Shown in pieces: positions 1 through 64,000 of a stretch of 64,000 nucleotides of DNA (position 1 is its first letter; every line of letters begins with the position of its first letter). A model generated the notes under the pieces. The model ran no database searches, had not been told where the DNA came from, and saw nothing but the letters and a program-made list of their open reading frames with translations. Source of the stretch: Bacteroidetes bacterium MED-G20 (GTDB taxonomy: Bacteria; Bacteroidota; Bacteroidia; Flavobacteriales_D; Parvicellaceae); NCBI GenBank assembly GCA_905182745.1, contig CAJJCR010000015.1, positions 1-64,000 on the forward strand, given 5' to 3'. The translations under genes and the position numbers were made by a program.

Positions 1-85
1 TCTAACAGAACTAGACGATTTAATAGAATCTAAAGGCTTGTCTTTTGGTATGGATGTTTCAAGGTATAAATTAGATAGAGATTAA
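1..85 (+). CDS. rpoA: RNA polymerase alpha subunit, C-terminal end (partial)
   Basis: Only the last 27 residues are present, read from base 2 to a TAA at 83-85. The ending ESKGLSFGMDVSRYKLDRD is typical of the RpoA C-terminus in Bacteroidota. The subunit nucleates the RNA polymerase core and contacts activators through its C-terminal domain. The next gene is rplQ, 29 bp downstream, which is the usual end of the alpha operon and supports the call. The rest of the gene lies outside the window. Confidence 0.85.
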   Translation, partial: LTELDDLIESKGLSFGMDVSRYKLDRD

Positions 86-114
86 TAGTATTTCTAGGTT
101 TTAAATAAGAAGAC

Positions 115-726
115 ATGAGACATGGAAAAAAAATAAATCATTTGAGTAGAAAAACTGCGCACAGAAGTGCAATGTTGTCTAATATGGCCTGTTCATTGAT
201 AGAGCACAAAAGAATCAATACTACTCTAGCCAAAGCAAAAGCTTTGAGAAAGTATGTAGAGCCTTTAATTACTAAGTCTAAAGAAGATACAACTCATAAT
301 AGAAGGGTAGTTTTTAGATATCTTAGAGACAAAGATGCTTCTTCAGTTCTTTTTAGAGATGTTGCTCCAAAGATTAACAATCGTCCTGGTGGATATACCA
401 GAATTATAAAATTGAATAATCGTTTGGGTGATAATGCTGAAATGGCAATGATAGAATTAGTTGATTTTAATGAATTATTAATTAAAGATCAAACAACTAA
501 GAAAAAATCAAGAAGAAGAGGTGGTAAGAAACCTTCCAATGCAACTACTAAAGTTTCCGAAAATATTGAGGAGGCAGTTATTGTTGAGGAAACTCCAGCC
601 GAAGTTAAGGAAGTCAAATCCGAGAAATCAGAAGTTAATCAAGTTTTTGATTCTGAAGAAAAACAATCATCTGAGGACAATTCTAATAATGAAGCTGTTA
701 AACCTGAAGAAGACCAGGATAAATAA
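115..726 (+). CDS. rplQ: 50S ribosomal protein L17
   Basis: L17 is a large-subunit ribosomal protein near the exit-tunnel region. The first 120 residues carry the family signature: [17 protein letters not shown] at the start, then [18 protein letters not shown] and a GGYTRIIKL segment. From about residue 128 the protein leaves the core family, first with a basic [11 protein letters not shown] patch and then with a strongly acidic Glu/Asp/Ser tail to residue 203. Acidic or low-complexity tails on L17 are known in this phylum, but this one is long. It follows rpoA and is closed by a hairpin terminator at 746-775, so it probably ends the ribosomal operon. Confidence 0.96.
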
Positions 727-745
727 ATTTTAAAACCTTATTTAT

Positions 746-775
746 AAAAGGTAGTTAATAACTACCTTTTTTTTT
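746..775 (+). terminator. Intrinsic terminator after rplQ
   Basis: AAAAGGTAGTTA and TAACTACCTTTT form an almost perfect inverted repeat around a single central base, followed by a further run of T. It lies 20 bp past the rplQ stop and separates the ribosomal operon from carA. Confidence 0.8.
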
Positions 776-809
776 GCAATAAAAAGTTTCAATTTCTTAA
801 TGTAAAATA

Positions 810-817
810 TATTTTTG
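810..817 (+). promoter_or_regulatory. Bacteroidota -7 promoter box for carA
   Basis: TATTTTTG matches the Bacteroidota -7 consensus TAnnTTTG at all fixed positions. Its last base is only 8 bases before the carA ATG, so the predicted transcript would have almost no leader. No clear -33 TTG element is visible upstream, which lowers certainty. Confidence 0.5.
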
Positions 818-824
818 TAGTACT

Positions 825-1916
825 ATGTCAAATATTATAAATGCTGTTTTAGTTTTATCTGATGGTACTACCTTCCACGGTAAGTCATGTGGTAAAATAG
901 GTACTGCTACTGGCGAAATTGCTTTCAATACTGGAATGACAGGCTATCAAGAGATATTTACTGATCCATCTTATCATGGTCAAATCATAACCATGGCCAA
1001 CGCCCATATTGGAAATTATGGTACTAATAAGTTTGAAGTTGAATCAAATAACTCTCAAATTAAGGGTTTGGTTGTCAAAAATTTTGCAGATCATTTTTCA
1101 AGATATGGGAATGAAAACCAACTTTTAAATGACTTTCTTATTTCTGACAATGTAGTAGGGATTAAAGAGATTGATACTCGAGCTTTAATTAGCTATATAA
1201 GAGAAAATGGAGCTCAAAATGCAGTTATTTCCTCGGAAAACAAATCGGATAAAGAACTGAATGAACTTCTTGAAAAAGCTCCAAGTATGAAAGGTTTAGA
1301 GCTGGCATCAAAAGTATCTGTCCAAGAATCGTATGAAATTGGTCAAGGGCCAATAAAAGTTGCACTAATTGATTTTGGAGTTAAAAAAAACATAATTAGA
1401 TGTTTAAATGAAAGAGATTGTAAAGTAAAAGTATTCCCTTACGATGTCTCTTTAGAACAAATTACAAACTACAAGCCAGATGGAATAATGTTGTCTAATG
1501 GCCCAGGAGATCCTGAGCCTTTGAAGCATTCAATCGGAGTAGTTAAAGAATTGGTAAATTTAAATTATCCTATTTTTGGAATATGTCTTGGACATCAAAT
1601 TTTAGCTCTTTCTCAAGGCTTGAAAACAGAAAAGATGCATAACGGACACAGAGGAATAAATCATCCAGTGAAGAATCTAATTACTAATAAGTGCGAAATA
1701 ACCTCCCAAAATCATGGATTTGTAGTCAAAAGACAAGATGTAGACAATCACTCGGGAATTGACTTAACTCATGAACACTTGAATGACCATACTGTAGCTG
1801 GTATTTCTATAATTGGCAAGAATGCATTTTCGGTTCAATACCATCCTGAATCATCACCAGGACCAAATGATTCAAGATATTTATTTGACCAATTCATTGA
1901 AAACATTAAAAAATAA
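825..1916 (+). CDS. carA: Carbamoyl-phosphate synthase small subunit
   Basis: This is the glutamine amidotransferase subunit that releases ammonia from glutamine for carbamoyl phosphate, feeding pyrimidine and arginine synthesis. The N-terminal half carries the CarA signature (GEIAFNTGMTGYQEIFTDPSY). The C-terminal class I amidotransferase domain shows the nucleophile motif GICLGHQ near residue 250 and the His/Glu motif VQYHPESSPGP near the end. The 363-residue length is normal. The large subunit carB is not in the window. carA sits between rplQ and eno, a conserved Flavobacteriales order. Confidence 0.97.
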   Translation: MSNIINAVLVLSDGTTFHGKSCGKIGTATGEIAFNTGMTGYQEIFTDPSYHGQIITMANAHIGNYGTNKFEVESNNSQIKGLVVKNFADHFSRYGNENQLLNDFLISDNVVGIKEIDTRALISYIRENGAQNAVISSENKSDKELNELLEKAPSMKGLELASKVSVQESYEIGQGPIKVALIDFGVKKNIIRCLNERDCKVKVFPYDVSLEQITNYKPDGIMLSNGPGDPEPLKHSIGVVKELVNLNYPIFGICLGHQILALSQGLKTEKMHNGHRGINHPVKNLITNKCEITSQNHGFVVKRQDVDNHSGIDLTHEHLNDHTVAGISIIGKNAFSVQYHPESSPGPNDSRYLFDQFIENIKK

Positions 1917-1927
1917 TAACTAATTAA

Positions 1928-3998
<2,071 letters not shown>

Positions 3999-4051
3999 AT
4001 CATTTTGTTGTTTCTTTGTTCTCAATTTTTGAACATTTAAATTGCATCTAT

Positions 4052-8451
<4,400 letters not shown>

Positions 8452-8454
8452 AAA

Positions 8455-9267
8455 TTATTTAAATTGATAGATAATGGATAAGTCTGGACTCCATCCTAAA
8501 AACTGATGAATTTGAGTAGCTGCACAAATTGTAAATTGATTTTGTGACATGCTTATTCCAAAGGAAGCTATACTAGGATTGGACTTAATTCCTCCACTTA
8601 AAAATATTTTCTCACTTGGTTGGTATTCGATTGCAGCTAAAAAAGAAGCTGGATAAAATATACTTTTTTCAACTCCTGTGTGTAGGGTTAATTCATTTGA
8701 AAATTTATATCCTGCAGCAAGCTGGATATTAGTAGCTAATCTTTCGTCGTCAAAATTAGAAAGTTTGGTGAAAGTGGGGTTTTTAATGCATACGCCAAGT
8801 TGTAGCTCATTGGATAGTTTTGAAGAGAAACCTATATCGGCAGAAATAATAGATTTTTTATTGTAATAATCTCCTGCATTAATCATAAAATAATTTAGCT
8901 TAATTCCACTTTGAATATTTTCTCCTAATTTTTGAGAATAGCCAAATCCTACATTGTGCATTTGAAGGTGCTTATTTCCATTGGTTGAAAAATTCATACC
9001 GAATGCTCCCTTCTTAGTTGGTAGTCCAAAAACAATACTAGAGGTTGTAAAATCTTTTATTAGGAATGGTTGAAAGCTACTAATACTTAGTTCAGGCTTT
9101 TTGATTTTAGAAAGCTGACTTATGTTGTTATTTACACTCCAAATATCTTCATTATTAACATTTAGCCCAGACATAGAAGTACTTAAGGCTCCGCTGTTTT
9201 GAAATATTTGTCCTTTTGCATTAAAGTGACAGATGATAAATAAAGAAATAATCCAGTGGTAATTCAT
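8455..9267 (-). CDS. Outer-membrane beta-barrel protein, PorV/PorQ-like
   Basis: A 270-residue protein with an N-terminal signal peptide (MNYHWIISLFIICHFNAKGQ) followed by alternating hydrophobic and polar strands and a C-terminal aromatic-Phe-Lys ending (IIYQFK). The early stretch ALSTSMSGLNVNNEDIWSVNNN resembles the start of the PorV/PorP-type barrels seen around type IX secretion. The second of two possible starts (ATG rather than TTG) is used. It lies 3 bp upstream of the helix-hairpin-helix barrel gene, so the two are probably co-transcribed. Assignment beyond an outer-membrane barrel is tentative. Confidence 0.6.
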   Translation of the reverse strand: MNYHWIISLFIICHFNAKGQIFQNSGALSTSMSGLNVNNEDIWSVNNNISQLSKIKKPELSISSFQPFLIKDFTTSSIVFGLPTKKGAFGMNFSTNGNKHLQMHNVGFGYSQKLGENIQSGIKLNYFMINAGDYYNKKSIISADIGFSSKLSNELQLGVCIKNPTFTKLSNFDDERLATNIQLAAGYKFSNELTLHTGVEKSIFYPASFLAAIEYQPSEKIFLSGGIKSNPSIASFGISMSQNQFTICAATQIHQFLGWSPDLSIIYQFK

Positions 9268-9302
9268 CAATTTAATTTACAAAATATTATCACTATTCAT
9301 CT

Positions 9303-9974
9303 TTAATGAATGCTGAAAGCAAGATATTTTATTGTCTTTTCTAAATCAAGCCATTTTTTCTCGTAAAAAGTTTTAATAAAAAGAGTTTTCTTTAGTTCTT
9401 GAGACCTCTCATAAGATTCTTTATAAACATTGGTTATATTTTCCAACAATTTAAAATTATTTGATTTTATCTCTTCAAGAGTGAAATCATAAAGTAAATC
9501 ACTGTCAGTTTTTAAATGAATAACCCCATTAATTTTTAAAAATTCTTGATATCTGTCGGTAAATAATTTTGAGGATAATCTTTTCTTTGGCTTTTTTGGT
9601 TGAGGATCTGAAAATGTTAACCATATTTCATTCACTTCGTTTTCTCCAAAAAACTTTGTTATAAAATCTACTTTTGTTCTTAGAAATCTAACATTGTTTA
9701 GACCTTCGTCTAATGCAGCTTTTGCACCTTTCCAAATCCTAGCTCCTTTAATATCTATGCCAATAAAGTTTTTGTTGGGATAATCTTTTGCAAGAGCAAC
9801 CGTATATTCTCCAGCACCACAGCCTAGTTCAAGAACTAAAGGGTTTTCATTATTAAATACTGTGGACCAGTTTCCTTTTAAATCATCGTCATTAGAATGG
9901 AAATTTATCTTTGGTTGAATAACGTTTCCAAAGGTCAATATTTGAGAAAATCTTTTAAGCTTATCCTTTCCCAT
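9303..9974 (-). CDS. trmB: tRNA (guanine-N7-)-methyltransferase
   Basis: TrmB methylates G46 in the variable loop of many tRNAs using S-adenosylmethionine. The SAM-binding motif LELGCGAGEYT is clear, followed by FIGIDIKGARIWKGAK and the family motif LTFSDPQPKKPKKR. The ATG at 9974 gives MGKDKLKRF, the usual start for this family; an upstream alternative in the same frame only adds residues encoded inside gldC. The start overlaps the 3' end of gldC by about 14 bp, indicating one transcript. Confidence 0.93.
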   Translation of the reverse strand: MGKDKLKRFSQILTFGNVIQPKINFHSNDDDLKGNWSTVFNNENPLVLELGCGAGEYTVALAKDYPNKNFIGIDIKGARIWKGAKAALDEGLNNVRFLRTKVDFITKFFGENEVNEIWLTFSDPQPKKPKKRLSSKLFTDRYQEFLKINGVIHLKTDSDLLYDFTLEEIKSNNFKLLENITNVYKESYERSQELKKTLFIKTFYEKKWLDLEKTIKYLAFSIH

Positions 9975-10338
9975 CTCCGTCAAATTTCCCACTTTTAGGG
10001 ATAATTTCTGTTTTTTCCCCGAAAAATTCTGCAAAATCTCTCATTGCATTTGCCAATTGGTCTTCACTAGTTGCTTTTTCATAGGAGTTTGCAAGAGTCA
10101 TTATGGTTTGAAACATCATCTTATTCATTTCTTCAACAGACATTTTTTTTGTCCATAAATCAAGACTAAAAGTTTCATTTTTTTTGGCATTCCACAAGTA
10201 GATAAGTGCAGCAGAAGCCTTATCACTTTGTCCTTTTCCCTGGGAAGAGTGCCACTCTAATTCCTCTGGAATTAAATTCTCATCCATTATTACTTCAACT
10301 GAGAATTTTTCTTTTTTAGATGTTTTAATTTGGGTCAT
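9961..10338 (-). CDS. gldC: Gliding motility protein GldC
   Basis: A 125-residue soluble protein matching the small GldC family, which in Flavobacterium johnsoniae is encoded next to gldB and contributes to gliding motility. Recognisable features are the start with KEKFSVEVIMDEN, the stretch IPEELEWHSSQG, and EMNKMMFQTIMTLANSYEKAT with RDFAEFFGEKTEI. There is no signal peptide. It overlaps the end of gldB by about 14 bp and trmB on the other side, so the three form a tight operon. The biochemical role of GldC is unknown. Confidence 0.85.
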   Translation of the reverse strand: MTQIKTSKKEKFSVEVIMDENLIPEELEWHSSQGKGQSDKASAALIYLWNAKKNETFSLDLWTKKMSVEEMNKMMFQTIMTLANSYEKATSEDQLANAMRDFAEFFGEKTEIIPKSGKFDGDGKG

Positions 10339-11312
10339 AGCTATTTAATAGTTTTTGAATATTTTTTTCTTTTAATATTTCTTGAATGTTTAATTCAGAG
10401 TTTTTTGCAAAATCTTCAATTATTCTGCTTCCTAACCAAATCCCTATGTTTGATGGCGAATCTTCTCCAAAGTTCTTGGTAAATGGTCCAGGATTAAAGA
10501 AATAACTTATTTTTTTTGCATTTTTTTCGTAAAGAAGTTCGTGATCTACAATATATTGCCAGATATATTTTTCATTCTTTTGACACCAATCTAATTCTTT
10601 CTTAGTATATCTAAATTTATTCTCTTTTTGTTCATCGGGTAAAATTAAGTCCATCAAATAAGCAATTTTACCATAAGAGATAGCTTTACTTAGCAAATCA
10701 TCTCCTAAATATTGGTAATGATGGGTCATAAGATGTCCAAATAAAACATCTGATACAATATATTTTTTGTCCATTTTATCTTTAATATATTGTGGTAATG
10801 ATTCGTTAGGTAAAAGTTTAGTAACTCTGTTTTCTGGACCCAAGTACATATCTAATCCAATCCATATTATTGAATCAAACTCGTGAACATCTGCATTAAA
10901 TAATGAGAAAAAAGTTCCGATTTCCTTCTTTGGATAACGATATTTAAATATATTTTCACATCTGTTTAATCCCTTTGGCAATTTCTATTTTATAATTTTC
11001 AAAGTCTGGGAACTCTTTTTGTATTTCTTCAAGAAAACTTTTAATAGTACTGTCGTTTACAAAACTCTCTAAATTCGATTTTACTGCTTCTGGCAATCTG
11101 TTAACTAAAACATCTTCTTTTTTCCCAGCTCTTATCATATTTGCATAAAAATTTTGATAAAGCTGCGGGTATTTTATAAACTGCTGATGAATCTCATCTA
11201 TATTTTTGGTGTTTAACAAAACTTGATCTAAGCGTATTGTTTTAAAATTTTGCCACTGGTTATTATTTAGTTTGATTTCTCTTTTGTTTGAGGTGCATGA
11301 TGTACAAGCCAA
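10325..11312 (-). CDS. gldB: Gliding motility lipoprotein GldB (frameshifted, start unclear)
   Basis: Two adjacent reading frames together give a GldB-like lipoprotein. The first ends just after IEIAKGIK and the second continues as CENIFKYRYPKKEIGTF; one extra base near 10960-10975 explains the break. GldB marks in the second part include IWIGLDMYLG, LPQYIKDKMD and GPFTKNFGEDSPSNIGIWLG. The reading frame upstream of the TTG at 11312 encodes YYTLLLAC, a lipobox with Cys at 11304-11306, so the true start lies further upstream (about 11340) but no standard start codon is in frame there. A further base error is likely. Adjacent gldC supports the call. Confidence 0.78.
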
Positions 11313-11389
11313 TAATAGAGTATAATATAAATGTGTATTAAATTTTTCAAAGCTTGTGCAAAAGTAAAATTTGTTGGTGATTTTTTTTT

Positions 11390-11397
11390 TAAGTTTG
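11390..11397 (+). promoter_or_regulatory. Bacteroidota -7 promoter box for the PorT-like gene
   Basis: TAAGTTTG matches TAnnTTTG exactly, 15 bases before the ATG. A TTTG at 11370-11373 could serve as the -33 element, although the 16-base spacing is slightly shorter than usual. The region is shared with the divergent gldB gene. Confidence 0.5.
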
Positions 11398-11412
11398 TAT
11401 AAATATAATCCA

Positions 11413-12282
11413 ATGAATAAATTATTACTATTTCTGTTCTTTTATTTGCCATTAGTATCACAAATTAGTTCCCAAAGCAATGATCCAATTGTAGAAAACA
11501 CAGAACTAAGGAAAGTTAGATTTGGTTTGTATGGTGAAGGTGCTCTTTGTTGGCTCTCACCAGAACAACAAAAAATCTACTCAAGAGGCAACTTTGGTTT
11601 AGGGTTTGGTTGGGGATTAGACACCGAAATAAATTTCAACCCTACTACATCCCTAAGGACAGGATTAAATTTCTCAACTTTTAATGCTGGAATTAATTAT
11701 TATGACACCGATTTAAACTTGAATCACAGAACTTTTTATGTCTTAGATGCAAGTGAAAATTTTGTTGAATGGAATGATGGTTCACTGCCAGATACTAGTG
11801 GATATATTTATCAACTCTACAATAGAAATTATTCTATTAACTATGTTAATATTCCTTTGGTTTTAAAATTAAAAACCAACGAAATTGGTTATTTCACTTA
11901 TTATGGTGAGTTTGGAGCAACACTTGGTTTGAAAACTAAATCCACTGTAGATGATGACTCAAAATTATTTACTTGGAATTCCAATGATTCTACTTTTATT
12001 GAAAGCCAGCCATTTACTACTACGCTAGAAAATATAAATATTGACAAAGGGACTCAAACCGTTAGATTAGGCCTAACTCTTGGAGCAGGAGCTGAATATA
12101 GTCTTTCAGGTAGTACTGCTCTTTTCTTTCAACTAAACTGGAATTATTTTATTAATAATCAATTGGTGTCAGAAGATAAAGAAGAGTTTTTAAGACAAGA
12201 AGTTTCAAACGGTATTTTTGAATCAGTTGGGGCTAAATCATTTCCTGGAAATATTGTTTTATCTTTTGGTATACTTTTTTAA
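11413..12282 (+). CDS. PorT-family outer-membrane barrel protein
   Basis: The 289-residue protein has a signal peptide (MNKLLLFLFFYLPLVSQISSQ) and a predicted eight-strand-like barrel. Features such as RFGLYGEGALCWLSP, TSLRTGLNFSTFNAGINY, YVNIPLVLKLKTNEIGYF, LGAGAEYSL and the final ILF resemble PorT and related outer-membrane beta-barrel domain proteins. PorT is part of type IX secretion, but many paralogues share this fold, so function is not assured. The ATG at 11413 is preferred to an upstream in-frame start because it begins directly at the signal peptide. It is transcribed divergently from gldB. Confidence 0.65.
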   Translation: MNKLLLFLFFYLPLVSQISSQSNDPIVENTELRKVRFGLYGEGALCWLSPEQQKIYSRGNFGLGFGWGLDTEINFNPTTSLRTGLNFSTFNAGINYYDTDLNLNHRTFYVLDASENFVEWNDGSLPDTSGYIYQLYNRNYSINYVNIPLVLKLKTNEIGYFTYYGEFGATLGLKTKSTVDDDSKLFTWNSNDSTFIESQPFTTTLENINIDKGTQTVRLGLTLGAGAEYSLSGSTALFFQLNWNYFINNQLVSEDKEEFLRQEVSNGIFESVGAKSFPGNIVLSFGILF

Positions 12283-12333
12283 TCCTCCTTCAACACAGCT
12301 ATTTTATTTATAAATCCTTTTTACATTTATGTT

Positions 12334-13113
12334 GTGAATCCAAAAAATATAGAATCTCATATAGTAAATTGGTTATCTGGTTATTCCAAAAAATCTGGGT
12401 TAAATGGTTTTGTTGTTGGCGTATCTGGTGGAATTGATTCTGCAGTAACATCTACTTTGTGTGCTAAAACCGGCTTAAATACTATAGTTCTAAATATGCC
12501 CATCCATCAAAAATCCAATCAATTTGATAGAAGTAATGAGCATATTAATTGGCTTAAAAATAATTTTGAAAATGTATCAAGTTACGAAATTAATCTTACT
12601 GATGTTTATGATTCCTTTTCAAATGCTCTACCAAAAGCTAACCAAGATGAGTTGTCTATGGCAAATTTAAGGTCTAGAATTAGGATGTCTAATCTTTATG
12701 TTTTTGCAAGTAATAAAAAGTATTTAGTTGCTGGTACTGGCAATAAAGTCGAAGATTTTGGTGTTGGCTTTTATACTAAATATGGAGATGGTGGAGTAGA
12801 TATTTCTCCCATAGCTGATCTTCTAAAATCTGAAGTTTTTAAGATCGCACACCATCTTGGAATTGTCTCTAGTATCCAAAAAGCAAAACCAACAGATGGT
12901 CTATGGGACGACGATAGAAGCGATGAGGACCAACTAGGGGCTAGCTATGATGAACTAGAGTGGGCAATGAATTATTTAGAATTCAGTTCTCAAGGCAATT
13001 TATCTGAAAGACAAAAAAAAGTACTAGAGATATACAGAGGACACCATCAAACAAACCTCCATAAAATGAACCCTATTCCAGTCTGTGAGATCCCTAAAAG
13101 TTTAAGATCTTAA
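12334..13113 (+). CDS. nadE: NH3-dependent NAD synthetase
   Basis: NadE performs the last step of NAD synthesis, amidating nicotinic acid adenine dinucleotide with ATP. The ATP pyrophosphatase P-loop SGGIDSAV is at residues 31-38. Other family motifs are NLRSRIRMSNLYVFA, GTGNKVEDFGVGFYTKYGDGGVD, and PTDGLWDDDRSDEDQLGASYDELE. The length of 259 residues fits the short ammonia-dependent form with no glutaminase domain. It has a GTG start. TACATTTA about 5-12 bases upstream resembles a -7 box (7 of 8 positions, counting the fixed ones loosely). It converges on the ferredoxin gene with an 8 bp gap. Confidence 0.95.
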   Translation: MNPKNIESHIVNWLSGYSKKSGLNGFVVGVSGGIDSAVTSTLCAKTGLNTIVLNMPIHQKSNQFDRSNEHINWLKNNFENVSSYEINLTDVYDSFSNALPKANQDELSMANLRSRIRMSNLYVFASNKKYLVAGTGNKVEDFGVGFYTKYGDGGVDISPIADLLKSEVFKIAHHLGIVSSIQKAKPTDGLWDDDRSDEDQLGASYDELEWAMNYLEFSSQGNLSERQKKVLEIYRGHHQTNLHKMNPIPVCEIPKSLRS

Positions 13114-13121
13114 AAAAAGAT

Positions 13122-13442
13122 TTATAAATCTTCTGGGGCTAATTCTATTTTCAATAAATCAATATTTTCGCTAACAGGTATTTGACATGCTAATCTGCTA
13201 TTGTCTTTACTGTCCCAATTGTCATCTAACATTGCTTGCTCTGAAGATGATATCTCTGGCAATAAATTTGTTGAGTGAATGAAAATATGGCACGAAGCAC
13301 ACAAAGCCATACCTCCACATGTCCCTTCGACTGGATATTCATGAACTTTGAGAAGTTCCATTAAGTTAAGACTCATATCTGTCGGTCCTGAAATTATTTG
13401 TTCTTTTCCTTGTCTATTCGTGACATGAATTTTAACATCCAT
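13122..13442 (-). CDS. 2Fe-2S ferredoxin
   Basis: A 106-residue ferredoxin of the adrenodoxin/plant-like fold. Four cysteines at residues 42, 48, 51 and 86 give the pattern C-x5-C-x2-C-x34-C expected for one [2Fe-2S] cluster; the local sequence is EGTCGGMALCASCH and LACQI. It lies 2 bp downstream of the ferredoxin-NADP reductase gene on the same strand, so the two probably form an electron-transfer pair from NADPH to an unidentified acceptor. Confidence 0.92.
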   Translation of the reverse strand: MDVKIHVTNRQGKEQIISGPTDMSLNLMELLKVHEYPVEGTCGGMALCASCHIFIHSTNLLPEISSSEQAMLDDNWDSKDNSRLACQIPVSENIDLLKIELAPEDL

Positions 13443-13444
13443 TT

Positions 13445-14455
13445 CTAAAAACCTTTAATACCAGTAACAGTTGTATATTTCAACACATTGTTTTTATTAG
13501 GATATACTTTCTTAAATGCAGATTGTACCATAATAGCTGCTTCGTGAAACCCACAAAGAATTAATTTTAACTTTCCAGGATAAGTATTTACATCTCCAAT
13601 AGCATAAATCCCGTCAATATTTGTTGAATAGTCTGTTGAATTGTCCACTTTAATTGCATTTTTTTTTATTTCTAGACCCCAGTCGCCAATAGGCCCAATT
13701 TTTGGAGTGAGTCCAAATAATGGCAACCAATTGTCACAATTTATTTTTGACAAATCATTGTTTTTCGATTGAACATCCAAGGTTATTTTATTTTCATTTT
13801 TCGAAATACCCGATACTTGAGAATTTAAAATCATTTTAATTTTTCCCTGTTTAGCAAAATCTAAAGCTTTTTGCACAGAATCATTATGAGCACGAAAGTT
13901 GTCAGATCTGTGAATAAGTTTCACATCTGAAGCATAATTCTCTGCAAAGAAAAGAGCCCAGTCCAATGCGCTATCTCCGCCACCAGATATTACAATTTCT
14001 TTGTCCTTAAATACAGAAGGTTCTTTAACAATATAATATACTTTGTCATTTTCAAAACTTTCTAGGTTAGGTATGTTAGGTTTTCTAGGAGTGAACACTC
14101 CAAGTCCACCTGCTATTGCCACTATTGGCGCTTTAATTGAAGTTCCTTGAGTAGTTTTAATAATAAAGTCACCATCAGAATTTTTTTCAATAGTTTGTGC
14201 AGTTTCCCCTAATGTAAAACCTGGACTAAAAGGTTCGATTTGCTTCATTAATTTATCCACCAGTTCTGAAGCTAATATACTTGGATAACCAGGAATGTCA
14301 TAAATAGGCTTTTTTGGATAAATCTCTGCACATTGACCCCCTGGTTGAGGAAGAGCATCTATTAAATGGCATTTTAATTTTAGTAATCCAGCCTCAAAAA
14401 CTGTAAAAAGACCAACTGGTCCAGCACCAATAATTATAATATCTGTTTTGATCAT
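13445..14455 (-). CDS. Ferredoxin-NADP(+) reductase, thioredoxin-reductase-like
   Basis: A 336-residue flavoprotein with an N-terminal FAD motif (IIGAGPVGLF), the sequence DALPQPGGQCAEIYPKKPIYDIPG typical of the YumC-type reductases, and a second nucleotide-binding motif ISGGGDSALDWA for NADPH. The redox-active CxxC of true thioredoxin reductase is absent from the expected place, which supports ferredoxin reductase. The C-terminal GDVNTYPGKLKLILCGFHEAA is also typical. The gene is directly upstream of the 2Fe-2S ferredoxin and downstream of purE. Confidence 0.92.
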   Translation of the reverse strand: MIKTDIIIIGAGPVGLFTVFEAGLLKLKCHLIDALPQPGGQCAEIYPKKPIYDIPGYPSILASELVDKLMKQIEPFSPGFTLGETAQTIEKNSDGDFIIKTTQGTSIKAPIVAIAGGLGVFTPRKPNIPNLESFENDKVYYIVKEPSVFKDKEIVISGGGDSALDWALFFAENYASDVKLIHRSDNFRAHNDSVQKALDFAKQGKIKMILNSQVSGISKNENKITLDVQSKNNDLSKINCDNWLPLFGLTPKIGPIGDWGLEIKKNAIKVDNSTDYSTNIDGIYAIGDVNTYPGKLKLILCGFHEAAIMVQSAFKKVYPNKNNVLKYTTVTGIKGF

Positions 14456-14486
14456 TTTTTAAAACTTCTTTTGATAGAAAATTTGA

Positions 14487-14969
14487 TTACATTAAATCTT
14501 TATTGGTTTTAATAACTTTTTCTTTAAGTCTTTCTTTGTATTGAGATAGTTTTTTGAATATTGCAGAGTTTTCAATACCCAATATTTGAGCTGCAATAAT
14601 TCCTGCATTTGAAGCTCCATTTAAAGCAACTGTGGCCACAGGTACACCTTCAGGCATTTGCAATATAGACAATATCGAATCCCAACCATCTATTGAATTT
14701 CTAGATTTAATAGGAACACCAATTATTGGAAGAGTTGAAATTGACGCAACCATTCCTGGTAAGTGAGCAGCTCCTCCGGCGCCAGCTATAATAACTTTTA
14801 TGCCATTAGTTCTCGCATTTTTAGCATACTCAAACATTATTTCAGGTGTTCTATGAGCAGATACAATTTTAATATCTGAAGCAATCCCAAATTCTTTTAA
14901 AATGTCAATTGCTTTTTGCATTACTGGCAGATCACTTTTACTACCCATTATTATTCCAACTTGCTTCAT
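14487..14969 (-). CDS. purE: N5-carboxyaminoimidazole ribonucleotide mutase
   Basis: PurE rearranges N5-CAIR to CAIR in purine synthesis. The 160-residue protein contains the class I motifs [17 protein letters not shown] and [15 protein letters not shown], and LPIIGVPI. It starts 28 bp after the end of purK on the same strand, the usual operon, and the two enzymes act in consecutive steps. Confidence 0.96.
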
Positions 14970-14997
14970 TTTTATGCTGTTACTTTAACTATTTTTT

Positions 14998-16131
14998 TTA
15001 TTTTTTTCCCAATTTTAAGAGCTTCTTTGTGAAGTTATTAACTACTGTGATGTGTCCCATTTTCCTATTGAGTCTAGATTTCTTTTTTCCGTAAAAGTGA
15101 GCGGAAACACCTGGGATATCAAGTATTTTATCAATATTTTCATATTTTACATAACCTTCAATTTTATTTTCTCCAACTAAATTTAGCATTATTCCAGGAA
15201 TTTTTAAATCGGTATTTCCAAGTGGCAAATTTAAAATAGATCTTATGTGTTGGTCAAATTGTGAAGTGAAACAACATTCAATCGTATGGTGACCAGAATT
15301 GTGTGGTCTTGGAGCAACTTCATTAATTAATATCTCGTCATTTTCTGTAATAAATAGCTCAACGGCAAGTAGTCCAATGCTATTGAAACATCTTGCAGTT
15401 TGAAGCGCAATACTATAAGCTTTTTCTTCTAATTCTTTAGATATATTAGCAGGACAAATAACATATTCAACCAAGTTGGAATCATCGTTAAACTCCATTT
15501 CAACTATAGGGAAACAAGTTTCATCTTTATTTGGATTTCTTGCTACAATTACTGAAACTTCTTTTTTAATTTTCACCTTTTGTTCCATTAAACATTCTAA
15601 ATCTGGGAGGTTCTTTATATCTTCTAAGGTCTTAACTATTTTAACCCCTTTACCATCGTATCCAAATTTTGCACTTTTCCATACGGAGGAAGCTGGAAAT
15701 GTCCATTATTTAGAGTCTGAAATTAATTCACTTTTATTTTGGTAGTTTTTATAAGATGAAGTAGGTAAATTATTTTTTATGTAAAAGTCTTTTTGCTTTG
15801 ATTTGTTTTGAATGGTTTTTAATGTTTTAGAGGATGGGTAAACTTTTTTCCCATTTTTCTCTAAAAACTCTAAGGCATCTGTATTTACATTTTCAATCTC
15901 AACAGTAACTACGTCAACATCCTCACAAAAGTTTACCACATGATCATAATCTGTTAAATCACCAATAATAAATTCATTACAAATTTTATGGCAAGGAGCA
16001 TTTTTATTAGGATCCATGACCTTTGTATATATATCGTACCTAATACTATCGTAAAGAAGCATTTTCCCAAGTTGGCCACCACCAAGTATTCCTAATTTAA
16101 AATCTGAACTAAAAAATTGATTTTCAATCAT
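14998..16131 (-). CDS. purK: N5-carboxyaminoimidazole ribonucleotide synthase (in-frame stop in this sequence)
   Basis: PurK is the ATP-grasp enzyme that carboxylates AIR to N5-CAIR. The N-terminal part has LGILGGGQLGKML, and the ATP-grasp core has VWKSAKFGYDGKGVKIV, LAVELFITENDEILINEVAPRPHNSGHHTIE. The frame is interrupted by a TAA at 15706-15708 but carries on in the same frame (SELISDSK, stop, then WTFPASSVWKSAKF). A single substitution, or two compensating indels around 15695-15710 giving NNGHF, would restore it. Unlike the other breaks in this window the net frame is unchanged. The gene heads the purK-purE unit and is divergent from hpt. Confidence 0.88.
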
Positions 16132-16206
16132 GGATAGAATTAATTTTTTTACAAATGTAAGTTACCAATTTAAAGAAACAATCATTTTTCTGTAAAATGA
16201 AATGAT

Positions 16207-16214
16207 TACATTTG
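16207..16214 (+). promoter_or_regulatory. Bacteroidota -7 promoter box for hpt
   Basis: TACATTTG matches TAnnTTTG exactly and lies 13 bases before the hpt ATG, implying a leader of only a few bases. It is in the 96 bp divergent region between purK and hpt, so it probably drives the hpt-adk-obgE operon. Confidence 0.5.
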
Positions 16215-16227
16215 ATTGATAAACAAA

Positions 16228-16770
16228 ATGAAAAAAGTAACTCTAGAGGACAAGCACTTTAAATTATTCATTGAATCGAAGAAGATTCTTGATGAAATTG
16301 ATCAGCTTTCTTCGCAAATCAATGCGTATTATGCAAATAAAAAACCAATTTTTATTTGTGTTTTAAATGGCGCCTTTCTTTTTGCTTCAGAATTGATAAA
16401 AAGATTTGACCACGAATGTGAAGTTTCATTTGTTAAATTGTCTTCTTACGACGGAATAAACTCTTCAGGAGTTGTGAAAAACCTTATTGGTTTAAATGAA
16501 AATATCAAAGGTCGAGATTTGATTATTGTAGAAGATATTGTAGATACTGGAAATACTATTGACTCTGTTTATAATAATATTAAAACTCTTGAGCCAAAGT
16601 CATTGGAAGTAGCCACCCTACTTTTTAAGCCGGATGCTTACCAAAAAAATATACCTATTAAATATCCAGCAATTAATGTTGGAAACGAATTTCTTGTAGG
16701 ATTTGGATTAGATTATAACGGAATTGGAAGAAATTTACAAGACATTTATATAATTGAAGAAAATAAATAG
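16228..16770 (+). CDS. hpt: Hypoxanthine phosphoribosyltransferase
   Basis: A purine-salvage enzyme that joins hypoxanthine (or guanine) to PRPP. The PRPP-binding loop is clear as LIIVEDIVDTGNTI, with SFVKLSSYDG before it and KYPAINVGNEFLVGFGLDYNG after it. The ATG at 16228 (MKKVTLED) is chosen over an in-frame TTG four codons earlier because the TTG would sit against the predicted promoter box. About 180 residues is normal. It is followed after 1 bp by adk. Confidence 0.94.
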   Translation: MKKVTLEDKHFKLFIESKKILDEIDQLSSQINAYYANKKPIFICVLNGAFLFASELIKRFDHECEVSFVKLSSYDGINSSGVVKNLIGLNENIKGRDLIIVEDIVDTGNTIDSVYNNIKTLEPKSLEVATLLFKPDAYQKNIPIKYPAINVGNEFLVGFGLDYNGIGRNLQDIYIIEENK

Positions 16771-16771
16771 C

Positions 16772-17341
16772 ATGTTAAATATTGTATTATTCGGACCTCC
16801 AGGTGCAGGTAAAGGAACACAAGCAGAAAGAATTAAAAATCAGTATTCTCTTATTCATCTATCTACAGGGGATATTTTTAGATATAATATCAAGGAATCT
16901 ACAGACTTAGGGGTAATGGCTAAGGAATTTATGGATAAAGGAGAGTTGGTTCCTGATCAGGTGACTATTAAAATGTTGGAGTCAGAGGTTAATAAACATC
17001 CTGAATCATCGGGTTTTATTTTTGATGGATTTCCAAGAACTACCCAACAAGCTAAGGCTCTAGACGATTTTCTATCTTCCAAGAATCTATCCATTACCAA
17101 GATGATAGCACTAGAAGTTCCTAATGATGAATTAATCTCCAGATTGTTTTTAAGAGGAAAGCAGAGTGGAAGGGCAGACGATCAAGATAAATCTATTATT
17201 GCTAATAGAATTAAGGTTTATGAAAATCAAACAGCAGTGCTAGCTGAATATTATAAAGCTCAAAATAAGTTAGCTACCGTCAATGGAGTTGGATCTGTAG
17301 ATGAAATAACAAGACGATTGTATCGTTCAATAGATATTTAA
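16772..17341 (+). CDS. adk: Adenylate kinase
   Basis: Adk interconverts ATP, ADP and AMP. The P-loop [10 protein letters not shown] is at the N-terminus, with HLSTGDIFR (AMP-binding), [13 protein letters not shown] and [11 protein letters not shown] in place of a long lid. With 189 residues it is the short-lid form common in Bacteroidota. The ATG directly following the hpt stop is used because it gives [15 protein letters not shown]; an upstream in-frame start lies within hpt. It is the second gene of the hpt-adk-obgE run. Confidence 0.96.
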
Positions 17342-17345
17342 TAAT

Positions 17346-18350
17346 ATGTCCTCTAGTAATTTTGTTGATTATGTAAAGGTTTGCTGTAGATCTGGCAAAG
17401 GCGGCGCTGGATCTAGACACTTCCACAGAGATAGAACTACGGCTAAAGGAGGTCCTGATGGTGGAGATGGAGGTAGAGGGGGGCATATAATTCTCAGGGG
17501 AAATAAACAAATTTGGACATTACTTAGTTTGAAATATAGGAAGCATATTATTGCTCCTGGTGGAGGTTCAGGTAGCTCAGCATTATGTACTGGGAAATTT
17601 GGAAAAGATGAAATTCTTGAAGTTCCTTTAGGCACAGTAGCAAAAGACGTAGAAACTGGAGAATTCCTTTTTGAAATAACTGAACATGGAGAAGAAATAG
17701 TTCTTTTAAGCGGTGGAAGAGGAGGTTTAGGAAATAATCATTTCAAATCCTCTACCAATCAGACTCCGAGGTATGCACAACCGGGAGAACCAGGAAAAGA
17801 AGAATGGAAAATTCTAGAACTTAAAGTTTTGGCAGATGTAGGTTTGGTTGGATTTCCTAATGCTGGAAAATCTACTTTGCTTTCGGTAGTTTCTGCTGCA
17901 AAACCAGAAATAGCAAATTATCCTTTTACCACCATAGTTCCTAATTTAGGGATTGTAGCTTATCGAGATCACCAGTCCTTTGTTATGGCAGATATTCCAG
18001 GAATTATTGAGGGTGCTCACAAAGGAAAGGGATTGGGACATAGATTTTTAAGGCATATAGAACGAAACTCTGTTTTATTGTTCATGATAACTTCAGATTC
18101 TAATAATATAATTGAAGAATACGAAGTTTTATTAAAGGAGTTAAAACTATACAATCCTGAACTCTTGGATAAAGAAAAAATGCTAGCCATCACTAAATGC
18201 GATTTGCTGGATGAAGAGTTAACAAAGGAGATTAAAAAAGAACTACCTGTTGATATTAAAACAGTTTTTATTTCTTCAATATCACAAATAGGTATTGTTG
18301 AACTCAAAGATATGATTTGGAAAATGATTCACGATGGAATGGATGGATAA
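17346..18350 (+). CDS. obgE: GTPase Obg/CgtA
   Basis: Obg is an essential GTPase involved in late assembly of the large ribosomal subunit and stress signalling. The N-terminal glycine-rich Obg fold occupies about residues 1-160 ([12 protein letters not shown], then [15 protein letters not shown]). The G domain follows with G1 [10 protein letters not shown]2 within [10 protein letters not shown]3 [16 protein letters not shown], and G4 TKCD. The poorly conserved C-terminal domain of some Obg proteins is absent, as is usual here. The start is 4 bp after adk. Confidence 0.97.
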
Positions 18351-18906
18351 AGTAGAGCTTTTAGATCAACAAATTGTTCTACTTTTAAACGGTTCAAATA
18401 ATCCCTTCTTTGATCAATTAATGTGGCTCGTTACTAATCCAAATTTTGGAATCCCTTTCTACCTTTTATTTATATATTTAATTTTTAAAATTTATAGTTA
18501 TAAAGAAGCAATTAGAGTAATTGCTGTTATTGGTATTACAGTTGGGTTAGGGGACCTAATCGCCCATGATTTAATTAAAGAAACCATACAACGATTTCGG
18601 CCAAGCCATCACTTAGAGGTTTCAAAACACCTAAATTTTGTAAATGAATATAAGGGTGGAATGTTTGGCTTTGTATCCAATCACGCTACAAATATGTCTA
18701 TTGTTGGTATAATGATTTTTAATGTGATTAAAAATTCGTATTCTAAATCATGGATATATTTATCGATTTTCGTCGTTTTAATCTCCTACAGTAGAATATA
18801 TTTAGGAGTTCACTATCTTTCAGATATTATTGGAGGTTGGACTTTAGGATTTATATTATCTTTTATAGGTTCTAAGTATATAAATAAATTCATTTTAAAA
18901 TCATGA
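18343..18906 (+). CDS. PAP2-family membrane phosphatase
   Basis: A 187-residue integral membrane protein with about five hydrophobic segments and the three phosphatase motifs of the PAP2 superfamily: [10 protein letters not shown], then VSNHATN, then [16 protein letters not shown]. Members dephosphorylate lipid substrates such as undecaprenyl pyrophosphate or phosphatidic acid. Substrate is not decided by sequence. The ATG at 18343 overlaps the obgE stop; another ATG three codons earlier is possible. The gene ends 4 bp into crcB, so all are one operon. Confidence 0.85.
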
Positions 18907-19271
18907 TTTCTACTATTTCTGTTTTTTTTGGAGGAGGTTTTGGAGCACTAGTAAGGTATTTTATTTCAAAATTATTTTCTCAATACTACAAAGGAGATTT
19001 ACCTATAAGTACATTATTTTCTAATTTAATGTCTTGCTTGGTTGTAGGTCTTTTTTTAGCCTTTTTGTCAGAATCAAAATATTTAAATCAAAATACTAAG
19101 CTTTTTATAATTGTAGGGTTTTGCGGAGGTTTAAGCACTTTTTCTACTTTCAGCTTAGAAACTATAGAATTATTGAAATCTGGAAATTATTACTGGGCTA
19201 TTGTCAATGTTGCCTTGAGTATTCTCCTTTGTTTTGGTCTTTTACTTTTCTTCTATAAAAAAATAATTTAG
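18903..19271 (+). CDS. crcB: Fluoride efflux channel CrcB/Fluc
   Basis: A 122-residue protein with four hydrophobic segments. It matches CrcB through GGGFGALVRYFISKLF near the start, TLFSNLMSCLVVGLF, and the conserved GFCGGLSTFSTFSLET with the phenylalanine pair that lines the pore. These channels form antiparallel dimers and expel fluoride. Its ATG overlaps the stop of the PAP2 gene. I see no fluoride riboswitch upstream, as expected for an internal operon gene. Confidence 0.92.
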   Translation: MISTISVFFGGGFGALVRYFISKLFSQYYKGDLPISTLFSNLMSCLVVGLFLAFLSESKYLNQNTKLFIIVGFCGGLSTFSTFSLETIELLKSGNYYWAIVNVALSILLCFGLLLFFYKKII

Positions 19272-19273
19272 TA

Positions 19274-19507
19274 TTATTTACATGCGTTAAAAATTTCTGG
19301 GAAATCATTTTCATTTCTCATAGCATGTTCAAAACTATTGTAGTTGTTAGTGATTTTTTCTAAGCTACAGTTGCAAAATATAGAATCTAATTTTGCTTTT
19401 TCACATTCATTTAAATATCTCTCCTTATCTTTTTCTGACCAACCACTACAGGATGCAGTTAAAATAAAAGTGGTTAAAATTCCTATGGTGATTTTTGCTA
19501 TTTTCAT
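19274..19507 (-). CDS. Small putative lipoprotein
   Basis: A 77-residue protein with a lipoprotein signal: a basic start, hydrophobic ILTTFILTA and cysteine 20 in the lipobox TASC. The mature part is short and charged and contains three further cysteines (ECEKAKLDSIFCNCSLE), possibly forming a small disulfide-stabilised fold. I do not recognise a family. It overlaps the end of the upstream DUF4296-like lipoprotein gene by 4 bp and converges on crcB with a 2 bp gap. Confidence 0.6.
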   Translation of the reverse strand: MKIAKITIGILTTFILTASCSGWSEKDKERYLNECEKAKLDSIFCNCSLEKITNNYNSFEHAMRNENDFPEIFNACK

Positions 19508-20013
19508 TTTTTAATTTTTAAACTATCCAATATTTGATTTCCAGGAATAACTGATGATCCTAAATCTTTTTTAAATCTCATATTATCTATAAATTTAGAA
19601 CTTTCTTTTAATATGTTTTTTATTGAGTCTTGGTGAATCAATTTCTTATCATCATCGTTAACATCGTGAGAAATGCCTATAAAAACTTTCTCTAAACTAT
19701 CTCTAAGATCTTTAATTATACTATCAAGTAATCTTGGATTTTCGGAGTAATATTTTATAGATTTTTTAAAATCTTCTTTTTTATAACCATAATCCTCTAA
19801 AAGTTTGTTGGTAATGCTACCAACACTATCTCTTGGGATTTGTGTGAATTTTTTATTGTTATAAAGGTGTGCGTTTACCAACCATATTTTTTTAATTAAG
19901 GTCTGAAATTCCTTTTCTTTAATGGGTGGATATTTAATATTCTCTTTTGGCTTTTCTTCTAAACAACTTGTTACAACAATATAAAGAATAAATATTTTAA
20001 AATATTTATTCAC
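19504..20013 (-). CDS. DUF4296-like lipoprotein
   Basis: A 169-residue lipoprotein with lipobox VTSC (cysteine 17) and a charged, mostly helical mature region. Segments such as LIKKIWLVNAHLYNNK and LEDYGYKKEDFKKSIKYYSENPRLLDSIIKDLRDSLEKV match the DUF4296 pattern of Flavobacteriia, which is commonly encoded next to dihydroorotase, as here. The start overlaps the pyrC stop by 4 bp. No function is known for the family. Confidence 0.72.
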   Translation of the reverse strand: MNKYFKIFILYIVVTSCLEEKPKENIKYPPIKEKEFQTLIKKIWLVNAHLYNNKKFTQIPRDSVGSITNKLLEDYGYKKEDFKKSIKYYSENPRLLDSIIKDLRDSLEKVFIGISHDVNDDDKKLIHQDSIKNILKESSKFIDNMRFKKDLGSSVIPGNQILDSLKIKK

Positions 20014-21346
20014 GTATTAAATTTTAATCTCATTCCAGTAATCTTGTTGTTAAATTCTCCTTTGTGAAAAACTCTTTTACCATTAATAAATGTGCTATCA
20101 ATTGAGCTTGTAAATTTAGTTCCTTGAAAAGGAGACCATCCACATTTATATAAAATATTTTCTTTTGCTACTGTTATATTTGTATTTCTATCCAAAAGAG
20201 CAATATCTGCAAAATATCCGGTCCTTAAATAACCTCTTTTTTCAATTTTAAAGCATTCTGCAACATCGTGACTTGTCTTTTTTACAATTTGTTTCAGATT
20301 CATTTGTTTGGTTTTTTCTAGTTCAAGTAAAGCAAGTATGGCATGTTGCACTAATGGACCACCAGAAGGAGCAGATAAATAGGTATTATTTTTTTCTTCA
20401 AAAGTATGAGGAGCGTGATCTGTTGCAATTACATCAATTATATTTTCGTTTACAGCTTTGATAAGTGCTTTTCTGTCATCCTCTGATTTGACTGCTGGAT
20501 TCCATTTAATTAAACTTTTCTTTTCAGCATATTTTGAATCATTAAACCATAAATGATGAATACAGCATTCAGCAGTTATTTTTTTATTTCTTAAGTGCTG
20601 TTTATTATTAAAAAGTCCCAATTCTTTTGCAGTTGAAATATGTAATACATGAAGCCTTGTTTCAAATTTTTCCGCTAACTCAACAGCCAATGAAGAAGAC
20701 AAATAGCAAGCCTCTTCGGACCTAATTATAGGATGCATTTCAAAAGGGATATTTTCTCCATATTTTTCCTTAAATATGGCAGTATTTTTTCTTATAGTTT
20801 GTTCATCCTCACAGTGGGTAGCTATTAGCAGAGAGCTATTTTTAAATATTTGAGATAATGTCTGTTTATTATCAACCAGCATATTTCCCGTAGAAGAACC
20901 CATAAAAACTTTAATACCACAAACATTGTTAGGGTTGGTTTTTAATACCTCTTTAAGGTTTTCATTGTTCGCCCCCATGAAAAAGGAATAATTTGCTATT
21001 GAGTTTTTATTTGCTGTAGCATATTTTTGTTCTAATAGCTCTTGGGTTACAGTATTGGGAACTGTATTAGGCATTTCCATGAAACTTGTGATTCCTCCCG
21101 CTACTGCAGCTCTTGATTCTGAATATATATTTGCCTTGTGTGTTAATCCAGGTTCTCTAAAATGAACTTGGTCATCAATCATTCCGGGAATTGCTATTAA
21201 TCCAGTTGCATCATATTCATGGTCAAATGTTCCATTTATAGAGCCTTTTTTTATCTCTGAAATTTTAGAATCTTCAATAGCTATATCCCAGTTTGTTGAT
21301 TTTCATTAATGATTTCTGCATTCCTTATAACAGTTTTAATTTTCAA
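20010..21346 (-). CDS. pyrC: Dihydroorotase (frameshifted near the N-terminus)
   Basis: This amidohydrolase closes carbamoyl-aspartate to dihydroorotate in pyrimidine synthesis. Metal-ligand motifs are DDQVHFREPG (HxH-equivalent), GSSTGNML, HCEDE, HVLHIST and IDVIATDHAPHT. The uninterrupted part begins at 21182. Upstream, the other frames encode a plausible N-terminus (KIKTVIRNAEIINE, WDIAIEDSKISEIKKGS) from a TTG at 21346, joined by one extra base near 21300 and one near 21240. The TTG start overlaps the stop of the preceding mannosyltransferase gene by 11 bp. The gene forms a Flavobacteriales-type operon with that gene and the DUF4296 lipoprotein. Confidence 0.92.
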
Positions 21347-22049
21347 ATTTTTTCGATCTTAATTTTAACACCCCAATAAAAGCTTCTTTAAAAATCCCAA
21401 TATTCATCTTAGACTGACCAAGTTCTCTATCTTTAAAGTGAATAGGAATTTCTTTAACCTTAAAACCTAGTTTGATAGCGCTATATTTCATTTCTATTTG
21501 AAATGCATATCCTACAAACCAAATATTATCTAAATCAATTTTTTCCAAGACTTTTCTAGAATAACATTTAAAGCCTGCAGTTGTATCTTTAATATTTATT
21601 CCTAGAACCAACCTCACATAAAGCGATGCGTAAAAGGAAAGCCAATACCTTGATTTTGGCCAATTGATAATCTTCCCTCCAGGTACATATCTAGATCCAA
21701 CACATAAGTCTGCAGATTCGTTAGCACAATTGTAAAGTAATCTTGGTAGGTCGTCAGGACTATGGGAGAAATCTGCATCCATTTCAAATATATAATCGTA
21801 CTTGTTTTTAATGGCCCATTTAAAACCATGTATATAGGCAGTTCCTAAACCAGACTTTTCCTTTCTTTCTTCAATGAATACGCACTTATTTTTTTTCATA
21901 ATGTCTTTAACAACCTTTGCTGTGCCATCAGGAGATTGATCATCGACAATTAGAATATGAAAATCATCTTTTTTAGCTAAGACAGCATAAATTATGTTTG
22001 AGATATTTTCTATCTCATTATAAGTAGGTATGATTACTAAGCTCTTCAT
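21336..22049 (-). CDS. Polyprenol monophosphomannose synthase (GT2)
   Basis: A 237-residue family 2 glycosyltransferase of the dolichol-phosphate mannose synthase type. Marks are VIIPTYNEIENI at the start, LIVDDQSPDGTA, the metal-binding FEMDADFSHSPDDLP, and VGSRYVPGGKI, followed by TAGFKCYSRKVLEKI. There are no C-terminal membrane segments, as in the bacterial single-domain forms. The product would be a lipid-linked mannose for transfer outside the cytoplasm. It heads the pyrC operon and is divergent from the LVIVD-repeat gene. Confidence 0.88.
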   Translation of the reverse strand: MKSLVIIPTYNEIENISNIIYAVLAKKDDFHILIVDDQSPDGTAKVVKDIMKKNKCVFIEERKEKSGLGTAYIHGFKWAIKNKYDYIFEMDADFSHSPDDLPRLLYNCANESADLCVGSRYVPGGKIINWPKSRYWLSFYASLYVRLVLGINIKDTTAGFKCYSRKVLEKIDLDNIWFVGYAFQIEMKYSAIKLGFKVKEIPIHFKDRELGQSKMNIGIFKEAFIGVLKLRSKKFEN

Positions 22050-22148
22050 TTTCTAAAAAATTAGAACGAATTTCAATAAATTTTTACAGTTTAGTTAATA
22101 AACAAATAAACGAATAAAATTCTTTAATAAAAATACCTTAACTATTAT

Positions 22149-22156
22149 TAACTTTG
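22149..22156 (+). promoter_or_regulatory. Bacteroidota -7 promoter box for the LVIVD-repeat gene
   Basis: TAACTTTG matches TAnnTTTG exactly. Only 8 bases separate it from the GTG start, so the transcript would begin very close to the start codon. Confidence 0.5.
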
Positions 22157-22164
22157 GAATACTT

Positions 22165-23508
22165 GTGAGAAAAATATTTATTTTTTTATTAATTATTCCT
22201 TTTTGTTTGATTTCTCAATCTAATAATATTGAGTTGCTTGACCAATGGTATATAGAAGGATTACCCATTACCAATGATGGTGAATCAGTATTTAACGATG
22301 TATGGGGATTAGAAATTGAAAATGATAAATACGCTATTATCGGTTCTACAAATGGCACCCATATTTTAAAGATTAATGAAAATAACCTTGAAGAAATAGA
22401 CTTTGTTGCTGGAAAGTATGCAGGTAATCAAGCAATTCATAGAGATTTTCATGACTATAACGGTTACTTGTACGTAGTTTGTGATGAAAATGCTAGCTCC
22501 CTTCAAATTATGGATTTAAGTTATTTGCCAGATAGTGTCCACCTGGTATATGACAGTGACTCGTTAATAGTCCGTGCACATAATATATTTATTGATACAG
22601 CAAATGCAAAGCTTTACGGATGTGCTGTAGCAACACCTACAGGTTTTCATGCTTTAAGTGTTTATGATTTAAGTAATCCTATTTCCCCTGAATTAATTTA
22701 TAATTACGATGAGGTTGGTCATGTACATGATGCCTATGTTTTCAACGATACTGCTTTTTTAAATTGTGGAAATGATGGTCTTAGAGTCATTAAATCTCAC
22801 TCTCAAGGATTTGCATATGAGCTGTCCTCACTTACTGTTTATCCAGATAAAGGGTACAACCACTCCGGATGGATTTCAGGTGACAAAAACACCTACATTA
22901 TGTGTGATGAAACACCCTCAATGAAGATAAAAGTGCTCGATGTTTCTGATTTAAATAATATTTCAGTCAGTTCTACTTTTTCTGCAGAGTCTTACAATCA
23001 GGCACTTCCACACAACGCTATATTTGTAAATAATATTGCATACGTTAGTTATTACAACGATGGTTTACAGGTTTTTGACATTTCGAATCCATTTAATCCC
23101 AAGAAAATAGGCTATTACGATACTTACCCAGGAAGTGATAATTTAATTTACAGGGGTTTATGGGGGATTTATCCCTTTAATAATAGTAATCTAGTTTTGG
23201 CATCCGATAGAACATCTGGTCTTTATTTATTTGATTTTGAACCACCGCCTATAATTGCAGAATCCCCTTTTTATACTTTCCCAAACCCTGCAGCCAATTA
23301 CATTTACTTCTACAGAGAACATTTGGACTTAGCAGATTACAAAATAAACATTTACAATGTTTTAGGATCAAAAGTTGATGAGCTTCAAGGGTTTAATGAT
23401 TACTTGAAAATTGACTTGTCCAATTATAGTAATGGAATTTATCTAATAGAGTATATTTCCAATATTGAGCTTTTCACTACCAGTACTAAATTCTTTGTTA
23501 ATAAATGA
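22165..23508 (+). CDS. Secreted LVIVD-repeat (beta-propeller) protein with type IX sorting domain
   Basis: A 447-residue secreted protein with signal peptide MRKIFIFLLIIPFCLISQS. The body carries repeated motifs of the LVIVD/choice-of-anchor type (for example IMDLSYLPDSVHLV, VYDLSNPISPELIY, VFDISNPFNPKKIGYYD), which form a propeller. The final 75 residues are a type IX secretion sorting domain (FYTFPNPAANYIYFY, INIYNVLGSKV, SNGIYLIEY). So the protein is probably exported across the outer membrane and attached to the surface. It uses a GTG start and the stop overlaps the next gene by 4 bp. Confidence 0.85.
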   Translation: MRKIFIFLLIIPFCLISQSNNIELLDQWYIEGLPITNDGESVFNDVWGLEIENDKYAIIGSTNGTHILKINENNLEEIDFVAGKYAGNQAIHRDFHDYNGYLYVVCDENASSLQIMDLSYLPDSVHLVYDSDSLIVRAHNIFIDTANAKLYGCAVATPTGFHALSVYDLSNPISPELIYNYDEVGHVHDAYVFNDTAFLNCGNDGLRVIKSHSQGFAYELSSLTVYPDKGYNHSGWISGDKNTYIMCDETPSMKIKVLDVSDLNNISVSSTFSAESYNQALPHNAIFVNNIAYVSYYNDGLQVFDISNPFNPKKIGYYDTYPGSDNLIYRGLWGIYPFNNSNLVLASDRTSGLYLFDFEPPPIIAESPFYTFPNPAANYIYFYREHLDLADYKINIYNVLGSKVDELQGFNDYLKIDLSNYSNGIYLIEYISNIELFTTSTKFFVNK

Positions 23509-23831
23509 GTGATTTTTTTAAAGATGTTATTGAAGTTGTTAAATTAATTCCCAAAGGAAAAGTTACTAGTTACGGAATGATTGCTAATTATTTAGGTGCT
23601 AAAAAGAGTTCAAGGGTGGTTGGTTGGGCTCTAAATAAAGTATCTCAAAACAGTAAAATTCCAGCGCATAGAGTAGTTAATAGAAATGGATTTTTGACAG
23701 GTAAAAATAATTTTCCAACTCAGAATTACATGAAAGACGAGCTACAAAAAGAAGGGTTGAATATAAAGGCTGATAGTGTAGTAGATTTTAATAACCAGCT
23801 TTGGGACCCAATAAAAGAATTAACAATTTAG
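23505..23831 (+). CDS. Alkyltransferase-like (ATL) DNA-binding protein
   Basis: A 108-residue protein of the O6-alkylguanine-DNA alkyltransferase family, corresponding only to the DNA-binding domain. KGKVTSYGMIANYLG and SSRVVGWALNK form the helix-turn-helix with the arginine finger. The active-site motif PCHRV is replaced by PAHRV (alanine 54), so it cannot accept alkyl groups and should instead flag O6-alkylguanine for nucleotide excision repair, as described for ATL proteins. It overlaps the LVIVD gene by 4 bp. Confidence 0.88.
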   Translation: MSDFFKDVIEVVKLIPKGKVTSYGMIANYLGAKKSSRVVGWALNKVSQNSKIPAHRVVNRNGFLTGKNNFPTQNYMKDELQKEGLNIKADSVVDFNNQLWDPIKELTI

Positions 23832-23863
23832 TTTTAAATAAATTATCTATATATTTTTACAAA

Positions 23864-24979
23864 ATGAAAATCAACTCCGAAACCATACTTGAATCTTTAA
23901 AAAAAGTAATTGAGCCGGACCTTGGAAAGGATATTGTTTCTCTTGGACTGGTAGCTGATATTAAAGTATTAGAGGATAAAGTGAGTCTCTCAGTTCAAAT
24001 GAAAAATCCTGCAATGCATGCTAGAAAAAGAATGCAAGAGGCTTGTGCATTTGCAATTGAAAGATCCGTTGGAAAGGATTATACGATAGAAGTTAACGTT
24101 CAGGCTATGAAAAAAGCAGAAGCTAGCCAAAGCGTATTACCTAATATTAAAAATACTATTGCAGTTGTTTCAGGTAAGGGTGGTGTTGGGAAATCTACAA
24201 TTTCAGCAAATATAGCGGTTGGTTTAGCAAAAAAAGGTTTTAATGTTGGTGTTGTCGATGCAGATATATATGGTCCTTCTATGCCAATTATGTTTGATGT
24301 TCTTCATTACAGACCTATTTCAAGAGAAATTGATAAAAAACAAGTTATTGTTCCTGCAGAAAATTATGGAGTAAAAATTCTTTCCATTGGATTTTTTGCC
24401 GAACTAGATGAAGCAGTAGTATGGCGAGGTCCAATGGCAGTTAAAGCTTTAAAGCAATTAATCTTTGATGCAGATTGGGGAGAATTAGATTATTTGATTA
24501 TTGATACTCCACCTGGAACTGGAGATGTTCATTTGTCAATTGTTCAGTCTCTTCCATTAACAGGGGCTGTTGTAGTAACCACTCCTCAGCCAGTTGCTTT
24601 AGCAGATGCAAAAAAAGCAGTCGCAATGCTTAAAATGGACAATATAAAAGTTCCAGTCTTGGGATTGGTTGAAAACATGTCCTGGTTTACCCCTAAAAAT
24701 CATCCGGAAGAAAAGTATTTTATCTTCGGTGAGAATGGTGGTGAAAACCTAGCTAAATCGCTCGATCTTGAACTTCTGGGAAAAGTCCCACTTGTGGAAA
24801 GTATAAGACAAAGTGGAGATGTTGGAAGACCGGCTGTTTTACAACAAGAAACTATAGTTGAAAAATATTATAATAATATTTGTGATAAATTAATTTTAAA
24901 TATTGAAGAAAGAAATGCTAAATTAGAGCCAACAAAAGTAGTTGGTGTTGAATATGGCGCCCCTAAATGCTCTACGTAA
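23864..24979 (+). CDS. Mrp/NBP35-type iron-sulfur carrier ATPase
   Basis: This P-loop ATPase of the Mrp/ApbC family carries and transfers Fe-S clusters. The N-terminal domain (about residues 1-85) is of the DUF59/MIP18 type. The ATPase domain has the deviant Walker A GKGGVGKST at about residues 104-112, GVVDADIYGPSMP, WRGPMAVKAL, and DTPPGTGDVHLS. The ATG at 23864 is used because upstream in-frame starts lie in the previous gene's tail. The last 26 bp overlap the NifU-like gene, which fits a shared role in cluster delivery. Confidence 0.93.
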   Translation: MKINSETILESLKKVIEPDLGKDIVSLGLVADIKVLEDKVSLSVQMKNPAMHARKRMQEACAFAIERSVGKDYTIEVNVQAMKKAEASQSVLPNIKNTIAVVSGKGGVGKSTISANIAVGLAKKGFNVGVVDADIYGPSMPIMFDVLHYRPISREIDKKQVIVPAENYGVKILSIGFFAELDEAVVWRGPMAVKALKQLIFDADWGELDYLIIDTPPGTGDVHLSIVQSLPLTGAVVVTTPQPVALADAKKAVAMLKMDNIKVPVLGLVENMSWFTPKNHPEEKYFIFGENGGENLAKSLDLELLGKVPLVESIRQSGDVGRPAVLQQETIVEKYYNNICDKLILNIEERNAKLEPTKVVGVEYGAPKCST

Positions 24980-25217
24980 ATTGAATAAAATAGAAAAAAT
25001 AGTACTTAAAGCAATTGACGATCTTCGACCGTACTTACACAATGACGGCGGAGATATGGAATTAGTTGAAATAACTTCTGATAACAGAGTAATTGTGAAG
25101 CTTTTAGGAGCTTGTCAGACTTGTTCAGTTAGTTCTGTTACTATGAAAGCTGGATTAGAAGAAAATCTCAAGTTGTTAATTCCAGAAATTATTTCAGTGG
25201 AAGCTTTACAAGAATAA
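24954..25217 (+). CDS. NifU-like C-terminal domain protein
   Basis: An 87-residue protein consisting of the NifU C-terminal domain, an iron-sulfur scaffold. The signatures are DLRPYLHNDGGDMELVE and the CxxC pair C54/C57 in GACQTCSVS. The ATG at 24954 lies inside the 3' end of the Mrp gene; alternative starts are a TTG before it or after it. It is translationally coupled to Mrp and probably supplies clusters to it. It converges on the TonB receptor with a 1 bp gap. Confidence 0.9.
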   Translation: MAPLNALRKLNKIEKIVLKAIDDLRPYLHNDGGDMELVEITSDNRVIVKLLGACQTCSVSSVTMKAGLEENLKLLIPEIISVEALQE

Positions 25218-25218
25218 A

Positions 25219-27624
25219 TTAAAATTCAAATTGCAATCCAATAGATGGTAGAACCGTACCGGCTGTATTATCAATATATCTTAAATTATATCTTTCAGGG
25301 TTGGATCCTGTGATGGTTTGTAAGCTTCCATCCGTATTTCTAATAGCAATTAAACTAGGTGGAGTTTCTGTTTGGAAATTATACAAGTTTTGAATGTCTA
25401 AGTATACATTAAGAGTAACTTTTTTCCAATACCATTTTTTATCAATTCTAATATCTAAACCATGATTGGATTTTAATCTTAATCCATTTAATTGGTTATA
25501 ATCAAAAACACCAAATGAATTCACATCCCATATATAAGAATATGAAGAATTAAGTGTATCATATGGCGTATATGGAGATCCCCCTGAAAAACGAAATTTC
25601 AACCCTAATTCCCAATCTTTTTTAAATTTAAAACCACCAGTTAAACTAATTATGTGTTTATTGTCCCATGCAGATGGAATGTAAATTTCATTTTTGTCTT
25701 TAAATTCACTTCTTACCCAAGTATATGCTAAGATTCCATAGAAATTTTTATTTAATTTTTTTTGAGCTAAAAATTCTATTCCGTATGATCTTCCTTCAGA
25801 TGTGCTTGTAACAGGTTCACTACCAATAACTCCAAAGTCTCCACCGAGATTAGCCAGAGAAATACTGTCTCTTAATAAAAAAGGATAATTATCATATTTC
25901 TTATAAAAACCTTCGATAGTGATTTTACTGAAGTTGCCTGGATTAGTTTCTAATCCAAAAACTAAATGTTTGTTGTTTATATAAGTTATTTCGTTGCTTT
26001 TATTTACTAATTCATTGTTGTTATTTTGATAACCCATAACTGTGTATGCAGGTAATTGAAAGTATTGGCCTACATTAAAATTCAAACTGCTTTTCTCATT
26101 TAATGCATATGCAAAACTAAGTCTAGGAGATAGTTGCTTGAAAGGATTTCTCATTTCTTTAGAGTAGGAATTCTGATCTGTTCTTATACCAAATGAAGCT
26201 ATTAATTTATTGTCGAATGCTTTTTTACTAATTTGACCAAATAGACTTGTTTTTATGAAATTTAATTTAGATTCAAAGTTTAAGGTGTCAGATATATTTT
26301 GGTATACTATTTTTTGAAATGTTTTGTTCTTGAATGTCACAGATTCAATTCCAGCCCCAATATTTAATTTCCACCCATTTTTTCGGATTGTATTTTCAAA
26401 CCTAAATTTATTCTCAATTTCTTCAGAAACATAATCTTGTATTAGATTTTCAATAGTCTCATTATTATCTTTGTATTTAACAGATTTATTATTCAGATGA
26501 TTTCTTGAAAAGATAAAGTTTTGAAAACTGTTGTCTTTAAAATGCGTCCAGTTGGCTCCAATTGCATAATTCCATTGAGTTGTAACTGGAATATATCCTA
26601 AAATATAATTGTTTCTTTCAATTACTTCTGGATCTTCTTCGTTATCATTAATTCCTTTGTTAAGTTCAAATTCATCAATTGCACCAAGGCCTACAAATGT
26701 TAGTTGATTTTTATCATTAATTTTTGTTTTCGTTTTAAATTGAAAATCGTTGTAAGTTGGTAAAAATGGAAGACCTATTGCACTAAAAAGTAATTGTAAA
26801 TATGATCTTCTTCCAGAAAAAACAAAAGTTGTCTTTTCATCAATTGGTCCATCTAAAGTAATACCGAAGTCACTAGACCCTACTGTTAAAGTAGATGCGA
26901 TTCTATCAGGGTTTCCATCAATTTGCTTGAACTCTAATACGGAACTTAATGTATTTCCTCTGTTCGCTGGGAATGCGCCAGAGTATAAATCAACTTCTCT
27001 AATGAAATTTACATTTATCATTCCTACTGGACCGCCTGAAGATCCTTGAGTTGCAAAATGATTTATATTAGGAATTTCAATGCCATCTAAATAAAATCTG
27101 TTTTCGTTAGGTGCACCTCCTCTAATTATAATGTCATTTCTAAAAGATGCAGTTGATGCAACACCTGGTAATGATGTTATCACTTTAGAAATATCTCTAT
27201 TTCCACCAGGGTTTCTATAAATTTCAGTTGCACTAATACTCCTCTTGCTAACTGGGCTTTCCTCACTTTTTTGAAATGGAGAAGCTGTTATTTCAACCAC
27301 ATCCAAAGAGGTTGAAGATTCTATTAATTTTATATCAAGTATGGTAGGTTTGTTAGGATTAACTCTTATTTCTGCAAATGTTTTGGACTCATAACCTACA
27401 AACGAACAATTAATTGTGTAGAGGCCTGGCTTTAAGTCCTTAAATTCAAAAAAACCATCAAAATCGGTAGCAACACCAGAGCTTAGTTGCTCCACAAAGA
27501 CGTTTGCAAAAGGAATTTCTTCATTACTAGTTGCATCTTTTACATATCCTTTCAAAACGCCACTTTGAGAATATGAATTATTGAATATTGTAAATAATAA
27601 TATGGATATTATAAGAATTCGCAT
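25219..27624 (-). CDS. TonB-dependent outer-membrane receptor with carboxypeptidase-regulatory-like domain
   Basis: An 801-residue receptor. Signal peptide MRILIISILLFTIFNNSYSQ, then a CarboxypepD_reg-like domain (about residues 22-110: GVLKGYVKDATSNEEIPFANVFVE), a plug with VSKRSISATEIYRNPGGNRDISKVITSLPG and DIIIRGGAPNENRFYLDGIEIP, and a barrel ending in SIGLQFEF. The substrate is unknown; no SusD-like partner is adjacent, so this is not an evident glycan utilisation locus. The ATG at 27624 is preferred because the upstream in-frame extension is not signal-like. Confidence 0.9.
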   Translation of the reverse strand: MRILIISILLFTIFNNSYSQSGVLKGYVKDATSNEEIPFANVFVEQLSSGVATDFDGFFEFKDLKPGLYTINCSFVGYESKTFAEIRVNPNKPTILDIKLIESSTSLDVVEITASPFQKSEESPVSKRSISATEIYRNPGGNRDISKVITSLPGVASTASFRNDIIIRGGAPNENRFYLDGIEIPNINHFATQGSSGGPVGMINVNFIREVDLYSGAFPANRGNTLSSVLEFKQIDGNPDRIASTLTVGSSDFGITLDGPIDEKTTFVFSGRRSYLQLLFSAIGLPFLPTYNDFQFKTKTKINDKNQLTFVGLGAIDEFELNKGINDNEEDPEVIERNNYILGYIPVTTQWNYAIGANWTHFKDNSFQNFIFSRNHLNNKSVKYKDNNETIENLIQDYVSEEIENKFRFENTIRKNGWKLNIGAGIESVTFKNKTFQKIVYQNISDTLNFESKLNFIKTSLFGQISKKAFDNKLIASFGIRTDQNSYSKEMRNPFKQLSPRLSFAYALNEKSSLNFNVGQYFQLPAYTVMGYQNNNNELVNKSNEITYINNKHLVFGLETNPGNFSKITIEGFYKKYDNYPFLLRDSISLANLGGDFGVIGSEPVTSTSEGRSYGIEFLAQKKLNKNFYGILAYTWVRSEFKDKNEIYIPSAWDNKHIISLTGGFKFKKDWELGLKFRFSGGSPYTPYDTLNSSYSYIWDVNSFGVFDYNQLNGLRLKSNHGLDIRIDKKWYWKKVTLNVYLDIQNLYNFQTETPPSLIAIRNTDGSLQTITGSNPERYNLRYIDNTAGTVLPSIGLQFEF

Positions 27625-27717
27625 TTGTGTAATTTTTTCAAAAATTATTATTATATATAAAATTATTATTTTGTTTATAATTTTGAGGACAATATTAAAC
27701 AAAAATCCTCTAAACCC

Positions 27718-27748
27718 TTGTTTTATTAATAATGTTTAAGTAATTTAG
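27718..27748 (+). promoter_or_regulatory. Putative promoter of the carotenoid operon
   Basis: TTG at 27718-27720 is followed after 20 bases by TAATTTAG, which differs from TAnnTTTG at one fixed base. The pair lies 16-46 bases before the regulator's ATG, in the only sizeable intergenic space upstream of the crt genes. Confidence 0.35.
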
Positions 27749-27763
27749 CTAAAAATTAAACAA

Positions 27764-28642
27764 ATGCAGACTTACTCTATTGCAGACCTTGAAAAATTAT
27801 CAGGAATTAAATCACATACCATACGTATTTGGGAAAAACGTTACAATATTGTAAGCCCAGAAAGATCAGATACAAATATCAGAGCTTATAACGATGACCA
27901 ACTTAAGAAAATATTGAATATTTCTTTCTTAATTAATAATGGTCTTAAGATTAGTAAAATTGCATCTTTATCTTTGGATGAGCTTTCTAGTAAAGTTATT
28001 TCCTTAACTTCAAACTCAGCTTCTTTTGAAGCTCAAATTAATGATTTTGTAATTTGTTCACTTCAATTTGATGAGCCACTTTTTAATAGAACTTATAATT
28101 CTCTTAGAAAAGATTACAGTTTGTCTTATGTTTATGAGAATGTATTTATACCAACTCTTAGAAGAATTGGTGCTTTATGGTCATCAGGAGAATTATTTCC
28201 TGCACAAGAACATTTTTTATCAAATCTTATCAAACAAAAATTCTATCATGCAATTGAGGCTGTAGACTCACCTGTTAAAAAAAATAAAAAAGCTTATTTG
28301 TTTTTGCCTCCATGGGAAGACCACGATTTTGCATTATTATATTCTAATATGATTTTAAAAGAAAATGGTTTTGATATTGTAAATGTTGGAAAAACTATCT
28401 CATTTGACAGTATATTACAATGTATTGAGAAAATAAAGCCAGATATACTTTTTACTACGTTTATTGTTGGTCAAAAAGTTACTCTTTTACAAAAGTTTTG
28501 TGACGATCTTCATAATCATTCTAACACTAAATTATTCTTTGCTGGAAATCCTGATTTACTGAGACTTGTTAATACCCATGGAAAGGTTTTTTACAAGTTA
28601 GATGAATTTGATAGATTCTTTAGCAACTCGTCTCTTAATTGA
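27764..28642 (+). CDS. MerR-family regulator with cobalamin-binding domain, CarH/LitR-like
   Basis: A 292-residue regulator heading the carotenoid genes. The N-terminal MerR helix-turn-helix is clear ([24 protein letters not shown]). The middle helical bundle keeps the W-x9-EH motif of CarH (W139, E149, H150), which caps adenosylcobalamin. The C-terminal domain has W-E-D-H at 184-187, matching the ExHxxG-type motif with His187 as the probable lower cobalt ligand and alanine in place of glycine. CarH proteins repress carotenoid genes in the dark and release DNA in light. B12-based light sensing here is inferred from these residues and the gene context. crtI begins inside its stop codon. Confidence 0.85.
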
Positions 28643-30114
28643 AAAAAATAGCTGTAATAGGTTCCGGATTTGCTGGACTAACTTCAGCAATCGAATTAGC
28701 TTCTCTCGGACACCACGTAACTGTATTTGAGAAAAACAGTTTGGTTGGTGGAAGAGCAAGGAAGTTTCAATCTAATGGGTTTACTTTTGATATGGGGCCA
28801 AGTTGGTATTGGATGCCTGATGTTTTTGATAAGTTTTTTGCAAGACATGGTATGAAAGTTGAGGATTACTACAAATTATTAAAATTAGATCCAGGTTTTT
28901 CAGTTATATATGGAAAAGACAATACTATTAATGTTCCTGCATCTTTTGAAGAACTTGTAGCTCTATTCGAAGATATAGAAAAGGGCAGCGGTATTAAACT
29001 TAAAAAGTTTTTAAAAAAAGCTGAAGTAAAATATAAGATTGGAATGGAAAGTTTAGTTTACAAACCTTCACATTCGATTTTTGAATTTATTAATTTAAAA
29101 GTTTTAATTGGTGTACTTCATCTAAATGTGTTTTCCAATTTCAGATCTTACGTTAAAAAATATTTTTCGGATAGTAGGTTAACAAGGTTAATGGAATTTC
29201 CAGTTCTTTTCCTTGGAGCAACTCCCCAAAATACTCCAGCATTGTATTCATTAATGAATTACTCTGCATTTTTTCAAGGTACATTTTATCCAATGGGTGG
29301 TTTTCATGAAATCATATTGGGTCTTTCTAAATTAGCCAAGGAAAAGGGTGTTGTAATAAACTGTAACTCCAACGTAGATAAAATCAATGTTGTTAATCGG
29401 AAAGCAAATGAAATTATTGTCAATGGAGAAAAATTATTGTTTGACGGTGTTATCGCAGCTGCAGATTATAACCATGTTGAGCAAAAATTATTAGATAAAC
29501 AATTTAGAAACTATTCTCCAGAATATTGGGAGAATAGAGAAATGTCCCCTTCAAGTTTATTATTTTATGTCGGGCTAGACAAAAGGCTAAACAATCTACA
29601 GCACCACAATTTGTTTTTTGATGCAGACTTTGATCAGCATGCTAAAGAAATATATGACAATCCAAAATGGCCGAAAAATCCACTTTTTTATTTATCTTGT
29701 CCATCAATTACTGATCCATCCTTAGCTCCTAAAGGAAATGAGAATTTAATGTTTTTAATTCCTTTAGCCCCAGGTTTGGAAGACACTAATGAAATGAGAG
29801 AAAAGTATTTTAATATTGTATTAAAAAGACTGAAAGATTTAACGGGGAATGACATTGAAAAAAATATAATATTTAAAAAATCCTATTGTGTTAATGATTT
29901 TGAAAAAGATTATAATTCCTTTAAAGGAAATGCATACGGATTAGCAAATACTTTAAGACAAACTGCTGTTCTTAAGCCAAGAATGAGAAATAAAAAAATT
30001 AAAAATCTTTATTATACTGGTCAACTCACTGTCCCAGGACCCGGTGTTCCACCAAGTATCATCTCAGGCCAAATTGCAGCTATAGAAATTGATAAATATT
30101 TAAATAAATTATAA
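28639..30114 (+). CDS. crtI: Phytoene desaturase
   Basis: CrtI desaturates phytoene stepwise to lycopene using FAD. The dinucleotide motif [26 protein letters not shown] starts at residue 6. Other family marks are [25 protein letters not shown] and the C-terminal [24 protein letters not shown]. Length of 491 residues is normal. It begins with TTG in the overlap TTGA with the regulator's stop and shares one base with crtB, so the operon is translationally coupled throughout. Confidence 0.96.
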
Positions 30115-30951
30115 TGATAGAGTTGTATCATAAAATATCCGTAGACGCTAGCAAAAATATAACCCAGCTTTACAGCACTAGTTTTTCAATGGGAATTAAA
30201 TTATTAGACAAAACTATTCACGATGCTATTTTCTCCATTTATGGTTTTGTTCGTTTAGCAGATGAAATTGTTGACACCTTTCCACGATTATCCTAAATCT
30301 GAAATGCTCCAAGAATTTAAAGATGAAACTTACAAAGCTTTGGATAGAAAAATAAGTGTTAATCCAATTCTTCATGCTTTTCAAATGGTAGTTAATAAAT
30401 ACTCCATTGATAGAGATTTAATTGATAAGTTTCTTCTAAGTATGGAGCAAGATTTGAATGACATTCAATATTCTAGTGCTGGTTATAAAGAATACATTGT
30501 TGGTTCTGCAGAAGTTGTAGGTCTAATGTGTTTAAAAGTTTTTGTAAATGGCGATAACGATTTATACTTTAAACTTGAAGAACCTGCGCGTAGGTTGGGA
30601 GCGGCATTTCAGAAAATCAACTTCCTAAGAGATGTTAAAGCAGATTATCAGGAACTTGGTAGAACATATTTTCCAGGAGTTGATTTGGAGAAATTTACAC
30701 CTGATGAAAAACTCAAAATAGAAGAAGATATTCAAGATGATTTTGAATGTGCTCTCGAAGGAATTATTAAGTTGCCGTCCTCTTCAAGACTAGGAGTTTA
30801 TGTAGCTTACAGATATTATTTTTCTTTATTTAAAAAAATAAAAAAGGTTTCATCGGACAGATTAATGGAAGAAAGAATAAGAGTTCCCAACACCAAAAAA
30901 CTTTTTATCACCTTTGAATCTATGTTCCAAAATCAGTTCAATTGGATATAA
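30114..30951 (+). CDS. crtB: Phytoene synthase (frameshifted)
   Basis: CrtB condenses two geranylgeranyl diphosphates to phytoene. The two aspartate-rich motifs are visible: LADEIVDTF near residue 50 and INFLRDVKADYQELGRTYFP. The first frame ends at 30296 after DTFPRLS. One extra base at about 30281-30283 explains the break, and the family sequence continues as FHDYPKSEMLQEF in the next frame. Full span is about 279 residues, normal for the family. Start is an ATG sharing its A with the crtI stop. Confidence 0.93.
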
Positions 30952-31398
30952 TAAATTTTTCTGTTTTTATACTTACTTTTTTTGCCATGGAATTTGTTGC
31001 TTGGTTTACTCATCGTTATATTATGCATGGCTCTATTATGGTACTTTCATAGAGACCACCATGCTAGAGACAATAAAGGTTTTTTTGAAAAAAATGATTT
31101 CTTCTTTTTGATTTTCGCATTACCAGGCTCTATTTTAATTATGTATGGTATTGAACTAGGATTAGAATTTATTCCTTTTTGGATTGGTATGGGAATTACG
31201 TTTTATGGAATGGCTTATTTTTTTGTTCACGATTTATTTATTCACCAAAGAGTAAAAGTTCTTAAGAAAACTAAAAATAGATATTTGTTGGGTATAAGAA
31301 GGGGGCACAAAGCGCATCATAAAAAACTATCTAAAAAAGATGGTATATGTTTTGGTATGCTTTTGGTTCCTTTAAAATACTTCAGGCAATTTAAATAG
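30942..31398 (+). CDS. crtZ: Beta-carotene hydroxylase (frameshifted)
   Basis: CrtZ is a membrane di-iron hydroxylase that converts beta-carotene to zeaxanthin. The histidine clusters are in order: FTHRYIMHG, YFHRDHH, FVHDLFIHQR and RRGHKAHHKK. The frame breaks once near 31029-31034: the first frame reads MEFVAWFTHRYIMHG and the second LLWYFHRDHHARDNKGFFEKNDFF, needing removal of one base. A TTG at 30942, inside the end of crtB, gives the usual N-terminal membrane segment; the ATG at 30987 is a shorter alternative. Confidence 0.88.
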
Positions 31399-31488
31399 CT
31401 TTATGCAAAAATATTTGTACCTAACAATAATTTTTTGTTCGGTTTTAGGCCCTTTGATTATTTTCTTCCAATTTTCCTTTATCTACAT

Positions 31489-32638
31489 ATGACTCAATCA
31501 TCATATATTATCCTAGGAGCTGGAGCATCAGGTTTATTGCTTGCTTACCGTATGTCGCTAGATAGTTATTTTGATAACAAATCCATTTTAATTATAGATC
31601 AAGTAAAAGATAAAGGAAACGACAAAACTTGGTGTTATTGGGAAGAAGGAGACGGAGAGTGGGATGAATTTTTAACTAAAAAGTGGCCTAAGGTTTTATT
31701 TGGAAGTGAAGATTTCACTGAAACACTTGATATTTCGCCATACAGTTATAAAATGATTAGAAGCGAAAAGTTTTATCATAAACTTTGGAGAAGTATAGAG
31801 CTAAAATCCAATATTACCTTTGTTGAAGACAGCGTTAAAACATACGAAGAAATAGATAATAGAGTAAAAGTTGTTACAAATAAATCAACTTATTTTGGAT
31901 TGAAACTTCTAAATAGTATTCCAGATAAAACAGTGTACGAAACGCAACAAAAATATCCTGTCTTACAACAGCATTTTGTGGGCTGGTTTGTAAAAACAAA
32001 AACAGACTGTTTTGATGATTCAATTGCTACTTTTATGGATTTTAATATCCCTCAGAATGGAAATACCCGCTTTATGTATGTGTTGCCAATCGATAAAAAT
32101 ATAGCGCTATTTGAATACACTTTATTTTCAAAAGACTTATTAGAACATTCTGAATACGAAGAAGCAATTAAGGATTATTTAAAAGAAAAAAAGATTACGG
32201 ACTATGAGATTTTAGAAAAAGAAAATGGAGCTATACCCATGACCTCTTTTAAATTTGAAGAATTAAACTCAAATAGCATACTTAATATCGGAACTGCTGG
32301 GGGATGGACTAAAGCAAGCACAGGTTATACTTTTTATAATACTTCAAAAAAGACAAAAGACTTGGTTTCTTTCTTTAAAGAAAGAAGATGATTTATCAGT
32401 GTTTAATAAAAGAACAAAATATTGGTTTTACGATTTGCTTCTTTTAGATGTACTTGCCAACAACAACGAAAAAGGATCTTCATTGTTTGCTTCTATTTTT
32501 AAAAAAGTAAACGTCAAAACAATCTTAAAGTTTTTGGGCGAGGAATCCAACTTAAGAGAAGACCTAAAAATTATTACATCAGTATCTCCTAAGCCTTTTA
32601 TTCTGTCAATAGTTAAGCGTTTTTTAAGAATTAAATGA
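31489..32638 (+). CDS. crtY: Lycopene beta-cyclase (frameshifted)
   Basis: This flavoprotein cyclises lycopene to beta-carotene. The FAD motif IILGAGASGLLLAYRM is at the start, followed by KTWCYWEEGDGEWDE, FMDFNIPQ, FMYVLPI and the cyclase motif NIGTAGGWTKASTGYTF. The first frame stops at 32391 (FFKERR). One extra base around 32378-32385 gives KKEDDLSVFNKRTKYWFYDLLLLDVL, which completes the C-terminal part and ends at 32638. The ATG at 31489 fits the family N-terminus. With CrtI, CrtB and CrtZ it completes a zeaxanthin pathway. Confidence 0.92.
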
Positions 32639-32761
32639 TAATAAAGTTCACCTTAATTTTTTTGTATCCTTTAAGAAGGTGATTCTATGGTTTTTTATGT
32701 TATTACTTGTGTGATTAGTTACCAAAAATCATTCGACATAGAAAATTAATTTAATTAGTAT

Positions 32762-33187
32762 TTAAATTTTCTTTAAAAATTCAAAAGAGAATAATTTAAT
32801 TTCTTCTCTGCATTTTTCAAATGCTTTTTTTATTTCTAATTCACTCCCTATGACTTTGGATGGGTCCGAGAAATTTTGATGTGTGAGTTTAGCTTTCTTT
32901 AAATAGGCTGGGCAACTTTCATTTGCATGGTCACAAACTGTTATTACATGAGAAATATATGTACGATAGTATTCACCTATGGTGTTTGAAGTATGGTTGC
33001 TAATGTCAATTCCATCTATAGCCATTATTTCTATGGCTTTTTTATTTATTCCTTCTGCCCTTATACCAGCACTATAAACTTTGGTATTTATCTTTAATTG
33101 TTTGCTAAAATATTTTAAATAGCCTTCTGCCATTTGGCTTCTACAACTGTTTCCTGTGCATATGACAAGAATATTTAAATTTTCCAT
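32762..33187 (-). CDS. Arsenate reductase / low-molecular-weight tyrosine phosphatase family
   Basis: A 141-residue protein with the phosphatase loop CTGNSCRSQMAEG (Cys10, Arg16) at the N-terminus. Two further cysteines, Cys85 and Cys92 in VCDHANESCP, are spaced as in the thioredoxin-coupled ArsC family, where three cysteines relay electrons to reduce arsenate. No ars operon neighbours (acr3, arsR) are visible. It converges on the lycopene cyclase gene and is divergent from the sensor kinase. Confidence 0.82.
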   Translation of the reverse strand: MENLNILVICTGNSCRSQMAEGYLKYFSKQLKINTKVYSAGIRAEGINKKAIEIMAIDGIDISNHTSNTIGEYYRTYISHVITVCDHANESCPAYLKKAKLTHQNFSDPSKVIGSELEIKKAFEKCREEIKLFSFEFLKKI

Positions 33188-33241
33188 TCTAATATTTAAA
33201 ACTTTAAGTTACTATCTTTAATTTAGATTTTTATAAATGAA

Positions 33242-34284
33242 ATGAAAATTAATACACCATTTAAATTTACCATTTTTTGTTCATTACTAGTTTCTGTATT
33301 TTCAGTTCTTGCAGTATCTATCTACAACTTCTACTTTCATGACGTGAGTTTGAGTGTTTCTGATTGTTTATTATGTTTTTATTTTTTTTCATTATTATAG
33401 CTACTGTAACTTTTCTTTTATTAGAAATTTTTATAAATAGAAAAATCAGATTGCTATTTCAACTAGTTCAAAACTACAAGATTTCAAGTACTGATTTTAA
33501 ATTTAATATGAATGAAGATATATTATCTAAAAGTGAGGTTGAGATTTTAAAACTTGCTAAAAGAAATAGCTCAGAATTGGTAAAACTTAAGTCTGAAGAA
33601 AAGTTTAGAAGGGAATTTATTGGTAACCTTGCTCACGAGTTAAAGACTCCAATATTTAGTATTCAGGGATATATTTTAACACTTTTAGAAGGGGGGTTAG
33701 AAGATCCATCTATCAACAAAAGATTTTTACAAAGAGCTCTAAAGGGCGCAGAAAGAATGAATAAAATAATAATTGATTTAGATATGATATCAAGATTTGA
33801 ATCTGATAGAATCAATATGGAAATCGAGAACAATAATATTGTAGAAATATGTCAAGATATTTTTGAAAGTTTGGAGTTGAAGGCCAAAGAAAACAAGATA
33901 ACTTTAAGGTTTGCAGAGAACTATTCGAACGAAATTTTAGTAAGTTGTGATAAGGACAAAATCGGTCAAGTTATGCAAAATTTAGTAATAAATGCCATTA
34001 AGTACTCAGACCCTGATACAGAACTAGTAGTTCGGTTTACAGATATTGAAAGAAATATATTGATTGAAATTGAGGACAATGGTCCAGGAATTGCCGAAAA
34101 ACATATTAGTCGTCTTTTTGAACGCTTTTATAGAGTCGACAAAAGTAGAGCAAGAAATGAAGGAGGTACAGGGTTGGGACTTTCAATCGTTAAACATATA
34201 ATTGAAGCACATGGTCATACTGTTCAAGTAAGGAGTACAGAAGGTAAAGGTTCAAATTTTTTCTTTACCTTAACGAAAATTTAA
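33242..34284 (+). CDS. Sensor histidine kinase, PhoR/VicK-like (frameshifted near the N-terminus)
   Basis: A membrane sensor kinase of about 347 residues. Two hydrophobic segments lie near the N-terminus (FTIFCSLLVSVFSVLAVSIY and FIMFLFFFIIIATVTFLLLEIF), with little periplasmic sequence between them. The H-box is FIGNLAHELKTPIFSIQGYILT; N-box QNLVINAIKYS; G-boxes EIEDNGPGI and GGTGLGLSIVKHI. The reading frame changes near 33362-33365, consistent with one missing T (GATTG for GATTTG). The usual upstream response regulator is not adjacent. Confidence 0.88.
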
Positions 34285-34295
34285 ATTTTAATATT

Positions 34296-35126
34296 ATGAG
34301 AAATATTTATAAAACTTTTTCACTGGTTATTATTTTAATATCAGTTTTTTCAAGTTGTAGTAAAAAAGGTTGTACTGATCCTATGAGCTTAGCTTACGAT
34401 GTTGAAGCATCTAAAGATGATGGAAGTTGTACTTATCCAGAAGTTGCAAAGAAGACATTGGTTTTTAAGTCTACTGGGACATGGTGTGCATACTGTGGGG
34501 ATTGGGGAAAAGATTTTTCAGATGACGTAACTAGTGATTATTCATCAAATGCTCAAATTATAGAACTTCATAGCAACGATAACTTCTCAGTAGATGTAGG
34601 TTATTTAATGCAGTCTCACTTAGATGGAGCTAATGGTAGTGTTGGTGTTCCTCATTTTTATGTAGGTACTGCTGGTGTTGATAATAGTTATAGTTTATTA
34701 AGCGCTGCAATTGATTCAGATGTTGCTCTTACTCCGGAAGTAAATCTAGCAGTTAATTATACCATCAATTCAGACTCAAGTAAAATGAATATAAATATCC
34801 ACTCTAAATTAGCAGACGGGTTTTCAGGTGATGATTGTTATTTAGCAGCTTATGTTGTTGAAGATGGCCAGGTTTTTGAGCAGAATATTTTAGGGAATTA
34901 TGATCCCAATTATGTGCACAATAATATACTAAGAACTGAAGCTAGTGGCAGTGGTTCTGCATTTGGTGTTCCAATTGTATTTAGTTCAACTGGTGATAAT
35001 ATTAAATCCTACAATGATGTGCTTTTAGCACCTTCTACTTTATGGAATTACAGTAATTTATATGTTGTAGCTGTTGTTTGGCAACAAGATGGTGCAGACT
35101 ATAGATTTGTAAATCTTGTTAGATAA
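34296..35126 (+). CDS. Omp28-like lipoprotein with thioredoxin-like CxxC motif
   Basis: A 276-residue lipoprotein with lipobox FSSC (cysteine 21). A short segment CTDPMSLAYDVEASKDDGSC follows, then a thioredoxin-like domain with GTWCAYCGDWGKDF, which fits the Omp28-related outer-membrane proteins of Bacteroidota. The CAYC pair could be redox active, but the family role is unknown. The C-terminal half is beta-rich. It follows the sensor kinase by 11 bp and is closed by a hairpin terminator lying inside the convergent gene. Confidence 0.72.
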   Translation: MRNIYKTFSLVIILISVFSSCSKKGCTDPMSLAYDVEASKDDGSCTYPEVAKKTLVFKSTGTWCAYCGDWGKDFSDDVTSDYSSNAQIIELHSNDNFSVDVGYLMQSHLDGANGSVGVPHFYVGTAGVDNSYSLLSAAIDSDVALTPEVNLAVNYTINSDSSKMNINIHSKLADGFSGDDCYLAAYVVEDGQVFEQNILGNYDPNYVHNNILRTEASGSGSAFGVPIVFSSTGDNIKSYNDVLLAPSTLWNYSNLYVVAVVWQQDGADYRFVNLVR

Positions 35127-35133
35127 CAAGTTG

Positions 35134-36156
35134 TTATAAATTTACTTTATCAAAAGCTACTTTAAGTAGCTTTTTTTTTGTTTCAGATTTTGATTGAATA
35201 AAATTAAAATTTGCTTTTTTAAGGTCGATTCTTCCTTGTTTTTGGTAGTAAATTGAATGGGTTTTTTGGTGGTGTTTTGCTAAATATTCTTGCTCTGTTT
35301 GACCTGGTGTAGGTATGAAAAGTACTTTTTTTTGTAAAATATAAAGATCCATTATGCTGCTGTATCCAGATCTGCATATCACAAGCTCGGATTTGGTTAG
35401 TAATTCTTTAAAAGCAGTTGTTTCTAAATGTGGGTAGAAAGAAATCTTCTCAGATGATGTTTCTTTCGTGCTTGTTAGGCCATTTATTATTGCACAATGC
35501 TGGTTAGTTTCACGAAAGCAATTTTGAATTTCATCTTCCAATAGGCTTCTTTGTGGTTCTAGTCCAGAAATAATCGCTAAATATTTGAATTTATACTTCT
35601 TTGCTTTACTTACAGTTTTTTTAAACCTAGTTAGTGGACCAATAAAGGTTTTTTCCAAACCAGATTGAGATAGTTCGCCGGATAGCATTGAGTTTTCAAA
35701 ATCTGGAACCCAACAATGGTCAAAATTTTGGATAAATAGTCTATTTATTTGGTTAACTATCTTAATTAAAAGTAAAGGACCTTTTATTTTAAGTTGGTGG
35801 GTTATATATATGTTCAATGTTTTACTGCTTCTAAAACCAAATCTGTTATCTGAAATAATTATGTCTGCTTTTTCCTCAAAACTGATTTCCTCCGCTATCT
35901 TTCTCTCACTATATATCGTTTTTATAAATTTTGGAATTTGTTTTATTAACGCCCATTTTTGGCTTCTATTTTTACTGTAATAAGGCTTATAGCCTTGAAT
36001 TTCAATATGTTTAATTTCTGGAAATTCTTTTTTATAAATATTATTTGATATTTTATTTCCACAAGTAATTACTTCGTGACCTCTTTCATGGAGTAACTCT
36101 ATAAGCGGAATAGTTCTAGATATATGACCTAAGCCCCAGTCTAGTGGGGCAATCAA
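35134..36156 (-). CDS. MurG-like (family 28-type) glycosyltransferase
   Basis: About 340 residues resembling the GT28/MurG fold without being MurG itself (a true murG is at 48 kb). The start IAPLDWGLGHISRTIPLIELLHERGHEVITCG is the N-terminal nucleotide-sugar fold, and the acceptor/donor region has LVICRSGYSSIMDLYILQKKVLFIPTPGQTEQEYLA. The TTG at 36156 is used, but the same frame upstream reads KTKKKIL with no standard start, so the N-terminus may be a few codons longer. It is directly downstream of engB. Donor and acceptor are not known. Confidence 0.72.
   Translation of the reverse strand: MIAPLDWGLGHISRTIPLIELLHERGHEVITCGNKISNNIYKKEFPEIKHIEIQGYKPYYSKNRSQKWALIKQIPKFIKTIYSERKIAEEISFEEKADIIISDNRFGFRSSKTLNIYITHQLKIKGPLLLIKIVNQINRLFIQNFDHCWVPDFENSMLSGELSQSGLEKTFIGPLTRFKKTVSKAKKYKFKYLAIISGLEPQRSLLEDEIQNCFRETNQHCAIINGLTSTKETSSEKISFYPHLETTAFKELLTKSELVICRSGYSSIMDLYILQKKVLFIPTPGQTEQEYLAKHHQKTHSIYYQKQGRIDLKKANFNFIQSKSETKKKLLKVAFDKVNL
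35152..35179 (+). terminator. Intrinsic terminator after the Omp28-like gene
   Basis: AAAAGCTACTT and AAGTAGCTTTT form an 11 bp inverted repeat around one base and are followed by five more T. It lies within the last codons of the convergent glycosyltransferase gene, so the same DNA encodes protein on the minus strand. Confidence 0.78.
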
Positions 36157-36173
36157 TATTTTTTTTTTCGTCT

Positions 36174-36776
36174 TCAGGATTTAAATTGAATATTGTGATC
36201 GTTAATAAATTCCTTAATATCCTTTAATCCTATTTTTTTGGTTGATGAAGTAGTGAAGTTTACTGGAAAGGATTCCCATTCTTTTAACAAGAAATTTTTA
36301 TATTCATTAGTGTTTTCTTTAATTTCAATTTTCTTAAGTTTGTCAGCTTTCGTAAAGCATATGACAAATGGTATTTTTTTTACTGAACAATACTCCATGA
36401 ATTCAAGATCAATTTTTTGAGGTGGCACTCTAAGATCAATTAACATAAATAGACAGATTAAGTTTTCTCTGTTTTCTAAATATTTAAGGGTAAAGCTTTG
36501 AAACTCTTCTCTTATTTTTTTTGAAATTTTAGCATATCCATAACCTGGTAAATCTGCTAGATAGAAATTGTTATTTATTAAGAAATGGTTGATTAATTGA
36601 GTTTTACCTGGCTTCCCCGATATTTTTGCTAGTTTTTTACTATTGGTAAGTGCATTTATTAAAGATGATTTTCCAACATTGGATCTTCCAATAAAAGCGT
36701 ATTCTGGGAGATTTGGCTTTGGACATTTTTTCCAGTCAGAATTACTACACAGGAAATCTGATTTGTTAATTTCCAT
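36174..36776 (-). CDS. engB: Ribosome-biogenesis GTPase EngB/YsxC
   Basis: A 200-residue GTPase required for large ribosomal subunit assembly in many bacteria. All G motifs are present: G1 GRSNVGKSS, G2 GKPGKTQLINHF, G3 DLPGYGYAK, G4 TKADK, and the serine-rich G5 near TSSTKKIG. The length is standard. It lies 5 bp downstream of the N-acyltransferase gene and upstream of the glycosyltransferase, all on the minus strand. Confidence 0.95.
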   Translation of the reverse strand: MEINKSDFLCSNSDWKKCPKPNLPEYAFIGRSNVGKSSLINALTNSKKLAKISGKPGKTQLINHFLINNNFYLADLPGYGYAKISKKIREEFQSFTLKYLENRENLICLFMLIDLRVPPQKIDLEFMEYCSVKKIPFVICFTKADKLKKIEIKENTNEYKNFLLKEWESFPVNFTTSSTKKIGLKDIKEFINDHNIQFKS

Positions 36777-36781
36777 AATTG

Positions 36782-37715
36782 TTATTTTACTTTTTTGTAG
36801 GTGTTTACGTGTCTGTCTTTTTTTTCTGGGTAAATGTCATCAATAGATATTAGAATTCCTGTTTCTTCCACTTCTCCAAATTTTGAATTCATTGCTGTTC
36901 CAAATGTTTTCATAGAAGATGAAAGATTCATATATGCAGCAATTAAAGGGGGCATAGAGCAGTTAAATTCTTTAAGGTTTTTTGTCAATATCTTATAGGA
37001 CTCTTTGTAATCTAGTTCTTTTATTTGGTCAATAAAATACCTTATGTCATGGTGTAACTCTAAAGGTGTTTTTGCAGAAATCCATTGATCTTTATCTTTG
37101 AAAAAGTGGCTCATAAAACCTAGTATTAAATCTCTTCCTTTTTTATTAAAGTCTAAATACATGGTTACTTTGCCAAAAAAATATTTTATTTCCGGGTTGA
37201 TCTACCACTAAAGCGCCCAGTCCATCCCATAAGTTGTCAAGAGAAAATATAGCTTTTCTATTCCCCGAGCTAGGCTGGTATTCAGGCTGAACAAATGATC
37301 TGCCTAATTCAATTGTTAATCCTAATGTTTTGGAGTAGAAATCACTGCTAAAATCAAATAAATTATTGGTAGCTGTATTGTTGTACTTTGAAGAATTAAT
37401 AACATCATTTCCTAGCATAAACCTGTATCCTCCTATGACTTTTTTTTCTTCGGGATCCCAAACTATAAGTTGTTTGTAAAACGCTTCTTCTCTAGTGTCA
37501 AATTCATCTAAATCATACGATTTTCCTGTTCCCCCACCAGCATTTCTAAAACTAAGTTCTCTAAGTCTGCCGATTTCCATAGTCGTGTTGGGGTGGCTGT
37601 GGAAATCTACTATGTATATATCATGGTTACAATAATTGGTTTTTCTTACAAAAGTGTCTTTGTTTATTTCTTTTTCAAGAATAGAAGTTGATATAGGATT
37701 AATAATTTTTTTCAT
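36782..37715 (-). CDS. N-acyltransferase, GlsB/OlsB-like (frameshifted)
   Basis: A hemolysin-related GNAT protein (Acetyltransf_5 type). Family marks are EIGRLRELSFRNAGGGTGK, DLDEFD, IGGYRFMLG and ELGRSFVQPEYQ, followed by a C-terminal part with FNCSMPPLIAAYMNLSS. In Bacteroides, GlsB N-acylates glycine as the first step of glycine lipid synthesis, with GlsA adding the second chain. The frame breaks at a seven-T run (plus strand 37175-37181): with six bases the protein reads FFGKVTMYLDFNKKG without interruption. The neighbouring PlsC-like gene strongly supports the assignment; amino-acid substrate is inferred. Confidence 0.78.
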
Positions 37716-38564
37716 TTTTTATTGATTCTATAAATTCAAAATTAATATTATTTTGTATTTTATATACATGATTTTTAATTGCTTGGGCCCATTCTGAATC
37801 ATTTTTTTTGTTATCCGAGAATCTTCGGCTCTATGAGTTTGCCCATGGTTATTTCAATTGTATTTCCTTTTTGTCTGAACATTTCATCCACAAGAAAAAA
37901 CATTTCAAGATTTATTTTTATGCCAATTAAGCTTCTCCATTTAGCAATTTTATAAAACCTATTTGAGTTTTGACCACTAATATAAACTGGATAAATTGGT
38001 TTGTTGTGTTTTTTGGCTTTTGTTACAAATGTTTTTCTCCATTCTAAGTCTTTTACAATTCCATTTTTTTTTCTTGAAACTAGTCCTGATGGGAAAATCA
38101 CAATGCAATTATCAGACTCAAATAACTCATCAAGTCTTATTATGTTTTCTCTTGAGTTCAAACCATGCTTATTTATGGGTATAAAGTAGGGCTTAAAAGG
38201 TTCAATTTCCGATAGAATATCATTTACTAAAAACTTAATGTCTTTCCTGTATTTTCCTATTTCATTAATAAGCGCTAGTCCATCTAGACCTCCAAGTGGG
38301 TGGTTGGCCACTATAATAACTCCTTTTTCCCTTGGAATTTCCTCTAGCCCATAATTGCTCGACCTTACTTGGAGTTCTCTTAAGCCACCACTTATAAAAT
38401 CAAGTTTTTCTTTTCCAGATAAATTGTTTCAGAATATTGTTCAGATCACTCTCGTGGAGTAGGGATTTGAATTTCCTTATCAAAAACCTCGGTATAAGCT
38501 TAAAAAATCTAGGGCTTTTTTTCTCAATTACTTTTCCTATGTCCACATTTTTTTGAACGTCCAT
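37699..38564 (-). CDS. PlsC-like O-acyltransferase, GlsA-like (frameshifted)
   Basis: A 1-acyl-glycerol-phosphate-acyltransferase-like protein of about 288 residues. The catalytic NHPLGGLD (NHx4D) and the acceptor motif IFPSGLVSR are present. The N-terminus starts at ATG 38564 (MDVQKNVDIGKVI), changes frame near 38420 (FSGKEKLDFISGG) and changes again near 37813-37818. The final frame reads SDNKKNDSEWAQAIKNHVYKI and stops at 37699, inside the start of the GlsB-like gene. Both breaks need one base removed. Paired with GlsB it probably makes a diacylated amino-acid lipid. Confidence 0.75.
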
Positions 38565-38719
38565 TCGATCAAATATTATTTCATTTTAAAGGTAGCAAAT
38601 TGTTGATGGAATAATTTTATAAAAAATAACACCCACATTTTACCACTTATATTTATAACGCTTTCAACAGGTTAAAATTCAATTATATTGAAACATATTT
38701 TGTAATTAATCGTAAAAAG

Positions 38720-38728
38720 TTATCCACA
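38720..38728 (+). promoter_or_regulatory. Perfect DnaA-box sequence upstream of mraZ
   Basis: TTATCCACA is the strict DnaA-box consensus. It lies 13 bases upstream of the first MraZ repeat, in the 219 bp space between the divergent glsA-like gene and mraZ. A single box could link division-gene expression to DnaA, but chance occurrence in AT-rich DNA cannot be excluded. Confidence 0.4.
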
Positions 38729-38740
38729 AAGTTGTATTAG

Positions 38741-38755
38741 TGGGAAAAAGTGGGT
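38741..38755 (+). promoter_or_regulatory. MraZ operator (tandem TGGGN repeats)
   Basis: TGGGA and TGGGT are separated by five bases, giving the 10-base direct repeat that MraZ binds to autoregulate the dcw cluster in other bacteria. The repeats lie 29-43 bases before the mraZ start, where a repressor could block the promoter. Two repeats are seen rather than the three or four of some species. Confidence 0.72.
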
Positions 38756-38783
38756 AAATTATTATTAGATTTACATTTAAAAT

Positions 38784-39251
38784 TTGAGTCAATTGTCAGG
38801 ATTTATAGGGGAATATTATTGTAAGCTAGATGTTAAAGGGAGAATGTTGATTCCTTCTGACGTTAGAAAACAATTATCTCCTGTGGATCAAGAACAGTTT
38901 GTTGTTTCAAGAGGAGTTGATGACTGCCTTTCTATGTACACCTCTTCGGAGTGGATGGTGGTTATGAGCAAATTGAGAAAGCTCAATAGGTTTAAATCTA
39001 AGGATAGGAAATTTGCCCGTATGTTTCAAAAAGGTGCTACCAAAATTACTGTAGATAGTAACGGTAGACTGCTGCTTCCTAAGGGTTTACTTGGTTGGGC
39101 TGGGATTAAAAAAGAACTAGTTATTGTTGCAAATGTTGATTTGTGGGAATTATGGGATAAAAAAACCTATGAATCCATGATGAAAGATGACTGGGATGGT
39201 TTTGATCAATTGGCTCACGAAGTTATGGGGGAGTCTGCGGATGAAAGTTGA
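38784..39251 (+). CDS. mraZ: Transcriptional regulator MraZ
   Basis: MraZ is the AbrB-like first gene of the division and cell-wall cluster and regulates it by binding upstream repeats, which are visible here at 38741-38755. The two DXXXR-type motifs are present: CKLDVKGRMLIPSDVRKQL and ITVDSNGRLLLPKGLLGWAGI. The TTG at 38784 gives MSQLSGFIGEYYCK; a second TTG three codons on is equally possible, and no ATG is in frame. The 3' end overlaps rsmH by 11 bp. Confidence 0.93.
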   Translation: MSQLSGFIGEYYCKLDVKGRMLIPSDVRKQLSPVDQEQFVVSRGVDDCLSMYTSSEWMVVMSKLRKLNRFKSKDRKFARMFQKGATKITVDSNGRLLLPKGLLGWAGIKKELVIVANVDLWELWDKKTYESMMKDDWDGFDQLAHEVMGESADES

Positions 39252-40157
39252 TCAATATCATATACCAGTTCTTTTAAACGAAGCCACTCAGGCTTTAATT
39301 TCTGACCCTTCTGGTTTTTATGTAGATGTTACATTTGGTGGAGGAGGTCATTCTAGAGCAATTCTTGATCAAATTGATAATGGTAAGCTCTTGGCTTTTG
39401 ACCAAGATGCTGACGCCTCTGTAAATCATATAACAGATGATAGATCTTTCATTGGTTAGACAAAACTTTAGAAATATTCAAAACGTATTGGAGGCTTTTG
39501 GCCATGGTGTTCCGGTTGGCATCTTAGCAGATTTAGGAGTCTCTTCATATCAGTTCGATAATCCACAAAGAGGTTTCTCTTTTCGGTTTGACGAAAGATT
39601 AGATATGAGAATGAATAAAGATGCTGCACTTGATGCTTGCGATCTGCTAAATACTTATGATAAAGGCCAGCTTGAAAATATTTTCTCTCAGTTCGGTGAC
39701 TCTAACATCAGTCGAGTCTAAAAGGCTTTCTTCAAATATCATAGAGACAAGAACTAAAAACAAATTAACTACCACTCAAGATTTGGTTTCATGTATTGAG
39801 TTTTTAGTGCCTCAAAAAGTGAAAAATCAATTTTTGGCAAGAGTTTTTCAGTCCATAAGGATTGAAGTTAATCAGGAGTTAAACGCTTTGGTTGAGTTTT
39901 TGAACCAGTTGCCAAAAATTTTAAAAAATGAAGGAGTCGTTTCAATCATTACTTACCATTCCTTGGAAGATAGACTCGTTAAAAACTTCTTCAAAACAGG
40001 CAATTGTAAAGGGGATTTAGAAAAAGATTTTTTTGGAAATATTTCTAAGCCGTTTGATTTGGTAAACAAAAAACCAATTGTTCCCAATGACGCTGAAATA
40101 AAATTAAATCCAAGAGCTAGAAGTGCAAAATTAAGAAGTGCAAAAAAAAGAAAATGA
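39241..40157 (+). CDS. rsmH: 16S rRNA m4C1402 methyltransferase (frameshifted)
   Basis: RsmH methylates N4 of C1402 in 16S rRNA. The family start HIPVLLNEATQAL, the SAM motif YVDVTFGGGGHS, GILADLGVSSYQFDNPQRGFSFRFDERLDMRMN, and the C-terminal VSIITYHSLEDRLVKNFF are in order but in three frames. Breaks lie at about 39455 (GG read for G, giving SFIVRQNFRN) and about 39720 (one extra T, giving SNISRVKRLSSNII). Full length is about 305 residues, normal for the family. It overlaps mraZ at the start and ftsL at the end. Confidence 0.93.
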
Positions 40158-40480
40158 CAGTTTTTAAAGAAATATTTTCTGGAGATCTTTTCAAAAAAGG
40201 AATGGTGATTAACAATACTCCTTTTTTGGTTTATGTAACTTTTTTAATGGTTCTCTATGTTGCTTATGGATACCATGTAGATAGTGTTGTCTTAGAGATT
40301 TCTAAAAAAAGTAAGACTGGTGAAAAGTTATACTCAGAGTTGCAATCTGCCTTGGAGCTATATGATAAGGGAAGTCTACAAAGTAAGGTAGTAAGGGAGA
40401 CTGAGAAATGGGGCTTATATGAGTCAGTAGATCCACCGCTAATTATTCACATAGTAAGAATTCTGACAAATGAAAAATAA
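40154..40480 (+). CDS. ftsL: FtsL-like division protein
   Basis: A 108-residue single-pass membrane protein in the ftsL position between rsmH and ftsI. The membrane segment is about residues 24-40 (FLVYVTFLMVLYVAYGY), followed by a helical, coiled-coil-like region (SVVLEISKKSKTGEKLYSELQSALELY). This is the typical Bacteroidota FtsL-like form. It would act with FtsB/FtsQ in the septal activation complex. Its 3' end overlaps ftsI by 11 bp. Confidence 0.83.
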   Translation: MTVFKEIFSGDLFKKGMVINNTPFLVYVTFLMVLYVAYGYHVDSVVLEISKKSKTGEKLYSELQSALELYDKGSLQSKVVRETEKWGLYESVDPPLIIHIVRILTNEK

Positions 40481-42563
40481 AGAATCCTTAATTAGACTTT
40501 ATTCAGTTTATTTTCTTGTCCTTTTCATGGGGCTTGGGAATAGTTGTTCAAATATTTTATCTGCAAATATTTAAAGGTGAACAGTTAAAATCTGATGCTA
40601 ATAAGCAAATTTTTATTTCTAAGAAGGTTTTAGCTCCAAGAGGAAATATTTACGCTTCTAATGAGCAAAAGACATCCCTTGCCCTGTCTGTTCCAAGATA
40701 TAAGGTGTTCGTTGACTTGGTGACTATCCGTGAGCAAGATTTTATTGAAAACATTTCCGACCTGTCAGATTCCTTAAGTGTTCTTTTAGCTAGAAAAACA
40801 TCTAATGAATGGAAGACCGATTTAGAAAACCAAAGGCTTGATAGTAACCGATACTTTTTTATTGCAAGAGGTTTAAGAAATGATCAAATAGAGCGGCTAA
40901 GAAAGTTCCCCATCTTTAATCTAGGTAAATATAGTGGGGGGTGTATTATTTTAAAATCTAACCAAAGAGTAAAGCCCTACGGTATGCTTGCTAATAGAAC
41001 GGTGGGTTATGCTGTAGAAAATGATGGAAAAAAATCAATTTTAGTTGGTATTGAAGGTGCATTCAATGAGTACTTGAAAGGTCAGAACGGTCAGATGCTG
41101 ATGGAGAAAATTAGGGGAAATGAATGGAAGCCAGTGGATGACGAACTATCTATTGAACCTATCCCAGGAAGTGATGTTTATACTTCCATTGATGTAAATA
41201 TTCAGGATGTTGCAGAATCTGCATTATTAAAACAACTAAGAGAACAAAAGGCTCAGAAAGGATGTGCGGTTTTGATGGAGGTTAAAACAGGGTTTGTTAA
41301 GGCTATCGCTAACCTTTCATTTGACCCTAAGACTGAAACTTATTTTGAAGCTCAAAACCATGCAGTAGGCTTAGCTTCTGAGCCAGGTTCAACATTTAAA
41401 CTTGCTTCACTTTTAGTTGCTTTAGAACAGGGCAAGGTCGAAATAACCGATTCTGTAGACATGACAGGCAGGTATGAATTCTACGATAATTACCTTACTG
41501 ACGGAGGGAAAATTTATGGAAGAAATACGATCCAAGATGCATTTGAAAAATCATCTAATGTTATAAGTCAAATAATTTATGATAATTATAAAAAAGAACC
41601 TCAGGAATTTATTGATGGATTAAAAGAAATTGGAATTCATCAAAAACTTGGTTTGTCAATACTAGGGGAAGGAGTGCCGCTAATAAAAGAATCTTCAGAT
41701 CCAACTTTTACTGGAATTACTCTTCCTTGGATGTCTATTGGTTATGAACTTAAAATGACTCCTCTTCAGACATTGGCTTTGTATAATGCAGTAGCAAATG
41801 AAGGAACCTTACTTCAACCACAGTTTGTTAAATGTATTAAGAAAGGGAGTGAGATACAGAAAGAATATAAGCCGAGAATTTTAAACGCATCTATTTGTTC
41901 TAAATCTACACTTAGGGATTTAAAGTTGATGCTTGAAGGAGTTGTTGAAAGAGGTACTGCAAAAAACATAAAAGCTAGGGGATTTTCAATTGCAGGAAAA
42001 ACAGGCACCTCAAAAATTGCCCAAGGCTCTAAAGGATATGGAAATAAATACCAAGCTTCTTTTTGTGGGTATTTTCCATCTAAAGATCCGGTTTATAGTT
42101 GTATTGTGGTTGTTCAAGGCCCAACTAAAAATATTTTTGGCTCTGTAGTTTCTGGAACTGTCTTTAAGGAGATTGCAGATAAGGTGTATGCACAAGAATT
42201 TCAAAAAGAAAACATTGTTTTAAAAGATACTCTTAACCGATATCCTTATTCAAGAAGTGGCGACAAGAAGTCTTTTTTAGTTGCTTCTGAAAATATGAGA
42301 ATACCTGTTGAAGATTTAACTAATAAATCTAACATTGGATATCTACAAGGACTGGAAAAGATGCCATTAAAATAATTCATAAAAAGACGCAAAAAGGATT
42401 GGTTCCGAATGTAGTTGGTATGGGATTGATAGATGCTACCTATATGTTGGAAAAGTTTGGATTGTTTGTGCAGCCTGTTGGATCTGGAATAGTAAGAGAA
42501 CAATCTATTAAAGCTGGTTTAAGAATCAATAAAGGTCAAAAAATCATTTTACAATTAGGATGA
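40470..42563 (+). CDS. ftsI: Septal transpeptidase PBP3/FtsI with PASTA domain (frameshifted)
   Basis: FtsI crosslinks peptidoglycan at the septum. The cytoplasmic start and membrane anchor (RLYSVYFLVLFMGLG) precede the dimerisation domain and the transpeptidase domain with active-site SEPGSTFK, SSN and KTGTS motifs. A C-terminal PASTA domain follows (LVPNVVGMGLIDATYMLEKFGL). Two breaks occur. At about 40535 a GGG run reads as GG, joining the anchor to GIVVQIFYLQIF. At about 42369-42373 one A is missing before IIHKKTQKGLVPN. The full length is about 698 residues. It shares ATGA with murE. Confidence 0.94.
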
Positions 42564-44024
42564 AATTACTAAAGGATATTATATATGGAATTAGAATAAT
42601 TGAGATAAAAGGCAATACTAATATTGCTGTAGAAAATATAGCATTTGACTCAAGAGAAATTAACAATCTTTCTTTGTTTATAGCTGTAAAAGGAGTCTCT
42701 CAAGATGGTCATAATTTTATTTCTCAAGCTCAAAATAGTGGTGCATGCGCTATAATTTGTGAGAGTCTTCCTGAAATTTTAAATGACGATATTACTTATA
42801 TCAAAGTTTTGGATAGTTCAAAGTCTTTAGGAATTATAGCTTCAAATTTTTTCGACAATCCCTCTGAAAAATTAAAACTAGTTGGAATAACAGGCACCAA
42901 CGGTAAGACTACTTGTGCAACATTACTATATGACTTGTATAGGTTGATGGGGTATAAAACTGGTCTTATTTCAACTGTAAATATTAAAATTCTTCACAAA
43001 ACAATTCCTTCTACTCATACAACTCCAAACGCAATTAGAATCAACGAATTACTGAGTCAAATGGTTAAAGAAGGTTGTTCCCATGTCTTTATGGAGGTAA
43101 GTTCCCATGCCTTAGACCAAAATAGAGTCTCTGGGTTGTCTTTTGATATCGGTGTTTATACCAATATTTCAAGAGACCACATGGATTATCATCCTACTAT
43201 AAATGACTATATAGGTGCAAAGAAAAAGTTATTTAAATCTCTTAAAAATGATGCTGTAGCAATTGTAAACCTTGACGACCCTTATGGAGAAGAAATGGTT
43301 GGAGATATAATCGCCAAGCCACTTTCTTATGGATCTCAAAGGAGATTTTGATTTTAAAGGGAAAATTGTTGAAAATAATATAAGCGGACTTTCTGTAGAA
43401 ATTGACGGATTTGAAATGACCTCTAGATTGATAGGAGAATTCAATGCTTACAATCTTTTGGTTGTTTTTGCAGTAGCTAAATCTCTTGGTGAAGAAGCTC
43501 TTACTGTTCTGACAATTATAAGTAATCTAAAAGCACCAGATGGAAGATTTGAGTACATAGTTTCTTCCACAAATATTACAGCAGTAATTGACTATGCTCA
43601 TACTCCAGATGCTCTTGAAAATGTTTTGAAGACATTGGTTAGTCTAAAAAGCGATAAAGAAAAGATATTCACTGTATTTGGTTGTGGGGGAGACAGAGAT
43701 AAGGGCAAGCGTCCATTAATGGGTGAAATTTCATCAGTTTATAGCGATAGGGTGATAGTAACTTCTGATAATCCTAGAAGCGAAAAGCCAAGTGAAATTA
43801 TTAAGGAAATTATTTCTGGAATTCCAAAGTCTAAATCCTCAAAAGTATTAACAGTACAAGAAAGAAAACAAGCAATTAAAGTTGCTTGTGAATTAGCAGA
43901 AAGTGGAGATGTGATTTTAATTGCCGGTAAAGGCCATGAAAAGTATCAAATCATTGGAGATGAGAAATTACATTTTGATGATTTAGAAACTACTATAGAA
44001 ATTTTCAAACAAATACAACAATAA
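42560..44024 (+). CDS. murE: UDP-MurNAc-tripeptide ligase (frameshifted)
   Basis: MurE adds the third amino acid to the peptidoglycan stem. The ATP-binding [28 protein letters not shown] and [10 protein letters not shown] motifs lie in the first part. The C-terminal domain has [29 protein letters not shown] and the DNPR motif associated with meso-diaminopimelate. The frame changes near 43340: removing one A from an AAA run joins YGSQ to [10 protein letters not shown]. Full length is about 488 residues. It overlaps ftsI and mraY. Confidence 0.94.
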
Positions 44025-45265
44025 TGCTTTATCATTTTTTTAATTATATAAATCAAAATTTTGACTTTCCTGGTTCAGGATTGTTCCAATTTATCTCTTT
44101 TAGAGCCGGGATGGCTGTAATTACTTCACTTGTTATCACACTTGTTTTTGGAGGAAGGCTAATTAAATTCTTACAGAGAAAACAAGTTGGGGAGTCTATT
44201 AGAGATTTGGGTTTAGAAGGTCAAATGGTGAAGGCAGGAACACCTACAATGGGTGGAGTTATCATTTTAGCTGGTATCATAGTACCAACCATACTTTTCG
44301 CCAAGTTAGATAACATTTATATTCAATTAATGCTTGTTGCAACTGTCTGGTTAGGATTGATTGGTTTTCTAGACGATTACATTAAAGTATTTAAAAAAAA
44401 TAAAAAAGGATTAGCTGGAAAGTTTAAAGTAATTGGACAAATTGGAGTTGGAATAATTGTAGGAGCTTCTATGTATTGGAGCGATTCTGTGACAATTAAA
44501 TCCAAAACTTATTACAACACAGAAATTCTAGCCGAGCAGCAAGAGAGTTCGCAAGAAACTAAAAGTTATTTCTGGGAAGAGACAAAATCACTTAAAACTA
44601 CAATTCCATTTGTTAAAAATAATGAGTTTGATTATTCGTGGCTAATTAGCTGGATAAGCCCTGAGTTGTCCAAATATTCGTGGCTAGTATTTATCCCTAT
44701 TATCGTAATTATTGTTATTTCAGTATCCAATGGCGCTAATTTAACTGATGGACTTGATGGTCTTGCAACTGGAACTAGTGCAATTATTGGTATAACATTA
44801 GCCATCTTTGCTTACCTCTCAGGTAATTTAGTTTTTTCTGATTATTTAAATATTCTCTATATCCCAAATTCATCTGAGCTTGTGATTTTTATTAGCTCAT
44901 TTGTAGGAGCCTGCATCGGGTTTTTGTGGTACAATTCATTTCCTGCAAAAGTTTTCATGGGCGATACAGGAAGTTTGGCTTTGGGTGGTATAATTGCCGT
45001 TTTCGCTATAGCCATTAGGAAGGAATTATTAATTCCAGTTTTCTGCGGAGTTTTTCTTATAGAAAATTTAAGTGTTGTTCTCCAAGTTTCTTATTTCAAA
45101 TACACCAAAAGAAAATTTGGAGAGGGTAGAAGAATCTTTTTAATGTCTCCAATTCACCATCATTACCAAAAGAAAGGAATTCACGAGGCAAAAATAGTCT
45201 CAAGGTTTTGGATTCTTGGTATTCTACTGGCAGTTCTTTCCATTGTAACTCTAAAACTTAGATGA
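44024..45265 (+). CDS. mraY: Phospho-MurNAc-pentapeptide transferase
   Basis: MraY transfers phospho-MurNAc-pentapeptide to undecaprenyl phosphate, making lipid I in the inner membrane. About ten hydrophobic segments are seen. Conserved stretches are [55 protein letters not shown] and [11 protein letters not shown]. It carries the extended loop between residues 150 and 215 usual in Bacteroidota MraY. The start shares one base with the murE stop and the end overlaps murD. Confidence 0.97.
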
Positions 45266-46614
45266 TAAAAAACTTTCAAAATATTGTGGTTTTAGGTGCT
45301 GGAAAAAGTGGTATTGGCGCAGCGGTACTAGCTAAGAAAAATAATTTAAATGTTCTGCTCTGTGACGATGCAAATATATCCAAGGAATCTACCAATACTT
45401 TAAGAGAATTTGGAGTTGAATATTACCAAGTGGATTATATGCCATTTATTTCCTCTGTTCAAGATGTTTTGGTTGTTAGCCCTGGAATCGATAATGACCA
45501 TCAATTAGTAAAATATTTTATAAAAAGTTCCAAACCCATTATAAGTGAAATTGAATTTGCAAGCTATTTCTGCAATGCAAAAAAAATATGTATTACTGGA
45601 ACTAATGGAAAGACCACTACCACTTTAATGGTTACTTACCTTTTAGAGAATGCAGGATACAATGTAAAAGCGGTTGGGAATATTGGTCAAAGTTATGCCA
45701 TGTCAGTAGCTTTAGAAAATGTGGACTACTATGTTATTGAACTCAGTAGTTTTCAATTAGATAGAATGTACGATTTCAAATCTGACATTTCAATAATTCT
45801 AAATATTTCCCCAGATCATTTGGATAGATATCAACAAGATTTCACAAAATATTCGAAAAGTAAATTTAGGATTTGTCAAAACATGTCCAAAAGTGATTGT
45901 CTAATTTATAACCACGACGATAAAGTAATATCAGAATGGATTATGTCTCAAGACGAAGTCTCTTACGAATTAGCTCCAGTTTCCATAAATGAGAAATTAC
46001 TCAAAGGATCTTGGTTAGAAAAAGAACAAATAAAAATCAGTATAAACAATAAAAAACAAACAATTATGTCCATTCATCAATTGGCCCAACAAGGCAAGCA
46101 CAATTTATTTAATTCTATGGCTGCGGGAGTTGCAGCAAGAGTATTAGATATTAGAAAAGAAATTATCCGAGACAGTCTAGCGGATTTTCAAAATGTAGAA
46201 CATAGATTGGAGGATGTTGCCAAAATCCATGGAATTAATTTTATAAATGATTCAAAGGCGACAAATGTCAATTCAACATGGTATGCTTTAGAAAGCATGC
46301 AGCAACCAACTATTTGGATTGTTGGAGGAATAGATAAAGGAAATGATTACTCCATATTAGAGGGACTTGTAAAACAAAAGGTTTTAGGAATTGTTTGCTT
46401 AGGAAAAGATAATTCTAAGATTAAAGAGGCTTTTGGTTCCATAGTGGATTCTTTTTATGAAGCTGAATCAGCGGATCAAGCAGTACAAATTAGTTATAGA
46501 ATTGCTAAAAAAGGATTTAATGTTTTGCTTTCTCCTGCTTGTTCTAGTTTCGATTTATTTAAGAGTTATGAAGATAGAGGTCATCAATTTAAAAATGCAG
46601 TAAGAACATTATAA
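45262..46614 (+). CDS. murD: UDP-MurNAc-L-alanine:D-glutamate ligase
   Basis: MurD adds D-glutamate to UDP-MurNAc-L-Ala. The N-terminal UDP-binding domain ([18 protein letters not shown]) is followed by the ATP-binding [22 protein letters not shown] and ISPDHLDRY, and the C-terminal domain with [33 protein letters not shown] and [19 protein letters not shown]. At 450 residues the ligase is complete. It is followed after 9 bp by a smaller gene resembling its own C-terminal domain. Confidence 0.97.
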
Positions 46615-46623
46615 TTTTTGTAG

Positions 46624-47122
46624 ATGAATATACTAAAGCAGAAATCTATAAGAAAACAGCTCCTTAATAAAAGAAAAGAATCTTTGAATTCTTTCTCTTC
46701 TATCAGAGCACACACTTGAATTTTTTTCAGAAAAGCTAGATAAAATATGGATTAATGATTCCAAATCAACAGATAGTGGAGCTACAGCATATTCTTTGTC
46801 AAATATAGATGGACCAATTATTTGGATAGTTGGTCAAAACCAATCTCCAAGAGATTTGGACATTCTCGAGGATTTAGTTTTGTCAAAAGTAACGGAGATA
46901 ATCTATTATGGAAAACATGAAACCAATATAAAATATCTATTTGGCTCTAAAATTAAGTATTCTCAATTGTCAACCATTAAGGAGTCGGTGAATATGGCTT
47001 TAAATAATCCTACTAAAAATACAAGTATTCTTTTCTCTCCCGCTTGCTCAAGTTATATTACTCATGAAAACTACCAGTTAAGAGGAGATTATTTTAAAAA
47101 TTTAATTGATAGTTTAGATTAA
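46624..47122 (+). CDS. Stand-alone MurD C-terminal-domain paralogue (frameshifted)
   Basis: A protein of about 165 residues that matches only the linker and C-terminal domain of MurD. Parallels in order are IWINDSKSTDSGAT with [30 protein letters not shown] with [17 protein letters not shown], and ILFSPACSSYITHENYQLRGDYF with [22 protein letters not shown]. The central ATP-binding domain is absent, so it cannot act as a ligase alone. The frame changes once near 46705-46715 (one extra base in GCACACAC). The two copies are clearly diverged, so this is not a misassembly repeat. It shares a base with ftsW. Either a relic of a tandem duplication or a regulatory subunit. Confidence 0.75.
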
Positions 47123-48249
47123 TGCAACAGCTAATTGAGAAATACCTAAAGGGTGATAAAGTAATTTGGACAATCATAATATTGCTTTCATTGTACTCAA
47201 TAGTTATGGCTTACAGCTCAAGTTCTAATTTAGCATTTAGAATTTCAGGTGGAAATGTTGCTCCTTATGTTATTAAGCACACTTTAATTATAATAATTGG
47301 AATTATTCTGATTATTTATTTACAGTTTTTTCCATACAAGTATTTTTCACGATTATCCCAAATAGGAATTTTTGTTTCTATTGTTTTATTGTTTGTTACA
47401 CTTTTATTTGGAGTCAGTAAAGGAAATGCTTCAAGATGGATAATGGGTTTTCAACCTTCAGACTTTGCGAAGCTAGTTCTTATAATCTATGTCTCACGTA
47501 TGCTTACCAATAAGAAGGATGAGATTAAGGATTTTAAAAAAGGTTTAATACCTATTTTATGGCCTGTAGCTCTAATTTGTGGCTTAATTCTCCCAGCTGA
47601 TTTTTCTACTGCAGCGATGTTATTTACCGTTTGTTTTACAATGATGTTTATAGGAGGTGCTAAAATAAAGCATTTAGGATCTATTATAGGAACTGCTTTT
47701 CTAGGTTTTGCTTTTTTAATTCTTGTCAATATCGCAGTTCCTGGTTTTTTACCTAGGGTGGATACCTGGGAAAAAAGAATGATGAGCTTTGGAAGTGGTG
47801 AGAAACAAGAAAATTACCAAGCTGAAATGGCAAAACGAGCGGTCGCAAATGGATTTTTATTTGGAAAAGGTCCGGGGAAAGGACATGTTAAAAATGATTT
47901 GTATTCTGCTCAATCAGATTTTATTTATGCTTCTTCTATTGAAGAATTTGGCTCTATAATTGGAGGAATAGGATTGGTTATTTTATATATGATTTTATTT
48001 TTCAGAGCGATTAGAATTATGAATAAAGTGGATAGTAAATTTGCTTCTTTTATTGTATTTGGATTAAGTTTTATGCTAATCTTCCAATCTTTTATAAATA
48101 TGGGGGTTGGGGTAAATTTATTTCCTGTTACCGGTCAACCTTTGCCTTTAATTAGTATGGGTGGAACTTCTATATTATTTACCTGTATTTCTTTGGGAAT
48201 AATTTTAAATGTTAGTACAACAGTATATAAAGATTCTGAAAATGTCTAG
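47122..48249 (+). CDS. ftsW: Septal peptidoglycan polymerase FtsW
   Basis: FtsW is the SEDS-family glycosyltransferase that polymerises septal peptidoglycan from lipid II, working with FtsI. The 375-residue protein has about ten hydrophobic segments. SEDS marks include the SSSNLAF stretch near the first helix, RWIMGFQPSDFAKL, QSDFIYASSIEEFGSIIGG and NMGVGVNLFPVTGQPLPLISMGGTS. Its start shares a base with the MurD-like gene and its end overlaps murG by 8 bp. Confidence 0.95.
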   Translation: MQQLIEKYLKGDKVIWTIIILLSLYSIVMAYSSSSNLAFRISGGNVAPYVIKHTLIIIIGIILIIYLQFFPYKYFSRLSQIGIFVSIVLLFVTLLFGVSKGNASRWIMGFQPSDFAKLVLIIYVSRMLTNKKDEIKDFKKGLIPILWPVALICGLILPADFSTAAMLFTVCFTMMFIGGAKIKHLGSIIGTAFLGFAFLILVNIAVPGFLPRVDTWEKRMMSFGSGEKQENYQAEMAKRAVANGFLFGKGPGKGHVKNDLYSAQSDFIYASSIEEFGSIIGGIGLVILYMILFFRAIRIMNKVDSKFASFIVFGLSFMLIFQSFINMGVGVNLFPVTGQPLPLISMGGTSILFTCISLGIILNVSTTVYKDSENV

Positions 48250-49354
48250 CTATAAAGTAATCATTAGTGGTGGTGGAACTGGAGGGCATATTTACCCAGC
48301 TATTACAATTGCAAAGAAAATATTAGAAATAAGTAAAGATTCGGAAATACTATTTGTTGGAGCAAAAGGGAGAATGGAAATGGAAAAAGTTCCAGAAGAG
48401 GGGTTTGAAATTGTTGGGCTAAATGTTGTGGGCATCCAAAGATCTATGTCTATAAATGCAATTCTTAAAAACCTAAAGTTTCCTTTTCTACTTTTAAAAA
48501 GTTTCAATCATGCAAGGAAAATAATTAAGGATTTTCAACCAAATATTGTGGTTGGTGTTGGTGGCTATGCAAGTGGACCAACTCTAAGAATGGCACACAG
48601 TTTAAAAATTCCTACATTAATTCAAGAGCAGAATTCTTATGCCGGTCTAACCAATAAGTGGCTGAGTAAAAAAACTAAAAAAATTTGTGTTGCATATGAA
48701 AATATGAATCAATTTTTTGACACAAATAAATTGGTTTTAACTGGCAATCCAGTAAGAAAAGACATTGAAAATTTAGATGCTAAGTTGTTGGATGCTAAAA
48801 CCTATTTTAAAGTTTCTAAGAATGAAAAAGTAATTTTAGTTTTAGGAGGAAGTTTAGGTGCAAAATCTATTAACGAGGGGATTTTAAATTCTATTGATAC
48901 AATCAAAGACCAACCAATTAAATTACTGTGGCAAGTTGGCAAAAGATATTTTGAGTCTGTAGAAAATCAATTAAACCAAATTAATATTCCCAATGTAAAA
49001 GCTTTAGCATTTATTAAAAGAATGGACTTAGCTTATTCTCTTGCGGATCTAGTTATCTCTAGAGCGGGTGCATTGTCTATTAGTGAACTTACTTTAGCAG
49101 GTAAGCCAAGTATTTTGGTTCCATCCCCCAACGTTTCAGAAGATCATCAGACTAAAAATGCGATGTCTTTGGTGAATAAATCTGCTGCAATTCTTGTTGA
49201 GGATAGCCAAACCAATTTTCTTTTGAGAACTGCCATGGATTTACTTAAGGACAAAAATCAATTGAGTACCATTTCTAAAAATGCAAAAAAAATGGGAAAG
49301 CCAAATGCTAGTGAAGATATTGTCAATGAAATATTTAAACTTATTAATAAATGA
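48242..49354 (+). CDS. murG: Lipid II synthase (N-acetylglucosaminyltransferase)
   Basis: MurG adds N-acetylglucosamine to lipid I on the inner face of the membrane. Motifs are ISGGGTGGHIYPAITIAKK at the N-terminus, VGVGGYASGPTLRMA, QEQNSYAGLTNKWLSK, LVLGGSLGAKSIN and VISRAGALSISELTLAGKPSILVPSPN. The ATG at 48242 (MSSYKVIISGGGTGG) is chosen over an upstream in-frame start within ftsW. The 370-residue length is normal, and the end overlaps murC by 4 bp. Confidence 0.97.
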   Translation: MSSYKVIISGGGTGGHIYPAITIAKKILEISKDSEILFVGAKGRMEMEKVPEEGFEIVGLNVVGIQRSMSINAILKNLKFPFLLLKSFNHARKIIKDFQPNIVVGVGGYASGPTLRMAHSLKIPTLIQEQNSYAGLTNKWLSKKTKKICVAYENMNQFFDTNKLVLTGNPVRKDIENLDAKLLDAKTYFKVSKNEKVILVLGGSLGAKSINEGILNSIDTIKDQPIKLLWQVGKRYFESVENQLNQINIPNVKALAFIKRMDLAYSLADLVISRAGALSISELTLAGKPSILVPSPNVSEDHQTKNAMSLVNKSAAILVEDSQTNFLLRTAMDLLKDKNQLSTISKNAKKMGKPNASEDIVNEIFKLINK

Positions 49355-50703
49355 ATTTAGATAATTTTAAATCCATATATTTTATTGGAATTGGTGGGAT
49401 AGGTATGAGTGCACTGGCCCATTATTTTGTAAATCAAGGGGTCAAGGTAAGTGGTTATGATAGAACTAAAAGTGAGTTAACTAAAGAGTTAGAAAAAATC
49501 GGCGTTGAAATATTTCATGATGAAAATATAGATTCTTTAAAAGACCTTAAAAACATCCAATTGGCAATTTTTACACCTGCAATAAATCCAAAAAACATCT
49601 ATTTCGAATATTTTAAAAAATCCCAAGTTCCTTTATTAAAAAGATCTCAAATACTTGGCGAAATAACAAAATCACTAGATACTATTGCAGTTGCAGGAAC
49701 TCATGGCAAAACAACAACTAGTTCTATTATTGCTCATATTTTAACATCAGATAAAAAAGATGGGCTCTGTTTCATAGGTGGAATAACATCTAATTACAAG
49801 TCTAATTTTTTAATAGGAGATGGGGATTTTTCAGTAGTGGAAGCGGACGAATACGACCGTTCATTTATGAACCTATTTCCAGATACAATTGTATTGACAT
49901 CTATGGATGCTGATCATTTGGATATTTATGAAAATAAAGATTCTTTGATTAATGCATTTAAGGATTTCACCAATTTATTAAGCGATAATAAAAAGTTGAT
50001 TGTAGAAGAAAATATCAGTCATTTTTTCAAGGAAAATTTGTCCTATGGTTTTAAAAAAGACAATGATTTACAAATTATAAATATTCAAATTAAAGAATGC
50101 TTGTATTTGTTTGACATTATCTTTAACAATCAAACCTACGAGAATTTCGTATTTAAAATGCCTGGAAGTTATAATTTATTAAATGCTGCAGGTTCTATTT
50201 TAGCATGTTTAATTAATGGAATAACTGTTGAAAGTATAAAAAATGGACTCGAAAGCTACTCAGGAGTTAAAAGAAGATTTGATGTTCAGTTAAGCCTTCC
50301 AAAACTTATCTACATTGATGATTATGCACACCATCCTAAAGAGATTGATTCTCTTTTAAGTGCTGTAAAGTCTTTTTATCCACAAAAATTTGTAGTTGGG
50401 GTGTTTCAACCACATTTGTTTTCCAGAACTAGAGATTTCATGGATTATTTTGCAGAAAGTTTATCCGGATTTGATCAAATTTTTTTGTTGCCTATTTATC
50501 CTGCAAGAGAATCTCCAATTGAGGGTACAGATTCTTCGGTTTTAATGCAAAAAATTAAAAATAGTAATAAGCGGATAATTAATTCAGTAAATGAACTTTT
50601 CAATTTCATAAATCGAGACTTAGATACGGTTTTACTTACAATAGGTGCTGGTGATATCGATCAATGGCCAAAACAAATAAAAAAAATTGCTTTGAATGCT
50701 TAA
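49351..50703 (+). CDS. murC: UDP-MurNAc:L-alanine ligase
   Basis: MurC adds L-alanine to UDP-MurNAc, the first amino acid of the stem peptide. The start YFIGIGGIGMSALAHYF, ATP-binding VAGTHGKTTTSSIIAHIL, EADEYDRSFM, LTSMDADHLDIY, VKRRFD and DDYAHHPKEI are all present. The C-terminal LTIGAGDIDQW is the expected ending. 450 residues is normal. It overlaps murG and ftsQ by a few bases each. Confidence 0.97.
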   Translation: MNLDNFKSIYFIGIGGIGMSALAHYFVNQGVKVSGYDRTKSELTKELEKIGVEIFHDENIDSLKDLKNIQLAIFTPAINPKNIYFEYFKKSQVPLLKRSQILGEITKSLDTIAVAGTHGKTTTSSIIAHILTSDKKDGLCFIGGITSNYKSNFLIGDGDFSVVEADEYDRSFMNLFPDTIVLTSMDADHLDIYENKDSLINAFKDFTNLLSDNKKLIVEENISHFFKENLSYGFKKDNDLQIINIQIKECLYLFDIIFNNQTYENFVFKMPGSYNLLNAAGSILACLINGITVESIKNGLESYSGVKRRFDVQLSLPKLIYIDDYAHHPKEIDSLLSAVKSFYPQKFVVGVFQPHLFSRTRDFMDYFAESLSGFDQIFLLPIYPARESPIEGTDSSVLMQKIKNSNKRIINSVNELFNFINRDLDTVLLTIGAGDIDQWPKQIKKIALNA

Positions 50704-51478
50704 GAAAATTGGTAAAATATTTTTTTGGATTTCTATTCTCTCAGGATGGATTGTTTTATCTGGTTTTGTTTCGAATTTTTACCAAGATATAAAACTTAAG
50801 AAAGTGCAAATTAATTTTATTGAGGACAATCTTCATGAATTTATTACAAAATCAGAGGTGAATTCTATGTTATCTTTAATGGGTGTTGTTGAGAAAGTTA
50901 CCTTAAAACACGAAATTGATTTTTCTCATATTGAATTGAAACTTTTAAATCATTCTGCAATTAATGATGCTGAAGTTTATTTTAATAACAATGGAAATCT
51001 AGAAGTCAATATTAAAAAAAGAACCCCAATAGCCAGGTTTATAAGCCCTGTCTATGAAAAGAATTTTTATATAGATGATAATGGATTTCTTATGCCACTT
51101 TGTAGCACTTATGTATCCAGAGTTCCTATTTTTTCTGGTAAAATAAATATTCCAGAAAGATTAAACTTAAATATCTTAGATAGCCTTCATAAGTCCCCAG
51201 ATTTCCAAAAAATTTATAAAATGAGTAAATTAATTAACAATGACTCGTTCTTAAAATCTCAAATTGTTCAAATCTACATCAACAATAATGGCTACTTTGA
51301 ATTTATTCCAAGAATAGGTAACCAAAGAATTTTGTTTGGATCAATAGAGAATATGGAAAAGAAATTTAAAAAAATTAAACTTTTTTATAAAAATGGCCCA
51401 CAGCCAAAAGACTTAAATAAGTACGATACACTTAATGTATTATATGAAAATCAAATAATCTGCTCAAAAAGAAACTAA
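50696..51478 (+). CDS. ftsQ: Cell division protein FtsQ
   Basis: A 260-residue single-pass membrane protein in the ftsQ position. After a short cytoplasmic start there is a hydrophobic segment (IFFWISILSGWIVLSGFV), then a POTRA-like region with FITKSEVNSMLSLMG and LLNHSAINDAEVYFNNNGNLEVNIKKRTPIARF, typical of FtsQ/DivIB in Bacteroidota. It links the early and late division proteins. Spacing to ftsA is 1 bp. Confidence 0.92.
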   Translation: MLKKIGKIFFWISILSGWIVLSGFVSNFYQDIKLKKVQINFIEDNLHEFITKSEVNSMLSLMGVVEKVTLKHEIDFSHIELKLLNHSAINDAEVYFNNNGNLEVNIKKRTPIARFISPVYEKNFYIDDNGFLMPLCSTYVSRVPIFSGKINIPERLNLNILDSLHKSPDFQKIYKMSKLINNDSFLKSQIVQIYINNNGYFEFIPRIGNQRILFGSIENMEKKFKKIKLFYKNGPQPKDLNKYDTLNVLYENQIICSKRN

Positions 51479-51479
51479 A

Positions 51480-52742
51480 ATGGATGCACCAGAAATAATT
51501 GTAGGACTAGATATTGGAACCACTAAAATTGCTTGTTTGGTTGGGAGAAAAACTGATCACGGGAAAATTGAGATATTGGGTATTGGTAAGGCACCCAGTT
51601 TGGGAGTTACAAGAGGAGTAGTTTCTAATATCGAAAAGACTGTTCAGTCAATAAGATCTGCAGTTGAAGAAGCTGAATCTAAATCTGGAATTGAAATAAA
51701 AGTGGTGAATGTTGGAATTGCTGGTCAACATATTAAGAGTCTTCAGCATAGGGGAATGATTACTAGAGATTCTATTGAAGAAGAAATTTCTCAAAAAGAT
51801 GTCGATGAGCTAATTGAAGACATGTATAAATTAGTGATGTTACCTGGAGAAGAAATTATTCATGTTTTGCCTCAGGAATATATTGTCGATAGACAGCCTG
51901 GAATAAAAGACCCTATTGGTATGTCGGGTGTTCAGTTAGAGGCAAATTTCCATATTATCACTGGCCAAATGGCTGCGGCCAAAAATATATTTAAGTGTGT
52001 TAGTAAAGCTGGTCTTGAAGTAGCAGAATTAGTTCTTGAACCACTTGCATCTTCTTCGGCAGTGATTAGCAATGAAGAAAAAGAAGCTGGTGTAGCTTTG
52101 GTTGATATTGGTGGCGGAACTACAGATATTGCCATCTTCCACGATGGAATTATCAGACATACTGCAGTAATTCCTTTTGGGGGAAATGTAATCACTGAAG
52201 ATATTAAAGAAGGTTGCACAATTATGCACAGACAAGCAGAATTATTAAAAACCAAGTTTGGTGCTGCGGTCACTCAAACCAATCAAGACAACGAAGTAGT
52301 TTGTATTCCAGGACTGAGAGGAAGAGATCCCAAAGAAATATCTGTTATGAATTTAGCGAATATTATCAATGCTAGAATGTCAGAAATATTAGAACATATT
52401 TATTATGAAATTAAAAATTCTGGTTTTGAGAAAAAACTAATTGGTGGTATCGTTGTAACAGGTGGAGGATCTCAACTTAAGCACATGAACCAATTGATAG
52501 AATTTACAACCGGGATGGATTCTAGAGTTGGTTATCCAAATGAGCATTTAAGCTCCAATACTAATATTAATGTTACTTCCCCTTTATTTGCAACAGGTGT
52601 TGGTTTAGTAGCTAAAGGGTTTGAAAAATTTGAATTATTAAAGTCAAGAAATGAAAAAATAAATACAAGAATGCATTCTCAAAAAAATAAGGGAAGCTTT
52701 TTTGAAAAGATTAAAACATTTTTTGACGAAAAAGTAGATTAA
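51480..52742 (+). CDS. ftsA: Cell division protein FtsA
   Basis: FtsA is the actin-like protein that tethers FtsZ to the membrane. ATPase-fold motifs are GLDIGTTKIACLVG, the 1C domain around residues 85-165, VALVDIGGGTTDIAIF and GGIVVTGGGSQLKHM. The C-terminal basic and aromatic segment (KNKGSFFEKIKTFFDEK) resembles the amphipathic membrane-targeting helix. The 420-residue length is in range. It precedes ftsZ by 17 bp. Confidence 0.96.
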   Translation: MDAPEIIVGLDIGTTKIACLVGRKTDHGKIEILGIGKAPSLGVTRGVVSNIEKTVQSIRSAVEEAESKSGIEIKVVNVGIAGQHIKSLQHRGMITRDSIEEEISQKDVDELIEDMYKLVMLPGEEIIHVLPQEYIVDRQPGIKDPIGMSGVQLEANFHIITGQMAAAKNIFKCVSKAGLEVAELVLEPLASSSAVISNEEKEAGVALVDIGGGTTDIAIFHDGIIRHTAVIPFGGNVITEDIKEGCTIMHRQAELLKTKFGAAVTQTNQDNEVVCIPGLRGRDPKEISVMNLANIINARMSEILEHIYYEIKNSGFEKKLIGGIVVTGGGSQLKHMNQLIEFTTGMDSRVGYPNEHLSSNTNINVTSPLFATGVGLVAKGFEKFELLKSRNEKINTRMHSQKNKGSFFEKIKTFFDEKVD

Positions 52743-52759
52743 CAATTAAAAATAAAATC

Positions 52760-54400
52760 ATGATGAAATTTGATTTACCTAAAGAACAATCCTCCATTAT
52801 CAAAGTAATTGGTGTTGGTGGTGGCGGAAGTAATGCTGTAAACCATATGTACCGCCTAGGAATAAAAGGGGTAGACTTTGTAGTGTGTAATACGGACCAT
52901 CAAGCATTAGACACAAGTCCTGTACCTACTAAAATCCCCTTAGGTCAAAGCTTGACAGAAGGAAGAGGAGCTGGTTCCATTCCTGATGTAGGTAAAAATG
53001 CAGCAATTGAAAACCTGGAGGATGTCAATGAAATTCTTGCAAAAAACACAAAGATGATTTTTGTTACTGCTGGTATGGGTGGAGGAACCGGAACTGGTGC
53101 AGCACCCGTCATTGCTCAAGCAGCAAAAGACATGGGAATATTAACTGTTGGTATTATAACTGTTCCATTTACTTTTGAAGGAAGAAAAAGAAGGACGCAG
53201 GCAGAAGAGGGCATTGAAAAAATGAGAGAGTCTGTAGATACCTTATTGGTGATTAACAATGACAAACTAAGAGAAATGTTTGGGAATTTGACACTGGTCA
53301 ATGCATTCGAAAATGCCGATGATGTTTTGGCTATAGCTGCCAAAGGAATTGCAGAAGTAATATCTGTAACTGGACAAATAAATGTCGATTTTAACGATGT
53401 CAATACCGTTATGAAAGATAGTGGAGTTGCTATCATGGGTTCAGCAGAAGGAGAAGGTGAAAATAGAGCAATAAAGTGTGTTGAAAATGCTTTGAATTCT
53501 CCACTTCTAAACGACAATAATATTGATGGAGCTAAATACGTTTTACTCAATATTACTTATGGAACACAAGCGGTTCTAATGGATGAAATTTCTGACATAA
53601 CAGATTATATCCAAGAAGAGGCGGGAAGTACAGCTGATGTTATTTGGGGTCATGGATACGATGAATCTCTTGGCGATAAATTATGTGTTACAATTATTGC
53701 AACTGGCTTTAATACGACTCCCCATACTGGTCTTTCCATGAAAGCTCCAAAGAAAAATATAATGAATTTAGAAGACGATTCACCAGAAATTATTACTAAT
53801 GAAGCTGAATATTTAACAGAGCCAGTAACAAATATTGATGAGGAAAGTTTAGAAGAAACCCCAGAACTAGACCCTTCAGAAAGCACAATGAAAAGATTTG
53901 TTCTTGAAGATGATGAAATTAGTCAAGAAAACGAAATGACTAATGATACTGAAGAATCTGATAACTCTAGCCTTTATGAAGAAAACACACCACAAAGTGA
54001 CGGTAAAGTACGATTCTTACTGGAAGATGATGAAATGCCCAACTTAGATACAGATTTAAAGCATTCAGAAAGTACACAGGTTTTAGATTCTGATTTAATG
54101 ACTGTAAATGACGAAGAGAAAATAGTAGATCAGGTTAAGGAAGTGGAGTCAAAGGCAATTTCTGACGAACGTTTAGAAAGAATAAGAAAGGCTACAGATA
54201 AACTAAGATCTCCATTGGGTCTAAACGAAATGGAGAGTGAGCCTGCCTATAAAAGAAGAAATGTAGACCTTAAGGATGTAAAATATTCAGATGATTCATC
54301 GAGTTCAAGGTATACATTGTGGGAGAATATAAACGACAGCGGAGAAAAAGAAACCGGGTTAAGTGATAACAACAGCTTCTTACACGACAACGTGGATTAA
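52760..54400 (+). CDS. ftsZ: Cell division protein FtsZ
   Basis: FtsZ is the tubulin-like GTPase that forms the division ring. The GTPase core (about residues 10-325) has GVGGGGSNAVNHM, the tubulin signature GMGGGTGTGAAPV, and NVDFNDVNTVMKDSG (T7 loop). A long acidic linker follows (about 330-515), then a conserved end NSFLHDNVD. The linker contains the same motif twice, RFVLEDDE at residues 379-386 and RFLLEDDE at 418-425. A second ATG immediately follows the first. It closes the division cluster, with yqeY 1 bp downstream. Confidence 0.97.
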   Translation: MMKFDLPKEQSSIIKVIGVGGGGSNAVNHMYRLGIKGVDFVVCNTDHQALDTSPVPTKIPLGQSLTEGRGAGSIPDVGKNAAIENLEDVNEILAKNTKMIFVTAGMGGGTGTGAAPVIAQAAKDMGILTVGIITVPFTFEGRKRRTQAEEGIEKMRESVDTLLVINNDKLREMFGNLTLVNAFENADDVLAIAAKGIAEVISVTGQINVDFNDVNTVMKDSGVAIMGSAEGEGENRAIKCVENALNSPLLNDNNIDGAKYVLLNITYGTQAVLMDEISDITDYIQEEAGSTADVIWGHGYDESLGDKLCVTIIATGFNTTPHTGLSMKAPKKNIMNLEDDSPEIITNEAEYLTEPVTNIDEESLEETPELDPSESTMKRFVLEDDEISQENEMTNDTEESDNSSLYEENTPQSDGKVRFLLEDDEMPNLDTDLKHSESTQVLDSDLMTVNDEEKIVDQVKEVESKAISDERLERIRKATDKLRSPLGLNEMESEPAYKRRNVDLKDVKYSDDSSSSRYTLWENINDSGEKETGLSDNNSFLHDNVD

Positions 54401-54401
54401 T

Positions 54402-54854
54402 ATGGGTAAAATAGAGGATCAAATTCCTGTTGATTTAAAGACTGCAATGTTGGCTAAAGATAAAGTTAGATTAGCTGCTTTAAGAGCTGTTAAATCTGCA
54501 TTTTTATTAGAAAAAACAAAGGAAGGTTTTTCTGGAAATATTTCGGATGACCAAGCTCAGCAAATCATATCAAAGTTACACAAGCAAAGAATGGATGCAT
54601 ACCAAATATATGTAGATCAGAAAAGAGATGATCTGGCGACTGAGGAGATTGAAGAGGCAAAAGTTTTAGAAATTTATTTGCCTAAACAATTATCTGAGGA
54701 AGAATTGACCAAAGAGTTAAAAAATATTATAGATTCCCTAGGAGCATCTTCCATGTCAGATATTGGCAGAGTAATGGGCAAAGCGATTGGCCTATTAAAA
54801 GGAAAAGCAGATGGGAGCTTGATTTCAAAAATAACTAAAGAGTTATTGATTTAG
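54402..54854 (+). CDS. GatB/YqeY domain protein
   Basis: A 150-residue YqeY-family protein, homologous to the C-terminal tRNA-binding domain of GatB amidotransferase. Marks are KTAMLAKDKVRLAALRAVKSAF, LHKQRMDAYQIY and YLPKQLSEEEL, ending in IGRVMGKAIGLLKGKADGSLISKI. The ATG two bases after the ftsZ stop is preferred over an upstream start inside ftsZ. The role of stand-alone YqeY is unclear; its position after ftsZ is common in Bacteroidota. Confidence 0.93.
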   Translation: MGKIEDQIPVDLKTAMLAKDKVRLAALRAVKSAFLLEKTKEGFSGNISDDQAQQIISKLHKQRMDAYQIYVDQKRDDLATEEIEEAKVLEIYLPKQLSEEELTKELKNIIDSLGASSMSDIGRVMGKAIGLLKGKADGSLISKITKELLI

Positions 54855-55496
54855 ATGGAATTTTTGGATTCAGAAATAGAGCAGTACGCTCTTGAACACA
54901 GTGAAGAAGAATCTACTCTTCTACACGAACTAAATAGACAGACTCATTTAAATATTCTTCAGCCTAGAATGCTTTCTGGTCATTTGCAGGGCAGAATATT
55001 GAGCATGTTGTCTCAATCAGTTCAACCAAAAACTATTCTTGAAATTGGGACTTACACTGGGTATAGCGCACTTTGTTTGGCTGAAGGTTTACGAAATAGT
55101 GGGGTGCTTTATACTATAGATATTAATAAAGAACTAGCACCATTTGCGCAGCAATTTTTTAACAAATCATCTTACAAAAATCTAATTAAAATGGTGGTTG
55201 GAGACGCCTTGGAGATAATTCCTGATTTGAGTTTTAATTGGGATCTTGTTTTCATTGATGCAGATAAAGAAAATTATTCTAATTATTTTGACTCTGTGAT
55301 AGAAAGAGTAAATAAAGGAGGTATGATAATTGCTGATAATGTATTGTGGAGTGGTAAAGTAACAAGGCCAACTTCTAAGAACGACATTGAAACTAAGGCA
55401 ATAAAGACTTTCAATGAAAAAGTTCATTCTGATAGTAGAGTTAGCAATGTATTAATGCCAGTTCGTGATGGCATGATGATAATGATAAAGAAATAA
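54855..55496 (+). CDS. Class I SAM-dependent O-methyltransferase
   Basis: A 213-residue protein of the caffeoyl-CoA/catechol O-methyltransferase type. The SAM-binding motif LEIGTYTGYSALCLAEGL, VGDALEIIPDL, the metal-binding FIDADKENYSNYFD and ADNVLWSGKV are all present, along with the C-terminal LMPVRDGMMIMIKK. Substrate is not predictable. It begins immediately after the yqeY stop. Confidence 0.92.
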   Translation: MEFLDSEIEQYALEHSEEESTLLHELNRQTHLNILQPRMLSGHLQGRILSMLSQSVQPKTILEIGTYTGYSALCLAEGLRNSGVLYTIDINKELAPFAQQFFNKSSYKNLIKMVVGDALEIIPDLSFNWDLVFIDADKENYSNYFDSVIERVNKGGMIIADNVLWSGKVTRPTSKNDIETKAIKTFNEKVHSDSRVSNVLMPVRDGMMIMIKK

Positions 55497-55560
55497 TAAG
55501 CTTCCTATATTATTTTTATTATTTTTAAAAAAATATTTTAATCAAAATTAAATTTTAAAT

Positions 55561-57742
55561 ATGAAATTTTATACCAAACTAATTTTTACCTTTTTTATTT
55601 CCATTAATTTATTATTTGTAAAAGCAGATGAAGGTATGTGGCTTCCTATGTTATTAGGAGAAGCAACCTATAAAAACATGGTCGAATGTGGAATTAAATT
55701 AACCCCAGAGCAAATTTACAATGCCAATAATTCTAGTTTGAAAGATGCGATAGTTGCTCTTGGTGGTGGGTTTTGTACTGGTGAAATAATATCCGACCAA
55801 GGCCTAATGATGACCAATCACCATTGTGGTTTTGGAACAATTCAAGCCAATAGCTCTACAGAAAATGACTATTTAACAGATGGTTTTTGGGCAATGACTA
55901 AAGAACAAGAAATTCCTGCAGACTTTGGAGTTTGGTTTTTGAATAATATTAGCGATGTCACAGATAAAGTTTTAGAAGGTATTAAAGATGAGATGAACGA
56001 AGATGAGAGAAATGCTATCATAAGAAAAAACATGAGTGCTTTAAAGTCTACAGCTTCTGAAGGTAAAAATAAAGATGATTTTGCAGTTCAGGTCAAGTCT
56101 TTTTACTACGGGAATTTGTATTATATGCTTACCTATAATATTTTTAATGATGTTAGATTAGTTGGCGCACCACCTAGTTCAATAGGAAAGTTTGGTGGAG
56201 ATACCGACAATTGGATGTGGCCAAGACATACTGGTGATTTCACCATGTTTCGAGTATATGCTGATAAGCAAAACAACCCTTCTTCTTACAACCAAGACAA
56301 TATACCCCTAAAGCCAAAACATTCTCTTCCAGTTTCAATTGCTGGTGTTCAGGATGGAGATTATGCAATGATTATGGGCTATCCAGGAAGTACAGATAGG
56401 TTTTTAACATCTTGGGGAGTCAAAGAAGCTGTTAATGTAGAGCAACCAGCTAGAGTTAAAATAAGAGGAATAAAATTAGAAATTATGGACCAAGAAATGT
56501 CTAAAAGTCAAAAAGTCAGGATTCAATACGCTTCCAAGTATGCGAGAGTTAGTAATTATTGGAAATATTTTATTGGTCAAAGTGAACAACTAGTTAAAAA
56601 TAAGTTTTTGATAAAAAGCAAAAAATTGAGAATTCTTTTACCTCTTGGTATAAAAATAATGAGTTGGATAAAACCTATTCTGAATCTCTTTCTCTAATAG
56701 AAAACGCACTTAAAAATTCATCCAAATTTACTATTCCGAAAGTTTATTTTCAAGAAGCTGTTGTTGGTTCTGAACTTATACTGTTTATGTTAAGAAACTC
56801 TTGGTCCAAGAACACCATTATTTAAAGCACTTAGTTCCGGAGAGGGTGTTGAGGATGCGAAAGAACAATTTTTTAAAGGCAGCCGAATCATTTTATAAGG
56901 ATTACAATCCAACAATAGATGAAAATACTTTAGCAGCAGTACTTTCACTTTATGCTAATGATGTGTCAGAAGAATTTCAGCCAGAATTATTAATAAGTTT
57001 AAATAATAAATACAAAGGAGATTTTAAAAAATTTGCTTCTAGTTATTTTAAGAAAAGCCCATTTAAATCCTACGACTTATTTAAGACATGGCTTAATAGT
57101 GATAAACTTTCTGTAAAAATGATAGAAAAAGATCTTGTATATCAACTAAAAAATGAATTTTTAGATGTCTACAGAGCTAAAGTAATGACTCCTAATTCAA
57201 CTTTTGATAGCGATTACAAAAAAGGAATGAGATTGTTTGTAGATGGTTTGCAAAAAATGGGAATGAATAAGGCTTCCGATGCAAATTCAACTATGCGTTT
57301 TACTTATGGTAATGTTCTTCCTTACGACCCTGCAGATGCTGTTCATTATGATTTTTATACCACTTTAGAAGGAGTAATGCAAAAAGAAGTAATAACTGAG
57401 AACAAAAACCACGAATTTTACGTTCCACAAAAACTTAAGGATTTATATTATGCTAAAGATTTTGGACCATATGCAAGAAAAGAAGATGGAAAATTACCAG
57501 TAGGCTTCTTGTCTAATAACGATATTACAGGCGGAAATTCTGGAAGCCCAGTTATCAATTCTCATGGAGAGTTAATTGGTACTGCTTTTGATGGCAACTG
57601 GGAAGCAATGAGTGGAGATATTTATTTTGAGCCTAATATTCAAAGAACAATTTCTGTCGATATAAGGTATTCTTTATTTATTATTGATAAGTATGCTGGA
57701 GCAAAACATTTAATTGATGAGATGAACATTAGTAACAGATAG
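55561..57742 (+). CDS. S46 family dipeptidyl-peptidase, DPP7-like (three frameshifts)
   Basis: A secreted serine exopeptidase of about 725 residues that releases N-terminal dipeptides from peptides in the periplasm. Signal peptide (MKFYTKLIFTFFISINLLFVKA), catalytic His in TNHHCGFG, Asp region GGDTDNWMWPRHTGDF, and Ser in GGNSGSPV. AFDGNWEAM has Gly where acidic-specific DPP11 has Arg, so a DPP7-like specificity for hydrophobic residues is likely. Breaks: about 56604 (one G missing, restoring NKVFDKKQKI), about 56797 (one extra base, then LGPRTPLFKALSSGEG), and about 56869-56874 (one extra T, then LKAAESFYKDY). Confidence 0.9.
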
Positions 57743-57836
57743 ACATGAAGAAGAAAAGTTCAGACCTCAACCAGATTAGTCAAGTCCTGATTCAGACAAA
57801 TAGACTTCTTGTTATTTAATTGTTGTTTGAAATTCT

Positions 57837-58328
57837 TTAACTATTAGAATTTCTCGCATTCTCTGTTGGGCTAATTTTTTTGGATGCAATAGATTCAAAT
57901 ATTTTAGCGCTCAAGTCTAATCCCGAGGATTCTGAAGATAAGTTGTTTATGGCAACATTTAAAATTTGAATGGTATCATCCTTAGCGTTTAAAACAGTTT
58001 TCCAAGATTTAGGATGTACATAAACTTGTTGAGACATATTGTGGGTATACTCCTCTCTAACTATTTTTAATAATTCTCTATGTAGAGTTATCGCATTCAT
58101 CCCATTTTTATGAGTTCTAATAATCATATTGTTTGGATCTATTCTCTCCAAAAATAAAATAACTCTTTCGTAAGCCTGTATCTGCAAAGGGAAAAATGTT
58201 TTTGTTTTTTGAATGCCAATCTCTTTCTCATTTTCATGGATACTTTTATTATGAAAATGTTGCAACATCAAATAGGTGGCAACTAAGATTCCCGCTAGTG
58301 GTATGGATAATATTAATACGTCTTTCAT
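57837..58328 (-). CDS. Uncharacterised single-pass membrane protein
   Basis: A 163-residue protein with one N-terminal hydrophobic segment (LILSIPLAGILVATYLML) and a helical soluble part, including IQAYERVILFLERIDPNNMIIRTH and LLKIVREEYTHNMSQQVYVHPKSWKTVLNAKDD. I recognise this as a conserved Bacteroidota family of unknown function but cannot name a role. It stands alone on the minus strand between the convergent peptidase gene and the divergent aspartate aminotransferase gene. Confidence 0.68.
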   Translation of the reverse strand: MKDVLILSIPLAGILVATYLMLQHFHNKSIHENEKEIGIQKTKTFFPLQIQAYERVILFLERIDPNNMIIRTHKNGMNAITLHRELLKIVREEYTHNMSQQVYVHPKSWKTVLNAKDDTIQILNVAINNLSSESSGLDLSAKIFESIASKKISPTENARNSNS

Positions 58329-58447
58329 ATTTCTTGTTACGGATAAATTCTTGAATTGTTACAATAGTGAATAACCTGTTTATTTCTTTTTTTAAAATAA
58401 ACTTAATGTAGATTCAAATCATGTAATTTAATTTTAAAATTGATTTT

Positions 58448-59639
58448 ATGGAAATTATATCCGACAGAGTAAATAGACTATCCGAATCTGCTACTATAGC
58501 AATGGCACGTAAAGCTAGAGAGTTAAAATCTAAAGGCATTGATATTATTAGTTTGAGTTTAGGTGAACCAGATTTTAATACTCCAGACTTTATAAAAGAC
58601 GCTGGTAAAGAAGGCATTGATAAAAACTTTTCAAAATATATGCCTGTTAATGGTTATCAAGACTTAAGGGAAGCTATTTCAAATAAATTTAAAAGAGACA
58701 ATGGTATAGATTACAGTACAGAGCAAATTGTTGTTTCTACAGGAGCTAAACAATCTATAGCCAACGTCGTTCTTAGTTTAATTAATCCTGGAGATGAGGT
58801 TATTGTTCCAGCACCATATTGGGTAAGTTATGCTGAGATAATTAAAATGGCAGAGGGTGTTCCTGTTTTTATTGATACTTCCATTAAAAATGATTTTAAG
58901 ATTTCACCTCAGACTTCAAGATGCTATCACCGATAAAACAAAAATGATGGTTTATAGTTCTCCCTGTAACCCATCGGGAAGTGTTTATTCAAAAGAAGAG
59001 TTAAGATCTTTAGCAGATATCTTGGTAAATTATCCTTCTATTACGGTTTTAAGCGATGAAATCTACGAGCACATAAATTTTACTGGAAGTTATTTTTCTA
59101 TTGGAGCTTTTCCAGATATGTATAACCAAGTGGTTACAATAAATGGTGTTTCTAAATCTTTTGCAATGACCGGTTGGCGTCTGGGATATATTGGGGCACC
59201 TCTTCATATTGCACAAGCATGTACTAAAATCCAAGGTCAATTTACGTCTGGTACATCAAGTATTTCTCAGCGTGCTGCAATTGCAGCAGTTTCTGCTGAT
59301 CCATCCGAAATACATGAAATGAGAGACGCTTTTTTAAGTAGAAGAGATTTCATATTAGAGGAATTAAATAAAATTAAAGGCATAAATATTAACCAGCCTC
59401 AGGGAGCATTTTATGTTTTTCCAGATGTTAGTGCTTTTTTCAATAAGTCCTACGGAGATTTTACCGTAACCAATTCCGATCAGCTTGCGATGTATATTTT
59501 GGAAACTGCTAAAGTTGCTGTTGTTACTGGAAATGCTTTTGGTTCTCCCAATTGTATTAGGATTTCTTATGCTTCTTCTATGGAAAAACTTAAAGATGCA
59601 ATGGATAGAATTGCAACTGCATTAAATAACTTGACTTAG
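58448..59639 (+). CDS. Aspartate/aromatic aminotransferase, class I (frameshifted)
   Basis: A PLP-dependent transaminase of about 397 residues, fold type I, AspC-like. Marks: LSLGEPDFNTPDFIKDA, STGAKQSIANV, VYSSPCNPSGSVYSKEEL, SDEIYEHINF and the PLP lysine in NGVSKSFAMTGWRLGYIG. The frame changes at about 58913-58918, where one extra A in CAGACTT breaks SPQLQDAITDKTK; removing it restores the family sequence. It converges on the FtsX-type permease with a 4 bp gap. Confidence 0.93.
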
Positions 59640-59643
59640 ACAC

Positions 59644-61180
59644 CTATATTTCTGAATTTATTGCTTTCACTGGGCTTGTTTTAGAACTTATTATGGATGG
59701 TACAATCATCCTTATTAGACAAAAAATAAAAGCACCAAAATTTAAAACGATGATAGTCGATAAAGGATAGTCCATTGGTACTGCGTCGAGATAGTAATTT
59801 TCTTGAGATAGTTTTAGAAATTCAAATTTATTTTGCAATTGAATAATTAAAATAGCTAAACTATTGCCTGCTAAAAACCCATAAAATAGTAAAATACCAC
59901 CATGAGATACAAATATTTTTATTAAGGAAATATTCTTCATTCCTAAAGCTTTAAGAATACCAATCATTTTTGTTTTTTCTACAATTAATACAAGTAGTGC
60001 ACAAGACATATTAATTACTGCAACAGCAATCATTAGTCCTAATATGATATAAACGTTCTGATAGATTAAGTTTAACCACGAGAAAATTTCTTGGTGTTGT
60101 TCTTCAATAGTTGTTATTTTGAATTCAGGACCAAAGTCGAGTTTTAGTTGATTCTTAATAACACTTCTTTTCTCTTCATCTTTGGTGTATATTTCTAAAC
60201 CACCTGTATAATATTGTTCACTCCCTAAACTATTACTAAACGATATTTCTTTATTCTAGATGTGAAAGAAATAATTAATGTGTCTGCAATTGATAAAAGA
60301 CTATTTTGCTCAAAATTATCTACTTCATAGCCAATTAAATTTATTTGAGTATCCATATTGGTTGGAATTTCAAATTGATTATTTGAAACAATTTTATTGT
60401 TTGCCCCAGTCAAATATCATTTTACCATTTTTTGAAAAGTTATCGGCATTAAATTCTATTATTGAAGAATCTTCTCTGAATGAAGAAGAAACCTTAAGTT
60501 GCATTCCCCATTTATTTATTTTTTGGAGATATTTAAGATCTATGAAAATAAATTTAGAATCGATTTTGTTAAGTCCCGTTTCGTAAATCCCTCCAATTGT
60601 TAAATTTCTTTGTTTTGGTTTTCCGTCGGAAACAAAAAATGCAGATACTTTGTCATTGATTGTTAAGTTTAGTTTTTTGCAAATCTCCTTGGAAATAACT
60701 ATTGTATCATTAATTTTTTTGGACCTAATTAGGATATTTTCCTTCTACTAAATAGTCATTAAAAAATGAGTTTCCTTGGAAGTGTTCCATACCCTTAAAA
60801 ATAACACCTTCTAATTCGTTAATTGAACCACTAGTCTTCCTTTTAGATTGAATAATAGCAGATTTATAGGCGTATTTTTGTATTTTAAAAATGTCTTTTG
60901 AATTGTATAGATTGGTAAAAGATTCGTTTAATGTAATTATTGGACTTGTTTCATTATTATTACTTTGAAACATAGATTCTATTTGAATATGATTTCCAAA
61001 ACTTAATAATTTATCTTTAATTCTATTTTGAAACCCCGTTGCTATACTAATGGTGACAACCATGACAGAAACACCAAGCATAACTCCTATAATTGATATA
61101 AGGACAATTGGTCTTGAAAAATTTTTAGAATGCTTTTTATTTTTCAGCATTCTTTTGGCTACATATAATTCAAAGTTCAA
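59644..61180 (-). CDS. FtsX/LolE-type ABC transporter permease (three frameshifts)
   Basis: A membrane permease of the lipoprotein-releasing (LolC/E) or FtsX-like type. The first helix is preceded by LYVAKRMLKNKKHSKNFSRPIVLISIIGVMLG; a large periplasmic domain includes YAYKSAIIQSKRKTSG and GIYETGLNKIDSKFIFIDL; three more helices follow IYQNVYIILGLMIAVAVINMSCALLVLI. Breaks lie at about 60726 (one extra T), about 60415 (one extra base) and about 60250 (one A missing, restoring KKEISFSNSLG). Full length is about 510 residues, longer than many but acceptable. No ATPase partner gene is adjacent. Confidence 0.82.
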
Positions 61181-61204
61181 TTTTTCGTTAATTTGTAATT
61201 AATA

Positions 61205-62431
61205 ATGCTTACTACATACAAACATCAACATTTTCAAGAATATTTTATATTAACTAAGTGTTTATTATTAATTTTTTTCTTAAATATTTTTAATGCCACC
61301 TGTCAGTCGGATTCAATAATTGTAGGTGCTGAAAGAACCTCTCTTTATTTTCAAAAATTGAAGGGAAAGCGTGTTGGATTTGTAGCTAATCAAACTTCTA
61401 AGATTAAAAATGACCATCTAGTAGATATACTTTTAAATGAGGGTGTGAATATTGTCAAAGTTTTTTCTCCAGAACATGGATTTAGAGGAAATGCAGATGC
61501 AGGCACCAAAGTTAGGGATGAAATTGATTTACAAACAGGGTTGCCCATATATTCCTTATATGGGAAAAGTAGAAGAAAACCTTCCAAAGAAGTTTTAAAG
61601 GATATTGATCTAATTCTTTTTGATTTGCAAGATGTAGGAGTTAGGTTTTATACTTATATAAGTAGTATGCATTATGTTATGGAAGCATGTGCAGAAAATA
61701 GTATTCCACTTAATTTTACTAGACAGACCTAATCCGAATGGTTTTTATGTAGATGGACCAATTCTCAATCCAAAGTTTAAATCTTTTGTTGGAATGCATA
61801 AAGTTCCAGTAGTTCACGGAATGACTATTGGTGAATATGCAAAAATGATCAATGGAGAAAGTTGGCTGAAAGAATCTATAAAGTGTTCTTTAGAAGTAAT
61901 TCCATGCTTGAATTACAACCACTTGTTGAAATATAAATTACCTATTCCTCCTTCGCCAAATTTACCCAATATGAGGAGTGTTTATTTATATCCTTCTCTT
62001 TGTTTTTTTGAGGGAACTAATGTTAGTATTGGAAGGGGAACCGATTCTCCGTTTCAATTATATGGGGCTCCATATTTTGATTCTAAATTATTTAAATTCA
62101 CTCCTAAATGCTTCTTATGGTTCTAAATATCCAAAGTACAAAGAGATAGAATGCTTTGGAGAAGATTTAAGGACTTTAAGTTTAGATTCTTTAAAAAATA
62201 TCAATGCATTGAATTTTAATTGGTTAGTAAAAAGTTTTAAGATGTCTAATGAGTCTTTTAGATTTTTTTAATAAAAATAATTTTTTCAATCTCTTGGCCG
62301 GTACGGATAAAATTATGAATTTAATTAAAGGTGGTGCAAATGGACTTCAAATAAGGGAAACTTACCAAATCGAGCTTGAGAAGTTTAAATTAATTAGAAA
62401 AAAATACCTGATTTACGATGATTTTGAATAG
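61205..62431 (+). CDS. NamZ-like exo-beta-N-acetylmuramidase, DUF1343 (three frameshifts)
   Basis: A DUF1343-family protein of about 408 residues; NamZ members release terminal MurNAc from cell-wall fragments. Marks: GKRVGFVANQTSKI, VFSPEHGFRGNADAGTKV, FDLQDVGVRFYTYISSMHYVMEAC, ILLDRPNPNGFYVDGP, MTIGEYAKMINGE, SVGRGTDSPFQ-type SIGRGTDSPFQLYGAP and FNLLAGTDKI. Breaks at about 61711, about 62103 and in the T run near 62264-62270, each needing one base removed. The N-terminus is hydrophobic with a cysteine (FNATCQ), so it is exported and may be a lipoprotein. Possible role in peptidoglycan turnover or salvage. Confidence 0.88.
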
Positions 62432-62459
62432 TATGGTTTAATTATTAAATAGAGTTTTT

Positions 62460-63610
62460 ATGAAAAGTTTTAAAAATATTGGAATAATAGGTGCAGGATC
62501 TATGGGTATTGGCATAGCTCAAATTGCTTCGACTTCGGATTGTAATGTTTTCTTATTTGATCAGAATAAGTCTGCAATTGAACAGGCTATAAAAAAGTTA
62601 GAAAAAGTTTTGTTAAGGCTTATAGAAAAAGGGAAAATCAACGCTATTAAAAAAGATTCTATTTTATCAAATATTAAAATTGTAGATAGCTTAGAATCCA
62701 TGAAGTATTCAGATTTAATTATTGAAGCAATTGTAGAAAATAGTGCGGCAAAAAAGAATTGTTTTCTCATATGGAGTCTATAGTAAGTAACGATTGTGTC
62801 TTGGCGACCAATACTTCTTCTATTTCCATTACTAGCTTAGCATCTTGTTTGCAAAATCCAACTAGATTCATAGGAATCCACTTTTTTAACCCTGCTCCTA
62901 TTATGCCTCTGGTTGAAATTATTCCAGCTTTACAAACTAATAATAATCTAGTAAAAGAAATTCATCAACTACTTTTAAATTGGAATAAGAAACCAGTAGT
63001 TGCAAAAGATACTCCTGGATTTATTGTTAATAGAATTGCAAGACCTTTCTACAGTGAGGCGTTAAGAATATACGAAGAGCAGATTGCTGATTTTGCCACT
63101 ATTGATTTTGCAATGAAGCACATTGGAGGTTTTAAAATGGGACCTTTTGAGTTGATGGATTTTATTGGTAATGATGTGAATTATGCAGTGACAGAATCTG
63201 TTTTTAAAGCATTTTATTACGATCCTAGATACAAACCATCCTTTACCCAAAAACAATACGCTGATGCTGGATGGCACGGAAGAAAATCTACCAAAGGATA
63301 CTATGATTATAGTGGTAATATTGAATTGGTTTTACCATCCAATGACGAAAAGTTATTGGTGGAGATTTTTGAAAGAATTTTAGTGATGTTAATCAATGAA
63401 GCTATGGATGCTTTATATCTTGGAATTGCCAGCGAAAAAGATATTGAGTTAGCTATGACCAAAGGGGTTAATTATCCTAAAGGATTGATTAACTGGGGGA
63501 AAGAAAAGTCTTTTTCTTGGGTAGTAGATAAGATTGATACTCTTTATGGACTTTATCACGAAGATAGATACAGATGTTCACCGCTCTTGAGAAAAAAAGC
63601 TAGTGTTTAG
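62460..63610 (+). CDS. 3-hydroxyacyl-CoA dehydrogenase (frameshifted)
   Basis: An NAD-dependent dehydrogenase of the 3-hydroxybutyryl-CoA/PaaH type, acting in fatty-acid or short-chain acyl-CoA metabolism. The Rossmann motif GIIGAGSMGIGIAQIAS is followed by ATNTSSISI, the catalytic His in GIHFFNPAPIMPLVEII, and C-terminal substrate-binding helices including MGPFELMDFIGNDVNYAVTES. A second C-terminal repeat (YPKGLINWG) is present. The frame changes near 62755-62760, consistent with one missing base in an A run (KKNCF should read KKxLFSHMES). Full length is about 383 residues. Confidence 0.9.
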
Positions 63611-63616
63611 GTATTT

Positions 63617-63826
63617 TTAGTTATTTAAAATTTCAATGCAACAAGAACTTTCAATAATTGTCTCTTGCGAAATATTTTTTTTCTCAGAATTAGGAAGCTT
63701 TTTATTATTTATTTCCAAAGTATTATTTTCTACTTTTTCAGAAGTGTCAAATAGGTTAAGGTTAATTGTAGTAGCACTAACCCCGAAAATTGCAATAAGA
63801 CCAAGTGACAGTAATAATTTTTTCAT
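63617..63826 (-). CDS. Small exported hypothetical protein
   Basis: A 69-residue protein with a clear signal-peptide-like start (MKKLLLSLGLIAIFGVSATT) and a short polar mature part with a CC pair near the end (IESSCCIEIL). No family is recognised. It converges on the dehydrogenase gene with a 6 bp gap and has no partner on its own strand, so it may be real but is not strongly supported. Confidence 0.5.
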   Translation of the reverse strand: MKKLLLSLGLIAIFGVSATTINLNLFDTSEKVENNTLEINNKKLPNSEKKNISQETIIESSCCIEILNN

Positions 63827-63924
63827 GAAGAAAATATTTAAGCGAGTACAATTAAAGTAGCTTTAAAAAATTTAATTTCGATGCAAAAGTATTAATTTTT
63901 TTCAAACTCAGTTAAATACTATAT

Positions 63925-64000
63925 TTACATCTCAGCTAGGATAGTTTTGCCGCCAATAATAATGTCGTTTAGGGAGACTTTAATTTTACTTCCTTTAGGA
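63925..64000 (-). CDS. C-terminal end of an unidentified protein (partial)
   Basis: Read on the minus strand from the window edge, an open frame encodes PKGSKIKVSLNDIIIGGK followed by TILAEM and a TAA at 63925-63927. The composition is protein-like and the frame is open to the edge. 24 residues are too few to identify a family. Confidence 0.45.
   Translation of the reverse strand, partial: PKGSKIKVSLNDIIIGGKTILAEM

Follow-up and report, generated by a model that had tools for sequence, protein, structure and literature searches.

In the window, a stretch of 64,000 nucleotides of Bacteroidetes bacterium MED-G20, a complete murD gene of 450 amino acids (45262..46614, plus strand), in which the residue comparison found all catalytic residues of the C-terminal domain (CTD), is directly followed by a segment that encodes only the linker and the CTD of MurD (46624..47122, plus strand). 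For this stand-alone MurD-CTD paralogue the label ctd is used here. Its orthologous extent runs from an ATG at 46624 to a stop codon at 47120-47122, where the sequence TAATG (47120..47124, plus strand) joins the end of ctd to the start of ftsW (47122..48249, plus strand), the gene adjoining ctd in nearly all loci. The motifs DSKST, SPACSSY and RGDYF are all present in the segment, and a UDP- or ATP-binding domain was not found in it. In these points the results agree with an earlier note on this DNA that was made from the sequence alone. The note had also described the segment as being in frame and in tight spacing with ftsW; the spacing is indeed tight, with an overlap of one base, but the two genes lie in different frames. 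Within the genome, the closest paralogue of the window's ctd is the CTD of the MurD next to it; the identity of 37% (E = 7e-22) is far beyond chance. No further ctd copies were found in the source assembly (1.25 Mb, 69% complete).

The earlier note was right about the segment and wrong in taking it for a single open frame, as it had overlooked one extra base (..TCTTCTATcAGAGCAC..; no strand assigned) at about 46704, which is absent from all four aligned relatives. The conserved block is not read in the frame of the ATG at 46624: that frame meets a TGA at 46717, while the conserved CTD reading frame (46688..47122, plus strand; 144 codons) has no ATG upstream of the conserved block, and the longest listed open reading frame is 46796-47122 with a TTG start and 108 amino acids. 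In the alignment, same-genus relatives have an ATG at the equivalent of position 46624, followed by a gene of 165 codons, which identifies 46624 as the orthologous start. Mismatches at 46713-46714, 9-10 bp downstream of the extra base, change the otherwise invariant codon of Arg302. Over 10.4 kb of the window, three frame-breaking single-base indels were detected against four of four relatives, located in ftsI (~42334), murE (~43334) and ctd (~46704). By the extra base at ~43334, absent from the four compared relatives, murE (42560-44024) is split into two open reading frames, and the one-base deletion at ~42334 changes the end of ftsI. Both murE and ftsI are normally essential, and their indels are likely assembly errors. 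Since these two genes carry, within the same 10 kb, indels not shared by four relatives, since both are normally essential, since the Arg302 codon is hit nearby and since the remainder of the copy evolves no differently from its relatives (dN/dS 0.21 to the nearest), the frameshift in ctd of the window is most likely an assembly or sequencing error.

All ten other genomes of the genus carry ctd (10/10); the named relatives are metagenome-assembled genomes of marine Flavobacteriales/Crocinitomicaceae. The checked copies are intact and comprise about 161-165 codons, with the ATG ~9 bp after murD and the end touching ftsW. As the relatives carry the same short gene, the possibility that full ligase domains had been lost by an assembly error is refuted, and absence or random decay of the gene in close relatives, which the earlier note had named as evidence against its reading, did not occur. 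Read-through from murD into ctd was rejected, because the gap is 8 bp or 9 bp within the genus and the frame varies with the gap. A split MurD, with ctd supplying a missing domain, was likewise rejected, because the examined MurDs keep all C-terminal residues (93/93).

For the wider distribution, a profile of 20 members (A1) was run against three sets of genomes (order, 356; class, 296; phylum, 247), and the regions were then inspected. Family codes are labels of the search tool, f1 being the home family. A ctd homologue in the slot between murD and ftsW or beside ftsW was found in 28 family-level groups sampled in the class Bacteroidia, eight of them within the order (f1, f2, f3, f4, f7, part of f8, f10, f11) and twenty in the rest of the class (f16, f17, f21, f22, f24, f25, f32, f36, f39, f41, f42, f43, f48, f52, f53, f54, f55, f57, f65, f83). 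The gene order in 60 fetched regions is mraY-murD-ctd-ftsW-murG-murC-ftsQ-ftsA. The median spacing is 16 bp on the murD side of ctd and 3 bp on the ftsW side, and in 64 of 75 loci ctd lies no more than 30 bp from ftsW. Two tandem copies occur in f2, f3, f4 and f7. Large families of the class are without ctd; murD almost abuts ftsW in f9, f13, f6, f64, f51, f47, f27 and many genera of f8, and most of the gaps sampled there are shorter than 40 bp. In the sampled genomes of the phylum's other classes no ctd was found, the profile matching only murD itself. Two matches in two phylum genomes outside the class were pieces of broken or contig-cut murD, and genome G588 (f61) was set aside as fragments too.

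Among 94 ctd copies examined, the frames are mostly intact. One copy (L064, genome G029) is split in two by an internal TAA and is either a sequencing error or a decaying copy, and two murD-ftsW gaps of 486 bp (L097, genome G082, f8) and 226 bp (L089, genome G042, f5) contain no recognisable ctd and are possibly eroded copies. Additional ctd-like genes are located outside the division cluster in f16 (L133, L134), f57 (L136) and f53 (L139), and the copies L133 and L136 both adjoin an aldehyde dehydrogenase gene. In genus g8 of the home family (L053, L060, L065, L070), one or two genes are inserted between murD and ctd; their products are membrane lipoprotein-like and have the common motif VVHxGxxQKRKYxKG. 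In f83 (L147; G632:C12:29769-30218), the cluster reads mraY-ctd-ftsW-murG without murD, and another contig has an open frame of 885 aa that includes a MurD-type CTD and may encode a fused ligase. With the rearrangement in f53 (L138), these make three separate cases in which the cluster is broken and ctd stands beside ftsW and not beside murD.

Within the genus, the median dN/dS of ctd is 0.20 (37 unsaturated pairs). The corresponding values are 0.19 in ftsQ, 0.054 in ftsW and 0.048 in the final 150 codons of murD; an odd value for murC, probably due to mixed open reading frames, was left out. The gene is under constraint, but this is some four times weaker than in the MurD domain from which it originates. 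The comparison of synonymous and non-synonymous changes proposed in the earlier note thereby revealed purifying selection, and together with the occurrence in all ten congeners and in 28 family-level groups it bears out the note's view that the gene has been kept for a long time. Frame decay or neutral evolution as expected of a pseudogene was not found in the close relatives. Hence, of the tandem-duplication relic that had been considered, the origin from a MurD duplication stands and the present state as a relic does not: ctd is a real and old gene.

A tree was built from 29 ctds and the C-terminal parts of 32 MurDs; a single branch (88/87; present in 88% of bootstrap trees) divides all ctds from all MurDs. 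Because this one branch separates ctd from MurD, a single origin of ctd is likely, with the exception of f54. In a quick tree, the ctd of f54 groups with the MurD of that family (99) and, because of this clustering, probably goes back to an independent and later duplication, at least one such event having probably taken place. The f54 copy (L151) follows murD, keeps the sequence GGLDKGNDW and is not followed by ftsW. In the home family, the ctds branch in the same order as their MurDs, as expected under vertical descent.

In profile searches, the Pfam domain PF02875 matches 18 of 20 ctd family members (best 2.5e-11), and no match at 1e-3 was obtained for the copy of the window. The MurD model TIGR01087 matches all 20 members, each far below its curated cut-off of 211.95 bits (104.8 bits for member 1 and 163.1 bits for L141). 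The N-terminal (UDP-binding) and central (ATP-binding, with the GKT/S P-loop) domains of a MurD ligase are lacking, as ctd covers only the MurD residues after ~290 in the window and in the relatives. An AlphaFold2 model of ctd reached a pLDDT of 74 and a pTM of 0.73, from an input alignment of 12 rows that included MurD rows and thus favours a MurD-like result. This model matches the MurD CTD, with Z 16.6-19.6 against MurD chains over ~135 residues (MurD residues ~299-438) and Z about 11-13 against other Mur ligases. The predicted fold is the Rossmann-like CTD fold of MurD plus the preceding helix. This N-terminal helix of ~20 residues was modelled with low confidence and is the counterpart of the one that precedes the hinge in MurD.

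The swing of the C-terminal domain of MurD has Arg302 as its handle (PMC4816537), and D-Glu-type inhibitors are bound at their acidic groups by hydrogen bonds from Thr321, Lys348, Ser415 and Phe422 (PMC3527612). All residues compared, including Lys348 and Asp346, are kept in 93 of 93 MurDs. In the ctds of the home family, Arg302, Asn316-Asp317-Ser318 and Thr321 are invariant (32/32 each) and Lys319 (31/32), Ser415 (30/32) and an aromatic residue at 422 (31/32) nearly so, while Lys348 is found in 0 of 32 copies and Asp346 in 9/32, and 29/32 have Asp in place of Asn322. Outside the home family, Lys348 occurs in 4 of 47 ctds. Therefore, the D-Glu residue set of a MurD ligase (Thr321, Lys348, Ser415, Phe/Tyr422) is incomplete in nearly all ctds, which lack Lys348. 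The lysine of the GGxDKG motif is kept in few families (f39, f54, f24, f41), and because these retain it, Lys348 was probably lost repeatedly. Judged from the alignments, ctd keeps most of the cleft face but not the D-Glu lysine. As this lysine was lost although the cleft-facing residues were kept, plain D-Glu binding, one of the functions suggested in the earlier note, appears less likely than a docking or structural role.

Taken at the level of the sequences, ctd is probably a helper or regulator of cell wall synthesis and not an enzyme. We tentatively favour the reading that it encodes a non-catalytic pseudo-domain derived from the MurD CTD, which would act in trans by docking on MurD or on a neighbouring wall-synthesis protein. 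In an ancestor shared by much of the class Bacteroidia, the 3' end of murD may have been duplicated in tandem long ago, and the operon would since have retained the copy between murD and ftsW. The product has the helix that precedes the hinge, the arginine of the hinge itself and the domain whose swing in MurD brings it onto the ATP/UDP-MurNAc-Ala site. With its kept cleft-facing residues it might dock in trans on a Mur ligase, for which MurD with its own CTD swung out would be the most likely partner. Because the D-glutamate step could not be completed without Lys348, ctd would serve as a regulatory or stabilising pseudo-domain, possibly keeping MurD near FtsW and MurG.

A docking role has to be weighed against a scaffold or adaptor, the main rival, in which the N-terminal helix and the surface of ctd would tether MurD and MurG to FtsW at the division site and the cleft would be a remnant. 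We regard this as possible but rather doubtful. It draws on diverged forms in 11 f8 genomes, in which the slot is filled by an open reading frame of 142-159 amino acids. These forms kept the position, the size and the N-terminal helix (qLxxaRxxxL), lost the active-site motifs and have conserved motifs of their own (ahGKxxGMDxFsW, FPxPVxW); profile comparison gave 99.2% to the ctd core and 96.8% to MurD, and Pfam and NCBIfam contain no family for them. Because the f8 forms lost these motifs, docking by the cleft cannot account for the full function in every family. The second copies in f2, f3 and f7 have in common the N-terminal motif TIHKxKKS, the strict pattern being present in 10 of 11 such copies and one residue off in the eleventh. 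The f8 motifs and TIHKxKKS point to protein contacts rather than to catalysis, and because ctd stays with ftsW when the cluster breaks, a partner other than MurD would be favoured. On the other hand, a pure scaffold would not need the near-invariant cleft residues of the home family, and the N-terminal helix is mostly inherited from MurD, so that its conservation alone does not prove a new interface.

That ctd is a sensor whose ligand would be a nucleotide, D-glutamate or a UDP-MurNAc peptide and which signals the precursor level to a partner is improbable. The conservation of Asp317, Lys319, Thr321, Ser415 and the aromatic residue 422 in the home family would fit such a role, but nearly all members are without Lys348 and the GGxDKG loop, the binding sites of MurD are built jointly with the two domains missing in ctd, and the f8 forms have lost even the remaining ligand residues. 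Still less credit can be given to a decaying duplicate without function, retained by chance or only as a spacer for the translation of ftsW. Faster evolution than in the C-terminal part of MurD, the marked divergence within f8, the many f8 genera without the gene, the internal stop in L064 and the frameshift in the window could be read in its favour; a dN/dS well below 1, the split from MurD on one branch across many families, the near-invariant residues, the tandem copies with a new motif and the mostly intact frames argue against it, and the conservation of the gene already contradicts it. A cis-acting role of the coding stretch as DNA or RNA, such as translational coupling into ftsW, would suit the overlap or close contact with this gene but is very hard to reconcile with the selection on the amino acid sequence and with families in which murD lies directly against ftsW without ctd.

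If ctd is taken as a dedicated, non-catalytic pseudo-domain, much of the class Bacteroidia might use it to control or couple the making of precursors in the cytoplasm and the synthesis of the septal wall, with the TIHKxKKS second copies and the f8 forms as specialised versions; we consider this conceivable rather than probable. Few bacterial gene clusters have been studied as much as the division and cell-wall cluster, and its core genes are considered known. A conserved, uncurated gene in the middle of this cluster in many families, kept by purifying selection, points to a component of peptidoglycan synthesis or of division that is unstudied in Bacteroidia. As a natural MurD fragment with Lys348 mostly lost and the hinge arginine kept, ctd could also be a tool for studying the domain swing of MurD, which is a problem in drug design. 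Pfam and NCBIfam hold no dedicated model for ctd. A literature search for a CTD paralogue in Flavobacteriales, a gene between murD and ftsW, a murD duplication or a Mur pseudoenzyme yielded no description of ctd, most subscription journals lying outside the search.

Among known systems, ctd is most similar to MurD itself (TIGR01087; PF02875 Mur_ligase_C), to which it is homologous over the last helix, the hinge and the CTD, with the HR, NDSKAT, SPAC and RG motifs and the closest predicted fold in common. It differs from MurD by the missing N-terminal and central domains, its length of 160-190 amino acids, scores below the TIGR01087 cut-off and the loss of Lys348 and GGxDKG in most members. The CTDs of MurC, MurE, MurF, Mpl, the pseudomurein ligases and cyanophycin synthetase have the same fold, but their match to ctd in sequence and structure is far weaker and the domain is part of a full ligase. 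In regulatory pseudoenzymes, a catalytic residue is gone, fold and interface residues are retained, and the gene adjoins an active paralogue. Whereas these comprise a whole enzyme, ctd is a single domain, and its likeness to them lies in residues, fold and gene position; within these terms, we read ctd as a pseudoenzyme-like paralogue that was reduced to one domain and became fixed inside the division cluster.
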